A DNA stretch of 64,000 nt. It comes from a virus. Positions within the stretch are counted from its first letter, which is position 1; each line of letters opens with the position of its first letter. The DNA lies in IMG/VR virus record IMGVR_UViG_3300024520_000050, positions 1 to 64,000 of that record; one strand, given 5' to 3'. Below are positions 1-64,000 of this stretch, piece by piece. The translations under genes and the position numbers were made by a program. Below the pieces are notes generated by a model. That model had not been told where the DNA came from. It saw only the letters and a list, made by a program, of their open reading frames with translations, and did not search any database.

Positions 1-12
1 ATGATTCTCCAT
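1..12 (-). CDS. possible 5' end of the next leftward gene, cut by the window edge
   Basis: An ATG read leftward starts at base 12, three bases after the TGA of the gene at 16-306, and gives Met-Glu-Asn-His before the window ends. The tight spacing matches neighbouring leftward genes, but four codons cannot prove a gene. Confidence 0.25.
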
Positions 13-15
13 GAT

Positions 16-306
16 TCAACAATCATCACATTCGATATTTAATTCTTCATGTTTAATCCACATTGAACCATGAAAATCTAATAATTGTGCTGATAATTCT
101 TTCATTGATTCAAGCTTTTCAAGAACTGGTATTAACCAATTCCAATCAGTACTGTAATTGAGAGTATAATTATGAACATCAGGATCTCGAGGATCAACTC
201 CTGTCCAAGTTGTAGCACTACCGTACTCACCTTTTCCAGTACCTTTCTTTTCTTTTCCTCCCATGAATAAAGCAAGAGCTCTATCTTTTTTTTCTTCTTC
301 TACCAT
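16..306 (-). CDS. hypothetical protein, 96 aa
   Basis: No family recognised. The protein has a charged N-terminus (MVEEEKKDRALALF), a Gly/Lys-rich stretch near residues 16-27 and an acidic, Cys-ending tail (IECDDC). The frame stays open to a TTG at 339, but the ATG at 306 gives the more natural start. It ends three bases before another possible leftward start. Confidence 0.6.
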   Translation of the reverse strand: MVEEEKKDRALALFMGGKEKKGTGKGEYGSATTWTGVDPRDPDVHNYTLNYSTDWNWLIPVLEKLESMKELSAQLLDFHGSMWIKHEELNIECDDC

Positions 307-344
307 TGTTATATGCGGTTTAAATTTGATTAAAAACAAAATAA

Positions 345-421
345 TAGAATGAATCTATAATTATCTGATTAGTTATAACATGGCGCGGACTATGTATTTC
401 TCGCACACACTTCGCATTCTA
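345..421 (-). ncRNA. closed-stem RNA module carrying a 20-bp GC-rich repeat
   Basis: The gap between two leftward genes is closed by a 7-bp stem, TAGAATG at 345-351 with CATTCTA at 415-421, giving a 77-nt unit of tRNA-like length. Inside at 380-399 is a 20-base sequence repeated exactly at 18959-18978. No convincing D or T arm is visible, so I do not call it a tRNA. The right stem overlaps the stop region of the next gene. Confidence 0.35.
380..399. repeat. 20-bp repeat, copy 1
   Basis: The sequence atggcgcggactatgtattt is identical to 18959-18978. Both copies lie in intergenic gaps of the leftward arm. The GGCGCGG core stands out in this AT-rich sequence. A shorter inverted version (gtccgcgcca) lies near 26613-26622, and tggcgcgg recurs near 32889. 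Confidence 0.8.
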
Positions 422-622
422 CGGATTCTCATACAATTCAGAATGAAGATCGAATACATACTTACGCAATCTTTTATACTGTTCCTTTGCTCTCTTTAAT
501 AAAGTTTTATTCTCTCTAGCTGTCCTTTTAGATGCTTTAAGTTTATGTTTTAATGAAGTATTTTCCTTCTTAAGAGAGTTATTCTCATCAATTAATCGCT
601 TCATTAATTCGTTCTTCATCAT
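419..622 (-). CDS. small basic coiled-coil protein, 67 aa
   Basis: Almost the whole protein is a Lys/Arg/Glu-rich helix with heptad-like leucines (NNSLKKENTSLKHKLKAS), which predicts a short coiled coil. Two adjacent ATGs (622 and 619) can serve as start after an AT-rich leader. Function unknown. It could be a small nucleic-acid-binding or oligomerising protein, but nothing in the sequence settles that. Confidence 0.6.
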   Translation of the reverse strand: MMKNELMKRLIDENNSLKKENTSLKHKLKASKRTARENKTLLKRAKEQYKRLRKYVFDLHSELYENP

Positions 623-646
623 ATTTATGATTTAAGTTATAAAATA

Positions 647-735
647 CATGTGCAATCCTCCATAGAATCTAGCTACCAGTTTCGACTTATATGACCTTGA
701 CATCACCTTACACATGCTATGAGGATTCGAACCTC
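647..735 (-). ncRNA. intergenic structured element with interleaved stems and a T-arm-like hairpin
   Basis: CATGTG (647-652) can pair with CACATG (711-716), and AATCCTCCATAG (654-665) can pair with CTATGAGGATT (717-727) with one bulge. The two pairings interleave, as in a pseudoknot. The second partner also lies in GAGGATTCGAACCTC (721-735), which resembles a tRNA T-arm on either strand. No matching acceptor, D or anticodon arms are present, so this is not an ordinary tRNA. Confidence 0.3.
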
Positions 736-751
736 TTTCTTCTTATATATC

Positions 752-1411
752 TTAATCTAATATCTTCCATTCACTAGGTATATCAATCCACTTCTTCTTA
801 TTAGTATTAGGATTCTCATATAATTGCTGTAACACCGCAATACATTCCCATTGACCGGCAACCATTGTACCAGGTCCAGTTTGTTCAAATGTACTACGTA
901 ATGTAGTAATATTACGTATTTCACTTTGACATACATAATCCTTTTTATTACCATTATTAAGTGTTAATGGACCAAATCCATTAATAACTTCTAATGCATT
1001 TTTAGGATCATTTAATACTTCAAGAATAGCTGGAATATGACTTGATTTAAGTTCTTTAAACTCAGCTAATTCTCTATACGTTAACCATTTATGATCACTG
1101 AATTCTCTATCACAAATAATCATACTAGCTTTCTCTTCATCACTAACTTCAACAAAATAATAATCAATACTATCTAATCCTAATTCTTTTATTCCTGATG
1201 AAAGTGATATAAGATGTATTATCTTTCTACATCCTATTTTTAGATTTAATTCTTCTTCAGTTTCTCTATGTAATGCATCAAGTAAAGTTTCACTTTCATC
1301 TTGTTTTCCACCAGCAAATACCCAATAATCAAACATTGGATGTGGTTTACCTATTTTACAGACTAACACTCTACGATATTTATCACAAGGAATTATACAT
1401 GCTACTTTCAT
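752..1411 (-). CDS. NUDIX hydrolase with extra C-terminal domain, 219 aa
   Basis: A perfect NUDIX box (GX5EX7REXXEE) runs from about residue 35 (GKQDESETLLDALHRETEEE). NUDIX enzymes hydrolyse nucleoside diphosphates linked to another group, such as damaged dNTPs, ADP-ribose or capped RNA 5' ends. The substrate cannot be read from sequence here. The catalytic domain fills about residues 1-135. The last 80 residues (from about NGFGPLTL) are not part of the usual fold and may set specificity. It lies between two structured gaps, so it may be expressed as its own segment. Confidence 0.9.
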   Translation of the reverse strand: MKVACIIPCDKYRRVLVCKIGKPHPMFDYWVFAGGKQDESETLLDALHRETEEELNLKIGCRKIIHLISLSSGIKELGLDSIDYYFVEVSDEEKASMIICDREFSDHKWLTYRELAEFKELKSSHIPAILEVLNDPKNALEVINGFGPLTLNNGNKKDYVCQSEIRNITTLRSTFEQTGPGTMVAGQWECIAVLQQLYENPNTNKKKWIDIPSEWKILD

Positions 1412-1444
1412 ATTATTTTTATTTAGTTAAAAATACACCTTAAA

Positions 1445-1528
1445 ACCATTGCGATGGTAACTTCAATTGTGTTGTGTACGACAATGAGAGTCATAGCGGT
1501 CCGCTGATACTATCTCATCTGTACAAGT
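1445..1528 (-). ncRNA. structured intergenic RNA element
   Basis: Nested helices can form. A hairpin ACCAT-tgcg-ATGGT lies at 1445-1458. A longer arm has GTAC at both ends (near 1476-1479 and 1521-1524), TGAGA/TCTCA (1485-1489 with 1513-1517) and an apical AGCG-gtc-CGCT (1495-1505). A T-run at 1528-1533 follows on the + strand. Similar closed-stem elements occupy many other gaps of this arm. Confidence 0.4.
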
Positions 1529-1537
1529 TTTTTCTCT

Positions 1538-2179
1538 TTATTTATCTTCTTCAATTTTATCTGCCCAAAAAGTTCCCCCTTCCATATTTTCTTTTTCACA
1601 TTCAATTAAGTGTCCTGCAATATCATCAATAACACTATTCCAATTCCTTAATTCTATAAAATCTAATTCATCTTCACCTCCTTCAGCTGCGGGAATACTA
1701 TAAGGCTCTTGAATCATACCATACATAGATATTGAATACAATATAGATCTAGCTCGATCTTTACAGTTTTTATAATTCTCTGCAATTAATTCTTCTTCGG
1801 TTTTAATTCGCCATACTCTTGTATAACATCCTTGCCCGCTATAGAGTGTGACAGCATAATTACCAAGTCTCCATGATTCACTAGCAAACATGTTATCTAA
1901 TCCTGGCTTATATTCTCCACCATATTTACGTGCATAACTTAAAAAGAAATCAAATAATCTTTCTTGTGGTTCTCTACCAGCTTTGCGTTCACGATCTTGA
2001 TATTCATCAGATTCATACTTTGCAATGATCTTATCAATTATTGAATCAATTTTAACTCCCCATTTCTCCCAATAATCTGTAATTCTATTATCATAAATCT
2101 TTTTACGTTTTGCATGAGATATGCTCCATTCTTCAGCATGTTTATCAATGTGTGCTTTCCAATCTTCTAGTTTCATCAT
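1538..2179 (-). CDS. hypothetical protein, 213 aa
   Basis: No family recognised. A soluble, charged and aromatic-rich protein with a basic N-terminal segment (HAKRKKIYDNRITDYWEKW) and an acidic C-terminus. It overlaps the upstream leftward gene by 35 bp, indicating translational coupling. Two adjacent ATGs are possible starts. Confidence 0.75.
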   Translation of the reverse strand: MMKLEDWKAHIDKHAEEWSISHAKRKKIYDNRITDYWEKWGVKIDSIIDKIIAKYESDEYQDRERKAGREPQERLFDFFLSYARKYGGEYKPGLDNMFASESWRLGNYAVTLYSGQGCYTRVWRIKTEEELIAENYKNCKDRARSILYSISMYGMIQEPYSIPAAEGGEDELDFIELRNWNSVIDDIAGHLIECEKENMEGGTFWADKIEEDK

Positions 2180-2429
2180 CTTTAATTTCTTTTATCAATC
2201 CTTCCAATCGAGGAATATCCTCTTTTTTAAATATGACACAATCCCAGTGACCATAATCGGTACGATATCCACATATATATTTGATAGCATAAAATATTCG
2301 TTTAAATACACCAAAGTATCCATTTAAATGAACATGACAAATTAATTCATTCTCATCTTCGTCATATTGAAATATAACTTGATGTGATCTACAGTGACAC
2401 TCACATATAAATAATTCTTCTTTATTCAT
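2145..2429 (-). CDS. hypothetical protein, 94 aa
   Basis: No family recognised. It has a Cys/His cluster near the N-terminus (FICECHCRSHQ) that could bind a metal, and two further Cys. Its 3' end overlaps the next gene by 35 bp and its 5' end overlaps the previous one by 8 bp, so it sits in a compact co-translated string. Confidence 0.7.
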   Translation of the reverse strand: MNKEELFICECHCRSHQVIFQYDEDENELICHVHLNGYFGVFKRIFYAIKYICGYRTDYGHWDCVIFKKEDIPRLEGLIKEIKDDETRRLESTH

Positions 2430-2643
2430 CTCTAAATAATTTTAATGGTACTATGATTTCTCCTGCTTCATTAATGGTATTATCAAATTTATCCGCGTCA
2501 GTTTCTACATATGCTATGTCAGTTGATTCAATCATTGCATCTCCTGCAGATTGTTCTCCACCTCCAGCAAACCAATTTGTAAATGCATAAGCTTGCTTAA
2601 CAGTTTCAAAACCAGTAAATATTACTTTAATCTTTTTTTTCAT
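2422..2643 (-). CDS. hypothetical protein, 73 aa
   Basis: Small protein starting with a Lys run followed by an alternating beta-like stretch (IKVIFTGFETVKQAYAF). It has a glycine-rich turn (FAGGGEQ) and an acidic second half. No family recognised. It overlaps both neighbours. Confidence 0.65.
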   Translation of the reverse strand: MKKKIKVIFTGFETVKQAYAFTNWFAGGGEQSAGDAMIESTDIAYVETDADKFDNTINEAGEIIVPLKLFRDE

Positions 2644-2845
2644 CTTCTCTATATTTTAAATAAGTTTTAATAGAATTAATTGTAAAAAGAAAATTATCAT
2701 AAATTAAATCACTTTGTTCAGCAATAACTTCACTATCATCATTTCCTTTTTCATCCCATACTTCCATCATCTTTTTAAGCATTTGAATATGATCTACTGA
2801 AACGTGTCCCATGAAATCAACTTCTTTCTTCTTTTTCTTTGCCAT
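2627..2845 (-). CDS. small charged protein, 72 aa
   Basis: Lys-rich start (MAKKKKKEVDF), then a predicted helical body with Met/Leu clusters (MLKKMMEVW) and a charged tail. No family recognised. Overlaps the next gene by 17 bp. Confidence 0.65.
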   Translation of the reverse strand: MAKKKKKEVDFMGHVSVDHIQMLKKMMEVWDEKGNDDSEVIAEQSDLIYDNFLFTINSIKTYLKYREDEKKD

Positions 2846-2847
2846 AA

Positions 2848-3198
2848 TTAAGGTATCGTATTATATCCATCAATAAATAATTTATAGTGATTAAATTCAC
2901 TTTCAGTTATTACTTTAATTGTAACCCATGTTCTAGTGCAATTATAACCATCTTGCTCATGCATTTCATCTTCATTATGATACCAATCATACTCATCTAT
3001 ATCATAATCATCATTATTTTCAAAATATGATCTTGGTCCTAAAAACCCTTCAGCATATTCTTCACCTTCTACAAGTTGACTGTACTTTCCATCATCTTCA
3101 TCAATTACTACTTCTTTTATTATTTGCCCAGTATCTGGACTCCCATGACCATCATAAAATTCTTCTATAGTAGTCACAAGTAAACATCTTCTACTCAT
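2848..3198 (-). CDS. acidic hypothetical protein, 116 aa
   Basis: Strongly acidic and Tyr-rich between about residues 55 and 85 (NNDDYDIDEYDWYHNEDE). The ends look like beta strands (MSRRCLLVTTIEEFYDG and TWVTIKVITESEF). Acidic small phage proteins sometimes mimic nucleic acid, but nothing specific supports that here. Overlaps the upstream gene by 8 bp. Confidence 0.65.
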   Translation of the reverse strand: MSRRCLLVTTIEEFYDGHGSPDTGQIIKEVVIDEDDGKYSQLVEGEEYAEGFLGPRSYFENNDDYDIDEYDWYHNEDEMHEQDGYNCTRTWVTIKVITESEFNHYKLFIDGYNTIP

Positions 3199-3406
3199 TT
3201 TTTTCTTCTTTTATCTCTTCAAATCCTGGTTCTTCTATTACTGGTACATCTTTCCATATAATCTTTCCTGTAACTACATCTTTCCATGCTTGTTGTAATA
3301 CTTGTACTTCTTGAGACCCAACAATCTTATGATTATGATATTTAGGTTCTTCACGTATTAACCAACGTACTGCAGTTTGACATTCCCATATATTTGATTC
3401 ATTCAT
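3191..3406 (-). CDS. hypothetical protein, 71 aa
   Basis: Small Trp-containing protein with an amphipathic middle (VLQQAWKDVVTGKIIWKDV) and an acidic end. No family recognised. Overlaps the upstream LHQLL-family gene by 4 bp (ATGA type), so probably translationally coupled to it. Confidence 0.65.
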   Translation of the reverse strand: MNESNIWECQTAVRWLIREEPKYHNHKIVGSQEVQVLQQAWKDVVTGKIIWKDVPVIEEPGFEEIKEEKNE

Positions 3407-3828
3407 ATCTCTTCAATTATTTTTAAATTAGTATTATCTAAACAATTATATTTTATATTTCGTTTTTTACAAAATAGTATAATCATTTCTTTGATTGCTG
3501 TAAATTTATATTCTAATCTATGCATTTCATTTCTAACATTTAAATTCTTTGTATAAGTAAAGTCAAAATTAGTTTTAACAATAGTTTCGGAATTTGGCCC
3601 GTCACCTTTCATTGTTCCTTGATTTTGCCATTCATGTTGTCTACCAATAAGTACTATATTACCATCTAATTCATATCTCCAATCTTGTACATTATACAAC
3701 CATAGTTTAGATGTACAGTTATGAGCTAATTTATCAACTGTCATTCCTTGACCAATAGCTGTAACAACTCCTAATTCATCATAAGGTCCAAACAATTGAT
3801 CTAGATTAGCTAACATTTTATCATTCAT
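3403..3828 (-). CDS. LHQLL-family paralogue, AIGQG subgroup, 141 aa
   Basis: The first 40 residues match the helical module shared by a dozen small proteins of this window. Here it reads LDQLFGPYDELGVVTAIGQG followed by a helix ending in W. A variable, beta-rich middle follows, then a C-terminal helix ending FCKKRNIKYN. That end is close to the ends of the paralogues at 4117-4527 (LDDRNIKYN) and 18523-18888 (LDKRNIKYK). Function unknown. It is first of three neighbouring paralogues that overlap each other by 8-28 bp. Confidence 0.75.
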   Translation of the reverse strand: MNDKMLANLDQLFGPYDELGVVTAIGQGMTVDKLAHNCTSKLWLYNVQDWRYELDGNIVLIGRQHEWQNQGTMKGDGPNSETIVKTNFDFTYTKNLNVRNEMHRLEYKFTAIKEMIILFCKKRNIKYNCLDNTNLKIIEEI

Positions 3829-4144
3829 CTGTTCTTTCTTTTATAAATTTAGTTATCATTTCTTCTATTCTATCAACAACCCAATCAACTCTTTCTTTAC
3901 TTCCTTCAGTTTTCCAAAAATAATGTGTTTTAGTAAAGTTAGTCACAAATGGTTTTTGAAATGTAACATAATAGTCACCTAATTCCCATTGCTTCTCATC
4001 CTCACTAATCAACCAATTATGTCGTAATACTAATATTAAAATAGCAGTCACCGTCAATCCTTGACCATGACACATCATTATAACTAAATCACTATGTCCA
4101 TGTTGACATAATTGTGTTAACTTAAGTTCATCTTCTGGGGCCAT
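3821..4144 (-). CDS. LHQLL-family paralogue, divergent AIGQG subgroup, 107 aa
   Basis: The N-terminal module is present in divergent form (LTQLCQHGHSDLVIMMCHGQ, then G-L-T and a hydrophobic helix). It is followed by strands containing Trp and Phe, and a final charged helix. It overlaps both flanking paralogues, pointing to local tandem duplication followed by divergence. Function unknown. Confidence 0.7.
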   Translation of the reverse strand: MAPEDELKLTQLCQHGHSDLVIMMCHGQGLTVTAILILVLRHNWLISEDEKQWELGDYYVTFQKPFVTNFTKTHYFWKTEGSKERVDWVVDRIEEMITKFIKERTDE

Positions 4145-4527
4145 GTGTTATATTTTATGTTACGATCATCTAAAAATCTTTCAATCATTAATGCGAACAT
4201 TTTACGTCTATGATATTTCATAGTTTTCTTTGATATCCTCCAATGATCAAGTATATTGATATCCTTTCGAAAGATTAAAGATTTATGCGATTTGTATATA
4301 TTATAATCACCTAATGAATAAGTTATAAAAACTGTTTTATTAACAAATCCAATTACATTATAATTATAAGAATGGTTATAATACCATCCTTCATTCATAC
4401 ATTTCTGAGCTAATTGGCTTGGTGTATATCCTTGACTAATTGCCATAATTATACCTAAAGCTCGTATTTCATCACATTCACTACCAAGAAACTGTTTTAA
4501 CTTCTTGGTTCTTTCTCCTTTATTCAT
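4117..4527 (-). CDS. LHQLL-family paralogue, AIGQG subgroup, 136 aa
   Basis: Residues about 8-48 carry the shared helical module (LKQFLGSECDEIRALGIIMA, then ISQGYT and a helix). The centre is Tyr/Asn-rich and beta-like, and the C-terminus has the subgroup ending RFLDDRNIKYNTW. Its last 28 bases overlap the next paralogue, and its start overlaps the stop of the ATP-grasp gene by 4 bp. Confidence 0.75.
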   Translation of the reverse strand: MNKGERTKKLKQFLGSECDEIRALGIIMAISQGYTPSQLAQKCMNEGWYYNHSYNYNVIGFVNKTVFITYSLGDYNIYKSHKSLIFRKDINILDHWRISKKTMKYHRRKMFALMIERFLDDRNIKYNTWPQKMNLS

Positions 4528-5258
4528 CTTCCATCTTTAATTATTCCAAAATATCTATATTTAAGTAAATCTAAATAAATATCATTTGGTACGCCATAGT
4601 TTCCTATAGCCCACATATCATTTAATTCAATGATTTCTTGTGATTTATCAACCATTATAGCAATATCAATTGTATAACATTTATTCCATGATTCTTTATT
4701 ATAAAGTAAATTATAATCTCCAATAGTTTCTCCAATATAATCCATATTAGGAAACGCGTCAAATTCACCACTGTAATGCTTACAATCGATTATCTCATTA
4801 CCTTGTACATAAATCCTCCACTCACTTATAATCTCCTTCTTAAACGGCTTATAAGTCAATAATTCTGTATCACCTGGTACATCATCTAAACACTTATAAT
4901 GTGATTCATCCAATACAAAACCTGTGAATAATTTCAATTCTTTAGGTTTGATGAATAAGTTCTTTGTTGGTGTAATTTTTGCTTTAGCTTCATCAAGAGT
5001 CATTAATTTATGACTTCTACTTGGATTATTTGGAATCCATGGATCTACACCACGAATCTTCCATACTTCCTTCATGAATTCAACAGTACCTACGAATAAA
5101 CAATGAACAGTTCTCCAATCCCATAAGCCACTATCATCAGCAAGTTCATCATAAGTAATAAGTTTAAACTCTTGTTTAGTTTCAATAGCACCAAACATAG
5201 TACATGCTGCCTCATGATGATGAGGTCTTCCTTGTTTATCTGCTTGTATGTATATCAT
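4524..5258 (-). CDS. R2K-type ATP-grasp domain protein, 244 aa
   Basis: ATP-grasp enzymes use ATP to join a carboxylate to an amine or thiol through an acyl-phosphate. Recognisable elements are the strand with the ATP-binding Lys (FIKPKELKLFTGFV), EWRIYV, the Asp-containing strand YTIDIAI, and the metal-binding IIELNDMWAIGNYG. The last closely resembles R2K-clade proteins found in phages. The substrate is unknown. A distant paralogue lies at 14305-15093. It sits between two groups of LHQLL-family genes and overlaps one of them by 4 bp. Confidence 0.75.
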   Translation of the reverse strand: MIYIQADKQGRPHHHEAACTMFGAIETKQEFKLITYDELADDSGLWDWRTVHCLFVGTVEFMKEVWKIRGVDPWIPNNPSRSHKLMTLDEAKAKITPTKNLFIKPKELKLFTGFVLDESHYKCLDDVPGDTELLTYKPFKKEIISEWRIYVQGNEIIDCKHYSGEFDAFPNMDYIGETIGDYNLLYNKESWNKCYTIDIAIMVDKSQEIIELNDMWAIGNYGVPNDIYLDLLKYRYFGIIKDGR

Positions 5259-5261
5259 AGT

Positions 5262-5576
5262 TTATTCTTTTAAGTATTTTATAAATGTTTCGATTGTATT
5301 GGATTTACTTACTGACCAATTTATATAGTTGGCTGAATCAGATCCACAACGATAACGAGCGATTAAGTTATGGGTATTTTTTGCAAAGCTCCATTTACCT
5401 AACGTCATAGTTTTAATCTCGTCGTATAAATAATGTTTTACACCAATGCAATCAAATAACTTTTCAATAATATCAACTTCATCATAACCATAATTCTCTG
5501 CTAATTTAAATCCAACTAATGCAGTATGTGGTGATGATAGAAGTTGATGAATACTATCTAATTCTTTATCTGTCAT
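5262..5576 (-). CDS. LHQLL-family paralogue, LHQLL subgroup, 104 aa
   Basis: The N-terminal module is typical of the subgroup (MTDKELDSIHQLLSSPHTAL, then GFKLAENYGY and an acidic helix). The middle is beta-like with Trp (TLGKWSF), and a short helix closes the protein (FIKYLKE). The adjacent upstream gene is its closest relative here, and the two overlap by 4 bp, so they look like a tandem duplicate. Function unknown. Confidence 0.75.
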   Translation of the reverse strand: MTDKELDSIHQLLSSPHTALVGFKLAENYGYDEVDIIEKLFDCIGVKHYLYDEIKTMTLGKWSFAKNTHNLIARYRCGSDSANYINWSVSKSNTIETFIKYLKE

Positions 5577-5890
5577 AATTTTAATTTAAGCATTAACCAT
5601 TTAAATGCTGTTTCTTCAAATCTCCATGGTCCTTTTTGATGTTGATATGGATCACTTATAACAGTAATAGACCATTTATTCAATAAGGCCCTATTTCTCT
5701 TAATTAATGTCATATTATTAAATTTAAGTTTCCATGTATCTTCACAATTACATCTACTCTTCTTATCCCACAATAGTCTAATAAGATCCAGAGCATCATA
5801 CCCAAATCCTTCTGCTAATTTAAAACCTAGCTTAGAAGTATTTGGGTATGATATCAATTGGTGTATATTATCTAATTCTTTATCATTCAT
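5573..5890 (-). CDS. LHQLL-family paralogue, LHQLL subgroup, 105 aa
   Basis: Same architecture as its neighbour: MNDKELDNIHQLISYPNTSK, then LGFKLAEGFGYDALDLI, a variable middle with Cys (RCNCED), and a hydrophobic C-terminal helix (FKWLMLKLKL). Identity between the two is concentrated in the first 40 residues. The remainder has diverged strongly, as expected if the module is a scaffold for changing C-terminal parts. Confidence 0.75.
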   Translation of the reverse strand: MNDKELDNIHQLISYPNTSKLGFKLAEGFGYDALDLIRLLWDKKSRCNCEDTWKLKFNNMTLIKRNRALLNKWSITVISDPYQHQKGPWRFEETAFKWLMLKLKL

Positions 5891-6383
5891 CTTCCCAAGT
5901 TATTAATGGACAAGCTTTATCTTTAATAGCTTTAAATCCTTCATATATAAATTCAGCAACAGAATTATCAGTAGATATTTTTGATATTCCAATTATTAAT
6001 CCGAATACTACTACAAATATACTCATTATAAGTCCTATTATAGTAAATAAAGACGTAATTCCTATTGTATATATTAATAATGCAAGACATGAAACAACTA
6101 TTAATATTATCAATGCAGGTAATATCTTCAACATTATAATATCCATAGTCTTTGTAGGTATTTTACTAAATAATTTACCTATTAATCTAAATATAGGAAG
6201 TATAGTATACTTTAAAATAGCTCCAATAGGAAGTGATATTGTAAATACCAACACCATCCAAAATAAAGGACAAAGTGATTTAAAATCGACTAATTTATCT
6301 TCATCTTTATTCTCAGGTGTTGTATAAAATTTATCAAGCCATTGTATATAACGACCCATAAATGATTTCTTATTAATTATCAT
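5883..6383 (-). CDS. multi-pass membrane protein, 166 aa
   Basis: Four hydrophobic stretches can span the membrane: about residues 38-60, 82-104 and two more up to about 132 (ILPALIILIVVSCLALLIYT, FTIIGLIMSIFVVVFGLIIG). A charged N-terminal segment of about 30 residues precedes them, and the soluble tail ends in TWEDE. No family recognised. Overlaps a paralogue gene by 8 bp and is followed closely by another anchored protein, so it may act at the cell envelope. Confidence 0.7.
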   Translation of the reverse strand: MIINKKSFMGRYIQWLDKFYTTPENKDEDKLVDFKSLCPLFWMVLVFTISLPIGAILKYTILPIFRLIGKLFSKIPTKTMDIIMLKILPALIILIVVSCLALLIYTIGITSLFTIIGLIMSIFVVVFGLIIGISKISTDNSVAEFIYEGFKAIKDKACPLITWEDE

Positions 6384-6385
6384 AA

Positions 6386-6901
6386 TTATTTTGTTAATGT
6401 TCCAACTAATTGAGGAACAGGTAATTTAATAGTTTTATCAAATACATCATTGCATTCAAGAACATCTCTTTGAAACTCTTTTAATTTATGAAACATTGCT
6501 ACAAGTGCTTGTTGCCCAAGATTATTGATATCATCATATGTTACAGCGTGACCTGATTCAATATGAATAATTTGATATAATCTCATTGGTCCAGTCCAAA
6601 ATCTAACCCTCCACTTATCAGATACCATGTCATCACTTTTAACCGACCAATCATAAGGTGTTAATCTTATAGACCATAATATCTCAGCAACATCTGTTGA
6701 TAGTTCCATTTCAAAATCATGTTTCAAATTCTCTTCATCAAGAATGTCACCTACAATAATAGGTTGAACACTTTTAGTTGTATACATTACTTCAAAGCGA
6801 TCACGTTCTTTTGTAAGTAGTTCAATCTTACCTTTCATATAATCGTAAGTATAATACCAAGTTATTGCAGCAATGATTATACATGTTATTAATGGAATCA
6901 T
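6386..6901 (-). CDS. N-terminally anchored protein, 171 aa
   Basis: A single hydrophobic segment at residues 2-17 (IPLITCIIIAAITWYY) is followed by a charged helix and a soluble domain of about 120 residues with several Trp. This gives a signal-anchor topology with one transmembrane helix. No family recognised. Its start overlaps the stop of the small zinc-ribbon gene by 4 bp. Confidence 0.7.
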   Translation of the reverse strand: MIPLITCIIIAAITWYYTYDYMKGKIELLTKERDRFEVMYTTKSVQPIIVGDILDEENLKHDFEMELSTDVAEILWSIRLTPYDWSVKSDDMVSDKWRVRFWTGPMRLYQIIHIESGHAVTYDDINNLGQQALVAMFHKLKEFQRDVLECNDVFDKTIKLPVPQLVGTLTK

Positions 6902-7056
6902 ATCATTAAGTTTAAATTTTTATGATGAACTAAGCACATTTCTGCTTGTTCTTTATTCCAACATCTCCCAATAACTTTCTTTTTACAGAATGGACACTCC
7001 TTCTTAGGTGGGCCTGCTATTGGTAGTTTGGGTGGTTTAGTATCTTTAGGTGACAT
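6898..7056 (-). CDS. small zinc-ribbon peptide, 52 aa
   Basis: Short leftward frame with a Pro/Lys-rich start (MSPKDTKPPKLPIAGPPKK) and the metal-binding pattern CPFCKKKV, a further Cys, and Cys-x3-His-His near the end (CLVHH). The leader before ATG (TTAAAACTTAATTATG) matches other leftward genes, and its stop overlaps the next start in an ATGA. Role unknown; such ribbons commonly bind nucleic acid or protein. Confidence 0.65.
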   Translation of the reverse strand: MSPKDTKPPKLPIAGPPKKECPFCKKKVIGRCWNKEQAEMCLVHHKNLNLMI

Positions 7057-7075
7057 AATTAAGTTTTAAAATAAC

Positions 7076-7185
7076 AAAGCTTAGTAGGATTTGAACCTAC
7101 AGTAATCTCGGACCAGTACTCCTGCTAACTAAATCAGGTAGACGTCTAGATACATACCCGCAATCAGTCTAATTGCTATAAGCTT
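7076..7185 (-). tRNA. tRNA-like gene with an extra arm, isotype unassigned
   Basis: Read leftward, a 7-bp acceptor AAGCTTA/TAAGCTT (7179-7185 with 7077-7083), T8-A9, a D-like stem GCAAT/ATTGC and a good T arm (GTAGG, loop TTCAAAT, CCTAC) are present. Between the D and T arms are 59 nt, too many even for a long-variable-arm tRNA. They can form GGTA/TACC, CCTG/CAGG and AGTA/TACT hairpins. The D loop lacks the GG pair and no normal 7-base anticodon loop is visible. It may be an intron-bearing or degenerate tRNA, or a tRNA mimic. Confidence 0.4.
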
Positions 7186-7223
7186 TGTCAATGAAAGATT
7201 CATATTGATCTCACATGTTTATA

Positions 7224-8282
7224 TTATTTAAATTTTCTAAAGAACATGTCTTTAACTTTCAAAGAAATACTCTTATTTACTTGCTTTGGTTCTAATCCAT
7301 TATCAGCCATGACATCACCTTCTTCAAGTGTAATATCACTAATCATCCAACGAATAAATTCACCAAATTCTTTTCCCATGAATGGTTGTTCGGCACCGAA
7401 GATTTCTTTGATACCTTGATCAAATCTATTCTGTGTTACAGCATATGTTACGAACTTATTAATGCTTTCTAATACTTCTGTATCAACTGCAGCAATTGTC
7501 TTCACATTACTTACACTGTGCTTCTCGCCTTTCGTTTTGAAACGATACACTTGATTATTATAACTTACAGTCCATACTAAACCTTCACCTAATCCACCAT
7601 CAATACCTTGTTGTTTACACACAGGACACTCATCTTCAACCTGTTGAGTTAATTCTACAAACTTATTCTGTGCATATTCAGGTTGGGCAAAGTCAACTGT
7701 TACTTTAAAAGTAGGAAAGTCAAAGATATTAAATAATCTTTTACTTTCATTACCTGGAATCTTAGCAACATCTTCATCACTTAACCAGTAAGACTCACCT
7801 GTTGAATTATCCTCTGATGCTTTAGTTGGATCTGTTACTTTCACACTAAACATGTAGAAAGACTTCGGTAATCCTTGAAGACCAACGTTCTTTTGTATGT
7901 TCCCGCCAGCCCACTCGCCATAAATAGAAATAACCCAATAATCTGGAATGTTATATGCTTCACGAATAAAGAAGAATCTTTTATTCCATTCTTCTTTAAC
8001 AGAATCAGCCCAAAATGCAAATCCAGCATTATCTTTAAGTGGTGTTACAATATTCTTACGTGATTGAAAGTAAATATTACCTTCTCCATCTTGACATACA
8101 GCACCATTAGTACCATGTAATTTAATAGTTCCAGTAAATTCAAGTACTGGTTTTGGAAGTGAACCATCATAAATAGGATCACCATTTTCATCCAAGCCCA
8201 CGAATGTAGCTTGCATACAAATATCACGGATAATGTTCCGGAATTGTGGGATTTTAGGATATGCTGAATGTTTACTTTTCAT
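7224..8282 (-). CDS. RNA ligase (nucleotidyltransferase superfamily), 352 aa
   Basis: Motif I with the catalytic lysine is clear: TIKLHGTNGAV with Lys54. Further nucleotidyltransferase motifs are YGEWAGGNIQ (motif IIIa type), EGLVW (motif IV) and FKTKGEKHS (motif V). This fits T4 Rnl2-like RNA ligases, which join nicked RNA through an enzyme-AMP intermediate. A CPVCKQQG pair between motifs suggests a small metal site, though its partner Cys are not obvious. In phages such ligases repair tRNAs cut by host defences. The gene lies beside a tRNA-like element, but no polynucleotide kinase/phosphatase is seen in this window. Confidence 0.85.
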   Translation of the reverse strand: MKSKHSAYPKIPQFRNIIRDICMQATFVGLDENGDPIYDGSLPKPVLEFTGTIKLHGTNGAVCQDGEGNIYFQSRKNIVTPLKDNAGFAFWADSVKEEWNKRFFFIREAYNIPDYWVISIYGEWAGGNIQKNVGLQGLPKSFYMFSVKVTDPTKASEDNSTGESYWLSDEDVAKIPGNESKRLFNIFDFPTFKVTVDFAQPEYAQNKFVELTQQVEDECPVCKQQGIDGGLGEGLVWTVSYNNQVYRFKTKGEKHSVSNVKTIAAVDTEVLESINKFVTYAVTQNRFDQGIKEIFGAEQPFMGKEFGEFIRWMISDITLEEGDVMADNGLEPKQVNKSISLKVKDMFFRKFK

Positions 8283-8321
8283 GTTAATTTGTTTTTAATT
8301 AAAAATAAGTTTATAATTTAA

Positions 8322-8408
8322 TTATCTTCTAATGGACAATTATCAGGTCTTTCAATTGATTCTCCTTCTCTTGTCCATTCTATAAAATTTACATTCTGTA
8401 CAATTCAT
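8322..8408 (-). pseudogene. possible frameshifted small CxxC peptide gene
   Basis: An ATG at 8408 starts MNCTECKF, but the frame stops after 18 codons. A one-base shift at the TTTT run gives a coherent continuation (IEWTREGESIERPDNCPLED) ending at a TAA at 8322. The joined product would resemble short phage peptides with paired Cys. The ATG overlaps the stop of the upstream gene, as in real neighbours. It may be a decayed gene, a sequencing error or programmed slippage. Confidence 0.35.
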
Positions 8409-8719
8409 AATTTATCTTTAAGTTTTAAAATAGAATCTTTACTTACATGAACATTAACTCCTTTATCATGGCGGTTAACACCCATAAAGTTCATTAATTC
8501 TCCTCTTATACCATCGCCTGTTACAGAAACTTTAGCTTGAGTAGCAGTACCTTCTAATACATGTTCTGCATATAATTTCATGATATTTACCATATCATCT
8601 GGATGCATTCTCTCTCCATGTTCAACTACATCATTAATGAAATCATCCTTATTATCATAACCTCTCATTTCTAATAAGAATTGTTCAGCTGATTTAATCT
8701 CTTTTATTTTCCATTTCAT
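8405..8719 (-). CDS. hypothetical protein, 104 aa
   Basis: No family recognised. Mostly helical and acidic in the first half (FINDVVEHGERMHPDDMV), ending with a beta-like segment rich in Val/Gly and a Lys-rich tail. The start at 8719 (MKWKIKE) is preferred to an upstream TTG because it follows the AT-rich TTGATTATG leader common in this arm. Confidence 0.65.
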   Translation of the reverse strand: MKWKIKEIKSAEQFLLEMRGYDNKDDFINDVVEHGERMHPDDMVNIMKLYAEHVLEGTATQAKVSVTGDGIRGELMNFMGVNRHDKGVNVHVSKDSILKLKDKL

Positions 8720-8721
8720 AA

Positions 8722-9042
8722 TCAATTATTTATTAAGTGTTTAGAATTATCAATTTCTTCTTCCTCTTCTACTTTTGGTGGTTTCATTTGCCATTCAATG
8801 AACTTCTTGAAACACCAATTTACAAAAAAGAAAGGAATTAAAAGTTCCCATAATAATATTAAAAAGAATAATTGAAATCCTTCTTCTGCAGAAGATGTAC
8901 TATTTCTCTTGGTATCAAACCAAAAATTTGCCTTATACTTCATTTCACTAGCAACTGATAAATACCAAGCTCTTAATAATCCGCTTATAATAGCAGTAAA
9001 AAGCTGTGTAATTATCACTAGTATGATTGTAACTGTATTCAT
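8722..9042 (-). CDS. two-helix membrane protein, 106 aa
   Basis: Two hydrophobic segments (VTIILVIITQLFTAIISGLL and LFFLILLWELLIPFFFVNWC) are separated by a polar loop and followed by an acidic tail (VEEEEEIDN). The frame is open further upstream to a TTG at 9096. The ATG at 9042 has the usual AATTATTATG leader and avoids running into the inverted repeat at 9069-9087. Confidence 0.7.
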   Translation of the reverse strand: MNTVTIILVIITQLFTAIISGLLRAWYLSVASEMKYKANFWFDTKRNSTSSAEEGFQLFFLILLWELLIPFFFVNWCFKKFIEWQMKPPKVEEEEEIDNSKHLINN

Positions 9043-9068
9043 AATAATTAAATTTAATTTGTTAAAAA

Positions 9069-9322
9069 ATGTAGGTCTATGAGTCACTCTGGACAATAAC
9101 TATAACAATAACTATAACGATAACCACCTTCTCCTCCAATAACAATAACAATAACAATGCACATTGCGCCGCTCCGCGACGTCTTACTTGTAACTTTTGG
9201 TTGTTTAATTGTGGAGATGGTGCGATTATTTGGCTTGACCCTTCACGGGCCTTCCAAATATTTTAGTTATTTTTTCTTTAAAGAGAAATTTTATAGTTTT
9301 GGGTGTGACTCATAGCCTACAT
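9069..9322 (-). ncRNA. 254-nt closed-stem RNA module
   Basis: The gap between two genes is closed by ATGTAGG-t-CTATGAGTCAC (9069-9087) pairing with GTGACTCATAGCCTACAT (9305-9322), 18 bp with one bulge. Inside, CACC/GGTG and TCTCC/GGAGA arms, a TTTGG/CCAAA arm with CCC-ttcac-GGG, and a taacaataac-rich single-stranded tract can be seen. The right stem ends five bases before the stop codon of the upstream 319-residue gene. One of the largest modules in the arm. Confidence 0.45.
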
Positions 9323-9327
9323 GAATA

Positions 9328-10287
9328 CTACGCTTTCCGAATAACGTAAGACGCTAACTCTTTGAGTAACGTACTACGCATTGCTTCAATTGCAGCATTA
9401 TATTGTAAAGTATGTGCATTATGCTCTTTGACCGCTGCCGACCAAGTAGATAATTCATTTTGATATTCTTCATCATTCTTACGCTGTAGTTCTTCAGCTG
9501 TATCTTTAATCAATTTAAATTGACTGTTTCTATTCTTTTGATAAACAGTATATTTTGATGTTATACTTTCATCAACTTCTAACAAATTAACACATTCATC
9601 TAAATCATATACTAATTTATCATGAACTAAGATAAGTTTAGTATGAGTAGATGAAGTACCACGATCTACAATTTCTTCAGCCATAGAAAGTTTACGTAAG
9701 AATGAAGCTTTCTCTTGATTACATTGTTTTCCATAAACAGATGCTCTAGCTTCCATTTGAAGTAACGATTTGATACGTTTATAACCAATAGCTTCAATTA
9801 ATACTGGACCCATAGCTTGAATCATTGATTCAGCTTTATCCATAGCACAAAACTGGTGAATACTACCTTTAATTAAAGCAGATTTAAGTTGAGGTTGTAC
9901 TGGATACTCTCCTCCTTCAAACTTAATATCATAAGCTTGACTAATCTCATCAATAGATAAAGCTTTGATTTCTTTCTTTAAAGTATCACGATAATTAATA
10001 GCCATTCCATACCATGCTGATTCTTCATTACGATTAGCAATATCAGGTAGAACATCAAAATCTCCAGGCTCTAATTTATATGCTATAGGACGCGATGTAG
10101 ACCCTTTTGCCCCAACGGGTTGATAGATAGTCTCATACAATGATGCATTGTTAATACGTTGCAACAAAGGTTGATTCTTATTCTTGTGTGCTTCTTTAAT
10201 ACGTTGTACTTCAGATGAAGATAAACCTTTAGATTTATCTGTTGAATAAATGTCTACTACAAGTGGACGAATTTTAGCTAATTTCAT
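9328..10287 (-). CDS. hypothetical protein, 319 aa
   Basis: No family recognised. A soluble, mostly helical protein with a basic Ser-rich start (MKLAKIRPLVVDIYSTDKSK) and a long charged coiled-coil-like C-terminal third (about residues 245-300, rich in Glu, Gln and Lys). It is the only gene between a large structured gap and a tRNA-like element, suggesting its own expression unit. Confidence 0.75.
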   Translation of the reverse strand: MKLAKIRPLVVDIYSTDKSKGLSSSEVQRIKEAHKNKNQPLLQRINNASLYETIYQPVGAKGSTSRPIAYKLEPGDFDVLPDIANRNEESAWYGMAINYRDTLKKEIKALSIDEISQAYDIKFEGGEYPVQPQLKSALIKGSIHQFCAMDKAESMIQAMGPVLIEAIGYKRIKSLLQMEARASVYGKQCNQEKASFLRKLSMAEEIVDRGTSSTHTKLILVHDKLVYDLDECVNLLEVDESITSKYTVYQKNRNSQFKLIKDTAEELQRKNDEEYQNELSTWSAAVKEHNAHTLQYNAAIEAMRSTLLKELASYVIRKA

Positions 10288-10328
10288 TGTTTCTTTTTTA
10301 ATTGTTAATAATAAATTTGTATAAATAG

Positions 10329-10419
10329 TGATTCTGGTAGGATTTGCACCTACATCTTCTGCTTACTCATAACCTTCTTCGAGCGGGCGGGGCTAGTGCT
10401 CTACTTGAGCTACAGAATC
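10329..10419 (-). tRNA. tRNA-like gene, isotype unassigned
   Basis: Read leftward, acceptor GATTCTG/CAGAATC (10413-10419 with 10330-10336), T8-A9, D stem GCTC/GAGC with a short AAGTA loop, and T arm GTAGG/CCTAC with loop TGCAAAT. The anticodon region is abnormal: GC-rich, with a possible loop CCCGCCC on a weak stem and no U33, followed by about 26 variable-region bases. The missing D-loop GG and the T55 to G change argue for a degenerate tRNA or a mimic. Confidence 0.42.
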
Positions 10420-10456
10420 ATGTAGTCAGAAATTAATTCCTGACTACTTTATATTT

Positions 10457-10732
10457 TTAGAAGTATTTCTTCAATAACGCTTTCAATCCTGACAATCCTT
10501 TTTCAAGACCTTCAATTTTATCATTTATATCCAATACACTAAAAGCATCGAACACTTTGTTTGATAATGCACGTTTCTCCTCTTGTTTTTTGGATGCGAG
10601 AGCTTTTTGCGTAGCCAATATATGACTTTCCAGCTGTAACTTGTCTTGAGCTACTTGATATTCTAACTCTTCCTTGTCCGTTTTCTCCTGACTTTGAGTC
10701 AGTAATTCCATTCTTTTTGTTACTTTTGTCAT
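10457..10732 (-). CDS. small coiled-coil protein, 91 aa
   Basis: Nearly all of residues 10-60 form a Glu/Gln/Lys-rich helix (ELEYQVAQDKLQLESHILAT), followed by a short hinge and a leucine-rich end (LEKGLSGLKALLKKYF). It predicts an oligomerising coiled coil. No family recognised. About 190 bp of the upstream gene overlap it in another frame. Confidence 0.65.
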   Translation of the reverse strand: MTKVTKRMELLTQSQEKTDKEELEYQVAQDKLQLESHILATQKALASKKQEEKRALSNKVFDAFSVLDINDKIEGLEKGLSGLKALLKKYF

Positions 10733-10976
10733 CTTGTTTTGTTTTTAAATGTTTAATAATATAATTAGGATACTTTTTATAGAATATACTAAAGTCTTTA
10801 TCATGAATACTATTCCAGAAATTAAAACTTTCTTTTTGTTCACCCCAATCGAATTGTCTTCCTTCTTCAAGTTTTTTTAAACTTTCATTATAAGGTGTTC
10901 CTTCTTCATTAGAATATCTAAAAACCATCAAATCAACTATTTCATCTGGAAATCCTTTTAATTCTTCTTTATACAT
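10539..10976 (-). CDS. hypothetical protein, 145 aa, with long out-of-frame overlap
   Basis: The first 85 residues look like a normal soluble protein (LKGFPDEIVDLMVFRYSNEE; FYKKYPNYIIKHL). From about residue 86 the product is Ser/Gly/Lys-rich and low in complexity, and lies over the start of the coiled-coil gene in another frame. The likely history is loss of an original stop and read-through into the next gene. No family recognised. Confidence 0.55.
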   Translation of the reverse strand: MYKEELKGFPDEIVDLMVFRYSNEEGTPYNESLKKLEEGRQFDWGEQKESFNFWNSIHDKDFSIFYKKYPNYIIKHLKTKQDDKSNKKNGITDSKSGENGQGRVRISSSSRQVTAGKSYIGYAKSSRIQKTRGETCIIKQSVRCF

Positions 10977-10996
10977 AATAATATTTTTAATTAAAA

Positions 10997-11025
10997 TAAG
11001 TGGAGCAGACTAACTACTCCACTTA
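10997..11025 (-). terminator. hairpin terminator after the gene at 11032-11436
   Basis: TAAGTGGAG (10997-11005) pairs with CTCCACTTA (11017-11025) around an 11-base loop. Read leftward the stem is followed by TTTTAATT. It directly follows the stop at 11032 and would end or punctuate leftward transcription. Confidence 0.6.
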
Positions 11026-11031
11026 ATAATA

Positions 11032-11436
11032 TTACTTCTTCAACAATCTCTCAAGTTCTTTCACACTCATTTCTTTCATTTCTTCGTTCTTCTTATCTTC
11101 AATAAGACCTAAGATATTCTGATTGTAAGTCTTCTTATCTTTAGCATTATCTGCAGTTTCTTTCTCATCAACTTTAGTTTCCAGAATGTCAATTACAATA
11201 TCCATTTGTAATTTCAACGTTTTATCCTTCTTACTCTTTTTGACTAAACGTGATCTATTACCAGATGCTTTGTACTTGTCTTCTAAATCATAAGATAATC
11301 GATCTAATACAGGAATTGGTAACTCCCATAATTGTTCTAATGACATTGAACCTGTAGCTATTTTACTAGCATAAGTTCCTAAAATTGCAATTGTAATCGC
11401 AAAACGTAATTTTAATTTACTTGCTGATTTGTACAT
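11032..11436 (-). CDS. hypothetical protein, 134 aa
   Basis: The N-terminal segment is moderately hydrophobic (LKLRFAITIAILGTYASKIA), possibly a membrane-associated helix. The remainder is a charged helical domain rich in Lys, Asp and Glu. No family recognised. It is bounded by a terminator downstream and by the large DUF2135-domain gene upstream. Confidence 0.65.
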   Translation of the reverse strand: MYKSASKLKLRFAITIAILGTYASKIATGSMSLEQLWELPIPVLDRLSYDLEDKYKASGNRSRLVKKSKKDKTLKLQMDIVIDILETKVDEKETADNAKDKKTYNQNILGLIEDKKNEEMKEMSVKELERLLKK

Positions 11437-11483
11437 AATAATTTGTTTTTAATAATTAAAAAATGGTTTATAAATAGTTTATT

Positions 11484-13628
11484 TTAAAATTTGACTTTGA
11501 TCATACTTTTATGACTTCCCTTAAGTCGTAAGACAAGTTCATCTTTTACTGTTGCATTAAATCCTAATCCAGATAATTGCTTACCATTATTAGGTTCTAA
11601 CATATTAACAGCACCAAGTACTTCTAATACTTTTCTATGTTTAGCCAATTCAGGCTCTAAGTCTTCACTATGAAAGCTTCTCAAAGATGTATCAACTTTA
11701 CAATTTTCAAGCATAAACAAGTAATGTTTGTTACCAGCATGATTGTTTCCCCAATGATTAGGAGAAAGACACATAAGATTAACTTTGTGGAACTGCATTG
11801 TATCTAGACCATATAGTTCTTTACTAGAAGAAGTAGATGGTAGAATATGTTTAATACTGAATTGTCCATCTTTCAATGTTACTTCAGCTACTTGTACGTT
11901 CTGATTAGTTTTTAATGGCTGATTATAAGTATATTGAAATAATTCTCCGTCAAATTCAATTTCAGCAGTGAAACCTTTTGAGCTTCTTTGAGCATATTGA
12001 TTAACATAGAATTTATACGTACCATCAATCATTTTACCCAAAGATGGATAAGTAATATTTTCAACTACTTTCTTTGGTTTATGACTATTAGGATTAGTAA
12101 TATCAATATCCAGATTACCACCTGTTTTACTACTTCTATTATGAGAGTAATAAATATGTTGACCACCAGAAGGCTCTTTACAATGAGCGTCTAAATCAGA
12201 ATTATCACCATCACCTTCTGACCACATAATACTGAATCTACATACACCATCAACCTTTCCACCTTGAGACTTTACAGCCTCTTTAATTTCAGATTTACCA
12301 GCAAGATTACCTTTGTATGTTTTAGAATAAGAATTATCCCATTTGAACATTTGTTTAGATTCTTCATGTTTAGAAGTAGTCATAGTAACTAAGTTACCCT
12401 CTAATCTATTTTCTAAATACGCTTCTATGCTTGTACAAGTAGGTAAAATCTTCTCCATGAATTTTTCAATAGTCACTTCCTGAATACCTTCAAATTCACT
12501 TCTTTTATGACGAGTACTTTTTGTTGGTTTAACAGAATCAAACATTGAAACAGATTTAATCTTACCATCTCCAACATTTATATGTTTGATTTCATTAGCT
12601 TTGATATCATCAATAGTCGCAAAACGTCTATCAAATGATTCAACATAACCATTTTCCTCAACAAATTTCTTAGCCATTCTCTTTTGATTCTCAGTAATAG
12701 GAGCAACTGCTTTCATATAATTAGCAGGATCTACACGCTTATTCCAAGATTGACAAGCTTTATTCAACTCTTCTCCTTCAGCTAGTTCTTTACACAATTG
12801 CCCCATCAATTCATTTCTGAATTTAGCAAATGGAAAGTTATTAGATTTAACCCAACACCAATTCTCACGTTGATTAGCAGGAAGAGCATCAAATTCTATT
12901 TTACATTCTAAGAATACTTCTAACTTACTCAAATGAGCATCACCATTCAATAAAGAACCTTGATTAATCAAATCTCTTACTAATTCCAGAGTATCACGAG
13001 GGATTGTTTCTAATCCTCTGTAAAATACATCTTTACTACTTCTATGAACAGCAGAGATAGATTCAATGGAACTACCAGTAAAGTCTACAAAAGCTTTAGG
13101 TAAGTCTAAATGAAAGTGACGAAATGTTCTAGTTTCATTAGCTTTCACTACACCAAATATTTCTGCTTCTTCTTTAGTATAACGTTTATGATTCTTTGCA
13201 ATACCTAAACGGAATACTTTATTGTTCTTCTTACATTCCTCATAAGGTAATGCTTTCAACTCATTGAAAGTTTCCAGGAATATATTACCAACTTTAGCGC
13301 TTTTGATAAGTTTAGATAAAGCATCAAAGCTATCACTATATTCATCAAAATTATCAATACTCATTTTATCAACAATATCAAATAAAGTTATAATATTATT
13401 GTTTTTATCGATAGCAACAACGTTGCCATAACGACGTACAAAGTTATTACAACAATTGCAATTGTGAACACTTGAATCAGGATCTCTGAATTGTGGGTCA
13501 GTTTCTCCATTAAATGAAGATAAATACATATCCCATACTTCTCTACCTGTAATAGTAGATCTGAATAGGATGCCTTGTGAACACATTACTTTAAAATGTT
13601 CTTGGAATAATTCCATTAATTCTTTCAT
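11484..13628 (-). CDS. large protein with YfaP/DUF2135-like beta domain, 714 aa
   Basis: This is the largest leftward product. The N-terminal region has a Cys cluster (HNCNCCNNFVRRYGNVVAID, about residues 55-75) seen in a widespread phage protein of unknown function. About residues 465-560 carry a YfaP/DUF2135-like motif: WSEGDGDNSDLDAHCKEPSG, then a Tyr-rich strand and GGNLDIDITNP. The middle is helical and Lys/Glu-rich. The role is unknown. It stands alone between a membrane-protein gene and a short gene without overlap. Confidence 0.75.
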   Translation of the reverse strand: MKELMELFQEHFKVMCSQGILFRSTITGREVWDMYLSSFNGETDPQFRDPDSSVHNCNCCNNFVRRYGNVVAIDKNNNIITLFDIVDKMSIDNFDEYSDSFDALSKLIKSAKVGNIFLETFNELKALPYEECKKNNKVFRLGIAKNHKRYTKEEAEIFGVVKANETRTFRHFHLDLPKAFVDFTGSSIESISAVHRSSKDVFYRGLETIPRDTLELVRDLINQGSLLNGDAHLSKLEVFLECKIEFDALPANQRENWCWVKSNNFPFAKFRNELMGQLCKELAEGEELNKACQSWNKRVDPANYMKAVAPITENQKRMAKKFVEENGYVESFDRRFATIDDIKANEIKHINVGDGKIKSVSMFDSVKPTKSTRHKRSEFEGIQEVTIEKFMEKILPTCTSIEAYLENRLEGNLVTMTTSKHEESKQMFKWDNSYSKTYKGNLAGKSEIKEAVKSQGGKVDGVCRFSIMWSEGDGDNSDLDAHCKEPSGGQHIYYSHNRSSKTGGNLDIDITNPNSHKPKKVVENITYPSLGKMIDGTYKFYVNQYAQRSSKGFTAEIEFDGELFQYTYNQPLKTNQNVQVAEVTLKDGQFSIKHILPSTSSSKELYGLDTMQFHKVNLMCLSPNHWGNNHAGNKHYLFMLENCKVDTSLRSFHSEDLEPELAKHRKVLEVLGAVNMLEPNNGKQLSGLGFNATVKDELVLRLKGSHKSMIKVKF

Positions 13629-13656
13629 AGTTTGTTTATTTATACTTGTTTAAAAA

Positions 13657-14037
13657 TTAGATTTCTAGTTTATTATATTCAATAAGTATCCTCTCAGCTC
13701 CTTCAGGATTGTCTTCTTTAAAACTTATAACAGCTTGATTAAGTAAGTCAATCTTTCTTAATTTAATTGCTTTATTAGCTTTATATTGTACATAGTATTT
13801 ATAAAATGGTATTCGTATTTGATATTCGAATGTTATTTCATTATTAAAACATCGTACGCAAGCTACTACAATTATAAAAAAATTTACAAAACCTGTTATT
13901 GTTGCACAAATCCCAGCAAGAGTTCCTAATCTTATATTTCCTTCCATATAAGTCAAATCATAATATCCAGAAAAGATAAAACAATTCCAAATGAACCATA
14001 CTATATACCATATATTTCTTTGATTAATTGTTATCAT
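13657..14037 (-). CDS. two-helix membrane protein, 126 aa
   Basis: Two transmembrane segments (NIWYIVWFIWNCFIFSGYY and ATITGFVNFFIIVVACV) are followed by a basic juxtamembrane stretch and a soluble tail that ends LIEYNKLEI. No family recognised. Its start overlaps the stop of the upstream gene by 4 bp. Confidence 0.7.
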   Translation of the reverse strand: MITINQRNIWYIVWFIWNCFIFSGYYDLTYMEGNIRLGTLAGICATITGFVNFFIIVVACVRCFNNEITFEYQIRIPFYKYYVQYKANKAIKLRKIDLLNQAVISFKEDNPEGAERILIEYNKLEI

Positions 14038-14300
14038 AATTCTTCACCGTTTAATTCAGACTTACTCATTTGCATATCATTAATATATGGTGTAAAACCA
14101 GCAAGAAGATTATTACTAATTAATTCACCTAATGTGGGATAATGAATTCCCATATCTTCATCAGTATCAATATTATAATAACAAATTCCTTTATTACTAA
14201 AATGTACACCACATTTTATTCCTGAATGTTCGTGAATAGCACTAACATTAACATCATCTTCTTTAAGATTACAAATTTTACCGTTTTTTAATACTAACAT
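14034..14300 (-). CDS. hypothetical protein, 88 aa
   Basis: No family recognised. The ATG at 14300 (MLVLKNGKI) follows a typical TAAATAAAACT leader. An in-frame ATG at 14324 lies inside the end of the upstream ATP-grasp gene and would add eight residues. The product is mixed alpha/beta with two internal Cys and an acidic end. Confidence 0.65.
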   Translation of the reverse strand: MLVLKNGKICNLKEDDVNVSAIHEHSGIKCGVHFSNKGICYYNIDTDEDMGIHYPTLGELISNNLLAGFTPYINDMQMSKSELNGEEL

Positions 14301-14304
14301 AGTT

Positions 14305-15093
14305 TTATTTATTAAAGTGTTCATTCAATTCAAATAATATCATACTAACATCAGCTCCATAAAATCCAGAACAGTTAATACAATTTAACTCTACAATCTT
14401 CCATCCATCACTAGTTAAACATACATCCATTACAAATGCTTCTGCTATTGTTGAATGTGTATCAACCATTTCTTGTGCAAACTTCTCTGCATCATATTCA
14501 TGTGGACCTAAATCCATCCCTTTATATCTTGCTGAAGTAATTACTTTACCATCAATAATCCAACATCGTACTTCACGATAGATAGTTTTAACAGATGCTA
14601 CTTGAATTTCCGTCCATCTACGTATTCTTGATCTACTTTCATAATGATTAACACTTTTAACAAATTCATTCCATCTATCAAGTGTAAATACTTGTCCAGT
14701 AAATATCTTACTATCTTCGCAAGGTCTAATAAACTTTTCACCAACAAAATCTAATTTATCAGTAAATTTAACAATATCAGAATCCCAATTTAATAGATTA
14801 TCTGTATAATAATCTTTATAAATAGAATAGTCATGTTCACGATTCATCATTGAACCTGGTTTCCAATCATATGAATCTGCATTATCTGCCATTTTATTAG
14901 CACCAAAAGCAAAGATATCTTCTCTTTCTGTTTGAAAGTATGTATTATTTTCATTATCATCTTTGATAAAAAGTGAGCTTGTTCTAGGTCTAGTATGAAC
15001 AATTTGATATTCATATTCTAACTTATTCATAGCATCAACTAATGCATTAAAATTCTCTGTTCTAAATGTATTTTTCTGTATTAAGTATAGCAT
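14305..15093 (-). CDS. R2K-type ATP-grasp domain protein, 262 aa
   Basis: A second ATP-grasp protein of the R2K clade. It shows FIRPCEDSKIFTGQVF (ATP-binding strand), EVRCWIIDGKVI, the Asp strand AFVMDVCLT and the metal-binding KIVELNCINCSGFYGAD. The last motif has the expected Glu and Asn. Members are known from phages; their ligation substrate is unknown. It shares the fold and motifs with 4524-5258 but is clearly distant from it. It heads a short string of genes with little spacing. Confidence 0.8.
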   Translation of the reverse strand: MLYLIQKNTFRTENFNALVDAMNKLEYEYQIVHTRPRTSSLFIKDDNENNTYFQTEREDIFAFGANKMADNADSYDWKPGSMMNREHDYSIYKDYYTDNLLNWDSDIVKFTDKLDFVGEKFIRPCEDSKIFTGQVFTLDRWNEFVKSVNHYESRSRIRRWTEIQVASVKTIYREVRCWIIDGKVITSARYKGMDLGPHEYDAEKFAQEMVDTHSTIAEAFVMDVCLTSDGWKIVELNCINCSGFYGADVSMILFELNEHFNK

Positions 15094-15095
15094 AA

Positions 15096-15455
15096 TTATT
15101 TTAAGTTTATAAATTCATTAAATGCATTAAGATAATCTTTATTTCCAGCTATGAATTTAGCTACTAACATCATATTGTAATGATAATTATCCATTTCTTC
15201 GTCAAGCCTATCGCCTGTTTCTTCATTATAATAAGGTTTGATTTCATACAATTCAGTATGTTCTGAAAATGGGCTTTGTTCTGTTAAAGATTCTTTTATA
15301 ACATTGTGCCCTCTTTCCACTAATCCTTCCTTCATTAAGAATTCTCCCCAATCTTGATTTGCTATAGTATCATAAGAAAATCTATCATTAAAACATTCTC
15401 CTGCTTCTGATTCCCAACTACATATCTTATTATATACTTCTTCTTGTTTACTCAT
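15096..15455 (-). CDS. tandem paralogue pair member 1, 119 aa
   Basis: Shares a clear pattern with the next upstream gene (15470-15805): an ICSWE/ICDWEE start, a WGEFLMKEGLV core (WAEFLMREGFV in the partner), an EIKPYY strand (EIKPTY), and an end with AKFIAG and FNEFINL. The pair is therefore a tandem duplication that has diverged. Family and function unknown. Two bases separate it from the ATP-grasp gene. Confidence 0.7.
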   Translation of the reverse strand: MSKQEEVYNKICSWESEAGECFNDRFSYDTIANQDWGEFLMKEGLVERGHNVIKESLTEQSPFSEHTELYEIKPYYNEETGDRLDEEMDNYHYNMMLVAKFIAGNKDYLNAFNEFINLK

Positions 15456-15469
15456 ACTCTATATGATTT

Positions 15470-15805
15470 TCAATGTGCGTCCATAAATTTATTAAATGTT
15501 TCCATTGTTTCTTCCTCTTCAGAGATATACTTAGCAATTAATTTTATATTAAATTCCCATCTTTTATGAACATAATCGCCATTCTTATCATAAGTAGGTT
15601 TAATTTCAAATCTTTCATGTAATCGAATAAACTTAGTTCCTCCTAATTTCTTAAGGAGCTCATGTCCAAATACTACAAAACCTTCTCTCATAAGGAATTC
15701 TGCCCATTCTTGAGTAGGAATATTTCCACTATAATAATCAGTAAATGATTCTTGTATATTTTCTTCCCAATCACATATTAATTCAAATATTTTTTCTTTT
15801 GTCAT
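15470..15805 (-). CDS. tandem paralogue pair member 2, 111 aa
   Basis: Homologous to 15096-15455 along its whole length (ICDWEENIQESFTDYY, WAEFLMREGFVVFGHELLKK, EIKPTYDKNGDY). The protein looks soluble and helical, with conserved Trp and acidic residues that could form an interaction surface. Function unknown. Confidence 0.7.
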   Translation of the reverse strand: MTKEKIFELICDWEENIQESFTDYYSGNIPTQEWAEFLMREGFVVFGHELLKKLGGTKFIRLHERFEIKPTYDKNGDYVHKRWEFNIKLIAKYISEEEETMETFNKFMDAH

Positions 15806-15820
15806 TATAATTTAAGTTTT

Positions 15821-16066
15821 TTAATCCATCTCCATAAAACTTCCTGTCTTACATGTTTTATATTCAACCTCATCGTTTTCTATCCATGATAAAATAGTAT
15901 GCGATTCCCAATTAATGCCATCTACATACATAGTTATATTTTTAAATTCGTATCTATCATTTCCAACATGGATTCCATCTTTAACAGCAAAACCACATTG
16001 AAGTTGTAAATATTTTGATATTCTATTGAATACATCTAAGTTTCCTGTAAATGTTTTTTCTAACAT
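15821..16066 (-). CDS. hypothetical protein, 81 aa
   Basis: Small mixed alpha/beta protein (FTGNLDVFNRISKYLQLQCG, then strands ending in FMEMD). No family recognised. It starts just below the terminator hairpin at 16088-16118, so it probably has a new promoter or depends on read-through. Confidence 0.65.
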   Translation of the reverse strand: MLEKTFTGNLDVFNRISKYLQLQCGFAVKDGIHVGNDRYEFKNITMYVDGINWESHTILSWIENDEVEYKTCKTGSFMEMD

Positions 16067-16087
16067 AATAATTTGAGTTTAAAAACA

Positions 16088-16118
16088 AAACGAGAAGGGT
16101 AATTAATCCTTCTCGTTT
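16088..16118 (-). terminator. rho-independent terminator after the exported protein gene
   Basis: ACGAGAAGG (16090-16098) pairs perfectly with CCTTCTCGT (16108-16116) around a 9-base loop, extended by AA/TT. Read leftward the stem is followed by TTTGTTTTT. It lies 26 bases beyond the stop of the gene at 16144-17064. Confidence 0.8.
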
Positions 16119-16143
16119 ATATATTAACAATTTGCAACTACTT

Positions 16144-17064
16144 TTAGCAGTTAGCATAAGGGAACAATTTGCTCCAAAATCCATTACCTTTACCACGACT
16201 ACGACCTTTACCTATTTTACGAGCTTTTCTCTTACGAGGAGCTTTCTTAACTTCAGGTTCAGTACCAGTCATACTTATAGTAATAATACCAATCATTGGA
16301 ACTTCCCAACGACCATCTACAACAGGTACTACAGAACGTACACTATGAGTTAAGTCATAGTTCATTTTCTCTGCATATTTGATGTATCTTCTTAATTTTG
16401 CACGACACGCAGCGTTTATAGCTTTGTTGCTTTGTGCACCTTCATTCTTCCACTCATCTCTCAATAAATCATGTTGTGTCCAAGCATCTTTAACAGATAA
16501 CCCCTCACAATCACAATATTCATGTTCAACAGTGTCAGTAACAATCTGAAGTCTAGTTTCAGTAACGATTCTAGTTAATACAACAGTATCAACAATAGTA
16601 ACAGTATCAACTACATCAATATCAGCCATAGTAGCTTCATCTTGAAAGTAATAATCTGAAACTTCAGCATCGGCATCGGCATCGGCATCAATTCCAACAG
16701 TACGATCTTGTGCATTGTGATTACCACATGTAGAACACGCTTCATCAACTTCAGTAACATCAGCATCTTTCGTCATTACTTCCCAAGAAGTAGTGTAGTG
16801 TAAGATATGAAGATTATTCCCTCCATTCTTAAGGTATAGTCTATAATTTAGACCAATCATTTCTGCGTATTCAGCCATTAAAACACGGCCTTCAGTCATT
16901 CCAATACTACCTGGAACGATATCATTTAACATACATACTGCATCATACAGTGATGTATTTTCTCCAACTCTTTGAGCTAGTGATTCATTCACAGTTTCTA
17001 ACTGTGCTTGTGCTTGTGTAGACATGAATAATGCTACAACTATAATTAATAATAAATTTCTCAT
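16144..17064 (-). CDS. exported protein with Asp-Ala repeat and basic tail, 306 aa
   Basis: A signal peptide is clear (MRNLLLIIVVALFMSTQAQA, then Q), followed by a region with a CSTCGNH motif and the repeat DADADADA encoded by a gcatcg microsatellite near 16670-16690. Later come a Val/Thr-rich stretch (VDTVTIVDTVVLTRIVTET), a CDCEG motif and a very basic end (KKAPRKRKARKIGKGRSRGK). The basic tail could contact nucleic acid or lipid. No family recognised. It has its own terminator. Confidence 0.75.
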   Translation of the reverse strand: MRNLLLIIVVALFMSTQAQAQLETVNESLAQRVGENTSLYDAVCMLNDIVPGSIGMTEGRVLMAEYAEMIGLNYRLYLKNGGNNLHILHYTTSWEVMTKDADVTEVDEACSTCGNHNAQDRTVGIDADADADAEVSDYYFQDEATMADIDVVDTVTIVDTVVLTRIVTETRLQIVTDTVEHEYCDCEGLSVKDAWTQHDLLRDEWKNEGAQSNKAINAACRAKLRRYIKYAEKMNYDLTHSVRSVVPVVDGRWEVPMIGIITISMTGTEPEVKKAPRKRKARKIGKGRSRGKGNGFWSKLFPYANC

Positions 17065-17109
17065 GATATGTAAATTAAGTTTTGTTTAAAAATAAGATTC
17101 TAAATAAAA

Positions 17110-17309
17110 ATAATGTTTCACATCACTAACCTGCTACGGCTAACAATAACAAATTGGTATGAATGAGTAGTGTCAATTTATTGCACTATATATCTCATTA
17201 TGATAACGATTTGCGACACGAATTTGTGCCTTGAGCTCCGTTATTATCACTCGTTTAGTGATAACCTAACTACCGTATTGTAGTTAGAGGTCTAAGCCAT
17301 TACAGCCAA
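17110..17309 (-). ncRNA. structured intergenic region upstream of the exported protein gene
   Basis: The gap at 17065-17309 has no gene. Two strong hairpins occur back to back: TTATCACT-cgttt-AGTGATAA (17244-17264) and CTAACTAC-cgtatt-GTAGTTAG (17266-17287). Weaker pairings such as AAATTG/CAATTT lie further left. It resembles the closed-stem arrays of other gaps. Confidence 0.4.
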
Positions 17310-17483
17310 TCATTTATCTTCTTTTACATATGCTGGTATGATACTCCATAATCTATGAGTTCTAGTTTGAACTATATTTTCCATACCTTTCTTTGCATCT
17401 TCTTCTGTTTCAAAAGTGTCGTGTAATTTAGTTCCATTTGGAATGGTGTGTATACTAAATACACCAAATAATTTCTTTAACAT
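17310..17483 (-). CDS. hypothetical protein, 57 aa
   Basis: A short leftward frame with normal codon use and the usual ATAAATTATG leader. The product (MLKKLFGVFSIHTIPNGTKL, later EDAKKGMENIV and RLWSIIPAYVKEDK) looks like a small mixed alpha/beta protein. A 13-codon frame (17487-17528, MDKQELEQLNEIK) ends four bases upstream and could be a leader peptide. Function unknown. Confidence 0.55.
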   Translation of the reverse strand: MLKKLFGVFSIHTIPNGTKLHDTFETEEDAKKGMENIVQTRTHRLWSIIPAYVKEDK

Positions 17484-17549
17484 AATTTATTTTATTTCAT
17501 TTAATTGTTCTAATTCTTGTTTATCCATAGTTATTAATTTAAAAATAAA

Positions 17550-18205
17550 GACATCACTTTAGCCGGGAACTCCATCCTATCTGTCACTAAAGTTGTTAAT
17601 AAATTACTCCCGCACTTGGTATGATAGAAGTTGCTTATGGTACAAGCAGTACCACTTCTATACTAGGCATGTCGTTTACGGATGAGAAAGCTTCTTCATC
17701 TTGCCGATAATTTATCAACTGATGTCCTTATGCTAAAATCATCTAACTAAGTTAAATGACTTCGTTTCTCCTTCAACACATGGTTGATGAGATAAAATGT
17801 AAAGCCCACATCAAATGGTACGAACAAAATCTTACTTTACATTAAATAAACACGTTCTTCAGATGTATTATTGCTTGGATGTCAGTTCGACTAACACCAC
17901 TCGTTGCCCCATCCTTGGGTAATTCAAACGTGTTATATCAAAAAAATTAAATCAATCACTGCTTTTAGACGCACTTAGTCTTCTCTAGCGACGGTACTCA
18001 GCAATGGTTTGAGTAGACTCCTCTTCATGATTTAATTTATATTATTCCCTGTCTTGCAATTGAATGATATTCGGAATTTACTCTAGAATAGTCCTATCAT
18101 CTGAACTCAAGTGGGTAGCGCCCAAGCATTGCTTTCCGCCTGATGAGTAATCTCAATCTCGGTGTCATGATACTTCAAAACTTGTTAGTTCAGCAGGGAA
18201 TTATA
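17550..18205 (-). ncRNA. head-to-tail array of six closed-stem RNA modules
   Basis: No gene fits here. Six units follow each other, each closed by a stem: GACATCA/TGATGTC (17550-17556, 17720-17726), TCATCtAAC/GTTGATGA (17739-17747, 17783-17790), AATGTAAAG/CTTTACATT (17796-17804, 17835-17843), AACACGTT/AACGTGTT (17849-17856, 17927-17934), AATTAAATCA/TGATTTAATT (17945-17954, 18028-18037), ATTCCCTG/CAGGGAAT (18044-18051, 18194-18201). The first contains further helices: 17595-17605 with 17709-17719, and ATAGAAGT/ACTTCTAT enclosing GGTAC/GTACC. One A.C mismatch in it becomes G.U on the - strand. Confidence 0.55.
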
Positions 18206-18517
18206 TTATCCACTTACATGGTTTGCTTCAATTGGATTATCCATTTCATAATCTTTTAATAGATTCTTAAACTCTTCTTTCCAACCATAAAATACGTGAA
18301 ATGGAGTATAATTCTCAGGATCTGTCCATTCTTTAATCCATGCTTTAAAATGGTCAAAATCAATACTCTCGTCAATTGAAATAACTTCATTAATAATTGC
18401 ATCCGATTCTGGATTTGAGTCTGTAGGCATGAAGAATAGAGTATCTTTATGTACGAATACAAGTTGATACCAATCTGAGAATCCATTTGAATTCTTTTGT
18501 TTAGCTAGTAATTTCAT
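18206..18517 (-). CDS. hypothetical protein, 103 aa
   Basis: Soluble protein with strands at the N-terminus (WYQLVFVHKDTLFFMP), an acidic middle (ISIDESIDFDHFKAWIKEW) and a helical end. No family recognised. It begins just upstream of the module array, so the array lies in its 3' region on the leftward transcript. Confidence 0.65.
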   Translation of the reverse strand: MKLLAKQKNSNGFSDWYQLVFVHKDTLFFMPTDSNPESDAIINEVISIDESIDFDHFKAWIKEWTDPENYTPFHVFYGWKEEFKNLLKDYEMDNPIEANHVSG

Positions 18518-18522
18518 AATAA

Positions 18523-18888
18523 TTAAGTTTTATATTTTATATTTCGTTTATCTAAAAATTCTTTGAATAAATCAGTTAATTGTTTTTTAATGAATTCTAT
18601 TGGTTTAATTATAGTAAGTGTATGATATGTATTTGTTTTATTACAATATACATTATATCTATTAACTTCATAATCGAAATTATATATAATTAGATATCTA
18701 TTATTAATTCTATAAAATCGATGGTAATCTGAATATGATGACGCATAAGAATTATAAAACCATTCATCATCAATACATTTATCAACTAATTCACTCAATA
18801 ACATTCCTTGACCAATTGCCAATACAACACCAAGTTGTCTCATGTTATCATTTTTAGATGATAATAATTGTTTAATATTTTTATTCAT
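18523..18888 (-). CDS. LHQLL-family paralogue, AIGQG subgroup, 121 aa
   Basis: The module reads IKQLLSSKNDNMRQLGVVLA followed by IGQGMLL and a helix ending DDEW. The centre is Tyr-rich and beta-like (HRFYRINNRYLIIYNFDY). The C-terminal helix ends LFKEFLDKRNIKYK, almost the same as in the paralogues at 3403-3828 and 4117-4527. The shared two ends with a divergent centre define this subgroup. Function unknown. Confidence 0.75.
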   Translation of the reverse strand: MNKNIKQLLSSKNDNMRQLGVVLAIGQGMLLSELVDKCIDDEWFYNSYASSYSDYHRFYRINNRYLIIYNFDYEVNRYNVYCNKTNTYHTLTIIKPIEFIKKQLTDLFKEFLDKRNIKYKT

Positions 18889-18891
18889 AAT

Positions 18892-18985
18892 GTTGTGTCG
18901 GCTCTACAGCCTCCGTTTAGTATTAAATTATTAAGAACAATGAAGAGATAGATATACTATGGCGCGGACTATGTATTTATACAAC
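18892..18985 (-). ncRNA. intergenic element with second copy of the 20-bp repeat
   Basis: GTTGT (18892-18896) can close with ACAAC (18981-18985). A GGCT-ctac-AGCC hairpin follows the left end. The 20-bp repeat of 380-399 occurs at 18959-18978. The closing stem is short, so the module is less certain than others, but the exact repeat links it to the unit at 345-421. Confidence 0.35.
18959..18978. repeat. 20-bp repeat, copy 2
   Basis: Exactly the same 20 bases as 380-399, in the same orientation, 18.6 kb apart and again in a short gap between leftward genes. The flanking sequences are unrelated, so the identity is not part of a longer duplication. Confidence 0.8.
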
Positions 18986-19401
18986 TAATCACCATTTATT
19001 TCAGTGTCTGTGTAATTTGCAAATATACATTGTAATACTTCGTTAACTGTTAAATCTCTGAATACACTTCTTGTTCTATGTCCTTTTCTATTTAACATAG
19101 AATGTATTTTATATTTCATGTTACTAAAAATATCTATACGACAATCTTTAATACTAAAACTTAAATGTTTTGGGGAAACCCGACCAAACGCTAACCGTTT
19201 ACTTTCACTCCATATATACATCTCTTGTCTATTTGATAATGTTATTGTTATTGTAGGCCAATAAGTTTTGGAATTCAACATACTCAACAAATCAACTTTA
19301 GTATAATCAAATACATTACCATCTTTCTCATATCCTTTAATCAATTGATAAGCCAATAAATAATGACCATTTTCAAATAATTGTATTATATTTTCTTGCA
19401 T
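18985..19401 (-). CDS. distant LHQLL-type paralogue, 138 aa
   Basis: The start resembles a degenerate family module (MQENIIQLFENGHYLLAYQL, then IKGYEKDG and a helix with LLSMLNS). It is followed by strands (TITITLSNRQEMYIW) and a longer C-terminal domain. Membership is weaker than for its neighbours, but it sits in the main cluster of paralogues (18.5-21.8 kb). Confidence 0.6.
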   Translation of the reverse strand: MQENIIQLFENGHYLLAYQLIKGYEKDGNVFDYTKVDLLSMLNSKTYWPTITITLSNRQEMYIWSESKRLAFGRVSPKHLSFSIKDCRIDIFSNMKYKIHSMLNRKGHRTRSVFRDLTVNEVLQCIFANYTDTEINGD

Positions 19402-19420
19402 TGTTTGTTTATAATTTATA

Positions 19421-19738
19421 TTACATGAAAGGATTCTTTAATTCATCTATCATGTGATCGAACGCTTCTAATTTACCTACTCCATCTACACCCCAAAATA
19501 CTCCACTATAGATTATCCAAACTTCAGATTTACTCATCTTTATTTTATATTCTCCTAAATTTAAAATAAAGATGAAATGTTTCCCAATTATATTAAACTT
19601 AAACTCATTCCACAACAATTCCATTAATTCTACATCAATTAATCCACGTCCCTCACTAATTTTAAACGCTAATCTACGTGTTGCTACGTCTGGCGAACAA
19701 AGTAGGCTATATAAATTCTTTAATTCTAATTTAGTCAT
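19421..19738 (-). CDS. LHQLL-family paralogue, LHQLL subgroup, 105 aa
   Basis: The module is typical: MTKLELKNLYSLLCSPDVAT, then LAFKISEGRGLIDVELMELL and W. A beta-rich middle (FIFILNLGEYKIKM) and a short final helix follow. The start at 19738 overlaps the end of a 39-codon frame by 8 bp. Function unknown. Confidence 0.75.
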   Translation of the reverse strand: MTKLELKNLYSLLCSPDVATRRLAFKISEGRGLIDVELMELLWNEFKFNIIGKHFIFILNLGEYKIKMSKSEVWIIYSGVFWGVDGVGKLEAFDHMIDELKNPFM

Positions 19739-19850
19739 GTTTCATCTCTTTAGGAGGATATGATGCAAATACATTTCGTGATGGTACAGTCAATCTTATT
19801 AAACCAAAACCTAAATGTTTAAATTCTAACGGACATCTTCTATTTTTCAT
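19731..19850 (-). CDS. small basic peptide, 39 aa
   Basis: A short frame between two paralogues with product MKNRRCPLEFKHLGFGLIRL followed by a Pro/Tyr-containing end. It has an A/T-rich leader and overlaps the next start by 8 bp, as real genes here do. No family recognised. Could be a small basic binding peptide, or a chance frame. Confidence 0.45.
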   Translation of the reverse strand: MKNRRCPLEFKHLGFGLIRLTVPSRNVFASYPPKEMKHD

Positions 19851-19856
19851 ATTTTA

Positions 19857-19943
19857 TTATTTACAATCACATTTCCACCAAATTAATTTACATCTTTGAC
19901 AGTATTTACCTGTCCACGTTTTTAATCTTTTAAGTAATTTCAT
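19857..19943 (-). CDS. 28-residue Cys-rich peptide
   Basis: The peptide starts MKLLKRLKTWTGKYCQRCKL and continues with a W-W-K-C-D-C segment, giving four Cys as CxxC and CxC, a plausible single zinc site. The ATG overlaps the stop of the upstream paralogue in ATGA, as expected for coupled translation. Confidence 0.5.
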   Translation of the reverse strand: MKLLKRLKTWTGKYCQRCKLIWWKCDCK

Positions 19944-20242
19944 TTGTTTAATATTTTTATTAATGCTTTAATACGACTTTTCTTTGTACCACAATGACCT
20001 ATATTATTCCACATTAGTGACCAATGAGTAGAACCAATATGTATATTTTGTTTTAATTTACAATATCCAAAATCTAATTGAGGTGTATCAAAGTAATCAG
20101 TCTTAATAGCAAAATTATCCCACATTAATTCAATCAATTCTTTATCTGTATATCCAAACCCTTCTGCTATTTTAAATGCTAATTTAGCTGTATTTTGACC
20201 ACATAATAAATCATGTAAACCATTTAATTCTTTGTCTGTCAT
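19940..20242 (-). CDS. LHQLL-family paralogue, LHQLL subgroup, 100 aa
   Basis: Module: MTDKELNGLHDLLCGQNTAK, then LAFKIAEGFGYTDKELIELM and W. A middle with Trp/His strands and a short final helix (KALIKILNK) follow. It is the most consensus-like member, so it serves well as a search query. It abuts the next paralogue by one shared base. Confidence 0.8.
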   Translation of the reverse strand: MTDKELNGLHDLLCGQNTAKLAFKIAEGFGYTDKELIELMWDNFAIKTDYFDTPQLDFGYCKLKQNIHIGSTHWSLMWNNIGHCGTKKSRIKALIKILNK

Positions 20243-20574
20243 TATTTCATTTTTGCAATACTATGTAATCTACCATGTCGTAGCCATTTGATTACTATTT
20301 TAAACACTCTTTCATTATTTAAGTAATAACATATTGGATAATTCTGTGTATTGTGATATTCAAGCTTCCAACAATGCTCATCATTAGTAAATAATCTAAT
20401 CATCTTTAATTTTCCAAACTCTAAGATATAATTACTAGGTCGCATCTTACACCAAAGTAACTTAATAAGTTGTTCATCAGTTAATTCATGAGCTTCTATT
20501 ATTTTAAGTGCTAATTTGAATGTTGTAGATGAACATAGTAATTGATGCAAATTATTTAATTCTTTCTTTGTCAT
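20242..20574 (-). CDS. LHQLL-family paralogue, LHQLL subgroup, 110 aa
   Basis: Module: MTKKELNNLHQLLCSSTTFK, then LALKIIEAHELTDEQLIKLL and W. Downstream is a Lys/Trp strand region and a basic C-terminal helix (VIKWLRHGRLHSIAKMK). It overlaps the next upstream paralogue by 23 bp. Confidence 0.8.
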   Translation of the reverse strand: MTKKELNNLHQLLCSSTTFKLALKIIEAHELTDEQLIKLLWCKMRPSNYILEFGKLKMIRLFTNDEHCWKLEYHNTQNYPICYYLNNERVFKIVIKWLRHGRLHSIAKMK

Positions 20575-20941
20575 CTTTTAATGCTTTTACTAAATATTTA
20601 ATTAATTTTCTAACAACTTTATCAAATTGATATTGTTCACTTTTATTACCTTTGTAAGTATTTGTATCAATCCAATCTCCATTCATGTGAATTTCATATA
20701 CTATGAAACTATAATTAATACGCCAAGTAATACTCATATCTAAACCTAAAAAATATACATGAAGTAAATGAACACCATTATTGGGAATCTCATTTCTAAC
20801 AACCAAATTAGCTATATCACATAATTCCCAACCATGTTGTTGAGCTAGTAATATACCTAATCTATTTGCATCACCATTGTTCGCCAGCAGTAATTGCTTG
20901 ATGGAATCTGTTGTTTCTTGTGGTATCTTACTAGTTTTCAT
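20552..20941 (-). CDS. LHQLL-family paralogue, AIGQG-like subgroup, 129 aa
   Basis: Module in residues about 10-48: TTDSIKQLLLANNGDANRLG, then ILLAQQHGWELCDIANLVV. A beta-rich middle (YFLGLDMSITWRINYSFIVY) and a long basic C-terminal helix (VVRKLIKYLVKALKDDKE) follow. It shows both the LHQLL-type and AIGQG-type features, so it links the subgroups. Confidence 0.7.
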   Translation of the reverse strand: MKTSKIPQETTDSIKQLLLANNGDANRLGILLAQQHGWELCDIANLVVRNEIPNNGVHLLHVYFLGLDMSITWRINYSFIVYEIHMNGDWIDTNTYKGNKSEQYQFDKVVRKLIKYLVKALKDDKERIK

Positions 20942-20987
20942 ATCTTTATGTTGTTAAAATGTCCGTCGCCGAACAAAGTTAAACCAA

Positions 20988-21365
20988 TTATTTATGTTTC
21001 ATGCAACGAGTTGACATCCAACCTGAAGTATTTAGTTCTCCCTCATCTCCACATTCATCACATATTTTATAACTATCTTCTTCTGCTTTAGATATTAACT
21101 CATGTACTTCATCAGTAGCTGAATTAATATAAAATCTAAGTCCACCAAACTTCTCTTTACATTGACATAATTGTTTATCCCAATCTAATTTGATTAACTC
21201 TTCGATTAATTCTTTGACTAATCCTAACCATCCGTTACCGATTTCGAAGTAGTATCTGGACATTATTAGGTCTCTATCCGGATAAAATCCGTTGACTAGA
21301 CCGTTTATTGACTGAAGGAATGTGTTAAACTCATCATCAGTCATGTAGTATTTATTTGTATTCAT
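20988..21365 (-). CDS. conserved phage protein with C-terminal zinc ribbon, 125 aa
   Basis: The second half shows KEKFGGLRFYIN, then ICDECGDEGELNTSGW and an end with Cys and His (RCMKHK). This is the arrangement of a common phage/bacterial protein of unknown function, in which KxKFGxLRFY is followed by a Cys4-type ribbon. A metal-binding role is likely; the cellular role is unknown. Confidence 0.75.
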   Translation of the reverse strand: MNTNKYYMTDDEFNTFLQSINGLVNGFYPDRDLIMSRYYFEIGNGWLGLVKELIEELIKLDWDKQLCQCKEKFGGLRFYINSATDEVHELISKAEEDSYKICDECGDEGELNTSGWMSTRCMKHK

Positions 21366-21421
21366 ATCTCTTATTTGTTAGTATTCATTTCAACCAAAGC
21401 ATAACGAAGTTAAACCTAAAA

Positions 21422-21742
21422 TTATAAAATGCTATCTCTTATTAAATATCTTACAAGAGCTTCAAACACATGACTTTGCGGCCATGGAATATCTTCAGTA
21501 CCATCTCTATAACCTATAGGCCAAATTTTCCAAGCGTGCCCATTAATATATTTATGTCGTAGTTTCATTAAAGTGTACCTCTTAAAATTAATATGGCGTC
21601 CTCTTACATTTAACTTACACCAAATCAACTTAAGTAATTCTACATTAGTTAAGCCATGTCCTTCTGCAATCTTAAATGCTACAGATGATGTATGTTGATA
21701 ACATAATAACTGATGTAGATTTATAAGTTCTTGTTTAGTCAT
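21422..21742 (-). CDS. LHQLL-family paralogue, LHQLL subgroup, 106 aa
   Basis: Module: MTKQELINLHQLLCYQHTSS, then VAFKIAEGHGLTNVELLKLI and W. The frame is open upstream, but the ATG at 21742 aligns with the starts of other members and has the leader TTAATTACTATG. A basic beta-rich middle and a terminal helix (VFEALVRYLIRDSIL) complete it. Confidence 0.8.
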   Translation of the reverse strand: MTKQELINLHQLLCYQHTSSVAFKIAEGHGLTNVELLKLIWCKLNVRGRHINFKRYTLMKLRHKYINGHAWKIWPIGYRDGTEDIPWPQSHVFEALVRYLIRDSIL

Positions 21743-21781
21743 AGTAATTAATTTTAATGTTAAACCTATATAAAAACGGCA

Positions 21782-21797
21782 GTAGGTCTCCACCTAC
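21782..21797 (-). terminator. hairpin terminator after the gene at 21815-22351
   Basis: GTAGGT (21782-21787) pairs with ACCTAC (21792-21797) around CTCC. Read leftward, TGCCGTTTTTATAT follows, a reasonable U-tract. It sits 17 bases beyond the stop at 21815. Confidence 0.55.
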
Positions 21798-21814
21798 CAC
21801 CTATACTCAAACTA

Positions 21815-22351
21815 TTATATTCTTATTACAGATATACATTGCATAACAAGTCCATTTCGGAATGTCACATCATGATATGTAATTATTGTTTCACCTGGTT
21901 CATAATGTACTCCACAACCTCGAAGTATATTAATAAATCTTTGTTCTGGAACTTCTTGACAATGAGCTTCATCAATCATTATTCCTTCTAATGTTGTCAT
22001 ATCAAACCAATTATCACCATAAACTAAACTCATATCATCAGGACGAGTGATCCCAAAGTTATTCATGACACGATATTTCTTATCTTGCATGATAATATCT
22101 GCTAATTCAGCTTTATCTTCACTTAATAATGAACTTATGAATCGTGTATTAGTACCATTTGTAATAGAAGGAATATAACTTTCGTTAATCCAAGCAGTCA
22201 ATTTAATAGCATATACTTCCATATCATTAATAACTCCTTCCTTCCACATAAATTCATACACTCTATTCTCTTCATTCAATTGACTAGTAATACCATGTAT
22301 AACAGCATCAGCTTCTGCATTTGCTTGTTTTATTTTATCTTGGTAGTTCAT
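21815..22351 (-). CDS. hypothetical protein, 178 aa
   Basis: Acidic, soluble protein with a helical start (YQDKIKQANAEADAVIHGIT) and mixed alpha/beta remainder. No family recognised. Terminator downstream and a structured gap upstream bracket it as a single-gene segment. Confidence 0.7.
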   Translation of the reverse strand: MNYQDKIKQANAEADAVIHGITSQLNEENRVYEFMWKEGVINDMEVYAIKLTAWINESYIPSITNGTNTRFISSLLSEDKAELADIIMQDKKYRVMNNFGITRPDDMSLVYGDNWFDMTTLEGIMIDEAHCQEVPEQRFINILRGCGVHYEPGETIITYHDVTFRNGLVMQCISVIRI

Positions 22352-22384
22352 TTTGATTAAGTTTTGAGTTTAAGTTAATAAAAA

Positions 22385-22448
22385 ATGCCTCGAAGATTTC
22401 TCTCTTTTATTCACAAGTTCCAGATCAACGGACTCAATGCGGAGGCAT
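22385..22448 (-). ncRNA. closed-stem element in the gap 22352-22536
   Basis: ATGCCTC (22385-22391) pairs with GAGGCAT (22442-22448), enclosing about 50 bases. Further right in the same gap, TCCTTG/CAAGGA and TTACTC/GAGTAG hairpins are possible. The sequence between is not coding. Confidence 0.4.
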
Positions 22449-22536
22449 ACCTATCCTTGTCAAGGAATACAATTAAGTATATGACTAGATTCGTTACGAG
22501 TGTTGACTTACTCTTGAGTAGTTAGTAGATATTATA

Positions 22537-23367
22537 TTAATAACCAATTTGAGGTGGTATTAAATCTGTTGTTTTACCACACTTTGGACAAATATGTCGA
22601 TATCCTTTTCCTTGAGGAATATGAATAAATGCTGGTGGATTATGTTCGATATGAGTACATTTTTGCTTAGTATTAGGTAAATCAAAGAATCCACCGTTAT
22701 TGTTGGCAGTAACATTATCATGTTGGACTCTGACTACATTCTTTACATCAGTTGGTTTCAAATGAGTAAAGTCTAATATTTTATTCAAGTCTACATTATA
22801 TGCTTTCATCTTACGGAACATTATTCCACTTAATGATTCGTTCTCTGGTTGAAATGTATCACCTCCATCTACTAATTTCAATGAGTCTAATATTGATAAC
22901 ATGCATTGACCCATATTGTTTATACTATTCTTTTTCATTTGTATTATTTTACATTCTAGATTCGTCAAGACTTCATTATTTCTTATAGATGAATAAAGAA
23001 CCATATCAGAATCAATTTCTCCTTTACAATATTCTTTAAGAAAACCTTCTGGTATTGTTGGTAAGCCACATGACTCATCAGTTGTTGCAATCACTTTACT
23101 CAAATGATGCCAACTACCCATTAAATCAGATACACATACAACAATATTACGAGATTCATCATGATAACAATAATCTCCTTTTTTAATCTTACCTTCAGAT
23201 AATACATACAAATGTTGAGGTGTAGCTTCATTTGCATAAGTATTCTCTTGCAATGTTTCTATTACGTTCCACAAGCCAATAAATCCTCTTGCTGACTTGA
23301 ATAAATTACCAGATTTCAATGCTTCATTACTTGGAAGCATAACTATTTTACATTTTTTAAGTTTCAT
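22537..23367 (-). CDS. conserved phage/Bacteroidota protein with C-terminal zinc site, 276 aa
   Basis: The central motif KVIATTDESCGLPTIPEGFL followed by an EYC segment is one I know from proteins of Bacteroidota phages and prophages of unknown function. The C-terminus has CTHIEHNPPAFIHIPQGKG and HICPKCGK, a likely zinc site built of a Cys/His pair and a CxxC. The N-terminal half contains a strand-rich region with LYVLSEGKIKKGDYCYH. Function unknown. Confidence 0.8.
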   Translation of the reverse strand: MKLKKCKIVMLPSNEALKSGNLFKSARGFIGLWNVIETLQENTYANEATPQHLYVLSEGKIKKGDYCYHDESRNIVVCVSDLMGSWHHLSKVIATTDESCGLPTIPEGFLKEYCKGEIDSDMVLYSSIRNNEVLTNLECKIIQMKKNSINNMGQCMLSILDSLKLVDGGDTFQPENESLSGIMFRKMKAYNVDLNKILDFTHLKPTDVKNVVRVQHDNVTANNNGGFFDLPNTKQKCTHIEHNPPAFIHIPQGKGYRHICPKCGKTTDLIPPQIGY

Positions 23368-23393
23368 AATTTAAGTTTTGAGTATTATTTAAA

Positions 23394-23489
23394 AAACACG
23401 CTAATTACTTTCCTATCTTAAGCCAAAGCTTCAAGTTCCATAATTATTAGTTTGACATCACAGGTTACCCTCCATCAAATTACGTGTTT
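23394..23489 (-). ncRNA. closed-stem RNA module
   Basis: AAACACG plus TAATT (23394-23406, one bulged C) pairs with AATTA plus CGTGTTT (23478-23489), 12 bp in total, closing a 96-nt unit that fills the gap between two genes. The right arm ends four bases before the stop region of the upstream gene segment. Confidence 0.45.
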
Positions 23490-23492
23490 ATG

Positions 23493-23930
23493 TTATTTAG
23501 TCCATATTCCAACAGGATATGTGATCCCTGAAGAAACATGTTCTGTTGTTTTCTTAGGTGAATTATTAATAAAATCAGTATTACTAATATAATTAATAAA
23601 TTCATCTTCATTATCAAAGTTGAATCCATCCATAGAATGAACTCTAAATGACATATTACAACCAATACTATAATGTTGAACACTAAATCCATTAGATTTT
23701 TCTTCTCCGTGTCTTACATAATATGCTTGATATGGTAAACAATTATTATATTTTGGTATACATACTTTAAATTCAATATTACCTTCATAATTTCTACCAC
23801 CTAATTCGAATAAACAATCGTGCTCATTCTTTACTGGAATGAAAATATATCCTTGTTCTTCATTACTTTTGATTAATTCAACAGCTTCCAAAATGGATAT
23901 ATTTTCATTTAATAATTTAAGTAATTTCAT
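23493..23930 (-). CDS. hypothetical protein, 145 aa
   Basis: Mixed alpha/beta protein with a leucine-rich start (MKLLKLLNENISILEAVELI), then strands with Gly and Tyr. No family recognised. It follows a closed-stem module and precedes a 47-residue membrane peptide gene with 12 bp between. Confidence 0.65.
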   Translation of the reverse strand: MKLLKLLNENISILEAVELIKSNEEQGYIFIPVKNEHDCLFELGGRNYEGNIEFKVCIPKYNNCLPYQAYYVRHGEEKSNGFSVQHYSIGCNMSFRVHSMDGFNFDNEDEFINYISNTDFINNSPKKTTEHVSSGITYPVGIWTK

Positions 23931-23942
23931 AATTTAAGTATT

Positions 23943-24086
23943 TTAATCATTATCATTCCAATCAACTTGTCGTGCTCCATTAAGAAGTACAACAGCAATA
24001 ACAACAATGACAATCACAGCTGCTATGTTATTATAGTAACTGACTGTGTCGTAAATAGCCGAATTGGCTAATAATATCTTATTCAT
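23943..24086 (-). CDS. single-span membrane peptide, 47 aa
   Basis: A short frame with the leader AAATTATTATG. The product has one strong transmembrane helix (IAAVIVIVVIAVVLLNGA) after a polar Tyr-rich start and ends in an acidic WNDND. Phage membrane peptides of this size often modulate host envelope functions, but no homology is evident. Confidence 0.6.
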   Translation of the reverse strand: MNKILLANSAIYDTVSYYNNIAAVIVIVVIAVVLLNGARQVDWNDND

Positions 24087-24106
24087 AATAATTTAATTTT
24101 TGAGTA

Positions 24107-24409
24107 TTAATTAATTTTTATTTTATGACCTTTTTCTGGATTAGGATGGTCCGTCTTGTAAACAGTACGAACCCATACTTTTCCATCAATTTCTTCAACA
24201 TAAGTATCAAGACTCATTTCAAAACAAGCCCAATTTACTTCAATATCAGATTCTGGTAAATAACCATACAACACATAAAATGCAAGGTATAAATGATTAT
24301 TTCCTTCCATTGTACATGGAATAGGAAAGTATCTACGCGGACCATTTTTATAGTCACGTATTTCTGATAGACTTAGTAAAGCGTCTATATATTCTGTATC
24401 TATAATCAT
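24107..24409 (-). CDS. hypothetical protein, 100 aa
   Basis: Soluble acidic protein with a Tyr-rich middle (LYLAFYVLYGYLPESDIEV) and a Lys-rich end. No family recognised. Start at 24409 follows the AAACATTATG leader. Confidence 0.65.
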   Translation of the reverse strand: MIIDTEYIDALLSLSEIRDYKNGPRRYFPIPCTMEGNNHLYLAFYVLYGYLPESDIEVNWACFEMSLDTYVEEIDGKVWVRTVYKTDHPNPEKGHKIKIN

Positions 24410-24442
24410 AATGTTTAATTTTAAGTTTGAGTAAATAAAAAT

Positions 24443-24554
24443 AAGAGGAATAGAACCATCACCTCTTTATAACGTACTCAAGCTAGTTATTCATGCACCA
24501 TGCCTTACGTCTTTATCATCAATGAAAATTACACTGATTAATGTAATTGGACGT
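24443..24554 (-). ncRNA. two hairpin elements upstream of the tRNA-like gene
   Basis: AAGAGG (24443-24448) pairs with CCTCTT (24462-24467). ACGTC (24507-24511) pairs with GACGT (24550-24554), enclosing AATTAC/GTAATT (24527-24532 with 24543-24548). They are separate units within the gap that also holds the tRNA. Confidence 0.35.
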
Positions 24555-24590
24555 CATTGGAGTCAAGATAGTGACAGTTTCTTAATTTTG

Positions 24591-24663
24591 TGAACAGGTG
24601 CGGATTCGAACCGCAGTCTGATGGTTAGCCAACCATTCCTCTGACCAACTGAGGTACCTGTTT
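24591..24663 (-). tRNA. tRNA gene with irregular anticodon loop
   Basis: Leftward tRNA of 73 nt. The acceptor is AAACAGG/CCTGTTC (outermost pair A.C), T8-A9, D arm CCTC-AGTTGGTCA-GAGG with the conserved GG, a 5-base variable loop, and a good T arm TGCGG-TTCGAAT-CCGCA. The anticodon arm ATGG-TTGGCTAA-CCAT has either an 8-base loop on four pairs or a 6-base loop on five. With U33 placed normally the anticodon would be GGC (Ala); GCT (Ser) would need a G at 33. No CCA is encoded. Confidence 0.65.
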
Positions 24664-24710
24664 CCATATAATACACGGTTGAAATGAGACCTCGTGTTAT
24701 TCTCATTACC

Positions 24711-24902
24711 TTATCTATAATGATTAGGTTTGTATTTGCTTCTACGACCAGAATTGAAATAATGTGTCGTAATTTGCTTTGTATAATTCCAGCTAGGGAT
24801 TTCAGCTCTATCACTTAATGATTGATTAGAACCACTAAATAATGAAGCAAATGAAGTTAATAATGCAAATAAAAATACGAATATTCTTTTGATATTTTTC
24901 AT
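24711..24902 (-). CDS. small exported protein, 63 aa
   Basis: A signal peptide (KRIFVFLFALLTSFASLFSG) is followed by a short mature part of about 38 residues, polar and basic towards the end (YFNSGRRSKYKPNHYR). No family recognised. It lies next to another exported protein gene (25169-25618), suggesting a small envelope-targeted group. Confidence 0.65.
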   Translation of the reverse strand: MKNIKRIFVFLFALLTSFASLFSGSNQSLSDRAEIPSWNYTKQITTHYFNSGRRSKYKPNHYR

Positions 24903-24962
24903 TTTAATAAAGTTTTGGTATTATATTTAATTAATAAAGTTTCTTAATAAAATAAATGTATT

Positions 24963-25127
24963 CTAACTTCCTGCATCAGCACCAACCAGAACCTCTTGAT
25001 TTAATACAGCTCTATTCTGCACTGCAGGTTGGCTATAATCATTAAGTTCAAATTTGTTAGCGAGTTGACTTCTTACTTTTTTGTCTTCAACATATTGAAG
25101 ACGTTGTTTTTTTCCTGTAAATTTCAT
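24963..25127 (-). CDS. hypothetical protein, 54 aa
   Basis: A short frame with the leader ATTAATTATTATG. The product starts basic (MKFTGKKQRLQYVEDKKVRS) and ends in a neutral tail (VLNQEVLVGADAGS). It lies between two exported-protein genes. No family recognised. Confidence 0.55.
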   Translation of the reverse strand: MKFTGKKQRLQYVEDKKVRSQLANKFELNDYSQPAVQNRAVLNQEVLVGADAGS

Positions 25128-25168
25128 AATAATTAATTTAAGTGGTTTAAAATAATAAAGTTATAAGA

Positions 25169-25618
25169 TTAGAATCGTACATTATTTGATGCACGATGTA
25201 CTTTGACTGCCTTACGTTTAATCTCATTACGTAAAACATTTACTGCCTGATCAAAATCATTAGTTGAATATACATATCCATGCTGAGCACGAATTCTTAT
25301 GTAATCCAATTTGTTTGATTCTACATTAACATATCTGTTAACCATGGCAATCTTACCTACATAAGTAGTTAATTGAAGACCATCTTCAACATTGTCAGCC
25401 ATGAAGACTTCAGATTCATCAGTAATCAATCCCCATTCCCAATCAGTTGTGGCATCAGCATACAGTATATAATCACCATCATATTTGACAGCCATTAGAC
25501 CTTTTTCCATGTGAGGAGCACCATTATCAGGTACAATCACATGATATTCAGTTGTATCAATTTGTGCAGATACATTTAATGATAATAATACGAATAAAAA
25601 TAATAATAAAGTTTTCAT
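25169..25618 (-). CDS. exported protein, 149 aa
   Basis: A clear signal peptide (MKTLLLFLFVLLSLNVSAQ) is followed by a mature domain rich in strands and Asp/Tyr, ending with a basic segment (NEIKRKAVKVHRASNNVRF). No family recognised. Export to the periplasm or cell surface is likely, and a role in excluding other phages or changing the envelope is possible but unproven. Confidence 0.7.
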   Translation of the reverse strand: MKTLLLFLFVLLSLNVSAQIDTTEYHVIVPDNGAPHMEKGLMAVKYDGDYILYADATTDWEWGLITDESEVFMADNVEDGLQLTTYVGKIAMVNRYVNVESNKLDYIRIRAQHGYVYSTNDFDQAVNVLRNEIKRKAVKVHRASNNVRF

Positions 25619-25661
25619 TGTTTAATAAGTTTAAAGTGTTAATAATAAAGTTCTTTGAATA

Positions 25662-26173
25662 AATAAATTGAACGCTGCTGCATAGCCACTATGGACTAGT
25701 CAATTATTATAATGCTACGGAGTTACCATCTACACATACAACCTAATTAAGGTTTACGCTGACTGTCATCACGGCTTCAATTTATTAACTGTTATACAAA
25801 GAAGTGCTTGAGTTTTAGGAACATTAGCCTCTCTTCTTTGGTAAATATAATGGTTGTCGTTACCAACGGTAGCTCTCCACTATTATGCGTCTTCACGAGG
25901 CATAATAATTTCAATTACTAGAGTACTACAGTAGCTCCATACATTCGGCTTTCATCTATATCCGAAGGAGGTGATGCTCAAGCTATCCACGTGCTGTAAT
26001 AATTAAAACATGATTATTAGTCTTATTGACGTTGCTAATTTGGGATTCGAACCCTGCCCGATCCATTTCTGGTAGGAACATTCCAATCATCTAATGTTGG
26101 TAAAGCACTAATCTTACATTAGTCTCGTGGTCTTTTTGATCTATATCCCACTGTACTGATTGTTTTAATTATT
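25662..26173 (-). ncRNA. array of closed-stem RNA modules, one with a T-arm-like hairpin
   Basis: The gap 25619-26211 holds no gene. Units are closed by AATAAATTGAA/TTCAATTTATT (25662-25672, 25776-25786), CAAAGAAG/CTTCTTTG (25797-25804, 25833-25840), TATTATGC/GCATAATA (25881-25888, 25900-25907) and AATAATTAAAACA/TGTTTTAATTATT (25998-26010, 26161-26173; 13 perfect pairs). The last, 176 nt long, contains GGG-TTCGAAT-CCC on the - strand near 26042-26056, like a tRNA T arm. Confidence 0.55.
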
Positions 26174-26211
26174 CATCAATGATGTTTCAAGGCTATTATA
26201 GCACTGACAAC

Positions 26212-26565
26212 TTATCTCTCTTCATTGATGTTAATCTTTAATATCTGACCAATAGGTAGTATAATACCTTTCTTCTTTCTTTCCTGATAATCTAAATGTT
26301 GATATCGTTCACTAATTCCAACTAGCCATTCATTAGCATTTTTAATTGATTTTTTTAAGTTTATACCTTGAATTTTACACTCACCATATTCTATAGAAAA
26401 TATAGGAGTCCAATTAAATTCATGCTCACACCATTTCCAAACCCAATTATCATCTGAATTAATGTTAGAACATAATAAATAATATTCTGATTCAGTATTA
26501 AGCTCTACTTCGTCTATCCACTTGAATGATTTATAATCATCAGTATTTAATTTGATTTGAGACAT
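26212..26565 (-). CDS. hypothetical protein, 117 aa
   Basis: Soluble protein rich in Trp and acidic residues at the start (WIDEVELNTESEYYLLCSN, WVWKWCEHEFNW). It ends in a Lys-rich helix and a beta-like tail. No family recognised. Structured gaps lie on both sides. Confidence 0.65.
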   Translation of the reverse strand: MSQIKLNTDDYKSFKWIDEVELNTESEYYLLCSNINSDDNWVWKWCEHEFNWTPIFSIEYGECKIQGINLKKSIKNANEWLVGISERYQHLDYQERKKKGIILPIGQILKININEER

Positions 26566-26629
26566 AATTTTAATTTTACATGAAATAAATAACAGACATT
26601 AACTCAAAGTCAAGTCCGCGCCACATCTA

Positions 26630-26784
26630 TACAACTCTACAAATAGAGTCTAAATCACTTTTCCCGTAATTACTGGAGGGAAAAGTGTAAATTACCATGC
26701 TATATAATACAGTATCTGTATTATACTATATTCAACCCATTACTAGAGTTCCTCTAATATAGGTAATACCATACTATATATTAA
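26630..26784 (-). ncRNA. series of strong hairpins between two genes
   Basis: In order: ACTCTA-caaa-TAGAGT (26634-26649), CACTTTTCCC/GGGAAAAGTG (26656-26665 with 26678-26687, 10 perfect pairs), TATAATACAG-tat-CTGTATTATA (26703-26725), and ATTAC/GTAAT enclosing TAGAG-ttc-CTCTA. They lie in the 3' region of the gene at 26785-27480 on the leftward transcript. A short inverted copy of the GGCGCGGAC core lies just to the left. Confidence 0.45.
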
Positions 26785-27480
26785 TTACTCTTCATCAAGA
26801 GTAATTTTAACCTTTATTCTTTTACCTTCTAGTTGGCAACCACAAGACCATATATGATATGGAAATGTTAATTCTGTAAAAGAACTGTTACCTCGCATTA
26901 ACCAGCCACCATAATGATCACCGTTACTAACAATTTCCATTACTTCACCTACTTTTAACTCATTACAAGAAATAACTGGATTAGCATCATAATTAGGAAA
27001 CAATTCATCTAATAATTTCATTTGAGTTCCATTAGCATCACAATACATGTCTGTGATCGTTTTATGTGCTACATCAACTTTACCATCAAATAATAAATTA
27101 TTACCTAATTCTTTACTTAATCTTTGCGTCCAATCGCCACAAATATCAGCATTGCTCATTGCATCTCTGAATTGTTGTAATGTAATAATATTACTAGTAA
27201 CATCTTGATTACTTAATCTTTGTAATTTTTCAACCACTTTAGTTAAATCTTCTAATGTTCTAACAAATGGAAAAGATCTACCTGATTCTGGGCGATGTAA
27301 TGGATAACCTAGAATGTCTGATGCAAATTTATATCCATCTTTTATATTCAAATCATCGAATATAGCACCATTAAGTTTCATACTACAATTAAATAGAAAA
27401 TATTTACCTCCAGATGTTTCATCAATTTGATAAATATGTCTACCAATTTCAATTTTTTGATTTACTTTTAATTCTTTCAT
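26785..27480 (-). CDS. hypothetical protein, 231 aa
   Basis: The ATG at 27480 (MKELKVNQKIEIGRHIYQI) follows TTAATTATTATG, so an upstream extension of the frame over the neighbouring gene is rejected. The N-terminal 70 residues and the C-terminal 70 residues are strand-rich (GEVMEIVSNGDHYGGWLMRG). The middle is helical (TRTLEDL to QRLSN). No family recognised. Confidence 0.7.
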   Translation of the reverse strand: MKELKVNQKIEIGRHIYQIDETSGGKYFLFNCSMKLNGAIFDDLNIKDGYKFASDILGYPLHRPESGRSFPFVRTLEDLTKVVEKLQRLSNQDVTSNIITLQQFRDAMSNADICGDWTQRLSKELGNNLLFDGKVDVAHKTITDMYCDANGTQMKLLDELFPNYDANPVISCNELKVGEVMEIVSNGDHYGGWLMRGNSSFTELTFPYHIWSCGCQLEGKRIKVKITLDEE

Positions 27481-27490
27481 AATAATTAAT

Positions 27491-27739
27491 TTATAGGTCA
27501 CTTGATGGACCATTTGGATTTTTATAATATTGATTAAGATTAGATTGACATGTTTCAACAACAACAATAGCCATATTAACTTTATTATTAAGTATAGTAA
27601 CTTTCATTGTTTGTTTATCAGTCCAATCTAATCCTATTTCTTCTAACTTACTAATATATAAATTATACTTATCTATACGTTGCTTTAACTTATTCTTAGC
27701 TTTAGTTAATTTATTCTTTAACTTATCTTCTTTCTTCAT
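27491..27739 (-). CDS. small basic coiled-coil protein, 82 aa
   Basis: The start at 27739 gives MKKEDKLKNKLTKAKNKLKQ, a highly basic helix, followed by a mixed segment and a Pro/Ser end. It overlaps the end of the upstream gene by 17 bp. A longer frame upstream begins with TTG and is less likely. Possibly nucleic-acid binding by charge; no family recognised. Confidence 0.6.
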   Translation of the reverse strand: MKKEDKLKNKLTKAKNKLKQRIDKYNLYISKLEEIGLDWTDKQTMKVTILNNKVNMAIVVVETCQSNLNQYYKNPNGPSSDL

Positions 27740-28055
27740 CTTTAATCTCTTTACGAAGATGTTCAATCAATCTAGCTTTATCCATTGGTTGTAATTCACC
27801 AATATATTTATTTTGTTCATTATCAAGTAAAAGTTGATATTGATAATTATGATTATTACTTGTTACTTTATAACGAGTAATACCAACTATATCACCTATA
27901 CTAACACAAATCATTTCAAATATAAATGGATATGTGGGAAGAGATCCAATAATCTCTAACAATTCTTCACCTAATGCTAAATTATGTGCTTGAGTAGCAG
28001 CAACTGGATTAGCTTTAATCCTTTCTATAACTGTTGAATTTTCTTTTGTTAACAT
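27723..28055 (-). CDS. hypothetical protein, 110 aa
   Basis: The helical first half (IKANPVAATQAHNLALGEEL) is followed by strands (MICVSIGDIVGITRYKV) and a Lys/Glu-rich final helix. No family recognised. It carries the TACTCAAA-type leader seen in this part of the arm. Confidence 0.65.
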   Translation of the reverse strand: MLTKENSTVIERIKANPVAATQAHNLALGEELLEIIGSLPTYPFIFEMICVSIGDIVGITRYKVTSNNHNYQYQLLLDNEQNKYIGELQPMDKARLIEHLRKEIKDEERR

Positions 28056-28085
28056 GATTTATATTTTTGAGTTTGAGTAAATAAT

Positions 28086-28185
28086 ATTACATTACTATTA
28101 ATTGTAAGTGCATAGACAAAGTGCAATGTATTAACTTTGTTATGCTTGTTACTATGGTGTTTAAAAACAAATAATAGAATGTAAT
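28086..28185 (-). ncRNA. 100-nt closed-stem RNA module
   Basis: ATTACATT-a-CTATTA (28086-28100) pairs with TAATAGAATGTAAT (28172-28185), 14 pairs and one bulge. Inside is a long arm GCATA-g-ACAAAGT with ACTTTGTTATGC (28110-28122 with 28134-28145). The unit fills most of the gap between two genes and is one of the clearest in the window. Confidence 0.55.
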
Positions 28186-28213
28186 TTATATAGTAGTTGT
28201 TCGCCAGCGAGGT

Positions 28214-28483
28214 TTAACTTACTAAATGATTATATGGTTCATCTTCTTCAGATTCTACATCTCCACAAAATGGCCACAATAGACAAAAGTATCGTTTATA
28301 TTTAATAATTAAGCCAGCACATATTCTAAGTATAATGACTACTACCATACTACCTATTGCAACTGTCTTAAATGGTATGTTATACTTGACAAATACAGGT
28401 ACTAAAACAAGTTCAGTAAATGCTGTTATAATTAAACATATTGATATAATCATGAATTCTGTATACCATTTAAAACTATTCAT
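28214..28483 (-). CDS. membrane protein, 89 aa
   Basis: Two hydrophobic segments (MIISICLIITAFTELVLVPV and VAIGSMVVVIILRICAGLII) are followed by a basic stop-transfer stretch (KYKRYF) and an acidic tail (VESEEDEPYN). No family recognised. Confidence 0.7.
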   Translation of the reverse strand: MNSFKWYTEFMIISICLIITAFTELVLVPVFVKYNIPFKTVAIGSMVVVIILRICAGLIIKYKRYFCLLWPFCGDVESEEDEPYNHLVS

Positions 28484-28541
28484 AATATAATTTTTAAGTT
28501 AATAAATTGAAGTGTACGATGCTCCACCCGCTTGGAAATTG

Positions 28542-28584
28542 TATATACTGTCGTTTTTAGTTTTTGGTAGGAAGGAAGTATATA
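28542..28584 (-). ncRNA. short closed-stem element
   Basis: TATATACT (28542-28549) pairs with AGTATATA (28577-28584) around a T/G-rich loop of 27 bases, in the 116-bp gap upstream of the membrane protein gene. Confidence 0.35.
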
Positions 28585-28599
28585 ATAGGCCAAGATTAA

Positions 28600-28968
28600 T
28601 TAGGCAGTGTAATTCCATACGGAATAATCACCAACCCAATTTTTAGTATTGAATCGTGCACTAAGTGTACATGATATTAATACAGGAACTAATGTAGCTC
28701 TGTATGTTTTTAATTTCTTTAATTCCTCTATCTCACCATCTTTAGCTTTATTTATTTTAATAGACTCATCTAATTCTTTTATTTCAGCATCAGTAGCTAT
28801 AATTTCATTTTCAATTAATGAATCCATAACTACATTGTGAGCAACAACATCTTTACCGATATCTGGATGTTGTTCTACTAATTCTTTAATAGAAGCTGGC
28901 ATAGGTTTTTTATCAGCCCATGCATCCATTGTATCTCTTGCGTCTGCTTTATGCGAATAAGTTATCAT
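28600..28968 (-). CDS. hypothetical protein, 122 aa
   Basis: Helical, acidic protein (ATDAEIKELDESIKINKAKD) with a moderately hydrophobic segment near residue 92 (YRATLVPVLISCTL) that is too short for a certain membrane span. No family recognised. Confidence 0.65.
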   Translation of the reverse strand: MITYSHKADARDTMDAWADKKPMPASIKELVEQHPDIGKDVVAHNVVMDSLIENEIIATDAEIKELDESIKINKAKDGEIEELKKLKTYRATLVPVLISCTLSARFNTKNWVGDYSVWNYTA

Positions 28969-28987
28969 AATTTATAGTTTAAGTTTG

Positions 28988-29350
28988 TTAAATTAATTTA
29001 ATTAATATAGCATCAATTACTCTTATTATAAAAGCGATAGCTGGTATTTTTAATCTTTCTGATGCATTACGGTTCTTTCCTCGTATTTTAAGAGGAACAC
29101 TAATTTTATGTTCGTCAATATCAAGTGCTAAATATTTACGATTCTTAATTATTTCTTCATAAATAATTACATCAACACCCCATAATTTAGAACACTTTTC
29201 ATCTACTAAATCATCAACAATTAAATGCGTGATATCATATGAAGACATATTCATTCCTTTAGCTAATTGAACTCCAAGTTTTATGTGAGTTTCATGTTCA
29301 CTAAATAAGAATTGTTTCAGATTATTTATCTTCTTTTCTGATTGATTCAT
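28988..29350 (-). CDS. distant LHQLL-family paralogue, 120 aa
   Basis: The module is recognisable (INNLKQFLFSEHETHIKLGV, then QLAKGMNMSSYDITHLIVDD). The centre is strand-rich (KYLALDIDEHKISVPLKI) and the C-terminus ends in a hydrophobic helix (IAFIIRVIDAILIKLI). It lies away from the two main clusters. Confidence 0.65.
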   Translation of the reverse strand: MNQSEKKINNLKQFLFSEHETHIKLGVQLAKGMNMSSYDITHLIVDDLVDEKCSKLWGVDVIIYEEIIKNRKYLALDIDEHKISVPLKIRGKNRNASERLKIPAIAFIIRVIDAILIKLI

Positions 29351-29366
29351 AATTTAGATTAAATAG

Positions 29367-29582
29367 TTAAAATTCATTTCTTAATAATTCTTTACAAAAT
29401 TTTTCACTTATATCATCACAAGTACCTGTTTCATGATGTCCTTTATAAGGCATATAATAAGTCCCTTTTGATGTATCATAAGTAGTACAATGAACTGAAT
29501 ATTTTTTACCGTATTCTTCGATTGTTAATGCAATTCGTCCAACTGCTTCAACTTGTACAGCTTCAATAGGTCTAGTATACAT
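29367..29582 (-). CDS. hypothetical protein, 71 aa, possibly 5'-truncated
   Basis: Strand-rich small protein (VGRIALTIEEYGKKYSVHCT) with Cys and His. The ATG at 29582 lacks the usual leader. In the same frame upstream the codons read VVAIINNSDTELAQAVLN without a standard start, and the usual ACTCAAAATA leader lies just beyond. The true start may have been lost or is non-standard. Confidence 0.5.
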   Translation of the reverse strand: MYTRPIEAVQVEAVGRIALTIEEYGKKYSVHCTTYDTSKGTYYMPYKGHHETGTCDDISEKFCKELLRNEF

Positions 29583-29789
29583 GTTAAGAACAGCTTGTGC
29601 TAATTCTGTATCACTATTATTAATTATGGCTACAACTATTTTGAGTTAACTTCAACTAATGCAGTTATGAATTTTATGTTGTTTTATTTAAGTGTGAGTA
29701 ATATTACTATCATATCCATGTTATCATGGTGTTATCTTTCGATATCCGCTTCCCACCGCGTGGAGGTTATAGTATAAGGAGGCAATTTC

Positions 29790-29824
29790 ATGGGAGATAA
29801 CACTGTGCAGGCATTATCTCCCAT
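29790..29824 (-). ncRNA. 11-bp hairpin in the gap 29583-29830
   Basis: ATGGGAGATAA (29790-29800) pairs perfectly with TTATCTCCCAT (29814-29824) around a 13-base loop, directly after the gene at 29831-30202 on the leftward transcript. A terminator-like role is possible but no U-tract follows. CCATG-ttat-CATGG and CCAC-cgc-GTGG hairpins lie further left in the same gap. Confidence 0.45.
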
Positions 29825-29830
29825 TACTAA

Positions 29831-30202
29831 CTAAAGCTTCTCATTTGCACGATGAGCGGCTTCTTCATGAACAATGCCTACACAACATTCTTCATGGATA
29901 AACTGTAGATCTTGTTTTAATTCTTTACGACCAACTAATTCTATAGCTTCAATTATATCATCATCAAGTACATTGTCATAACGTGCATCATGTTCTTGAA
30001 TGAATAATTCCCAACGTCTCATTGCTATTTTAGTGTATAGTAATCCTGCACAACAACTAACAAAAATAAGCAATCCACCATACCAATACATGAATGTTGA
30101 TGGTTCACGTGTGATAGAGCAGAATACAGCTATACTAAATACCATTAAGAATAATGCGCAAATAGTAAATATTATTGCGAGTATTAAATTTAAATATTTC
30201 AT
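29831..30202 (-). CDS. membrane protein, 123 aa
   Basis: Two transmembrane helices (LNLILAIIFTICALFLMVFS and YWYGGLLIFVSCCAGLLYT) are followed by a soluble tail of about 65 residues with acidic and His/Cys-containing parts (FIHEECCVGIVHEEAAH). No family recognised. Confidence 0.7.
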   Translation of the reverse strand: MKYLNLILAIIFTICALFLMVFSIAVFCSITREPSTFMYWYGGLLIFVSCCAGLLYTKIAMRRWELFIQEHDARYDNVLDDDIIEAIELVGRKELKQDLQFIHEECCVGIVHEEAAHRANEKL

Positions 30203-30229
30203 TTTGATTAAGTTTTGAGTATTAAGAAA

Positions 30230-30431
30230 AACATTCTCTGTTCCATACAGTTGGAAATAGAATTTAAAATGCTTATTTATCTACACCTTGGTGCGAAATT
30301 GATAAACATCGTGGCTACATACCAGTAACTATCTGAATTAGATTTAGAATTAGGTGTCTGTCATACCAGTAAGAGTAGGTTTCGACCCTACAATCCAGTT
30401 CTTACTTTATTCTTCATCAGCAGAGAATGTT
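30230..30431 (-). ncRNA. 202-nt closed-stem RNA module containing an acceptor/T-arm mimic
   Basis: AACATTCTCTG (30230-30240) pairs perfectly with CAGAGAATGTT (30421-30431). Inside, AGTAAGA (30368-30374) pairs with TCTTACT (30400-30406), and nested in it GTAGG/CCTAC (30375-30379 with 30387-30391) closes a 7-base loop. This looks like an acceptor stem stacked on a T arm without D or anticodon arms. A TTCC/GGAA hairpin lies near the left end. The unit fills the gap between two genes. Confidence 0.55.
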
Positions 30432-30441
30432 ATATTTATAT

Positions 30442-30858
30442 TTATTCAAAGTAATGTTGATAATCAACCCATTCTTTGGATAGTTCTTCTTTATCCCACT
30501 TTACAGATAAACATGTATCTCCTGCTTTTAAATCTTGACATTGTATTGGACGTTTATCAAATGATAATGAACAGCCTGTCTTATCATTGTGATTAACACA
30601 AGTTCCGCCCCAAGATAAATCACGATCTCCAGAAGGAGAATTAGTATGTGTTGGTCTTAGTACACAGATTTCTGGCCAACCATCATATGCATCAATTTTA
30701 ATGTTACTTGGTAGTTTTTTAGTATCTTTATATTCTTTAAGTATATCTAATACTTGCTCTGGGTGATACCAACCAGCCATTCCTTTGCAACATTTACCAC
30801 CACATTCACCACAAAGTGAAGGGGTTTCATTGTTGTTTAATATAGGTAATTCTTGCAT
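30442..30858 (-). CDS. Cys-rich CxxCxxxCC protein, 138 aa
   Basis: The N-terminal SLCGECGGKCCKGMAGW matches the Cys cluster of YkgJ-type zinc/iron-chelating proteins, and more Cys follow (ICVLRP, GTCVNHNDKTGCSL, IQCQDL). Such proteins are thought to bind a metal or Fe-S centre; their activity is not established. The ATG at 30858 follows TTAATTATTATG. A longer upstream frame is rejected. Confidence 0.75.
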   Translation of the reverse strand: MQELPILNNNETPSLCGECGGKCCKGMAGWYHPEQVLDILKEYKDTKKLPSNIKIDAYDGWPEICVLRPTHTNSPSGDRDLSWGGTCVNHNDKTGCSLSFDKRPIQCQDLKAGDTCLSVKWDKEELSKEWVDYQHYFE

Positions 30859-30880
30859 AATAATTAAGTTTAAAATCAAC

Positions 30881-30930
30881 ACACCACAACATACCTGTTT
30901 CACTATAGAAATAGTGTTGTATATTGCAGT
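30881..30930 (-). ncRNA. hairpin upstream of the Cys-rich protein gene
   Basis: CACTAT-agaa-ATAGTG at 30901-30916 is flanked by partly complementary sequence (ACAAC with GTTGT, and ACAC with GTGT), so the gap 30859-30956 can fold into one long arm. Confidence 0.35.
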
Positions 30931-30956
30931 GTATTGAATATTTGAGTTTGAGTAAT

Positions 30957-31307
30957 TTATTCCCAGAAACAATAATTTTCATTTTTCATACGAAGATCAT
31001 TAGTTTCCATATAGTCATTAAATCTATTAATATTTCCTTGCAACCATTTCGAAGGATTACTATAATCAATGATGACTTCATTGATTATTTCCTTATATAA
31101 ATAAGTAAGTTTCTTATAATGGAAACGTTTATACTCATCAATATCAGTATTCACAGATCTATCAATAAGATATTGAAGATGATCATATGATGCAAGAATG
31201 GTATTAGCTTTATGTGCTTTGGCTTCTACTACATCTTTATCATAATGAGCACGAGATATAAGTTGATGACCTAAAGAACCATTACGAATTGCTATTAATT
31301 TTAACAT
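30957..31307 (-). CDS. hypothetical protein, 116 aa
   Basis: Helical, basic and Tyr/His-rich protein (IDEYKRFHYKKLTYLYKEII). No family recognised. Starts at 31307 after a TACTCAAAATATG leader. Confidence 0.65.
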   Translation of the reverse strand: MLKLIAIRNGSLGHQLISRAHYDKDVVEAKAHKANTILASYDHLQYLIDRSVNTDIDEYKRFHYKKLTYLYKEIINEVIIDYSNPSKWLQGNINRFNDYMETNDLRMKNENYCFWE

Positions 31308-31337
31308 ATTTTGAGTATTTAAGAATGAGTAATAAGA

Positions 31338-31415
31338 TTACTTAACAGCTACTATAGTTACAATAGCTTTTACGATTGCACCTCCAAAGGAGATGGCTAG
31401 AATCATTTCTAACAT
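31338..31415 (-). CDS. 25-residue membrane peptide
   Basis: The product is MLEMILAISFGGAIVKAIVT and five more residues (IVAVK): one hydrophobic helix with a single Lys in the middle and one at the end. It has the usual leader (TACTCAAACTCAATATTATG). Such micro-proteins often bind a larger membrane protein. Low length makes the call tentative. Confidence 0.5.
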   Translation of the reverse strand: MLEMILAISFGGAIVKAIVTIVAVK

Positions 31416-31457
31416 AATATTGAGTTTGAGTATTGTGAGTATTAAATGATTTGAGTA

Positions 31458-31841
31458 TTATAATAAGTTATTTAAATCAAAGAATGCATCTTCATCAACT
31501 TTATCTTGCATCATATCTGAAATGGAATGAATTTGAACTGACCAATAACCTTCATCTCCATCGAAATCACATTGAGGGTCTCCTGATCTATCTTTATCAT
31601 GAAACCAAATATGATTAACTATTCCACTTACTTCTTCTACATTAAATGGAGAAGAATCATATCCCATAAACTTCCAAGCCTCAGTACCTGAATCATGTTC
31701 TTTAGCAAAATTAGATGTATTGAGAAACTTTGCAATAGCATCATAACTATTACATATACCTTGATGGCTACCACTAGGGCCATTTGTTCCTGTTATGATA
31801 ACAAGGTATGGTGGTAAGAATGTGTTTGTTGTATCCGACAT
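31458..31841 (-). CDS. acidic hypothetical protein, 127 aa
   Basis: Acidic protein with a Gly/Ser/Asn-rich start (LVIITGTNGPSGSHQG) and an Asp-rich centre (FHDKDRSGDPQCDFDGDEGY) that could bind calcium. No family recognised. Confidence 0.65.
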   Translation of the reverse strand: MSDTTNTFLPPYLVIITGTNGPSGSHQGICNSYDAIAKFLNTSNFAKEHDSGTEAWKFMGYDSSPFNVEEVSGIVNHIWFHDKDRSGDPQCDFDGDEGYWSVQIHSISDMMQDKVDEDAFFDLNNLL

Positions 31842-31854
31842 AATATTTTGAGTT

Positions 31855-32190
31855 TTAATAATTTAATATGAATAAATCAAGTTTCATTAATTCTTTATAA
31901 CTAGGTAATTTAGTGGATTTTCTTCCACCTTCAAACATGACAACTTTTTCTTCATGAACGAAATATTCATTATATAAATGATTTACTTCAGTGTTACCTG
32001 TTGAATTTAACCAAAAACTTTTATGAAATTCAAACTTGAGTCCATTACATGTTTTAGTCATTCTACCTTTAGTGATGAATAATATTCTATCATCAATAAA
32101 TATACCATGAGTAATTACAAGAGCAACCATAGGTTTATTTTCTTGTTTGAATAATTTAGAAACTCTTTTAATTTCTTCTAAGAAGTTCAT
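31855..32190 (-). CDS. hypothetical protein, 111 aa, possibly a remote LHQLL-type module
   Basis: The first 40 residues (LFKQENKPMVALVITHGIFI) vaguely resemble the LHQLL module in hydrophobic pattern and the HG turn, but without its typical residues. The remainder is strand-rich and basic. I do not assign the family. Confidence 0.6.
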   Translation of the reverse strand: MNFLEEIKRVSKLFKQENKPMVALVITHGIFIDDRILFITKGRMTKTCNGLKFEFHKSFWLNSTGNTEVNHLYNEYFVHEEKVVMFEGGRKSTKLPSYKELMKLDLFILNY

Positions 32191-32216
32191 AATGATTAAA
32201 TTTGAGTATAAAAGAA

Positions 32217-32242
32217 AACATCCTCACGTTAATAAGGATGTT
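32217..32242 (-). terminator. hairpin, possible terminator
   Basis: AACATCC (32217-32223) pairs with GGATGTT (32236-32242). Read leftward it is followed by TTTTCTTTTATAC, a fair U-tract. It lies between the genes at 32314-32610 and 31855-32190. Confidence 0.5.
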
Positions 32243-32313
32243 ATATTTGCAAATTATAGTTTAATCCTACAAACGTCCGTAGACTTGGAATGGTAACTAT
32301 TAACCAAATATTT

Positions 32314-32610
32314 TTATGCTGACATAGCGTAACGATCAAAAGTAATTACTTCTACGCGTTCGCTAAAATTATATTTATTTTTAGCAGATTCTAATTGACA
32401 AGGTGAATTATATAAATCAATAAATAACTGACAGTGCCAATCATACATGTTCATACCACAATTTTGAAAGAATGACATCATTTGATCTGCATTCAAACCA
32501 GTCTTGAGAAGACTTATAATGATGGTATATGTATCAGTTAATATATTAGCATTATGAATCCAACCAGTTGCAGATATAGGTTGATTCTTATTTTTCCATT
32601 CGAAAGCCAT
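32314..32610 (-). CDS. hypothetical protein, 98 aa
   Basis: Soluble helical protein with several Cys and Met (MMSFFQNCGMNMYDWHCQLF). No family recognised. It stands between a hairpin and the long structured gap at 32611-33349. Confidence 0.65.
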   Translation of the reverse strand: MAFEWKNKNQPISATGWIHNANILTDTYTIIISLLKTGLNADQMMSFFQNCGMNMYDWHCQLFIDLYNSPCQLESAKNKYNFSERVEVITFDRYAMSA

Positions 32611-32639
32611 GATTTTATATTTTGAGTTTGAGTATTAAA

Positions 32640-33340
32640 TAATTAGAACTTACTTTTCATCGAAGAACACGTCGTACATAGTACACGAAAGTTTATAAAA
32701 ATACCACTACTATGAATTATAGTAGCGGTATAGTTTCTGTTATTTATGACCTTAGTCAATTGCCTGAATTGGCAACACAGTACTCCTACTGCAACCGTAT
32801 CCTTTTATTTACGAGGTTGTTTGTTTCGCCGACACTGGTCGATCCTTCCTCGGATAGTTTCATCCTACTAGCGTACATAAATGCACTTGGCGCGGTTAAC
32901 TATCAAACTAATAACTGTTCGAATACCTTGACAGTCAAAAAGCCGACATAATACCATATCACTTAGTCTGGTATAAATAACTCTGTAACTCTACAGTAGT
33001 TAATATGTCTTTAAATTATGGGAACGCTGGTGTGAATGCCATAGGCAAGCGTTGTAGTCTTCCGAGATACATCCTCGTACTACTACTGTCCCTTAGTTGG
33101 TGTGCCCTATAGCATGCTGACGTATAGCATGCGTAGCTGTTTAAAACTGGAGATTTCCTCCTCAAGTTGTTGTTCATATCGAAGAGATATAATCTCTCCT
33201 TTATAAAATCTAGTATGCGTGAATAAAAAATAACCACTCTCCTTCCATATATTGCTCCAACTCGATGGATTGACTCAATGGCTTTTCTGGTGGTTGTGAA
33301 ATATGATTAATAAAATAAGGTTTACGATACCTCAAAACGT
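32640..33340 (-). ncRNA. long structured gap with many hairpins
   Basis: The gap 32611-33349 has no convincing gene. Hairpins include ATACCaCTACTAT-gaatt-ATAGTAGcGGTAT (32701-32731), ATACCA/TGGTAT (32951-32974), TTGCC/GGCAA near 32760, GAGAT-ata-ATCTC near 33185 and GGAG/CTCC near 33151. The A.C mismatch in the first becomes G.U on the - strand. TATAGCATGC occurs twice, 15 bp apart, near 33107-33131. A closing stem for each unit is less clear than in the other arrays. Confidence 0.4.
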
Positions 33341-33349
33341 AGTTCAGTA

Positions 33350-33889
33350 TTATACTGCTTCATTAAAAACAGGACCTTTATGCCAATCAACTTTATATTC
33401 ATCTTTATTGAGAGTATTCCAATCATCTAAACTCATTTCGTTACTACGTGTTCTATAAGATGCAGTATACATTGATTCACTTTCAGTGCCAGTTTGGCTA
33501 GATGCTAATTTCTTAGCGGATTCTGTATCTAATTCAGAAACTTGTTCGCGTAGTAATTGAAGTTCATCAGCATACTTACTATCAAAAGAATGACTAACTT
33601 GAATACTTTCATATTCATAACAATCATATTCAATCATATCTGTTAATGGATTATAATTGAGATTGTAGAAATACTTAAGTTCACCATATCTTTTAGACTT
33701 CAATGGATATAACTCCATTGTTGTTGGTCTACCTAAAAGAATGAGTATTGCATTCTTTCTTTGATAAATAGGCATGAATAATATCAAATCTTTTATATTA
33801 TCTGATACATTATGTGTACTAAGTAAAGCCATAAAAATGATTAAATCTTTTTCTGCTTCTAATGCGTTATTTTTGTTTGAACGTGCCAT
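33350..33889 (-). CDS. hypothetical protein, 179 aa
   Basis: The first half has hydrophobic helices (DLIIFMALLSTHNVSDNIKD). The second is Glu/Ser-rich and coiled-coil-like (LQLLREQVSELDTESAKKLA), and the end is acidic. No family recognised. Confidence 0.65.
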   Translation of the reverse strand: MARSNKNNALEAEKDLIIFMALLSTHNVSDNIKDLILFMPIYQRKNAILILLGRPTTMELYPLKSKRYGELKYFYNLNYNPLTDMIEYDCYEYESIQVSHSFDSKYADELQLLREQVSELDTESAKKLASSQTGTESESMYTASYRTRSNEMSLDDWNTLNKDEYKVDWHKGPVFNEAV

Positions 33890-33971
33890 AATATTATATA
33901 TTTTAAGTTTGAGTATTAAATTGATAACTGTGTTACTTAAGCCCAGTATAGCCCTCGTCTTACGACTGATA

Positions 33972-34017
33972 AAATCATAACCGACTACAATGGAGTATTG
34001 TAGCCGTATTATGATTT
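33972..34017 (-). terminator. long hairpin terminator after the gene at 34020-34505
   Basis: AAATCATAA (33972-33980) pairs with TTATGATTT (34009-34017) and CTACAAT (33985-33991) with ATTGTAG (33997-34003) around a 5-base loop. Read leftward the stem runs into TTTTATCAG directly after the stop at 34020. Confidence 0.6.
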
Positions 34018-34019
34018 CC

Positions 34020-34505
34020 TTATATTTTTACAACTTCAAATGTGTAAGAGTAATGCTTTAATCTACTTACTAAATAAAGCATATCACGAACACATAGTAA
34101 ATCTAAACGTACTGTATTATTTTCTTCTAGTTCATCAACGCAATAGAAATTTCTTCCGTTTTCATTACTGATATTCTCTATCTCACGAAATGTACTTCTA
34201 TCTCCACTAAATACAATGTTTACACGTCTATTAGATTTACCAAAATGGTCTTCCATTTCAGCTATAAGTTGAAATAACTTATTACGTAATCTCATTCGAA
34301 GATTCATATTATCAAACTTACTGATAATCTTTTCAACTTCAACAATAAAATCAGCTACGTTTGGTGAAAGTTGAATGTCATAAATAAAATGACTCACTAT
34401 AGCTAATAATTTGGCAAGATTATGAAAGTCCTGTAGTTCTGTATCCTGCATAGCAGTTGTAATTATTGATGTTACACTTGCTATTAATTTTTGTATGTTT
34501 AGCAT
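34020..34505 (-). CDS. hypothetical protein, 161 aa
   Basis: Predominantly helical protein with a hydrophobic start (LIASVTSIITTAMQDTELQD) and basic patches (MNLRMRLRNKLFQLIAEME). The end is strand-like. No family recognised. Confidence 0.65.
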   Translation of the reverse strand: MLNIQKLIASVTSIITTAMQDTELQDFHNLAKLLAIVSHFIYDIQLSPNVADFIVEVEKIISKFDNMNLRMRLRNKLFQLIAEMEDHFGKSNRRVNIVFSGDRSTFREIENISNENGRNFYCVDELEENNTVRLDLLCVRDMLYLVSRLKHYSYTFEVVKI

Positions 34506-34567
34506 AATATTTTGAGTATTAGTATAAGTTGAGTAAATACCCGCAACGAGTGTTACGGGCTTATTAT

Positions 34568-34894
34568 TTAAATTCCTTTAAGTCTTTTCCATATATTAAC
34601 AATACCACTTATTCTATCCTCATCTATTATCTTCTGTAAAGATGGAACAGGAATATGTGCTGTTGTTTCAGCATAATTGTGATAAGCTGTATGAATTTCA
34701 CTTAAAGGTAATGACCAATTAACTTTCTCACCTTTTGAGTTGGTGATATCTTTAAGTACTACATATCTTCCTTCATGTGTCAATGGCTCAGAAAAAGTTC
34801 CTTCAGCACATTCTAACCAACCACATAAGTGTTGGTTAATATCTTCAATCATTCTATCTACTGATATTTCTAGGGATACTGTTTGATTAGGCAT
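34568..34894 (-). CDS. hypothetical protein, 108 aa
   Basis: Soluble protein with strands near the start (QTVSLEISVDRMIEDINQHL) and a Trp/Pro-containing middle. A CCCG/CGGG hairpin lies in the short gap to its left. No family recognised. Confidence 0.65.
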   Translation of the reverse strand: MPNQTVSLEISVDRMIEDINQHLCGWLECAEGTFSEPLTHEGRYVVLKDITNSKGEKVNWSLPLSEIHTAYHNYAETTAHIPVPSLQKIIDEDRISGIVNIWKRLKGI

Positions 34895-34948
34895 AATATA
34901 TATGTTTTAAGTATTAATTTGAGTAAATGAGATGTGAATATAAACAAA

Positions 34949-35022
34949 AATAGTACTATTAAGCTGTGTTATAACTATAGATTAATTCTATCAATTATTA
35001 ATATAGGCTTAATAGTACTATT
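34949..35022 (-). repeat. 16-bp perfect inverted repeat
   Basis: AATAGTACTATTAAGC (34949-34964) is the exact reverse complement of 35007-35022, with 42 bases between. Each arm also contains the short palindrome AATAGTACTATT. It could be a protein-binding site, a large RNA hairpin in the leader of the gene at 34568-34894, or part of a replication region. Confidence 0.6.
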
Positions 35023-35190
35023 GTTATTGTAAAACGGTAATGGGTTAATGTGGGTTTATATATGGGTATGTTGTGTGTTAAATGTATACTAATACAAACA
35101 ACTTTATATGCACTTGAACTATGTCTTATAGGAGAACTAGCCCGCCACCTGCCCAAGGTACAAAAAATATTTGACACTAAATACCACTTT

Positions 35191-35219
35191 TTGACAAAAA
35201 CAGTGAAATAGTTTAAAAT
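35191..35219 (+). promoter_or_regulatory. sigma70-like sequence facing right
   Basis: TTGACA (35191-35196), 17 bases, then TAAAAT (35214-35219) matches the textbook spacing. Bacteroidota promoters usually have a different form, and no rightward gene follows for 1 kb, so this may be chance. It is noted because four TTAACATT repeats begin 11 bp downstream. Confidence 0.25.
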
Positions 35220-35230
35220 AAATGTAAAAC

Positions 35231-35271
35231 TTAACATTAAATTAACATTAAATTAACATTGGGTTAACATT
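35231..35271. repeat. four TTAACATT repeats at 11-bp period
   Basis: TTAACATT occurs at 35231, 35242, 35253 and 35264, each exactly 11 bp apart, with AAA, AAA and GGG as spacers. The period places all copies on one face of the helix, as in operator or origin iteron arrays. Confidence 0.75.
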
Positions 35272-35367
35272 AGTTGATTATATAGACTTGAACTACATGC
35301 AGGCATTTAACCTGAAATCAATGTTATTATAATTATATAAGGTTATTGGTTTATATCATATATATAA

Positions 35368-35400
35368 ACAAACTAACTACCCTTGTGGTAGTTAGTTTGT
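35368..35400 (-). terminator. strong terminator after the gene at 35406-35981
   Basis: ACAAACTAACTACC (35368-35381) pairs perfectly with GGTAGTTAGTTTGT (35387-35400), 14 bp around a 5-base loop. Read leftward it is followed by TTTATATATATG. It lies six bases beyond the stop and should isolate this gene from the rest of the arm. Nothing else in 34895-35405 looks coding. Confidence 0.8.
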
Positions 35401-35405
35401 AATGA

Positions 35406-35981
35406 TTACGGTCCAGCAACAACTGCAGGCGCTTCAGCCGTAGCAGTTGGTGCAGTAATCATGGCAGCAGCAGTCTCCGCAAGGAGCAATTCTACCATAC
35501 CTTTAGGAGCTCCGACGAAGGAGGAATCCGTAAGGGATTTAAGGCAAGTCATTGCCGTCTCAGAAACAACCCCGTCTTTCCATTCTCTCTGTAAAGCAAC
35601 ATGACCTTTGGGAATGTTGATTGCAGGGAATGAACGGTGACTGCCGACGATAGGAGCAGGATCCGTTTTTAATACATAAACCCAAGACACCAATGGTGCG
35701 TTGGTTAAGAGGTCTCTACCTCTTAACATGTATCCGTCTTTTAACGGATTAGAGCATACCGTTTTGGTAGGCTCAACAGAAGTGATGGCCACAGCACGAT
35801 AAGAGACACCGTCTCGTTCGACTTTGTCGATTTCGATTAATGTGTTGGCAGCGTGAGCAGCCATGAACATTACCTCATGTCCAGCTTCGTTGGACTTGAT
35901 GATTTGAAAAGAAGTCTCCTTCTTTGCTGCCGCTTTTGTGGCATCGATGGCTTTTTGAGCCATGATTTCTTGATATGTCAT
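35406..35981 (-). CDS. GC-richer hypothetical protein, first leftward gene, 191 aa
   Basis: Ala-rich, soluble protein (MTYQEIMAQKAIDATKAAAK; end APTATAEAPAVVAG) with a strand-rich core. Its codons use G and C at third positions far more than its neighbours, suggesting recent transfer or strong selection for expression. It is the first leftward gene at the divergent region, has its own terminator, and its leader can form two competing hairpins. No family recognised. Confidence 0.7.
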   Translation of the reverse strand: MTYQEIMAQKAIDATKAAAKKETSFQIIKSNEAGHEVMFMAAHAANTLIEIDKVERDGVSYRAVAITSVEPTKTVCSNPLKDGYMLRGRDLLTNAPLVSWVYVLKTDPAPIVGSHRSFPAINIPKGHVALQREWKDGVVSETAMTCLKSLTDSSFVGAPKGMVELLLAETAAAMITAPTATAEAPAVVAGP

Positions 35982-36017
35982 ATCAAAGTGGTTTAAGAGT
36001 TAATTGTCAATACGACC

Positions 36018-36051
36018 TAGGGGCTCCATCCCCCGTAAAACTTAACGGGGG
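36018..36051 (-). promoter_or_regulatory. possible switch-like leader of the GC-richer gene
   Basis: CCCCCGT (about 36030-36036) can pair with ACGGGGG (36045-36051), or its CCCC can pair with GGGG at 36018-36021. Both structures use the same C run, so only one can form. This is the pattern of an attenuator or RNA switch, though no ligand-binding fold is apparent. Confidence 0.35.
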
Positions 36052-36140
36052 TTCAAAGGATATGTGCTATCACCCGTTTCACACACATATTCTAGAAAAA
36101 ATAAAAAAAAAATAAAAAAAATTAACAGTTTTTCACTTTT

Positions 36141-36175
36141 TTGTGCACTTTATCAATATATTTACTGTATATTTG
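36141..36175 (+). promoter_or_regulatory. Bacteroidota-type promoter for the rightward genes
   Basis: TATATTTG (36168-36175) matches the TAnnTTTG -7 box of Bacteroidota, with a TTG at 36141-36143 as possible -33 box (spacing 24, slightly long). It precedes the first rightward gene by about 47 bp and lies after an A/T-rich tract. Confidence 0.5.
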
Positions 36176-36222
36176 TAATAACATAACACAAAAATGTTAA
36201 ACATAATACAATTTAAACAATA

Positions 36223-36513
36223 ATGTTATTATTAGAACTAACTACTTTGACATCCTCAGCACGATCTCGTAAACTCGGAATCAACATAGATGAAGATGAC
36301 CTTATTGAAGTAAGAACATCCATTAATATAGATGCTATTACTCATTTAAGTGAGCATCCTGAGAATGACAGACTAACTAACATTTATTTAACTAGTGGAG
36401 GATATGTAACTAGCCCTGCATCATTTGATGACATACGTAACTTACTTGATCCAGAGCAATCTGACCTACCTGACCTTCCATTTAACACAGATCATGTCCA
36501 ATATAAACTATAG
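36223..36513 (+). CDS. hypothetical protein, 96 aa, first rightward gene
   Basis: Small acidic protein (GINIDEDDLIEVRTSINIDA) with strand-like pattern and an acidic Pro/Leu end. No family recognised. It overlaps the next gene by 20 bp. As the first rightward gene, before a DNA-binding protein gene, a regulatory role is possible. Confidence 0.65.
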   Translation: MLLLELTTLTSSARSRKLGINIDEDDLIEVRTSINIDAITHLSEHPENDRLTNIYLTSGGYVTSPASFDDIRNLLDPEQSDLPDLPFNTDHVQYKL

Positions 36514-37018
36514 TAAGAATAACGAAAATATTAACACTTCATGTAAGATCGTACGTTACGGTAAATACCAGGAAACCTACAATGGTCCTGGAGATATAAC
36601 AACAAAGGTAATCAAATCAATATCAATTGAAGCATTTTTTAGATTATATCTAGAATTAAATAATGTAATTGGATATCGTAGAATGGGTTCGGAAATAGTC
36701 GACATGCGACTAGCTAAGACGCCAATCGACTTGTTAATTCATTTAATGATGAAAGATAGAGACTACACGATTGTATTTAGAAATAAAGATGCAACACTAG
36801 TTAAATTAGGAAAAGAATTAGGTAAGAGTGCCTCGTCAATTTATGCTACATTAAGTAAATTACGTCATGCAGGATATGTCATCAAGGATGAAGATAATCT
36901 ATTAGTATTAAATCAAGAATTAACTGATTTAATAACAGATGCGCGTAAATATACTGATACGGACGAACCACTCAAATTTGATTTTCTATTTAAATTCTGT
37001 GTACTAGATCCACAATAA
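36494..37018 (+). CDS. winged-helix DNA-binding protein, 174 aa
   Basis: Residues about 95-150 form a clear helix-turn-helix with wing (LVKLGKELGKSASSIYATLS, then KLRHAGYVIKDEDNLLVLNQ). The preceding domain (AFFRLYLELNNVIGYRRMG) is of the kind seen in phage or plasmid regulators and replication initiators. The start at 36494 (MSNINYSKNN) is preferred to an upstream ATG deep in the previous gene. Its position beside the divergent region suggests control of late or virion genes. Confidence 0.7.
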   Translation: MSNINYSKNNENINTSCKIVRYGKYQETYNGPGDITTKVIKSISIEAFFRLYLELNNVIGYRRMGSEIVDMRLAKTPIDLLIHLMMKDRDYTIVFRNKDATLVKLGKELGKSASSIYATLSKLRHAGYVIKDEDNLLVLNQELTDLITDARKYTDTDEPLKFDFLFKFCVLDPQ

Positions 37019-37021
37019 TAT

Positions 37022-37333
37022 ATGTCACGTAGATTAAAGCAAGATGATTCATTAGTACCACGTGTAATGAAAGAAATAGCAAAGGAATTAAATATAAGTG
37101 AAGACCTAACCAGACATGCAATACAGCACTTCTTTCAATGGCAACGAGATGCATTTAATAATTTAAAATATACTAAATTCTTATGGAATTACTTTGGTAC
37201 ATTTTCTATATTACCTAAAAGGTATGAAAAATGGATTCAATCAGACAAATATAAAAAACAACAACTGGACTTAAGGAAGAAATTAAAAGCTTTAAAAGAG
37301 TCTGAACAACAATTAACTAACAAAGATAAATAA
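37022..37333 (+). CDS. HU/IHF-like small DNA-binding protein, 103 aa
   Basis: The first 70 residues follow the HU pattern: helices (IAKELNISEDLTRHAIQHFF) then a strand with FGTFSILPKR, the FGTF motif of HU and IHF, followed by basic residues. The long DNA-binding arm of HU is missing or replaced by a Lys-rich helix. It is likely to bind DNA or the packaging machinery, though the remote match is my reading. Confidence 0.55.
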   Translation: MSRRLKQDDSLVPRVMKEIAKELNISEDLTRHAIQHFFQWQRDAFNNLKYTKFLWNYFGTFSILPKRYEKWIQSDKYKKQQLDLRKKLKALKESEQQLTNKDK

Positions 37334-37340
37334 TAAAACA

Positions 37341-38141
37341 ATGAGTAAAAAGAGTAGACCAACCAAGACACGAATTAAAAAAGCAAGTTCATACGTTGAC
37401 AATAGAAAACGTCAAGAAAATGATGAAACGCGTGAGAAACAAATTAACGCTATTCTACAAGGTCAAGAGGCTATTGATAAATGGAATACTGAATTAGTAG
37501 GTACAACCGGTTGGAAGAAAGATGTAAACCTAGTAGAACATTTCAAAAATGTACAATTAGAAACAGGTTTAATCGTTCAAATGTACATGGAAAACCCAAT
37601 TAAGAATATCGCACGTAATACAGAAACTGGTAAAGTAGTACAGTTAGAATGGAGTTTACGTCAAATAGATGCACGTGTACGTAGTACAGATAAAAACAAA
37701 TGGGTTAATACACCATTCCCTGTCATTGATAAAGGTATGATTATGGCTATCTCACCGTCTACATTAATTTGGTATCATGAACAAAAAGAAAAACTAGCCA
37801 AGTACGATTCTGTTGCTGCAGAAGCTTTCATTGTACCTAAAGTAGGTGATATCGTATATACCAAGTTATTTAGGTTTAAAGATAACAGATATTACGTTAA
37901 CAAACAAGAAAAGTGTGAAGACTTTATTATGAATCAAGAAGAGATTCGTTTGAAGCATTTTCAGAACTTATTCTTAATTGAGAACTTTGATATTGAATCA
38001 ATTGTACGTCCTGGTAAACAAAATGATATGAGCGATAAACAAATCTTAATTGATGATAGATATGTTGATATCGATCCAGATCCAGAAGAAATTGTAGCCA
38101 ACCCAGATGTAGATAACAGTGATCACCTAATCGAAAACTAA
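37341..38141 (+). CDS. hypothetical virion-associated protein, 266 aa
   Basis: A basic, disordered-looking N-terminus (MSKKSRPTKTRIKKASSYVD) is followed by a soluble domain and an acidic tail (IDPDPEEIVANPDVDNSDH). No family recognised. It is encoded immediately before membrane and lysis-type genes. Confidence 0.65.
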   Translation: MSKKSRPTKTRIKKASSYVDNRKRQENDETREKQINAILQGQEAIDKWNTELVGTTGWKKDVNLVEHFKNVQLETGLIVQMYMENPIKNIARNTETGKVVQLEWSLRQIDARVRSTDKNKWVNTPFPVIDKGMIMAISPSTLIWYHEQKEKLAKYDSVAAEAFIVPKVGDIVYTKLFRFKDNRYYVNKQEKCEDFIMNQEEIRLKHFQNLFLIENFDIESIVRPGKQNDMSDKQILIDDRYVDIDPDPEEIVANPDVDNSDHLIEN

Positions 38142-38219
38142 TTGAACGAAGAAACAATAAAAGGAATAATAGCATGGATATTACTATTAGGATTAATAGT
38201 GATATTCATTGCTCTTTAA
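38142..38219 (+). CDS. 25-residue membrane peptide with TTG start
   Basis: Directly after the TAA of the previous gene, TTG starts a frame NEETIKGIIAWILLLGLIVI and five more residues, one transmembrane helix with a charged N-terminus. The tight stop-start junction and following spanin-like genes suggest a lysis role, for example holin-like. The non-ATG start and short length keep this tentative. Confidence 0.45.
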   Translation: MNEETIKGIIAWILLLGLIVIFIAL

Positions 38220-38229
38220 AACTTAACAT

Positions 38230-38601
38230 ATGAATATAGATAAAAAATACATAATAGTAATTGCATCAGCAGCATCATTGATTATTTTAATGAACATTAT
38301 AATGCTAGTTATAGCTTTCAGACCTAATGAAGCAATAGAATATAATAAACAAGGTTTCCAAATGATTCAGTCTAGATTAGATAAAATTGACAGTACCTTC
38401 ATTGCTGAGCAAACACGTATAGACATTAAACTAGACTCATTAAATATGGATCAGTCATCACTATTTGCGGACATAGATAAATATAACGACAACCTAACAA
38501 ATTCTGTAAATAAGATAAAACGTTACAAGAATGAAATTATCAAACATAATTATCGTGATAGTTCTTCTACTGCAATCATTAACGGCCTTAACGCAAGATA
38601 G
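38230..38601 (+). CDS. inner-membrane spanin-like protein, 123 aa
   Basis: An N-terminal transmembrane helix (YIIVIASAASLIILMNIIML) is followed by a periplasmic coiled coil (FQMIQSRLDKIDSTFIAEQT). This is the topology of i-spanins, which join inner and outer membrane during lysis. The next gene overlaps its end by 71 bp in another frame, typical of spanin pairs. The assignment rests on topology and context. Confidence 0.55.
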   Translation: MNIDKKYIIVIASAASLIILMNIIMLVIAFRPNEAIEYNKQGFQMIQSRLDKIDSTFIAEQTRIDIKLDSLNMDQSSLFADIDKYNDNLTNSVNKIKRYKNEIIKHNYRDSSSTAIINGLNAR

Positions 38602-39022
38602 TACTAGTTCAATAGTACAAGCATGGCAAGGACCTGACGGAAGTATATGTATGACCATGGGTAGAGCAGCTAAACTATTAAATGCAGAAGATAGTCTACA
38701 GATACTGTATATCCAGAATACAATGCTAGAGAATGTTATACTAGACGCTAATTTAGTTATATCCTTATCAGAAGAAGCAATGGATAACTTAATGATACAG
38801 AAAATGGTACTTCAATCTAAAATCAAGGTATTAGAGGATAGACTCAACTTAAAGAGTGATAAGATCATGTTATACCTAGAAGAGATAGATGAATGCTCAA
38901 TTAAGCTAACTAAAGCAAACAAGAAGTTAAAACGACAGAAGACCGCCACAACCATTACATCAGTAATAGGTAGTTCTGCTATCGTGGCAGTTATAGTAAC
39001 AGTACTAATAATTGTATTATAA
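38531..39022 (+). CDS. spanin-partner-like protein with signal peptide and C-terminal anchor, 163 aa
   Basis: A signal-like N-terminus (MKLSNIIIVIVLLLQSLTAL) is followed by a coiled-coil domain rich in Glu/Lys and a C-terminal transmembrane helix (IGSSAIVAVIVTVLIIVL). No lipobox Cys is seen, so it is not a standard o-spanin. A two-anchor arrangement resembles unimolecular spanins. Paired with the overlapping gene it probably forms the last lysis step. Confidence 0.5.
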   Translation: MKLSNIIIVIVLLLQSLTALTQDSTSSIVQAWQGPDGSICMTMGRAAKLLNAEDSLQILYIQNTMLENVILDANLVISLSEEAMDNLMIQKMVLQSKIKVLEDRLNLKSDKIMLYLEEIDECSIKLTKANKKLKRQKTATTITSVIGSSAIVAVIVTVLIIVL

Positions 39023-39039
39023 TTAAACATATAGTAAGA

Positions 39040-39115
39040 TACTAACGTATTTTGCAGGAAAGGAGGGGCGGACCAGTCCGACGAGGTACACCCTTATACT
39101 GCATCATATATAGTA
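39040..39115 (+). ncRNA. structured RNA element in the gap before the DUF1573 gene
   Basis: Nested pairs: TACTA/TAGTA (39040-39044 with 39111-39115), TGCAG/CTGCA (39053-39057 with 39099-39103), AGGG/CCCT (39064-39067 with 39091-39094), and CGGA-ccag-TCCG (39069-39080). A perfect Shine-Dalgarno AAAGGAGG lies at 39059-39066 with no start codon near it. The region is GC-rich for this genome. Confidence 0.4.
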
Positions 39116-39166
39116 CCAATACGATTTAACCAATAAAGATTTAAACACGTTAAAACCATATAATAA

Positions 39167-39865
39167 ATGAAGATTAACGGCTATGATATAACAGCTAAGA
39201 ATGTGTGGGCATACATACAAGGAACTGGGCGCAAAGCACTCAGTGAAAGATATTCAGATATATTTCAATCACCACAACATATCCAAGAGCAGATAGTCTG
39301 GCGCGAAGTGATAGCAAATAAGGAATGTTACACATCAGGAAAGTGTATACATTGTAAATGTAAAATGCCAGACAAGTTATATTCAGATAAAGGATGTGAT
39401 GATGGGTGTTACCCGGAAATAATGAATAGAGATGCATGGAATAACTTCAAACAGTTGTGTGCGCGTAATAAGAGTGATATGTATAATCGTAAGTTCGACT
39501 GGGAAACAGCTCTGGCGGACATGACTAGCTTAGGCCCTGTATCATTTCTATCTCTTATTAGTTCTGATAAAGCAAGCGTGCACCTCGGCGTGGGCCGAGA
39601 AGGTGATATACTCAATCATACATTCGAATTATTCAATCCACATCAAAAGAAACTAACTATAAATCATATACAACCTAGTTGTCATTGTACAACTGCAGTA
39701 CCAAAGTCATATGATATAGAACCTAATGAACATGGTGATATAGATATATTTGTTAATACAAAAGATCTAGAGATAAGAGATCATGAAGTGTGGTTAACAA
39801 TTAGATATAATGATATAGAACGAATTAGCTTACAAATAATTTATACTCTTAAAGAAAAATTATAA
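39167..39865 (+). CDS. DUF1573-domain protein, 232 aa
   Basis: The C-terminal 95 residues match DUF1573, an Ig-like domain common in Bacteroidota: HTFELFNPHQKKLTINHIQP followed by SCHCTT, and a final strand pair. The N-terminal half has two Cys-rich segments (CIHCKCKMP and KGCDDGC) that may bind zinc. No signal peptide is present, so the domain probably works inside the virion or cell. It is encoded between lysis and exonuclease genes. Confidence 0.75.
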   Translation: MKINGYDITAKNVWAYIQGTGRKALSERYSDIFQSPQHIQEQIVWREVIANKECYTSGKCIHCKCKMPDKLYSDKGCDDGCYPEIMNRDAWNNFKQLCARNKSDMYNRKFDWETALADMTSLGPVSFLSLISSDKASVHLGVGREGDILNHTFELFNPHQKKLTINHIQPSCHCTTAVPKSYDIEPNEHGDIDIFVNTKDLEIRDHEVWLTIRYNDIERISLQIIYTLKEKL

Positions 39866-39887
39866 CTAACAACTAACAACTAACTAA

Positions 39888-40631
39888 ATGAAAAAGAAAT
39901 TTTACATGGATACTGAGTTCCATGAATATCAAAAAGATACTACATTACTAAAGGATGCAATTAATTCATCAAGTGTACATCAAACATTAATTGATACAAT
40001 TGAATTAATATCAATTGGTATTATAGATGAAGACGGAAATGAATACTATGCAATATCTAATGAATTTGATATAGATGATGCATGGAATAATGAATGGTTA
40101 AGAGATAATGTACTTAAGAATTTATTTGATAGTAAGATATCAGGTAATAAAACAAGTAGAGAATCAATGACTATTAAGAACTTTAAATCTTATATACTTT
40201 GTTGTGGTAAATCTAAATATCAAATAAGAGAAGAAATTAAATCATTTTGTGTAAATGGAGATTATACTGATGTGAAAAAGAGAATGGATGAAGGTTTAGA
40301 AACTATAGAACCTATTCCAGTTAATGATTACGAATTCTATGCCTACTATGGTGATTACGATTGGGTTGTATTCTGTTGGTTATTCGGAAGAATGATTGAC
40401 TTACCTAAAGGATTCCCAATGTATTGTAAAGATCTCAAGCAATTATTAGATGGTAAAGCAGAACTATTAAAAAAGAAAATATCTAATAGATTCTCTAAAG
40501 GTTTAGATTTTGATGAAGTATTATTTATTAAATCATTACATAATTATCCAACACAAGATAATCTCCATAATGCATTAGATGATGCTAAATGGAATAAAAA
40601 ATTACATGAATTTTTAAATGAATTGCAATGA
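39888..40631 (+). CDS. DEDD-type 3'-5' exonuclease, 247 aa
   Basis: The first motif is FYMDTEFHEYQ with the catalytic Asp8 and Glu10. The second Asp is in YAYYGDYDWVVFCWLFG, and the third motif is NLHNALDDAKWN. This order matches the DEDD 3'-5' exonuclease fold, close to the Rv2179c-like ExoRNase group. It removes nucleotides from RNA or DNA 3' ends using two metals. Role in the phage cycle unknown. Its stop overlaps the next start. Confidence 0.8.
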   Translation: MKKKFYMDTEFHEYQKDTTLLKDAINSSSVHQTLIDTIELISIGIIDEDGNEYYAISNEFDIDDAWNNEWLRDNVLKNLFDSKISGNKTSRESMTIKNFKSYILCCGKSKYQIREEIKSFCVNGDYTDVKKRMDEGLETIEPIPVNDYEFYAYYGDYDWVVFCWLFGRMIDLPKGFPMYCKDLKQLLDGKAELLKKKISNRFSKGLDFDEVLFIKSLHNYPTQDNLHNALDDAKWNKKLHEFLNELQ

Positions 40632-40789
40632 TGAAATGGATCAAACAATTATTCTGTAAACACAATTATGAGAAAACATATAGTATTCATGGAGATATGA
40701 TTATTATGACAGGATATAAAAGAAGTGTATGGAGATGCACTAAATGTAAAAAACATAAATTTAGTAACTATTTAAATAAATTAAAATGA
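40631..40789 (+). CDS. small zinc-ribbon protein, 52 aa
   Basis: The frame starts in TGATG with the previous stop and ends in ATGA with the next start. It contains an FCKHNY segment and WRCTKCKKHKF, that is Cys-x-His and Cys-x2-Cys, a zinc-knuckle pattern as in several short phage proteins. Function unknown. Confidence 0.7.
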   Translation: MKWIKQLFCKHNYEKTYSIHGDMIIMTGYKRSVWRCTKCKKHKFSNYLNKLK

Positions 40790-41133
40790 AACAAGTAAAA
40801 GAAAATGCAGTAGTAGCAAATAACTCACATTCATATTCAGTTAATACATATACAGTTGGCCCTAATGGATTAGAAATAACTGGTGCTCAACCTATTAATT
40901 TAGTACGTGGATCTAAAGTAGATGGTGAAAATATACTTTCTAAACAAGATGGATTCTTAACTGAACAATTACTATGGATTGCACAAAATTATCTATCAGA
41001 AGTAAATGTAGGTGATATGAAGACTAGAGAAACATCAATTGCTATTACTAAGATACAAGAGGCATTAATGTGGATTAATAAGCGTCATGATGATAGAGTA
41101 GAACGTAAGGTGTTAAATACTTATAATAAATAA
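40786..41133 (+). CDS. acb2: Acb2-like anti-CBASS protein, 115 aa
   Basis: The C-terminal half matches the Acb2 helical hairpin family: a short strand region with an FLTEQLLWIAQNYL helix, then ETSIAITKIQEALMW, the family's signature helix, and an N-K-R stretch. Acb2 proteins form hexamers that soak up cyclic oligonucleotide signals and so block CBASS and related immune effectors. The N-terminus (VNTYTVGPNGLEI) corresponds to the usual strand preceding the hairpin. It lies within a string of coupled small genes next to a chimeric capsid-fragment gene. Confidence 0.7.
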   Translation: MKQVKENAVVANNSHSYSVNTYTVGPNGLEITGAQPINLVRGSKVDGENILSKQDGFLTEQLLWIAQNYLSEVNVGDMKTRETSIAITKIQEALMWINKRHDDRVERKVLNTYNK

Positions 41134-41579
41134 TGATAAATAAGAAACATAAGCAAAGCATTCGTAAGTTATTAAGTGGTACTAATCTTGATCACTGGAG
41201 TTTAGCATTACAGATATTAACTGGTCAACTTAGTCGAGATAACGCTGAATCAATGATACTACAGTATATTATTAATATACATAATTATAAGATTGAGAGT
41301 AAAATGACAAGTAGTATTAGAACTTGGATTAAAGAGAAAATAATTAATGAGAAATTAATTAATTATTTCAATAGAACCTTTAAATACATAACTGGATTAC
41401 GTGAGCAATTAACAAATGGTCATACTGTACAACATAACGGAGTTCTTACATTATGTCAACTTGAAGACTGGTTTGACTCTATTATTACATCACGCAAACA
41501 AAAAAGTATTACATTGTCATGTGGAAAAGAAATAGCAGAACTATTTGATGAACTAATAAAAGAAGAAATAAATGTATAA
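41133..41579 (+). CDS. chimera of an LHQLL-type module and a capsid-protein fragment, 148 aa
   Basis: Residues about 8-45 (SIRKLLSGTNLDHWSLALQI, then LTGQLSRDN) resemble the LHQLL-family module. Residues about 88-143 align with residues 314-372 of this phage's own major capsid protein, sharing HNG, LEDWFDSI and LSxGxE at about half identity. The product could bind capsid subunits and act as a decoy, assembly regulator or exclusion factor. Function inferred only. It overlaps the Acb2-like gene by one base. Confidence 0.75.
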   Translation: MINKKHKQSIRKLLSGTNLDHWSLALQILTGQLSRDNAESMILQYIINIHNYKIESKMTSSIRTWIKEKIINEKLINYFNRTFKYITGLREQLTNGHTVQHNGVLTLCQLEDWFDSIITSRKQKSITLSCGKEIAELFDELIKEEINV

Positions 41580-41667
41580 TTGTCCACCTGGCGAACCATT
41601 AACATGGAAAACACAAAGATATGAAGAAAGGAGAGACTGGATCGAACGTAAAGGATCTACAATATAA
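41572..41667 (+). CDS. possible 31-residue peptide
   Basis: A frame overlapping the end of the chimera gene and the start of the amidase gene. It reads MYNCPPGEPLTWKTQRYEER and eleven more residues. Overlaps at both ends are common here, but length is small and the region is used by two other genes. Confidence 0.35.
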   Translation: MYNCPPGEPLTWKTQRYEERRDWIERKGSTI

Positions 41668-42538
41668 ATTAAAGAAAGTATTAAATCGTAATATATCAAT
41701 TGATGGTGATTATGGTAATACAACAAAACAAGCAGTTTGGGATTTTCAAGGATTATATAATCTATATGTAGATGGTGTAGCAGGAGAGAAAACAATGGCT
41801 GTATTAAATAGAGCATATAATGCCTTACATAAAGAAAATAGTAACTTACTTAATCTTGGAAAGAAACGATTTGTTATCTTTGTTGATGCTGGTCATGGCG
41901 GTATTAATGATAATGGCAACTATACAACATCCGGAAAACGTGCATACCATAATGGACGTGAACTACATGAACGTGGACACTACTATGAAGGTTATGAGAA
42001 TAGAATAGTTGCAGAAGCATTTATAGAAGCTTGCATGAATAAAGGAATCATGTGTATTCGCACATATCATCCATCCAAAGATACATCTCTTTCGTATCGT
42101 ACTGATTTAATTAGATCATATCTACGTAGAGGATATTATGGATATATGCATTCATTTCATTCTAATGCTATTGCATCATCTAACTCACAAAGTAAAATGG
42201 AAGCAACCAAAGGTTATATGGTATTTAATACTAGAGGAGATACATTTTCAGATGATATAGCTACTATACATTATAATAATGTTAAGGATGAAATAGGAGA
42301 AGGTAACTGGAATTTTAGAGTACAAAAACAAGATGATGGAGATATCGATTTTGAAGTCAATTTCCAAATGTTAAGGGAAACAGATTTAAATGAATTCGAA
42401 AACTTTGGTGCAATACTAGATGAATGGGGATTTCATACATCTGGTGAAGACTGTCAATTTATATTAGACAGTAGAGAACAACGAATAAACGCATGTCTTA
42501 AGACAGCACAATGGGTAAAACAAAAATTAAATAACTAA
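41621..42538 (+). CDS. N-acetylmuramoyl-L-alanine amidase endolysin, 305 aa
   Basis: A PG_binding_1 domain (residues about 5-65: VKDLQYKLKKVLNRNISIDG, DGVAGEKTMAVLN) precedes an Amidase_3 domain. The zinc ligands appear in DAGHGG (His92), YEGYEN (Glu) and HSFHSNA (His). Amidases cut the lactyl-amide bond between muramic acid and the first stem-peptide residue. No signal peptide is present, so release needs a holin or spanin system, consistent with the membrane genes at 38.1-39.0 kb. Confidence 0.9.
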   Translation: MKKGETGSNVKDLQYKLKKVLNRNISIDGDYGNTTKQAVWDFQGLYNLYVDGVAGEKTMAVLNRAYNALHKENSNLLNLGKKRFVIFVDAGHGGINDNGNYTTSGKRAYHNGRELHERGHYYEGYENRIVAEAFIEACMNKGIMCIRTYHPSKDTSLSYRTDLIRSYLRRGYYGYMHSFHSNAIASSNSQSKMEATKGYMVFNTRGDTFSDDIATIHYNNVKDEIGEGNWNFRVQKQDDGDIDFEVNFQMLRETDLNEFENFGAILDEWGFHTSGEDCQFILDSREQRINACLKTAQWVKQKLNN

Positions 42539-43116
42539 TGCCGAATTTTATTGCACAAACAGAAGCTCAGATTACTAGTGATCTGGCTACATATGGATAT
42601 GTTCATACGGAAACAACTAATGGGATAACTCCATTAGTTATGTATTTTACTGATTCATTAGGATCAATATTAAAACTTAGTGTAGATACAAGTATTCCAT
42701 TATCTACAGCAATGGTTTATACTAACAATGTAACCAATTGTCATCGAGAGCAAGTTGCTGTACTTGCCAGTTCAGTAGTTACAGATCTAGCATCATTAGA
42801 TGCTTTATTAATTGCCGTATATCCTGTTGTGGACCCTATGGTAATTAAAGTAGAAGAACTAGCAAGTGTCGAAGAAAGAGAAGTATTAGTACCCACAGGA
42901 ACCACATATTATACAGTAACTGAATTTACAGATGATGATTTAATTGTTTATAATGTAGGTGGTGTACAATCTCCATATCGAGATCGTACTTTATCTTGGG
43001 TACCAGTTACTCTCGTAGGACCAAGTTGGTTCTTAAATAATGATCTTACAGTACAAGTAAATACAGCAGATGTATTTAATATTGCTCTTGGTAACTATAT
43101 AGTAGTAAAACCATAA
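42538..43116 (+). CDS. hypothetical strand-rich protein, 192 aa
   Basis: Thr/Val-rich protein with regular beta pattern (TETTNGITPLVMYFTDSLGS, later PTGTTYYTVTEFTDDDLIVY) that looks like a virion surface or fibre protein. No family recognised. It shares three bases with the endolysin stop. Confidence 0.65.
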   Translation: MPNFIAQTEAQITSDLATYGYVHTETTNGITPLVMYFTDSLGSILKLSVDTSIPLSTAMVYTNNVTNCHREQVAVLASSVVTDLASLDALLIAVYPVVDPMVIKVEELASVEEREVLVPTGTTYYTVTEFTDDDLIVYNVGGVQSPYRDRTLSWVPVTLVGPSWFLNNDLTVQVNTADVFNIALGNYIVVKP

Positions 43117-43140
43117 TAACTAATAACTAACTAAAATAAT

Positions 43141-43809
43141 ATGAACTTATCAAATCGTTTATTTCAGATAATAGATGAAGAACCCGTATATTGTGTAATA
43201 CTTATAAATATTAAGTGTTACAAAGAATTGTATATGTTGGATAAAAGTGATGATAAACATAAATATGCACAACACTTAGTATATATATGGTATACTTGCG
43301 ATCCATCATCACCTTACTTTAATTCAGAAGAAAGAGAACTAGATGCAGCCATGGAAGTTTATGGACGTAAAAAAGTAATGACAAAGCAATTAAAGAAATG
43401 TATGACGGAATATAATAAACGTCAGTCAACCCCAATGATCCGTGCGTATAAACGTGCAATGAAAATAGCAGATCAACAGGAATCACTACTTAAAAAGAAT
43501 GCTAGTCAAGTACAAGAATTCGAAAGACTTATTGATGATGCAACAACATTAATGCGTACACTAGGATGTAATCCAGATGATATATTAACTCGTATTGAGT
43601 TAATGGAACGTTTAGAAGATCTACAAACTAAGAAGATTAAACGTGAATCTGATATGGCAGCATTAATACCAAAAATAAATAAACAGGTTAAAGATCTGTT
43701 AGAACTTAAAAAAGAAGTGGATAAAGATAGAATGCAAATAGATAGTGACGATAATAAAGATGCTATATCTAATTTTATTGTTGATGCATTCATAGAGAAA
43801 TATATGTAA
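43141..43809 (+). CDS. helical protein upstream of TerL, possible small terminase, 222 aa
   Basis: Nearly all helical, with a coiled-coil second half (MERLEDLQTKKIKRESDMAA). A gene directly upstream of terL in many tailed phages encodes the small terminase subunit, which recognises DNA for packaging. No HTH is evident, so the assignment rests on position alone. Confidence 0.5.
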   Translation: MNLSNRLFQIIDEEPVYCVILINIKCYKELYMLDKSDDKHKYAQHLVYIWYTCDPSSPYFNSEERELDAAMEVYGRKKVMTKQLKKCMTEYNKRQSTPMIRAYKRAMKIADQQESLLKKNASQVQEFERLIDDATTLMRTLGCNPDDILTRIELMERLEDLQTKKIKRESDMAALIPKINKQVKDLLELKKEVDKDRMQIDSDDNKDAISNFIVDAFIEKYM

Positions 43810-43818
43810 TAACTAACT

Positions 43819-46284
43819 ATGTATAAAACCAAACAAGACTTAAAGAATATACAATTAGAATATGATAAAGGTGTTTTACTTCCAACAGCAAAAGAGAAGT
43901 TGATAATTAATCCTAAGATAGCATATGAGGTAACTAATATTGATGTTAAACAATCAATACCTGAACATGCTATATTAAAAAGGATTGAACCTGTATATGG
44001 TATAATCAGTGACTTCTCTAAAGAATATACTCCGGTAGATAATCTATTGTGGGACTATTTATATTTTACTGATTCTAAATTATTCGCACCTGCAGGAGAA
44101 GCATTCATGAAAAGTCTTAATGCTACTAAAGGTAAGACTGGGTTAAAACCAACATATACTAAACACTTACCCGGAACAACAGCATACAACAGATTCTGGG
44201 AAGAAGAGTTCCTTCGTATAACAAAAGGATATGAACCAGAAATAGATGGTAAACCTTGTGGTATTAAGATACCTGGTGAGTTTTATTTTTATCTGAATTA
44301 TGGTTGGATGCAAAAAGTAGAGTTCAATGATAAAGGAGAAGTAATAAGTGATAAGTCAGGTGTTCCTGATTTTCTATCGATGGATTATTACTTCTATAAA
44401 GAATTAGAAGCTAGAGAAAATCCTGCTAAATATAATCTACCTTTTGAATATAAACAATCTATGTCAATTACTAAGTCTCGTCGTAAAGGATTTAGTTATA
44501 AAGCAGGGTCAGGAGCAGTATGGTGTACAGCATTTAGAGACAAAGCAAAAGTCCTTATTGCGTCAGCTCAAGGAAAAGATGCTACCTTGTGCTTTCAGAA
44601 AGCAATGGATATTATTGATCATATAACATTATATACTCCTTTTGGTAGAAAGAATCCAGGACATCCAAGTTCTAATGGAGGTTGGAAGCATATGACAATG
44701 AGTCAAACTAAGGATCATGGCGAGTTTGTTTTCGGGTTAATTAATACTCGTACAAGAATGAAGAAAGGAAGACGTAGTGAAATAGTTACAGCGTCTTTAT
44801 TTAATAAACCAGATGCTGCTTCTGGTGAAGGTCTTACAAGACTATATATAGAGGAAGCAGGAAAGATATCTAATTTAGCTGATGCATGGGTATTCTCATT
44901 AGAATCAATGCGTGTAGGTTCTGTATATCGTTCAGGGATTGCAGTAATATTTGGAACTGGTGGATCTATGGTATCTGCTTCAGGGAAGAAAGGTTCATCG
45001 CAAGATTTTGCTAATATGAATGATAGACCTGAATCAGTAGGATTAGCTGCATTTAAAAACATATATGAATATAAACCTACACAACGTAAATGTGGTTTCT
45101 TTGTATCTGATATGTGGGCTAACTTTGGTTCTAAGATAACCATAGATGGTAAAGTGCATTATGGTTTAGATAAAAATGGTAATGCATGTTTTTGGGTTGC
45201 TGAATTAGCATTAAATAAAGAACGTGCAGGTAAACGACCACCATTAGGTAAGAAAAGAATATTTGATAAATTCCTTACACAACGTTGTAAAACCCCAGCA
45301 GAAGCATTTCTTATTACAACTGGTAGTCGATTTCAAACTGAAGATCTTGTTGAACGTAAGACTAAAATAGCTATATCACGAGGAGGATTTGAATCATTAC
45401 GGATGCCAGGTGAATTAGTAGACATAGATGGTCGAGTAGAGTTTATACCTAAACCTCATGAAGAACCATTATTAAATACATATAATGAAGCAGAAAGAGA
45501 AGGTTGCTTCTTAAGATATGAACCACCATTAAAATTAGGTGGATCAATACCAGATGATGCATATATTATTTCAGTGGATCCAATTGGTATTAATACAGAT
45601 ACAGGTGGATCATTGACGGCTATTATTGTATTTAAGACAAGAAAGTATGAATCATGGTTAGGTCCTGAAAAGATTGTAGGTATTTACTTTGGTCGTAAGA
45701 AACTTAATCCACAAGGATATGTACATAGATTATTACTTAAATTATCTAAATATTATAATGCTAAGATAACTATAGAGAATGATAGAGATGGTGGTATACC
45801 TCAATACTTTATTCGTAAAGGAGAAGCTGCTAGATTAATGGGACCTCCTATTACTACAATGGAGAAGATTATGCCAGGTAGTAAAACATCACGTAGACCG
45901 TATGGTCATTCAATGTCAACAGTTCGACATAAACAAATTGGAGAAGATTTATTATATGAATGGTTAGATTTACGTGGATCTAATATAACTTATTATGATG
46001 AAGAAGATGGTGAAAAGACTATTGAATCAGGATTACGTAATATAGATAGATTAGAAGATCAACTACTAATTGAACAATTAATTAAGTACGAACGTGGTGG
46101 TAACTACGATTTAGTTATGGCAATGATGGGAATTGTAGTTCAATTAAAAGAATGGTACGATCCAGAAGATACAGATCCATATGAAGAAAATAGTATATCA
46201 GATCAACTTAATAAATGGAAAGTAAAACGATTTGGCTCATATGAAGACAAATTAAAATATAACAAAAGAAAATTTAAACGATAA
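43819..46284 (+). CDS. terL: terminase large subunit, 821 aa
   Basis: The ATPase part has a Walker A-like motif KSRRKGFSYKAG (about residues 219-230), with Phe-Ser-Tyr where GKS/T is usual, and Walker B LYIEEAG (about 342-348). The nuclease part has IISVDPIG (about 580), ITIENDRDGG with acidic residues, and a further Asp in NYDLVMAMMG, as in RNase H-like terminase nucleases. It cuts and pumps DNA into the prohead through the portal encoded next. The length exceeds the usual 500-650. Confidence 0.88.
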   Translation: MYKTKQDLKNIQLEYDKGVLLPTAKEKLIINPKIAYEVTNIDVKQSIPEHAILKRIEPVYGIISDFSKEYTPVDNLLWDYLYFTDSKLFAPAGEAFMKSLNATKGKTGLKPTYTKHLPGTTAYNRFWEEEFLRITKGYEPEIDGKPCGIKIPGEFYFYLNYGWMQKVEFNDKGEVISDKSGVPDFLSMDYYFYKELEARENPAKYNLPFEYKQSMSITKSRRKGFSYKAGSGAVWCTAFRDKAKVLIASAQGKDATLCFQKAMDIIDHITLYTPFGRKNPGHPSSNGGWKHMTMSQTKDHGEFVFGLINTRTRMKKGRRSEIVTASLFNKPDAASGEGLTRLYIEEAGKISNLADAWVFSLESMRVGSVYRSGIAVIFGTGGSMVSASGKKGSSQDFANMNDRPESVGLAAFKNIYEYKPTQRKCGFFVSDMWANFGSKITIDGKVHYGLDKNGNACFWVAELALNKERAGKRPPLGKKRIFDKFLTQRCKTPAEAFLITTGSRFQTEDLVERKTKIAISRGGFESLRMPGELVDIDGRVEFIPKPHEEPLLNTYNEAEREGCFLRYEPPLKLGGSIPDDAYIISVDPIGINTDTGGSLTAIIVFKTRKYESWLGPEKIVGIYFGRKKLNPQGYVHRLLLKLSKYYNAKITIENDRDGGIPQYFIRKGEAARLMGPPITTMEKIMPGSKTSRRPYGHSMSTVRHKQIGEDLLYEWLDLRGSNITYYDEEDGEKTIESGLRNIDRLEDQLLIEQLIKYERGGNYDLVMAMMGIVVQLKEWYDPEDTDPYEENSISDQLNKWKVKRFGSYEDKLKYNKRKFKR

Positions 46285-46295
46285 AATTATTATTA

Positions 46296-49028
46296 ATGAA
46301 ATACTTTTTAAATCAACGTATCTCTGCCAAGAAGAAGAATAAAGCATGGAGAGAGAAAATGGTTGATCATTACGTTGAACTATCTTATACTTGGTATGAT
46401 GATTGGGATAGAATTCAAGAGAATTATGCTCTTAAAAACAATCAACTAGATCGTAAAGAAATAGCAAGTATATGCAAAGGTCTTGGTTCGGAAGAACATG
46501 CTGATGTATTTATTAATGCATATAATAAGACACACAATGTTATTGATGCTTTGCAAGGAGAAGAATGGAATCGTCCGTTTTCATATGGTATTATTAATAA
46601 TTCCAAGCAAGCAATAGATAAGATTGATAGAGACAAAAGACGTGAAATAGATGAGTCTGCAGATGCAATCTTCCAATTAGAAATGCAACGTCAACAAGAA
46701 CTTTATGGAATAGAAGAAAAGAAATTAGGAGAAGGAGGAGACGAACAGCAAACTCAAAAAGCTATTCAAGAATTACAAGAACGATATGATAAATTATATG
46801 GAAATATTGTTGATCCTAAGACAATATTTGACAAGTATAAAAATATAACTACCGCAGAAGAAATAGCCATACATAGAATTATGACTATGCAAGCAGCCAA
46901 ACTTAACCTTAAGTTTGTAAAGAATCAAACCTTTGAAGATGCTATAATTGCAGGTAGAGAAGCTGTAGAAATTTACTCACTACACGAAGATGACTTACCT
47001 AGAGTAAAACAAATTAACCCATTAAATTTATTTTTTCAGAAATCTCCTGATGTAATGTGGATTCAAGATTCAGATTATGCAGGGTATCGTGAATTGATGA
47101 CTATAGATAAGGTACTAGAAGACTATGGTGAATTCCTCACCAAAGCTGAATTCAAAAAACTAACTGAAACAGGTGCTTATGGTGGTGCAGTAAAAGGACT
47201 TCATCATCCATTCACAGTTAAACCTGGACACAAACAACCTTCTGAAGATACAGAAGTACGTGGGTTTCGTGATATTCCTCGTGGTAGAAATGGATTAACT
47301 AGTGAAGATTATTTTGCATTAAGTGAAGAATATGGTGGACCGGACAATGGTTACATGAGTAGTGATTATGTTAGTCGTATAGGATTAAGTGCTACTAATA
47401 ATAGAATAAGTAATCTACGTGAATTTATTGATGTGTATACTATTTATTGGAAGTCACAACGTAAGATAGGACACTACAAATTTATCAATGATTACGGCGA
47501 ACAAGACGAAACATATGTCTCAGAGTCGTTCTCAATTCCTAAGCGCGCCACGAAAGAAACAATACCAGATGGTTATACTAAATCTAAAGTTATACATTAT
47601 TGGACAGATTCTAATGATGATACGCAAAAGTTCTCATTAGAATGGATCTGGGTGCCAGAAGTATGGAAGGGGGTTAGAATTGGTAAAGACATATATTGTC
47701 AGACAGCGCCAGTACAACATGCCTATCAATCATTATTAAATCCCTATGAAGTTAAATTACCCATTTATGGTTATGTATACAATAATAGAAATGCATACAG
47801 TGTTTCTATCATGGACAGAATGAAACCGTGGCAGAAGATTTATTATGTCATTATGGCTAGACTACTTAAATTAATTAGTCAAGATAGAGGTGTTCTTACT
47901 TTTATTAACATACATATGTTAGATAAGAATTTAGGATTTGAAGAAGCATTGCGAGTTGCAGACGATGGTGGTATTGTACCATATAATCCATTAAGTAATT
48001 CTAAAGGAGCTGGTGGTTTTGGTAATATGAATACTATGAAAGTAGCTGAACGCATTGATGCTACTAACTCTCAAGCTATTCAACATTATATCACTATATT
48101 AGAATTTATTGAGAATAGTATTAAACTAGCAGCAGGTATGTCAGATCAACGTATGGCTCAAACAAATGCTCGTATGACTGCTACAGATAACTATAGAGAT
48201 ACAATGCATTCAATTAATATTACAGAGACCTTACATGCCGCACATGATTTATTGTGGGAAGACGTGTTACAGGGAATGATGGAAATGACCCTAAAAGTTC
48301 TTAGTGAAAGTACGGGGAAGATACGAGGCTTTCTAAACGATGAAGAAAAAGTATTAGTGGATCTAGATATGTTAAGTTTGGAAGACAACTTCCGATTACG
48401 TGTAGCAGATAATTCTAAAGCGTTTAAAATACTTGAACAATCTAAACAACTTGCTCATGCACTTGTACAGAATGATAAAGCTAGTCTTGATACATTAATT
48501 GAATTAATGGAGACAGAAAACTTAAGTGAATTCAAACACTTAGTTAGAGAAGCTGAGGAGAAACATCAAGAACGTCAAGAGCAACAACAACAATCTCAAC
48601 AAGATCATGAGAAAGAGATGGCTGAAATGCAACGTAAACAGAATGAAGATAACCAAATTGCTAAATTAGATGAGATTTACTTAAAAGGTAAATTAGACTT
48701 TGAAAAAGAAGAAATGAAAGCTGATAAACAAGCTGCTTCATTTGATCCTGAAAAAGATTATAATAGAGATGGTATTGCTGATTACTTGCAACAAGATCAA
48801 TTGCAGCAGAAAATAGATAATGAATCTCGTAAAATAGATCTTGATGAGTTTAAAGCAGGAATGGAAGAACGTAAAAATGAACAAGATCAACAAATTAAAT
48901 TAGATGAATCTTTAAGACAAACTGAAAAGGACAACGCAGATCGAGAAGTTACATCTTCTGCAAATGCACAGAAAAGTAAACTAGAGGCCATGAAAATAAA
49001 GGCAATGAAAGATAAAAAGTCTACATAA
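46296..49028 (+). CDS. portal protein, 910 aa
   Basis: Position right after terL, size and motifs (HNVIDALQGEEWNRPFSYGI; a MDRMKPWQKIYYVIMARLLK helix) mark it as a large portal, the dodecameric ring through which DNA passes. The C-terminal 220 residues are a Gln/Glu/Lys-rich coiled coil that may extend into the capsid. A DYNRDGIADYL loop near residue 825 looks like an EF-hand or thrombospondin-type calcium site. Domain boundaries beyond this are not certain. Confidence 0.8.
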   Translation: MKYFLNQRISAKKKNKAWREKMVDHYVELSYTWYDDWDRIQENYALKNNQLDRKEIASICKGLGSEEHADVFINAYNKTHNVIDALQGEEWNRPFSYGIINNSKQAIDKIDRDKRREIDESADAIFQLEMQRQQELYGIEEKKLGEGGDEQQTQKAIQELQERYDKLYGNIVDPKTIFDKYKNITTAEEIAIHRIMTMQAAKLNLKFVKNQTFEDAIIAGREAVEIYSLHEDDLPRVKQINPLNLFFQKSPDVMWIQDSDYAGYRELMTIDKVLEDYGEFLTKAEFKKLTETGAYGGAVKGLHHPFTVKPGHKQPSEDTEVRGFRDIPRGRNGLTSEDYFALSEEYGGPDNGYMSSDYVSRIGLSATNNRISNLREFIDVYTIYWKSQRKIGHYKFINDYGEQDETYVSESFSIPKRATKETIPDGYTKSKVIHYWTDSNDDTQKFSLEWIWVPEVWKGVRIGKDIYCQTAPVQHAYQSLLNPYEVKLPIYGYVYNNRNAYSVSIMDRMKPWQKIYYVIMARLLKLISQDRGVLTFINIHMLDKNLGFEEALRVADDGGIVPYNPLSNSKGAGGFGNMNTMKVAERIDATNSQAIQHYITILEFIENSIKLAAGMSDQRMAQTNARMTATDNYRDTMHSINITETLHAAHDLLWEDVLQGMMEMTLKVLSESTGKIRGFLNDEEKVLVDLDMLSLEDNFRLRVADNSKAFKILEQSKQLAHALVQNDKASLDTLIELMETENLSEFKHLVREAEEKHQERQEQQQQSQQDHEKEMAEMQRKQNEDNQIAKLDEIYLKGKLDFEKEEMKADKQAASFDPEKDYNRDGIADYLQQDQLQQKIDNESRKIDLDEFKAGMEERKNEQDQQIKLDESLRQTEKDNADREVTSSANAQKSKLEAMKIKAMKDKKST

Positions 49029-49062
49029 TAAATAACTAACTAACTAACTAACTAAATAAATT

Positions 49063-50625
49063 ATGCATAAAACAACAAGTACAATATTAACTGGAGTTAA
49101 TCTTCTGGTTGATACTGTTAAACAAACACTAGGAACAAAAGGTCGTACTATTTTATTTAATGATGAGAACAATAGAACTCACATTACTAAAGATGGTGTG
49201 ACTGTTGCTCGTCATATCTTTTCAGAAGATGATTATGAGAATATGATAATTACTGTATTACGTGAAGCATCACTTAAGACTATGAAGTCAAGTGGAGACG
49301 GCACTACAACAACAATGATACTTGCTCAATATATTATTAATGAAGGACTTAAATTACTTGATGAAGGATTAAGTTTTTATGAAATGAGTCGTCAAGTTGA
49401 TGAAGCTGTCAAAGATGTAGTAGATTATATTAATAATACTTCAATTAAAATAGAAGATAATCAAGAATTACTTCGTGAAATTGCAGCTATTTCTTCTAAC
49501 GATGAAAAGCTTGGAGATTACATTTATTCAATCATAGAAGAGATTGGATTATATGGAGATATTGAAGTTAAAGAATCTCAATACTCTGAAACTCGTAAGA
49601 TTCAAACTAAAGGAATGAAGTTACATAAAGGTTGGATGGAGAACTTTATGATGAATGATCCACGTGAATTAAAATTTAAAGCAAATGATTGCCATATTCT
49701 TATTATTGATGATATCATTCAAGCTATTACTGATATTGATCAGTATATTAGACACCTTAATGGAAAACCGTTGGTAGTATTCTGTGATGAGGTTACAGAT
49801 ATTACATTATCCCAAATTCAAAAATGGATGAGTACTACAGGTTATCCTGCATGTTTCGTCCACAATGATGGACACGGAGAACGTAAACAAATATTAATGA
49901 ATGATCTTGCTGCATTAACATCAGCATATGTTATTTCTGCACAAGATCCATTTGATCCTGATAATTTAGGATTCACTGGACAGATACAAGTTGGTGAATG
50001 GCATACATCTATATTAGATGGTGAAAGTGATACGGATATGATTGAAGCTATTACATATGATATTCAAGAAATATTAAATGATGATGCAAATGATGATGAA
50101 ACATTAATTACTAATGTAGATCGTAAGTTTCATAAAAAACGCTTAGCTAATTTAACAGGTGGATTAGCAGTAATTCATGTGGGTGGACGTACACAAATGG
50201 AGATGAAAGAATTGAAGGATAGATTTGATGATGCTGTATTGGCTGTAGGAAGTGCTATTAAACAAGGAGTTAATGTTGGGGGTGGTTCTACTTATATTAA
50301 CTGTCAGAAGATACTAAATAAAAGATATAAGGAATCTAAAGGTAGAGGATATAAATTAATTATAGATTCACTTGATTCCCCATTCAAACAATTATTAACT
50401 AATGCTGATCTATCTAGTCAATTTGGATTTTATAAGAATCAACTTACTAAAGGTAAAGCATTAGATCTTCGTGATAATAAATTATATAACCTTGCAACAA
50501 CAAAATATACAGTGTATGATCCATCATCTGTATTGATTGATTCGTTAATTAATGCAACTGCTGTAGCAAAATCATTACTATCTATAAAAGATGTACTTTT
50601 TGATGGAAAGAAACTAGGCGGTTAG
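49063..50625 (+). CDS. groEL-like: GroEL-like chaperonin, 520 aa
   Basis: The sequence follows GroEL along its length. There is the nucleotide-binding TLGTKGRT (usually LGPKGR), ITKDGVTVAR, the ATPase motif SSGDGTTTTM with Asp79, and in the second equatorial part GGLAVIHVGGRTQMEMKELK with RFDDAV. A GVNVGGGSTY segment follows. Group I chaperonins fold proteins in a cage. Encoded between portal and scaffold, it probably folds capsid proteins. No GroES-like gene is seen in the window. A tandem CTAA repeat precedes the start. Confidence 0.85.
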   Translation: MHKTTSTILTGVNLLVDTVKQTLGTKGRTILFNDENNRTHITKDGVTVARHIFSEDDYENMIITVLREASLKTMKSSGDGTTTTMILAQYIINEGLKLLDEGLSFYEMSRQVDEAVKDVVDYINNTSIKIEDNQELLREIAAISSNDEKLGDYIYSIIEEIGLYGDIEVKESQYSETRKIQTKGMKLHKGWMENFMMNDPRELKFKANDCHILIIDDIIQAITDIDQYIRHLNGKPLVVFCDEVTDITLSQIQKWMSTTGYPACFVHNDGHGERKQILMNDLAALTSAYVISAQDPFDPDNLGFTGQIQVGEWHTSILDGESDTDMIEAITYDIQEILNDDANDDETLITNVDRKFHKKRLANLTGGLAVIHVGGRTQMEMKELKDRFDDAVLAVGSAIKQGVNVGGGSTYINCQKILNKRYKESKGRGYKLIIDSLDSPFKQLLTNADLSSQFGFYKNQLTKGKALDLRDNKLYNLATTKYTVYDPSSVLIDSLINATAVAKSLLSIKDVLFDGKKLGG

Positions 50626-50700
50626 GCTTAGTATTAATGATTAAAGAACAATTATTTAAATAAAACAGATTATATTAACAACTAAATTATTAAATTACAA

Positions 50701-51912
50701 ATGAGTGATTATAACATTCCCGAAGCGGAATTAAACTTTAGTAGCTTTACTATTGATGATATTTCAAAAACAGTAAATGCTGCCCAGGCAGATGTTACAA
50801 AAGATAACACACCTGAAGAGGAAGAAGAAACAGTAGAAACGAATCAACCTATAAATGTTCTTACACAAGACGATATACGTACTGTCACTAAAAGTGAAGA
50901 AGATGAAACAATAGAAACAGAAGTTACACCAGAATCAGAAACTACTACTGAAAATGCAGAAGTAGAACCAGAAGGTAAAGCATCTTATGCAGATGAAGTA
51001 TATTCTGCAGCAATTCAATTAGCTAAAGAGAATGGTTTATTGAATATTCCAGAAGAAATGGAAGGTGAAATGACTGATGAAGTTTGGCAAGATCTTTTAC
51101 AAAAGAATGAAGTAGAACGTCAACAACGAACTATAAATAATATTCGCAATAATGCCAAAGATCCTAAAATTGTTGAACTCCTTGATTATGTTATGAACGG
51201 AGGTGGATGGTATGGATTTAATGAAATGCAAGATACTATTCAAGAAGAGATTGACATTACATCATTAGATGAAAGTAAAGAAGAAGATCAACGTTATTTA
51301 ATTGAGTTATATTTAAGTGATGGTTTGGATGCAACAAATCCAGCTCATATACGTAGATTACAAAATATCGATAACGAAGTTAATACTGCTTTTGATAGAC
51401 TTGAAAATGATGCATTATCCAAAGAAGCTAAAAATTATCTATTAGATAAAAATACAAAAGCTAAACAATATATTGCAGACCAACAACAATTACATCAAGC
51501 TCAACAACAAGAGGAAGTCAATCGTCAAGCAGCAGCTAGACAGAATTGGAATAATCAATTCAAAACTACTCTAAATGATCGTAACTGGTCACAGGATAAA
51601 AAGAATAATATTGTAAGTCAATTTGATATTGTTCAATTGGATAACGGAGCAGAGATGGAAATGTGGCAATATAAGTTTGATGCTATTTGGAGAGATCCTG
51701 CAGCAACTCAAATATTCATGGATTTCTTATCAGACTTTGATCCTAGCGCATTACAATTTAAAAAACAAGGACAAACTATTAATAAGCAAGTTACTTCAAC
51801 CATAAAGAACTTGATTAATAAAAAAGCTCAGACCAGCTCAAAAGGTCAACATGTTTCGAAACGTAGAGTCGCTGGAAAGCAATTACCAAAGATCGATCCA
51901 AACAACTTTTAA
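50701..51912 (+). CDS. scaffold/prohead core candidate, 403 aa
   Basis: An acidic, disordered N-terminal third (DNTPEEEEETVETNQPINV) precedes helical, Gln-rich segments (YIADQQQLHQAQQQEEVNRQ) and a basic end (KGQHVSKRRVAGKQLPK). This charge layout and its place directly before the major capsid gene are typical of scaffolding proteins that guide capsid assembly and are later removed. The family itself is not recognised. Confidence 0.6.
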   Translation: MSDYNIPEAELNFSSFTIDDISKTVNAAQADVTKDNTPEEEEETVETNQPINVLTQDDIRTVTKSEEDETIETEVTPESETTTENAEVEPEGKASYADEVYSAAIQLAKENGLLNIPEEMEGEMTDEVWQDLLQKNEVERQQRTINNIRNNAKDPKIVELLDYVMNGGGWYGFNEMQDTIQEEIDITSLDESKEEDQRYLIELYLSDGLDATNPAHIRRLQNIDNEVNTAFDRLENDALSKEAKNYLLDKNTKAKQYIADQQQLHQAQQQEEVNRQAAARQNWNNQFKTTLNDRNWSQDKKNNIVSQFDIVQLDNGAEMEMWQYKFDAIWRDPAATQIFMDFLSDFDPSALQFKKQGQTINKQVTSTIKNLINKKAQTSSKGQHVSKRRVAGKQLPKIDPNNF

Positions 51913-51959
51913 AAAAATTTAATTTTTTATATTAACAATCAACAAAACATTTAAAACAA

Positions 51960-53561
51960 ATGTCAGTAAAAAACTTTGAGAATGCTAAAGCGATCCATAA
52001 TGGACAACTTCGTCCAACTGTATTAACAGATGGCCTTTTAGCAACTGGTGAGATTACTGGTCTACACTTAAGCCAAGCTTTCGGTAGTACTGAAAATCTT
52101 GCGACAATTAATATGGGTTATGCACAAATCTTTAGTGCAACTAACCGATATCACAGCAAGCCTATCCTTGGAATGACTGAGGCTAAAGGTAAAGTAAAAA
52201 CAATTAATCGTAGAGGTTTCCGTTGGGAACTATCTGGAGGTAACACACAAAAAGCTCGTATTACACGTGTTGTTTGTACTGATGCTCGTCCAGGTCTACA
52301 TTTACAAACTTTTGATATCGTAGTTGATAAGCCATGGTTTAACGTATCTGATATTATTATTCCTCAGAATAATAAACGTCAATGTCGTGTAAGTACTTTT
52401 GGTAACGGTCAATCACGTAGACATCATCAAGTAGGACCTAACGCTTATCGTTATACTATTCAATACATTACTAATAACGGTAATGAATTCTTACCCGCCA
52501 AGTATATCCAAGAAGGACAAGAATGGTGTAAAGTTTCTAGTGCTGTAGGTGATGAAGATAACATCGATGCTGGTGGATTCCAATTCTACTCAATCTTCGA
52601 AAGTGAAGGTCAAATCCAACAACATGCAATTAAGGTAGAAGTATCTGATAAAGCTGCTCGTCGTGCGAAACAAGCACAAAAAGATGGTAGTGATACAGAT
52701 GAATTCGGTAAATATCTTAAGATGTTATGGGTTAAGTATGAAGACAAAGTAACAGGTGAACCAATGCACCGTTTCATGGCTTTATTAGATGCAGAAGCAT
52801 ATAATGAGTTATACCAAAACGTTGAATGGACATTAATCTTCGGTAAGACATCTAATAACATGGTGACACCAGAAGGACATCAAATCTTAACTGCTTCAGG
52901 ATTACGTCAACAATTAGAATCAGGTTATACACTTGAGCATAATGGTACATTATCTTTAGAAGAATTAGAAGACTGGTTTGATTCAATTATGAAAGACAAA
53001 CTTTCAGAAGGTGAGCAAAAAATCGTTTTATCTGCCGGTCGTGAATTCCGTAAGATGTTCGATAAGATGATCAAAGTAGATGCTAGAGCATTTACAACTA
53101 TTGATACATTATTCCTTCGTAAAGGAGACAACTTCCGTCATATGGATTTTGGTTCTTACTTTGCATCTTATAAAGGTTTCACAGTTGATATTTCTGTAAT
53201 GGAAAATCCAGCTTACGATAATCAATACTACTGCCCACAAATGCACCCAGTGCGTACAGAGGTTTGTATCGATTCATGGAGAGCTGATATCTTGGACTTC
53301 GGATCAAGTAAACAACAAGGAACTGGAGGAGAAACAGATAATATCTGTATGATTCAAGAGTCATACTGTGACTACAATATCACTTACAACGGTAAATGGT
53401 ATGGAGCACATGATGGTAAATCAGGTCAACCAATCACAGATGGTGGTTTAGGACAAGGTGGTGGAGTCTCAGGATATTCTATCCTAAGAGAGAAATCAGC
53501 TGGACTTATGGTTGCTGATGTAACTCGTTGTGGATCAATCTTCTTATCTTTTGACGATTAA
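51960..53561 (+). CDS. major capsid protein, 533 aa
   Basis: Position after portal, chaperonin and scaffold, length, and Gly/Asn-rich strand composition (LATGEITGLHLSQAFGSTEN) mark it as the major capsid protein, presumably HK97-fold. Residues 314-372 (GLRQQLESGYTLEHNGTLSL, LEELEDWFDSI) recur in the chimera gene at 41133-41579. The start follows a typical AT-rich leader. Assembly would use the scaffold candidate and perhaps the chaperonin encoded just upstream. Confidence 0.8.
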   Translation: MSVKNFENAKAIHNGQLRPTVLTDGLLATGEITGLHLSQAFGSTENLATINMGYAQIFSATNRYHSKPILGMTEAKGKVKTINRRGFRWELSGGNTQKARITRVVCTDARPGLHLQTFDIVVDKPWFNVSDIIIPQNNKRQCRVSTFGNGQSRRHHQVGPNAYRYTIQYITNNGNEFLPAKYIQEGQEWCKVSSAVGDEDNIDAGGFQFYSIFESEGQIQQHAIKVEVSDKAARRAKQAQKDGSDTDEFGKYLKMLWVKYEDKVTGEPMHRFMALLDAEAYNELYQNVEWTLIFGKTSNNMVTPEGHQILTASGLRQQLESGYTLEHNGTLSLEELEDWFDSIMKDKLSEGEQKIVLSAGREFRKMFDKMIKVDARAFTTIDTLFLRKGDNFRHMDFGSYFASYKGFTVDISVMENPAYDNQYYCPQMHPVRTEVCIDSWRADILDFGSSKQQGTGGETDNICMIQESYCDYNITYNGKWYGAHDGKSGQPITDGGLGQGGGVSGYSILREKSAGLMVADVTRCGSIFLSFDD

Positions 53562-53606
53562 TCAAAAGAAATAAATACATTTTTATAACTTATTAACTAA
53601 CTTAAA

Positions 53607-54692
53607 ATGACTACATATATTCAAAACGATACTAGAAAAATTAGAATCGAACCAAATCCTTTTAGAAGTCAAGGTAACAAATTTAAAATGAAGACTAGGA
53701 AACTCAGTGGCGGACAGCCAGTTGTAAACATACATGGTAAACCTGTGTATACGGATACAACTCCTGAAGCATTATATAGAGTTCCTGGTACGAGTAAAAG
53801 ATTAGCTGCCGCAAGATCAAGTACAAATTCTTTGAGAACTGGCTTAGATCATCTTGTAGATAATCCGTATAAAAACTTAACGACTTATACACAAGAATGG
53901 GAAACTATATTAAAGGGAAAAGACGAAGTTTTACTGCAACACCTATTAGAATATGAATGTGATTATGAAATTAATTTCTTAACACACCGTGTTCAACCAG
54001 GAGCAATTGAATCTGATAAGGTTGATAGAAAATTCTTTGAATCTGTTGAATCAAAACCGAGATTAGATGGAGGTGTGAGCTTCTTAAATATGTCTAATCC
54101 AATACATAGAGTAAATTATTATACTCTATTAGCTCACAAGGCCGTAGCTAATACTTATGAGGAACTTCTTGATGGAGGGAATCTAGATGCTGAATGGTAC
54201 ATCGTAGACGAACAAGCTAAACACGTACGTGAAAAGTCTAAATCTATGAGAGTTGTAGAAGCAGGAGCCGCATTGAAAGAATTATCAGATAGTAATTCTG
54301 ATGCAATGCTTCAAATGGCTAAAGCTTTAGAACTATCAGAAGCAACTGATCGTAATCTTACAGTCGATAGAGCATGGAATGCAATATATACTTATTATAA
54401 TAAAAGTGCATCAAATTTTGATCAATTCATAGTTGTTTATAAATTATGGAAAGATCCAAATAACGGTAGAGATAAATTCGTCGCAATGGCTGATTTATTC
54501 AATTACCAACACCAAGGGTTAGTAAGTTATAAAAATGGAAAATACACATGGTTTAAAACTATTCCAGGAGAACCTACACAAACTTTCATGTTTACTGGTA
54601 AAATGGCGTTCATTACTGAATTCCTATTAGCACCACAACAACAAGAGAATGTAGAATTTCTTCAGGATGAATATGAAAACAAAATTAAATAA
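53607..54692 (+). CDS. head or head-tail protein, 361 aa
   Basis: Mixed, mostly helical protein following the capsid gene, with a basic N-terminus (KIRIEPNPFRSQGNKFKMKT) and an acidic/helical middle. No family recognised. Its position suggests a head completion or neck role. Two bases separate it from the next gene. Confidence 0.6.
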   Translation: MTTYIQNDTRKIRIEPNPFRSQGNKFKMKTRKLSGGQPVVNIHGKPVYTDTTPEALYRVPGTSKRLAAARSSTNSLRTGLDHLVDNPYKNLTTYTQEWETILKGKDEVLLQHLLEYECDYEINFLTHRVQPGAIESDKVDRKFFESVESKPRLDGGVSFLNMSNPIHRVNYYTLLAHKAVANTYEELLDGGNLDAEWYIVDEQAKHVREKSKSMRVVEAGAALKELSDSNSDAMLQMAKALELSEATDRNLTVDRAWNAIYTYYNKSASNFDQFIVVYKLWKDPNNGRDKFVAMADLFNYQHQGLVSYKNGKYTWFKTIPGEPTQTFMFTGKMAFITEFLLAPQQQENVEFLQDEYENKIK

Positions 54693-54694
54693 CA

Positions 54695-55537
54695 ATGCGA
54701 ATAGAACAGGCGCATTATCAATTTGAACTCTTATGGGATCGGGTCGCATCAAATGATCGGCCCGACTTCATGCCTTGGGAAAAGGATGAGTTCTTGAATA
54801 ATGCACAATGGATATTTTTGGAAGAAAGATATGAGTTAAGTAAACTTCGAAAAGGTTTTGAAGTAGATCAACTTACTATATCTGAATTAGCCAACTTACA
54901 CATTAAGTCTCCTGAGCTACAACCCGCTGTTACTCCTACAGATTTAACTGGAGGAAGATACGAAGTAAGACTTGATAATTTAGGTAATAATATTAATGGT
55001 CAATACTTTAGATATTTATTTTTAACAAAAGCTGAGATTACAATTGTAAAAGATAGTTGTACAAAGAAAGTCAGGCTTAAGATTCATCAAACAGATGATT
55101 TAAAAACTACTTTTAATCAACCTGATTGGGATTGGAATACAATACATGGTCAATTTGGAAAGTCAACATTTATAGCAACACCTACTACATCAATTGTAAT
55201 AGATGATACATTAGATAGATTGATGGACTTAGTGGCTGTTCCTGTACTTGCAACCGGACGATTTAATAATGATCAGTTGCAATCTTTATATCTTGATACA
55301 ACCGATATAGATGATGTTTCACAATACACTGTAACTAGTGCATGCATTAGTTATATTAAGTATCCTAATAGGGTATTCATTGGGGGATATGATCATATAG
55401 ATGGACAATCAACTTCAACTACACCTCAAATTCAATTTGATATAGACGAAGCGTTTCATCCTAAAATTGTTAAAATAGCAGTAGATCTTGCTATGATGGC
55501 AAATGGAGAAAAACAACAAGCTAAAACACAAAAATAA
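54695..55537 (+). CDS. head-tail connector candidate, 280 aa
   Basis: The N-terminal part (YQFELLWDRVASNDRPDFMP, then a helix with EEFLNNAQ-like pattern and RYELSKLRKGFE) is helical, followed by strands. This helix-first pattern and the position two genes after the capsid protein are seen in head-tail adaptors of related phages. Not confirmed. Confidence 0.6.
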   Translation: MRIEQAHYQFELLWDRVASNDRPDFMPWEKDEFLNNAQWIFLEERYELSKLRKGFEVDQLTISELANLHIKSPELQPAVTPTDLTGGRYEVRLDNLGNNINGQYFRYLFLTKAEITIVKDSCTKKVRLKIHQTDDLKTTFNQPDWDWNTIHGQFGKSTFIATPTTSIVIDDTLDRLMDLVAVPVLATGRFNNDQLQSLYLDTTDIDDVSQYTVTSACISYIKYPNRVFIGGYDHIDGQSTSTTPQIQFDIDEAFHPKIVKIAVDLAMMANGEKQQAKTQK

Positions 55538-55572
55538 TATTAAACAATTTAATAATTAAATTTACTTAAACA

Positions 55573-56967
55573 ATGATAACAAAACACAGTCAAACAAAGT
55601 ACTTCGTATTGCACCCAAATGCAGTAGGTCCTACAGGAGTAGGTACTCTTTATAGTACAGCTACATTTTTACCTACAATGCCAGTTAATGCACTTGGATT
55701 TTATTCTCCAGTTGCAGGAAGTGGTAATCACAATCACTCTAATGGTGCGCCAGGAACAGCTTTTAAAGTAATCCAACGCAGAGATACTAGTGGTGATAAC
55801 TCACCTCTTTATAATCGTCCATGGGATGATTCAAGTTGGATTAACGCAAGTTGTTCAATAGGAGTTGTAATGAATCAAGTTAATGCTGCTTTAGGTAGTA
55901 ATGACTGTCACTTAGTAGGTAACCCTGCAGTTACTGCAGATGATATTGTTCCTGCTGATTTAACAACTTTTAGCTTACAAGCTTCAGGTCATGGTGATCG
56001 TACAGAATTATATAATAGTAATTATAGTACACCAACAACTTTTGGTACTTACACAACTCCTGATTTCTCATTGGGAACGTTGACAGTAGCACAACAAACA
56101 GATATGATCGTAGCTAATTTAGCTATGGATTTCAATAACAAATCTAAAGATATGTCATTCGTAATGGCATTATCTTCTGCAGGTGGAGCAGGAACAGGAG
56201 CAACTCCTATTCTTAATTTAAGCAATGGAACTGTTGCAGTTGGAACAGAAGTTATACTTGGATTTGATTCTAGTGGTAATACGCATTCTTTCATACTTAC
56301 ATCTGAAATGGTTACATCATTTGCTGCTTTAGAAGCTGCATTAGTAGCAGCACCATACTCTTTTGGAGCTGGAGCAGTTGACCTTGTACCTTATGTAATT
56401 CCTGGAACTACTGGCCCAGCCGCTGGATATGTTCGTGCAGGTCTTACTAATACAATGGACATGTTTGCGTTCATGGCTTTAGATGAAGGAAAAGCAATGT
56501 ATGACTACAGAATGGCTACTAAACGTAGAATTGAAATTGGTCTTACAGCTGGTCTAGACAACGTACCTCAAGTAAGAGTTGCAACTGGTGACGAAGGCGA
56601 AGGATATGCACATCAATTACAAATTGCATATAGAGAACATAACATGTATGAGCAGCATCACGTATCACGTATGCCTTATAACTCTTACAATGTTGAATTC
56701 CCTAATACTATCTTAGCTGATGGATTTTATGATTACTTCATTATAGAGCATTGTGATCAACGTACTGCAACTAGTGGAATGCCAACAGTTAATTTTGAAA
56801 CAACTGTAATAGCAGTAATCAATACAACTATTGGAGATGCTACAACTAATCCTTACTTTACAGGCCACGCATGGGCAGCAAACGCTGTTACACAACGTGC
56901 TTATTTAGTAACTGCATTACAATCATTCAATGCAACTAATTCATTAGGACAACCTACAATAACATAA
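55573..56967 (+). CDS. tail/virion structural protein, 464 aa
   Basis: Gly/Thr/Ala-rich, strand-dominated protein with a His-rich loop (SGNHNHSNGAPG) and a conserved-looking C-terminal domain (EHNMYEQHHVSRMPYNSYNV). Possible tail tube or muzzle component. No named family recognised. The start at 55573 follows a short AT-rich leader. Confidence 0.6.
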   Translation: MITKHSQTKYFVLHPNAVGPTGVGTLYSTATFLPTMPVNALGFYSPVAGSGNHNHSNGAPGTAFKVIQRRDTSGDNSPLYNRPWDDSSWINASCSIGVVMNQVNAALGSNDCHLVGNPAVTADDIVPADLTTFSLQASGHGDRTELYNSNYSTPTTFGTYTTPDFSLGTLTVAQQTDMIVANLAMDFNNKSKDMSFVMALSSAGGAGTGATPILNLSNGTVAVGTEVILGFDSSGNTHSFILTSEMVTSFAALEAALVAAPYSFGAGAVDLVPYVIPGTTGPAAGYVRAGLTNTMDMFAFMALDEGKAMYDYRMATKRRIEIGLTAGLDNVPQVRVATGDEGEGYAHQLQIAYREHNMYEQHHVSRMPYNSYNVEFPNTILADGFYDYFIIEHCDQRTATSGMPTVNFETTVIAVINTTIGDATTNPYFTGHAWAANAVTQRAYLVTALQSFNATNSLGQPTIT

Positions 56968-56979
56968 ACACATTAAATA

Positions 56980-58194
56980 ATGGCAGATCTCAATTTTTTA
57001 AATATAACAGATTGTGATGCTATAACATTTAATACTCCTACAACCCCAGGTCTACAGTATATCGAGTATATACTGGGATCTGAGGTTAAGGATTTTACAA
57101 ATGTTGATAAGTACACAATTACACATTCTACGAATTGTTGTTCGCCAGGTGTAACTACTAATGTTGCGCCACGCTATCAATTTGTACCTACAAAGGACTC
57201 ATGTGTAGCTGGACCTCCTTCTGGATCATATACTTTCCAGATAGCCGGAATGAATGGATTACTTATTCAGTCATTTACGATATCAACAGGGGGCCCACAA
57301 GCGCCATGGCCTTATGTTGTTACTGCTGCAGGGTTTACTTTTGTCGTACCAATTAATGATGCGCCAGGAGTTACTACAATAACAGTGGTAATAACTACAA
57401 TTTCTGGGTTTGAATATACAGTTGCTTTTGATGTTACACAATCAGGTGTATCATGTGATGGTACAATAGGTAATATAGTTATTACTTATCCAACATTACC
57501 TACTAATATAGTTAGTTCAATAGGGGAATTTGCAACTAGTGGGTTAGTCGCACCAGCAATAGGTATATCATTTACAATAACAGCTGATGTTAGAGGTACG
57601 GCAGGGAACAGCATATTAATTACATTGGATAATGTTAATACCATGGAGCAACTTGTTGCAAATTGGAATGCTACTTATCCAGCTAATACCTGTAGTATAG
57701 TTTATACATTAGGTTCAGGATACATATCTAATACACCAGTAAGTGTACAATTATCAGGTGGAGTTGCAGTACCTACAGCAGGAGCTGAATTATCACTTAA
57801 TTCTCTATTAGTTAAAACAACTTTGAGCGCAGGTACATACGAAGTTATCTTTTGCGAGGTACTTCAAAACGCAACTTCAACATGTATACAAAATCATATA
57901 TTTATTGATTGTGGGCCACTTAAGTGTGAAGTAGTTAATAAATTAGTACTATGTGTAGATTCTAACATAATGGATATATACAATGCGCTATCATGGGGAA
58001 ACTCTTGTACTGATACAGTTACTTATACTGAATTCTGTGCACTATATGAAATATTAACAATCATATTAGAAACAGATGGATGTTACGGTAGCCTGGATGA
58101 ATGTAACTGCTCAAGTGCAGTAACAATAGCAAATAGTCTTAGCCCAATAGCATACCCAACTCAATCAAACGGTAATCCGTGTTCAACATGTTAA
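56980..58194 (+). CDS. virion surface protein with Ig-like repeats and Cys-rich tail, 404 aa
   Basis: Repeated Thr/Val-rich strands (FTFVVPINDAPGVTTITVVI) suggest Ig-like folds. The last 90 residues have eight or more Cys in short patterns (DECNCS; PCSTC at the end). Cys-rich termini of this sort may form disulphides outside the cell or bind metal. No family recognised. Confidence 0.6.
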   Translation: MADLNFLNITDCDAITFNTPTTPGLQYIEYILGSEVKDFTNVDKYTITHSTNCCSPGVTTNVAPRYQFVPTKDSCVAGPPSGSYTFQIAGMNGLLIQSFTISTGGPQAPWPYVVTAAGFTFVVPINDAPGVTTITVVITTISGFEYTVAFDVTQSGVSCDGTIGNIVITYPTLPTNIVSSIGEFATSGLVAPAIGISFTITADVRGTAGNSILITLDNVNTMEQLVANWNATYPANTCSIVYTLGSGYISNTPVSVQLSGGVAVPTAGAELSLNSLLVKTTLSAGTYEVIFCEVLQNATSTCIQNHIFIDCGPLKCEVVNKLVLCVDSNIMDIYNALSWGNSCTDTVTYTEFCALYEILTIILETDGCYGSLDECNCSSAVTIANSLSPIAYPTQSNGNPCSTC

Positions 58195-58197
58195 AAT

Positions 58198-58437
58198 ATG
58201 AACCCAAACTTAAAATGCCACTTTGTATCACAATTAGCTAAATTCTCACAACGAGTATTATATGGCTATAGATGTGAAATGGAATCATTATTTGCCGACG
58301 TTAAAACTGTTAGAAGATTCATTACAATTGAAGATAATATTGTAGAATGTGCAGTAAGTGGTACAGTAATTAATGATCTTAATAAATATAGAAAGACGTT
58401 GACAACTAATTATACAAGTGCCTGTAGAGGTTGCTAA
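58198..58437 (+). CDS. small protein with Cys-rich end, 79 aa
   Basis: Compact helical protein ending in SACRGC, a pattern like the PCSTC end of the preceding protein, from which it is separated by three bases. The two may act together in the virion. No family recognised. Confidence 0.6.
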   Translation: MNPNLKCHFVSQLAKFSQRVLYGYRCEMESLFADVKTVRRFITIEDNIVECAVSGTVINDLNKYRKTLTTNYTSACRGC

Positions 58438-58486
58438 ATGAATAATATAACAATAATAATAATAATAATATAAAATATAAAATAAA

Positions 58487-60283
58487 ATGGCAATACCTAA
58501 ATTTTATTTAGATAATAGGTTTGATAATGCTCGTAGTAGTTCTCATATCGGTATGACTAAAAATACAGAGCTAGGATGGTTCATTAATAAATACATGAAC
58601 ACAGCAGGACCGACCGTACTTTTTGGTGATGGTACTGTACTATTACCATCTGTATCTAACCTTGGTGATACAAATACAGGTCTATACTTTACAACAGCTG
58701 ATGAGGTTTCTATCTCAACAGGTGGAGTTAAAGCAGCAGGATTTGGAACAACAGGACTTGAATTAGCATTAGACTTATTCTTCACAGAAGAAGTAAATCA
58801 TGTAGCGCAAGTACTTACATCAACTACAGCTACAACAGCAGGTGGTAATTTAACTATTTCATCTGGTATCGGTGCAACTACTGGCGCAGGTGGAATTACA
58901 ACAGTAATCTCAGGAGCTGGTGGTCTTACTGGAACAGGAGGAGCATTAACAATGTCTTCTGGAGCAGGAGGAGCAACTTCAGGTGATTCTGGAGTAGTAA
59001 CAATACAATCAGCAGATGAAACTAGTACTGATCTTTCTGGAACAGTATCAATTACATCAGGAACAACAGTAAGTGCTGATTCTGGAGCATTAACAATCGA
59101 TTCTGGAGCAGTAGCTACTCTTGGGGGATCAGGAGCAGTTACAGTAGCATCTGGTGCTTCATCAACTTCTGGATTATCAGGAGTAGTATTAATTACATCA
59201 GGAACAACAGTAGACACAGCATCTGGAACTATGACTTCTACTACAGGAGCTGTAGCAACATCAGGTAACTCTGGAGCAAATACAGTGTCAACAGGAGCCT
59301 CTACTACAGCAGGTGATTCAGGAATTATGAGTGTTTTATCTGGAGCTGCTACAACTGGAGATACAGGAAATGTAGAAGTTAAATCTGGTGATGTAGCTAC
59401 TTTAGGTGCATCTGGAACATTAACAGTTTCTACAGGAGTTTCTAGTACATCTGGTGCTTCTGGAGCATTAGTTGTATCTACTGGTGATACAGTTGATACA
59501 ACATCGGGTATAGCATCTATTTTTACAGGTGATGTATCTACTTCAGGTAACTCTGGAGCAGTTAGTATTAAATCTGGAGATTCTGCAGTAGCAGGAGATT
59601 CTGGTACATCAACTATTGATACAGGAGAAGTAGTAACTGGCGATTCAGGAGCTAGTACTCTTACTACAGGAGATGTAACAACATTAGGGGCTTCGGGATT
59701 AGCTGAAGTTTCAACTGGAGATTCAACTACTTCTGGAGCAACAGGAGCAATTAATATAGTTTCTGGTGACGCTACAATAGGTAGTTCTGGGGTAATTAGT
59801 ATAACATCAGGAAATACCGCGTCAGGTTTAGCAGGAGATATTATCTTAACAACAGGAACACATACATCTGCAACAGTTGTACCAATCGTACAATTGACTA
59901 AAGGTGTAGCACAAAAACCTACATCAACAGCAGTAGCAACTGGAGCAACAGCAACAGTTAGTGGTGTTATTAGTGGATGTTTAGGAGTTACAGGAACTAC
60001 AGGTAATGTTACACTTCCAACTGGTACTGAAATTAGTACTGCATTGGGATCACCAACACCAGGTATGTCTTTCGACTTTGTAGTTAATACAATAGCAATG
60101 ACAGCAGCTAACGTTGCAACAATTGTAGTTGCAGCAGGAATCGTAACACAGAAAATGATTTCAGCAGGTGATGTAGCCACAGACCAACTTTTAACTGTAA
60201 CAAATACTGCTAACGTAAATGTTGGTATATTTAGAATGGTTAATATTGGAGCTAACTCTTGGTCATTACATAGATTAGCATAA
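58487..60283 (+). CDS. tail-fibre-like protein built of 94-residue super-repeats, 598 aa
   Basis: The N-terminal part (about residues 1-112) contains LGDTNTGLYFTTADEVSIST, a motif of phage fibre proteins. Residues about 113-465 consist of about 22 units of 14-17 residues with SG, VSTG and ITSG turns. These are arranged in super-repeats of 94 residues (282 bp; VATLG/VTTLG at 59111, 59393 and 59675). Such repeats predict a beta-solenoid shaft. The C-terminus is a separate domain. It has its own terminator. Confidence 0.75.
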   Translation: MAIPKFYLDNRFDNARSSSHIGMTKNTELGWFINKYMNTAGPTVLFGDGTVLLPSVSNLGDTNTGLYFTTADEVSISTGGVKAAGFGTTGLELALDLFFTEEVNHVAQVLTSTTATTAGGNLTISSGIGATTGAGGITTVISGAGGLTGTGGALTMSSGAGGATSGDSGVVTIQSADETSTDLSGTVSITSGTTVSADSGALTIDSGAVATLGGSGAVTVASGASSTSGLSGVVLITSGTTVDTASGTMTSTTGAVATSGNSGANTVSTGASTTAGDSGIMSVLSGAATTGDTGNVEVKSGDVATLGASGTLTVSTGVSSTSGASGALVVSTGDTVDTTSGIASIFTGDVSTSGNSGAVSIKSGDSAVAGDSGTSTIDTGEVVTGDSGASTLTTGDVTTLGASGLAEVSTGDSTTSGATGAINIVSGDATIGSSGVISITSGNTASGLAGDIILTTGTHTSATVVPIVQLTKGVAQKPTSTAVATGATATVSGVISGCLGVTGTTGNVTLPTGTEISTALGSPTPGMSFDFVVNTIAMTAANVATIVVAAGIVTQKMISAGDVATDQLLTVTNTANVNVGIFRMVNIGANSWSLHRLA

Positions 60284-60305
60284 TAAGACAGGATAATAAA
60301 TAATT

Positions 60306-60335
60306 AATAATGGCAGACTTAGTTCTGCCATTATT
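60306..60335 (+). terminator. terminator after the repeat fibre gene
   Basis: AATAATGGCAGA (60306-60317) pairs perfectly with TCTGCCATTATT (60324-60335), 12 bp around a 6-base loop, followed by TTAAATAAAATA. It separates the fibre gene from the following small genes. Confidence 0.8.
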
Positions 60336-60349
60336 TTAAATAAAATATA

Positions 60350-60751
60350 ATGAATCCAGGAAAACATGCTGCACGTCAGCAAACTTCAGTGTCTGCATTA
60401 AATAAGATAATCTTAAGATTGCAGGAACTTAAAGCACAAACAGTAGCAACTGCTGCAGGATTGGCATCATTAGCAGAGCAACAAACCCAAACAGCATTAC
60501 TTACTACTATTGATACTAATATAGCTGATATAGAAGTATTATTAGCAAAAGGTAATTTGCAGATATTAGAACAAGAAGCTACCGATTTAGTTAAAACGTT
60601 TGCTTATTTAGATGCTGGAGCAGCTGATGAAAGAGTAAGTACTATTATATATACAAGTCCTGTAGATTTTCCAGCAATTACTGTAACTAAAACATTTGTT
60701 TATGCAGGTATAGCTGGAGCATATAGAGTAAGTACTATCACATTATCTTAA
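60350..60751 (+). CDS. small virion protein with helical start, 133 aa
   Basis: A coiled-coil N-terminal half (LNKIILRLQELKAQTVATAA, TDTNIADIEVLLAKG) is followed by strands with Thr/Val. The arrangement resembles a fibre-associated chaperone or tip protein. No named family. Confidence 0.6.
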   Translation: MNPGKHAARQQTSVSALNKIILRLQELKAQTVATAAGLASLAEQQTQTALLTTIDTNIADIEVLLAKGNLQILEQEATDLVKTFAYLDAGAADERVSTIIYTSPVDFPAITVTKTFVYAGIAGAYRVSTITLS

Positions 60752-60763
60752 TACTAAAAACTA

Positions 60764-61192
60764 ATGGCTATAAAAACAATACATAATCCTTTACTAGAAG
60801 AAGGATTTCAGAAACTAAATGATGTTAGTAATAGTTCTTTCGTACAAGAAATTACTTTAAGTGATGCCACTCAAAATACTATAACAGGTTCTAAAGGTAT
60901 TACTGATGATTCAGTACAATCTTTTATTTCTAGAGTGACTGCAATTAAAACATCAACAGGAGATGTATGGTGTCATGAATTTCGTGGTGCTATTAAACGT
61001 ATCAGTACTGTAACTTCTTTAGTTGATACAGTAGTAGATGTATACATAGCAGAAGACACTGCTACAGCAGCTTATGCTGTTGCATTTGTAGCTAATGCGG
61101 GTACAGATGAATTAGATATTAAAGTTACATCAGGTGATGCTAACGAAATTAAATGGAAATCAGAAACAGTATTTAGTGAAATAACATTTTAA
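60764..61192 (+). CDS. small strand-rich virion protein, 142 aa
   Basis: Thr/Val/Asp-rich beta protein (AIKTSTGDVWCHEFRGAIKR). Its position in the fibre cluster suggests a structural appendage. No family recognised. Confidence 0.6.
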   Translation: MAIKTIHNPLLEEGFQKLNDVSNSSFVQEITLSDATQNTITGSKGITDDSVQSFISRVTAIKTSTGDVWCHEFRGAIKRISTVTSLVDTVVDVYIAEDTATAAYAVAFVANAGTDELDIKVTSGDANEIKWKSETVFSEITF

Positions 61193-61194
61193 TT

Positions 61195-61914
61195 ATGATA
61201 ATAAAAGAATTAACTAGCATAAAAGAAATAAGTAAGATGCGACATATTCCTTCTTATTATACAACATTTGATGCTATTAATGAAGATATAGATATGGGGG
61301 ATGCTGCAACATTACGTTTTGATAGAACAGATCCATTTAGTATATCATTCTGGGTGAATAATTCAGATTGGAATGCCGGCTTCATGGTATCTAAACGTGA
61401 AACTTCAGTTAATTACGCGGGATATATGATAATAAGTAGTGCAAATAAATTAAGAGTTATATTGCGTTCTACTCTCTCCAAAGCATTAGATGTAATTACT
61501 AATGCAACTCTCACTAATGGTCAAGATTACTTTATTACAGTGACTTATGATGGCTTATCTTTGTCATCAAGTTTAAAAGTATATGTAGATTCAATTTCCT
61601 CAGCATTAACAGTTACAACATCAACTTTAACTTCAAGTATAGCTAATAGTCAACCATTTAAAATTGGTAGTGCAAATGTTGGTGGATACTTCAATGGAAG
61701 TTTAGATGAAGTAGCAGTATTTAGTTCAACACTAACACAAGTAGAAATTGATTTATTATATGGTTTGGGTAAAACTGTTATGAGTAGTTACTCAGTAATA
61801 CCTACTTTAGTATCACATTGGAAGATGGATACATTAAATCCAGTTGATGAAACAGGAACTAATAATGGTACATCAGCCAACATGGACAGCACTAATATTA
61901 TAGAATTTTATTAA
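61195..61914 (+). CDS. LamG/concanavalin-like domain protein, 239 aa
   Basis: The pattern SISFWVNNSDWNAGFMVSKR, later FITVTYDG and GSLDEVAVFSSTLTQVE, and a terminal HWKMD, is that of laminin-G-like carbohydrate-binding domains (LamG_3 type). In fibres such domains bind glycans on the host surface. It starts two bases after the previous stop. Confidence 0.8.
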   Translation: MIIKELTSIKEISKMRHIPSYYTTFDAINEDIDMGDAATLRFDRTDPFSISFWVNNSDWNAGFMVSKRETSVNYAGYMIISSANKLRVILRSTLSKALDVITNATLTNGQDYFITVTYDGLSLSSSLKVYVDSISSALTVTTSTLTSSIANSQPFKIGSANVGGYFNGSLDEVAVFSSTLTQVEIDLLYGLGKTVMSSYSVIPTLVSHWKMDTLNPVDETGTNNGTSANMDSTNIIEFY

Positions 61915-61920
61915 ATAATA

Positions 61921-62226
61921 ATGATGAGTAGAGAATATTATAAAATAAAAATACCTAATCCTCAAAGTCAAATTCAACATACAATAGATGTTAGTATTGG
62001 TGTAGATGATACACAAAGGTACTCATTAGATGGTAAATATGTTATTATTAAAACTACACCATCAATCATCAATATAAAAATTAATACAGGAGTTAGTAGA
62101 GATACGATATTCCCGCCAGGACTTACTACTCAATTAACATATGAAGAAGCTCGTATTCTCATGACAACAGAGGATTGGCAAACAGATTTGAAAGTTTATA
62201 AAAAGATAAACAATGGCAAAGAATAA
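61921..62226 (+). CDS. small virion protein, 101 aa
   Basis: Strand-rich protein (VSIGVDDTQRYSLDGKYVII) with a helical end (QLTYEEARILMTTEDWQTDL). No family recognised. It overlaps the next gene by 14 bp. Confidence 0.6.
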   Translation: MMSREYYKIKIPNPQSQIQHTIDVSIGVDDTQRYSLDGKYVIIKTTPSIINIKINTGVSRDTIFPPGLTTQLTYEEARILMTTEDWQTDLKVYKKINNGKE

Positions 62227-62767
62227 AATAGAAAAATCAGATGGGCATTATCTTGCAGGAACTGAAGTAACAGTAGATACTGAAATTAATTTTGTTAATA
62301 CTTCAAATCCTGAAATAGATACAACTGGTGGAAGCTTTATATGGAAACTAATAACAGCCGTAGCTTCTGCATGGAAACTTAGAGATGATACAAAAGGACA
62401 AGACATAATTACTATTGACAGTAGTACTGATACAGTAACAGCTAATGCTACTGATTATACTTTTGTAGGATTTGGTGCTGCAAGCGCCGCAACAGCTATT
62501 GTATTTACAATTGAATCAACTAGTTATAATGCAGTCGCATTTGATTGGGTTGATATGACTACAGCTGGGACAGGTAAAACAGTTACATTCCCAGCTTCTC
62601 CAGTTGCTGATGATATTATAAAAGTATCTAAAGCAGATAGCGGAGTAGGAGTAATTACCGTAGATGGTAATGGTAAAAATATAAATGGTGCTGCAAATGA
62701 CACGATCAATAGTCAATACACAATTGTTTCGTATCAATATAATGGTACTGAATGGCGTAAATTTTAA
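62213..62767 (+). CDS. fibre-like virion protein, 184 aa
   Basis: Thr/Ala/Val-rich strands with VTVDGNGKNINGA and a final YQYNGTEWRKF, the usual end of phage fibre or appendage domains. Probably an appendage subunit. Specific role unknown. Confidence 0.65.
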   Translation: MAKNKIEKSDGHYLAGTEVTVDTEINFVNTSNPEIDTTGGSFIWKLITAVASAWKLRDDTKGQDIITIDSSTDTVTANATDYTFVGFGAASAATAIVFTIESTSYNAVAFDWVDMTTAGTGKTVTFPASPVADDIIKVSKADSGVGVITVDGNGKNINGAANDTINSQYTIVSYQYNGTEWRKF

Positions 62768-62780
62768 AACAGTAATTTAA

Positions 62781-63551
62781 ATGGCATATACAGAAATATC
62801 AAGAGATTTTTTAATCGAAGTAGCAAGAGGCAATGTACCAGGTCATTCTTTAGTACATAAGTTTGGACGAAACGCAAATGTACCTAATGGGACGTTTGAA
62901 GGAGTAACTCAATTATCTGAATCATTTAATTTTCTAACAGCAGCAAGTACTGTAAGAATTAAAGCAGGAGGAGATGCTGCAGATACAGCTGCAGGTGCAG
63001 GTGCACAAAGTATTACAATAGAAGGTTTAGATAATACTGGAGCTTTTGCAACTGAAACAATTGCAACAGCAGGAGTTTCAGCAAGTTCAGTTACATCTAC
63101 AAGTTTTTGGAGAGTATTCAGAGCATATGTAGGAGATGGAGGATGTGGTACTTATGGTGCTGCAAATACTGCTAATATAGTAATTGAAAATGGTACAGGA
63201 GGTACTAATTTAATAATGATAGCTATCGAAGAAGGACAAAGTCAATATGGAGCATATGCTATTCCTCTCGGTAAAACAGGTTATTTATTAAGTGTGAAAG
63301 TTCAAGCAGATGGAAGTAAAGCTGCAGATTTTAAATTATGTACACGAAATAATCTAACAGATTTCACTACACCTTTTAGTCCTAATAGAATTAAATTTTA
63401 TTGGGATGGAGTTCTAGGATCTGATACTTTAAATCCAAATTCACCGTTACTATCAATGTCAGCTCTGACTGATATATGGGTAGAAGCCGCAGGTGGTGGA
63501 GCCCAAACAGAAGTTAGTATAGATTTTGAGATTTTATTAGTAGACGATTAA
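62781..63551 (+). CDS. conserved phage virion protein, 256 aa
   Basis: GHSLVHKFGRNANVPNGTFE, then ADTAAGAGAQSITIEGLDNT and FWRVFRAYVGDGGCGTYG follow a pattern I know from a widespread structural protein of marine and gut phages. Its function is not established. It is glycine-rich and strand-dominated. Confidence 0.7.
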   Translation: MAYTEISRDFLIEVARGNVPGHSLVHKFGRNANVPNGTFEGVTQLSESFNFLTAASTVRIKAGGDAADTAAGAGAQSITIEGLDNTGAFATETIATAGVSASSVTSTSFWRVFRAYVGDGGCGTYGAANTANIVIENGTGGTNLIMIAIEEGQSQYGAYAIPLGKTGYLLSVKVQADGSKAADFKLCTRNNLTDFTTPFSPNRIKFYWDGVLGSDTLNPNSPLLSMSALTDIWVEAAGGGAQTEVSIDFEILLVDD

Positions 63552-63561
63552 AATAAATAAT

Positions 63562-63843
63562 ATGTATAGGATAGATAAAACACAAGCTTTAACAATAGCA
63601 GGTACAGATACTTATACTGTTACAGCTACTACAACAATGAGTTCTTACATTACAGGTGAGGCTATATTATGTATATTTACTAATGCTAATACTGGCGCTG
63701 CAACTCTAAATGTAAACAGTTTAGGTGCTAAAGCTATTCAAAAGAATGGTGGTACTGCATTAGCAGCAAGTGATATTAACGCAGGTCAACCTTTTTGGTT
63801 AGTATATGACGGAACTGATTATCAATTAGTAGGAACTGTTTAA
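63562..63843 (+). CDS. small fibre-type protein, 93 aa
   Basis: TGAATLNVNSLGAKAIQKNG followed by GTALAASDINAGQPFWLVYD matches a frequent phage tail-fibre module. As a stand-alone 93-residue protein it may be a detached fibre domain or a tip subunit. Confidence 0.7.
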   Translation: MYRIDKTQALTIAGTDTYTVTATTTMSSYITGEAILCIFTNANTGAATLNVNSLGAKAIQKNGGTALAASDINAGQPFWLVYDGTDYQLVGTV

Positions 63844-63885
63844 ACTAATATAAATAAAAATTAAATAAAAATTAAATAAATAATA

Positions 63886-64000
63886 ATGAGTAGTTTATCA
63901 GTACAAGACGTTGACCTTATAGGAAGACTAAATGAATTTAGAGGAGCAGATATACCTTCTGCAGCTACAACAGATATAGCGATTGCTGATGGTAATCTTG
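63886..64000 (+). CDS. virion protein, 5' part only
   Basis: An ATG at 63886 starts MSSLSVQDVDLIGRLNEFRG and the frame stays open to the window end (38 codons seen). The spacing and leader (AATAAATAATAATG) match the preceding genes. Identity unknown. Confidence 0.6.
   Translation, partial: MSSLSVQDVDLIGRLNEFRGADIPSAATTDIAIADGNL

Follow-up and report, generated by a model that had tools for sequence, protein, structure and literature searches.

The gene-free stretch at 17545-18206 (minus strand, about 660 nt) in the 64-kb window analysed here, which is the first part of a virus record of 178,400 bases, probably encodes a large structured phage RNA of an orphan family, as judged from its predicted fold. 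The stretch is non-coding and raised in GC content, its fold is significant, robust to the choice of boundaries and better on the minus strand, and it matches no known RNA family. The first-pass annotation had described this region as a head-to-tail array of six RNA modules, each sealed by its own closing stem. Its central observation, a structured RNA on the minus strand, was right and is supported by both global and ensemble folding, which are better grounds than the counting of stems.

The terminase of the record is ~28% identical to those of crAss-like phages. The GC content of the record is 31%, and open frames cover about 90% of it. The stretch lies inside an arm (~0-36 kb) with almost all of its genes on the minus strand. 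The stretch, the domains of its predicted fold and its neighbours are as follows:

18206-18517, minus strand: upstream neighbour gene, 103 aa, no known family (ORF list, profile search)
17545-18206, minus strand: whole candidate structured non-coding RNA, ~660 nt, seven exterior domains (ensemble folding, non-coding, GC)
18044-18201, minus strand: U1, 158 nt, 8-bp closing stem ATTCCCTG/CAGGGAAT (closing helix p 0.99)
18193-18101, minus strand: second stem of U1, 7 bp, CTGAACT/AGTTCAG (folding)
17944-18038, minus strand: U2, 95 nt, 11-bp closing stem AAATTAAATCA/TGATTTAATTT (folding; unit z -2.4)
18006-17957, minus strand: inner stem of U2, CATTGCT/AGCAGTG (folding)
17849-17934, minus strand: U3, 86 nt, 9-bp closing stem AACACGTTT/GAACGTGTT (folding; unit z -2.5)
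within 17849-17934, minus strand: inner hairpin of U3, TGTTAGT/ACTGACA (folding)
17796-17843, minus strand: U4, 48 nt, 10-bp closing stem AATGTAAAGT/GCTTTACATT (folding; unit z -2.2)
17767-17792, minus strand: U4b, small hairpin of 26 nt, TCTC.TCAAC/GTTGA..GAGA, 4+5 bp (p 0.95-0.99)
17735-17763, minus strand: U5, plain hairpin of 29 nt, 13 bp, 3-nt loop (unit z -5.1, 0/1000 shuffles)
17545-17731, minus strand: U6, 187 nt, 11-bp closing stem ATAAGGACATC/GATGTCTTTAT (unit z -3.3, 1/1000 shuffles)
17719-17595, minus strand: stem enclosed in U6, 13 bp (folding)
17593-17556, minus strand: hairpin enclosed in U6, 8 bp (folding)
17484-17525, minus strand: downstream 13-codon ORF MDKQELEQLNEIK, start like that of a local small-protein family, MTKxELxNLHxLLC (alignment)
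17310-17483, minus strand: next downstream neighbour ORF, 57 aa, no known family (ORF list, profile search)

In the predicted fold, the exterior domains follow one another in a linear chain with short single-stranded linkers, and their closing stems measure, in order from U1 to U6, 8, 11, 9, 10, 4+5, 13 and 11 bp. The chain of stem-closed units is therefore real, but it comprises seven exterior domains and not six, and the length of 7-10 bp given for the closing stems does not hold, because the computed stems reach 13 bp. A start at 17550, as originally drawn, cuts off the last stem, since unit 6 closes at 17545, and trimming the stretch in this way weakens the z-score of the fold from -2.8 to -2.0. 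U6 is the most complex domain, and U5 and U6 are the most significant when folded alone. 'Array' is the wrong word for this arrangement, because no domain is a copy of another. The units, whose lengths run from 26 to 187 nt, share no direct repeat, and nothing in the stretch is duplicated elsewhere in the 178-kb record, which excludes a repeat array.

The global minus-strand fold has an energy of -169 kcal/mol (z -2.8 against 400 dinucleotide shuffles). In an ensemble test in which pairs spanned up to 200 nt and helices of at least 7 bp at p>=0.8 were counted, the stretch yielded 12 robust helices (106 bp), compared with 2.7 (21.7 +/- 13 bp) in shuffled sequences, a value reached by none of the 200 shuffles (z -4.4). 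With 200-nt flanks, 12 helices were again obtained (105 bp). Among 396 windows sampled from the genome, the top value was 10 helices, found in the sole window that overlaps this stretch. The proposed minus-strand stems are present in the sequence, and the fold is better on that strand, the plus strand being moderately structured with 5 such helices. The stretch is thus folded beyond dinucleotide-shuffled sequence, a feature expected of functional structured RNAs in general.

The further claim that the stems exceed chance depends on how they are counted. Tiling with any stem of at least 7 bp gave a score of 99 against 91 +/- 11 in shuffles and was reached by 115 of the 500, so that the excess fails by stem counting but stands by ensemble folding. 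The comparison with shuffled sequence, which the annotation had set for itself beforehand, accordingly gave a divided answer: naive stem tiling was matched by shuffles, whereas the ensemble helices were not. The number of exterior branches is 7, and the base pairs in closing helices were reached by 0 of 400 shuffles; however, the branch count is unsafe as a statistic because small boundary shifts alter it. Both stem tiling and exterior-branch counts were judged to be poor statistics.

The absence of a coding frame was confirmed. The longest open stretch in any frame of 17545-18206 is 42 codons. Stop recoding is known in crAss-like phages, and the possibility of a changed code therefore had to be considered; reading TAG and/or TGA as sense opens no frame in the stretch, which rules out coding of this kind. 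The GC content of the stretch is 35%, compared with 26% in the short intergenic gaps, and most tRNA-bearing gaps of the same genome have 35-39%. In AT-rich genomes, gaps of raised GC content are a recognised sign of genes for structured RNAs. It is unlikely that 660 non-coding bases so folded lie idle in a record that is ~90% coding.

Comparison with Rfam at the gathering threshold revealed nothing credible in the stretch, and the sensitive mode, applied to a 671-base stretch at E<=10, gave no credible match either. As a control for the latter, a 451-base stretch containing the tRNA-Leu group I intron of this phage scored 59 bits (E 1.4e-14), although scans of whole 20-kb loci failed to find the same intron. 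Because the short-stretch control was positive, the negative result on the 671-base stretch is meaningful; less weight attaches to negative results from long scans. No tRNA or tRNA array was detected in 17545-18206 by ARAGORN or with RF00005. A group I catalytic intron is likewise a large folded RNA, but the RF00028 core was not recognised in the stretch, and a group I core suspected by eye in U2/U3 (AGACTAA, TTAGTC) was dropped, given the negative sensitive scan and its positive control.

The known kinds of RNA that come closest in size, host type and tRNA-rich setting are ROOL and GOLLD, although we do not claim membership of either. ROOL is a large non-coding RNA of phages and prophages with many stems, of which the env-120 example is 659 nt long; the env-38 example of GOLLD is 833 nt long, many GOLLD members exceed 800 nt, and both kinds are often encoded near tRNA islands (PMC12286853). 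The stretch resembles ROOL in size, in its many stems and in its occurrence in a phage with a tRNA island, but does not match the Rfam covariance model at E<=10. ROOL has multiple pseudoknots (P10, P13), whereas a crude single-sequence search for crossing helices among the unpaired parts found here one 5-bp helix, which is within chance. ROOL forms a homo-octameric RNA cage. The domains of the present RNA would be separate and follow one another in a line, which also sets it apart from ROOL. At least 20 tRNA genes are present in this phage; the nearest are ~6-7 kb from the structured stretch, and the tRNA island (150-174 kb of the record) is not adjacent to it, which is a further difference from ROOL. 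GOLLD, whose expression rises at phage lysis, is likewise a large phage-borne non-coding RNA of tRNA-bearing phages, but the stretch has no Rfam match to it, no conserved 3' domain was recognised, and the stretch is ~170 nt shorter than env-38.

No homologue of the stretch was found by blastn against 50,697 phage records, in IMG/VR scans with the neighbouring proteins and a mock translation of the RNA, or in the GTDB species genomes. Relatives of the terminase at 48-100% identity are present in IMG/VR, mostly as fragments; none of their whole records carries the RNA, and these records end before this arm. The records of RNA-ligase relatives do not carry it either. Two possible relatives of the early arm (L054, L055) have just one of the neighbouring proteins in common with it, the proteins adjoining the stretch have no relatives in IMG/VR, and the zone around the stretch is poorly conserved. 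Gene-free stretches of relatives (G013, G014, G018) showed no resemblance when folded, and several of them look like genes truncated at contig ends. Since the scan patterns were exact 8-residue stretches and blastn needs ~65-70% identity, the reach of these searches is limited to fairly close relatives, and the negatives mean that there is no close relative in these collections, and not that relatives do not exist.

The best explanation is one large multi-domain minus-strand RNA that is stable and acts as a structural RNA, a reading that we regard as evenly balanced between right and wrong; its expression, its persistence as a single product and any function are what we infer. The RNA would probably be transcribed together with the co-directional neighbouring genes of the minus-strand arm and be kept as a single stable product, the proposed reason for its stability being that every domain is closed. 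During infection, it may have a structural or scaffolding role, whether by itself, as a multimer or together with proteins, by analogy with what has been proposed for ROOL and GOLLD. Several findings count against a single RNA: the lack of a homologue in the collections searched and, in the crude search, of a pseudoknot beyond chance, the moderately structured plus strand, the distant tRNAs, the weak promoter matches and the absence of a terminator. The upstream sigma-70-like matches are weak and about as numerous as expected by chance, although promoters of Bacteroidota differ from the type scanned, and no minus-strand terminator was called at the end of the stretch.

Some of these features would also suit a polycistronic early mRNA in which the stretch serves as a structured spacer between cistrons or as a 3' untranslated region and no separate RNA acts. 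The stems could protect the upstream part of this mRNA, slow or stop read-through, or be cut by RNase and so separate upstream from downstream expression. The structure begins a few nucleotides past the stop codon of the 103-aa gene, between co-directional genes, and there is no convincing promoter of its own. However, 660 nt far exceeds what a spacer needs, the short spacers of this genome are AT-rich (26% GC), and a minus-strand terminator call at the end is lacking; we consider this explanation unlikely.

The stretch might also be a functionless remnant of genes or of a mobile element lost by recombination. Its 3' end lies about 20 nt ahead of the start of the 13-codon ORF MDKQELEQLNEIK, which is probably a gene remnant, judging from its N-terminus. 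This N-terminus matches the start of a neighbouring paralogue family, consisting of four small proteins that begin with MTKxELxNLHxLLC (window 19421-21742, minus strand). The ORF would thus be a truncated copy of a member of this local family, which points to a past rearrangement just downstream of the structured stretch, and the poor conservation of the zone, with neighbouring proteins that lack IMG/VR relatives, also fits a remnant. Decay should nevertheless leave AT-rich, unstructured DNA, whereas here the GC content is raised and the fold exceeds that of all shuffles, which makes a remnant quite improbable. It is very doubtful that the stretch is a precursor of six or seven separate small RNAs, released by cuts between the units, for instance within a long hairpin like U5. 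In favour of this, the domains are independent, the linkers short and single-stranded and U5 a 13-bp hairpin. The units, however, share neither sequence nor a common end signal and vary in length between 26 and 187 nt, and a single large RNA would be just as likely to have independent domains.

With regard to the single large RNA, a more specific version is that it represents a new family of large phage RNAs, unrelated to ROOL, GOLLD and OLE, with independently closed domains strung in a line, and stands among several structured RNAs of an RNA-rich phage. We put this forward tentatively, as a possible but somewhat doubtful reading. If it is true, the phage would have an unusually RNA-rich biology; it also possesses an RNA ligase as well as tRNA genes that carry an intron, are nested or are possibly permuted. 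ROOL and GOLLD, as large phage RNAs, are without known function, and each unrelated example widens the question of their use; the present one, if genuine, would extend that question to the crAss-like phages, which are among the most abundant groups of viruses. Its orphan status also suggests that catalogues based on covariation miss RNAs confined to single lineages.

Several tRNA genes of this phage are unusual, all of them on the minus strand. The tRNA-Leu(UAA) gene (L052:12033-12338; G000 156033-156338) carries a 220-nt group I intron (RF00028) at the anticodon loop, an arrangement known from cyanobacteria and plastids and seen here in a crAss-like phage. A tRNA-Lys-like gene (L053:2571-2800; G000 166571-166800) has a 155-nt insert in the anticodon loop, which itself holds a second tRNA-like gene (L053:2640-2764, RF00005 35 bits), so that one tRNA is nested in another. 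A third locus (L053:3558-3641; G000 167558-167641) is a candidate permuted tRNA, in which the 3' half, made up of T-arm and acceptor strand, precedes the 5' half by 16 nt; the acceptor strands match perfectly over 7 bp. Once the halves are put back in the usual order, ARAGORN recognises a tRNA at a lowered threshold, its anticodon loop being unclear. The gene for an RNA ligase of type 2 (PF09414) is located at window 7224-8282 (minus strand), and its product might serve the repair or joining of these odd tRNAs.

Other gene-free gaps on the minus strand also show signs of structure. Those at 17065-17309 and 26566-26784 fold with z ~ -4.4 (0/100 shuffles) and belong to no known family. Two further gaps with raised GC content, at window 25619-26211 (593 nt) and L052:17625-18049 (425 nt), show a moderate folding signal and gave no credible Rfam or blastn match; it is possible that they are further large RNAs. 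The sequence GGCGCGGAC, which was not found in IMG/VR, occurs three times in intergenic gaps (window 382 and 18961, plus strand; 26614-26622, minus strand), where chance expects none, and ATGGCGCGGACTATGTATTT is common to two of the three copies. Finally, a chaperonin gene (Cpn60/GroEL, PF00118, E 3.7e-44) is present in the structural gene block (window 49063-50625, plus strand) and is conserved in related records.
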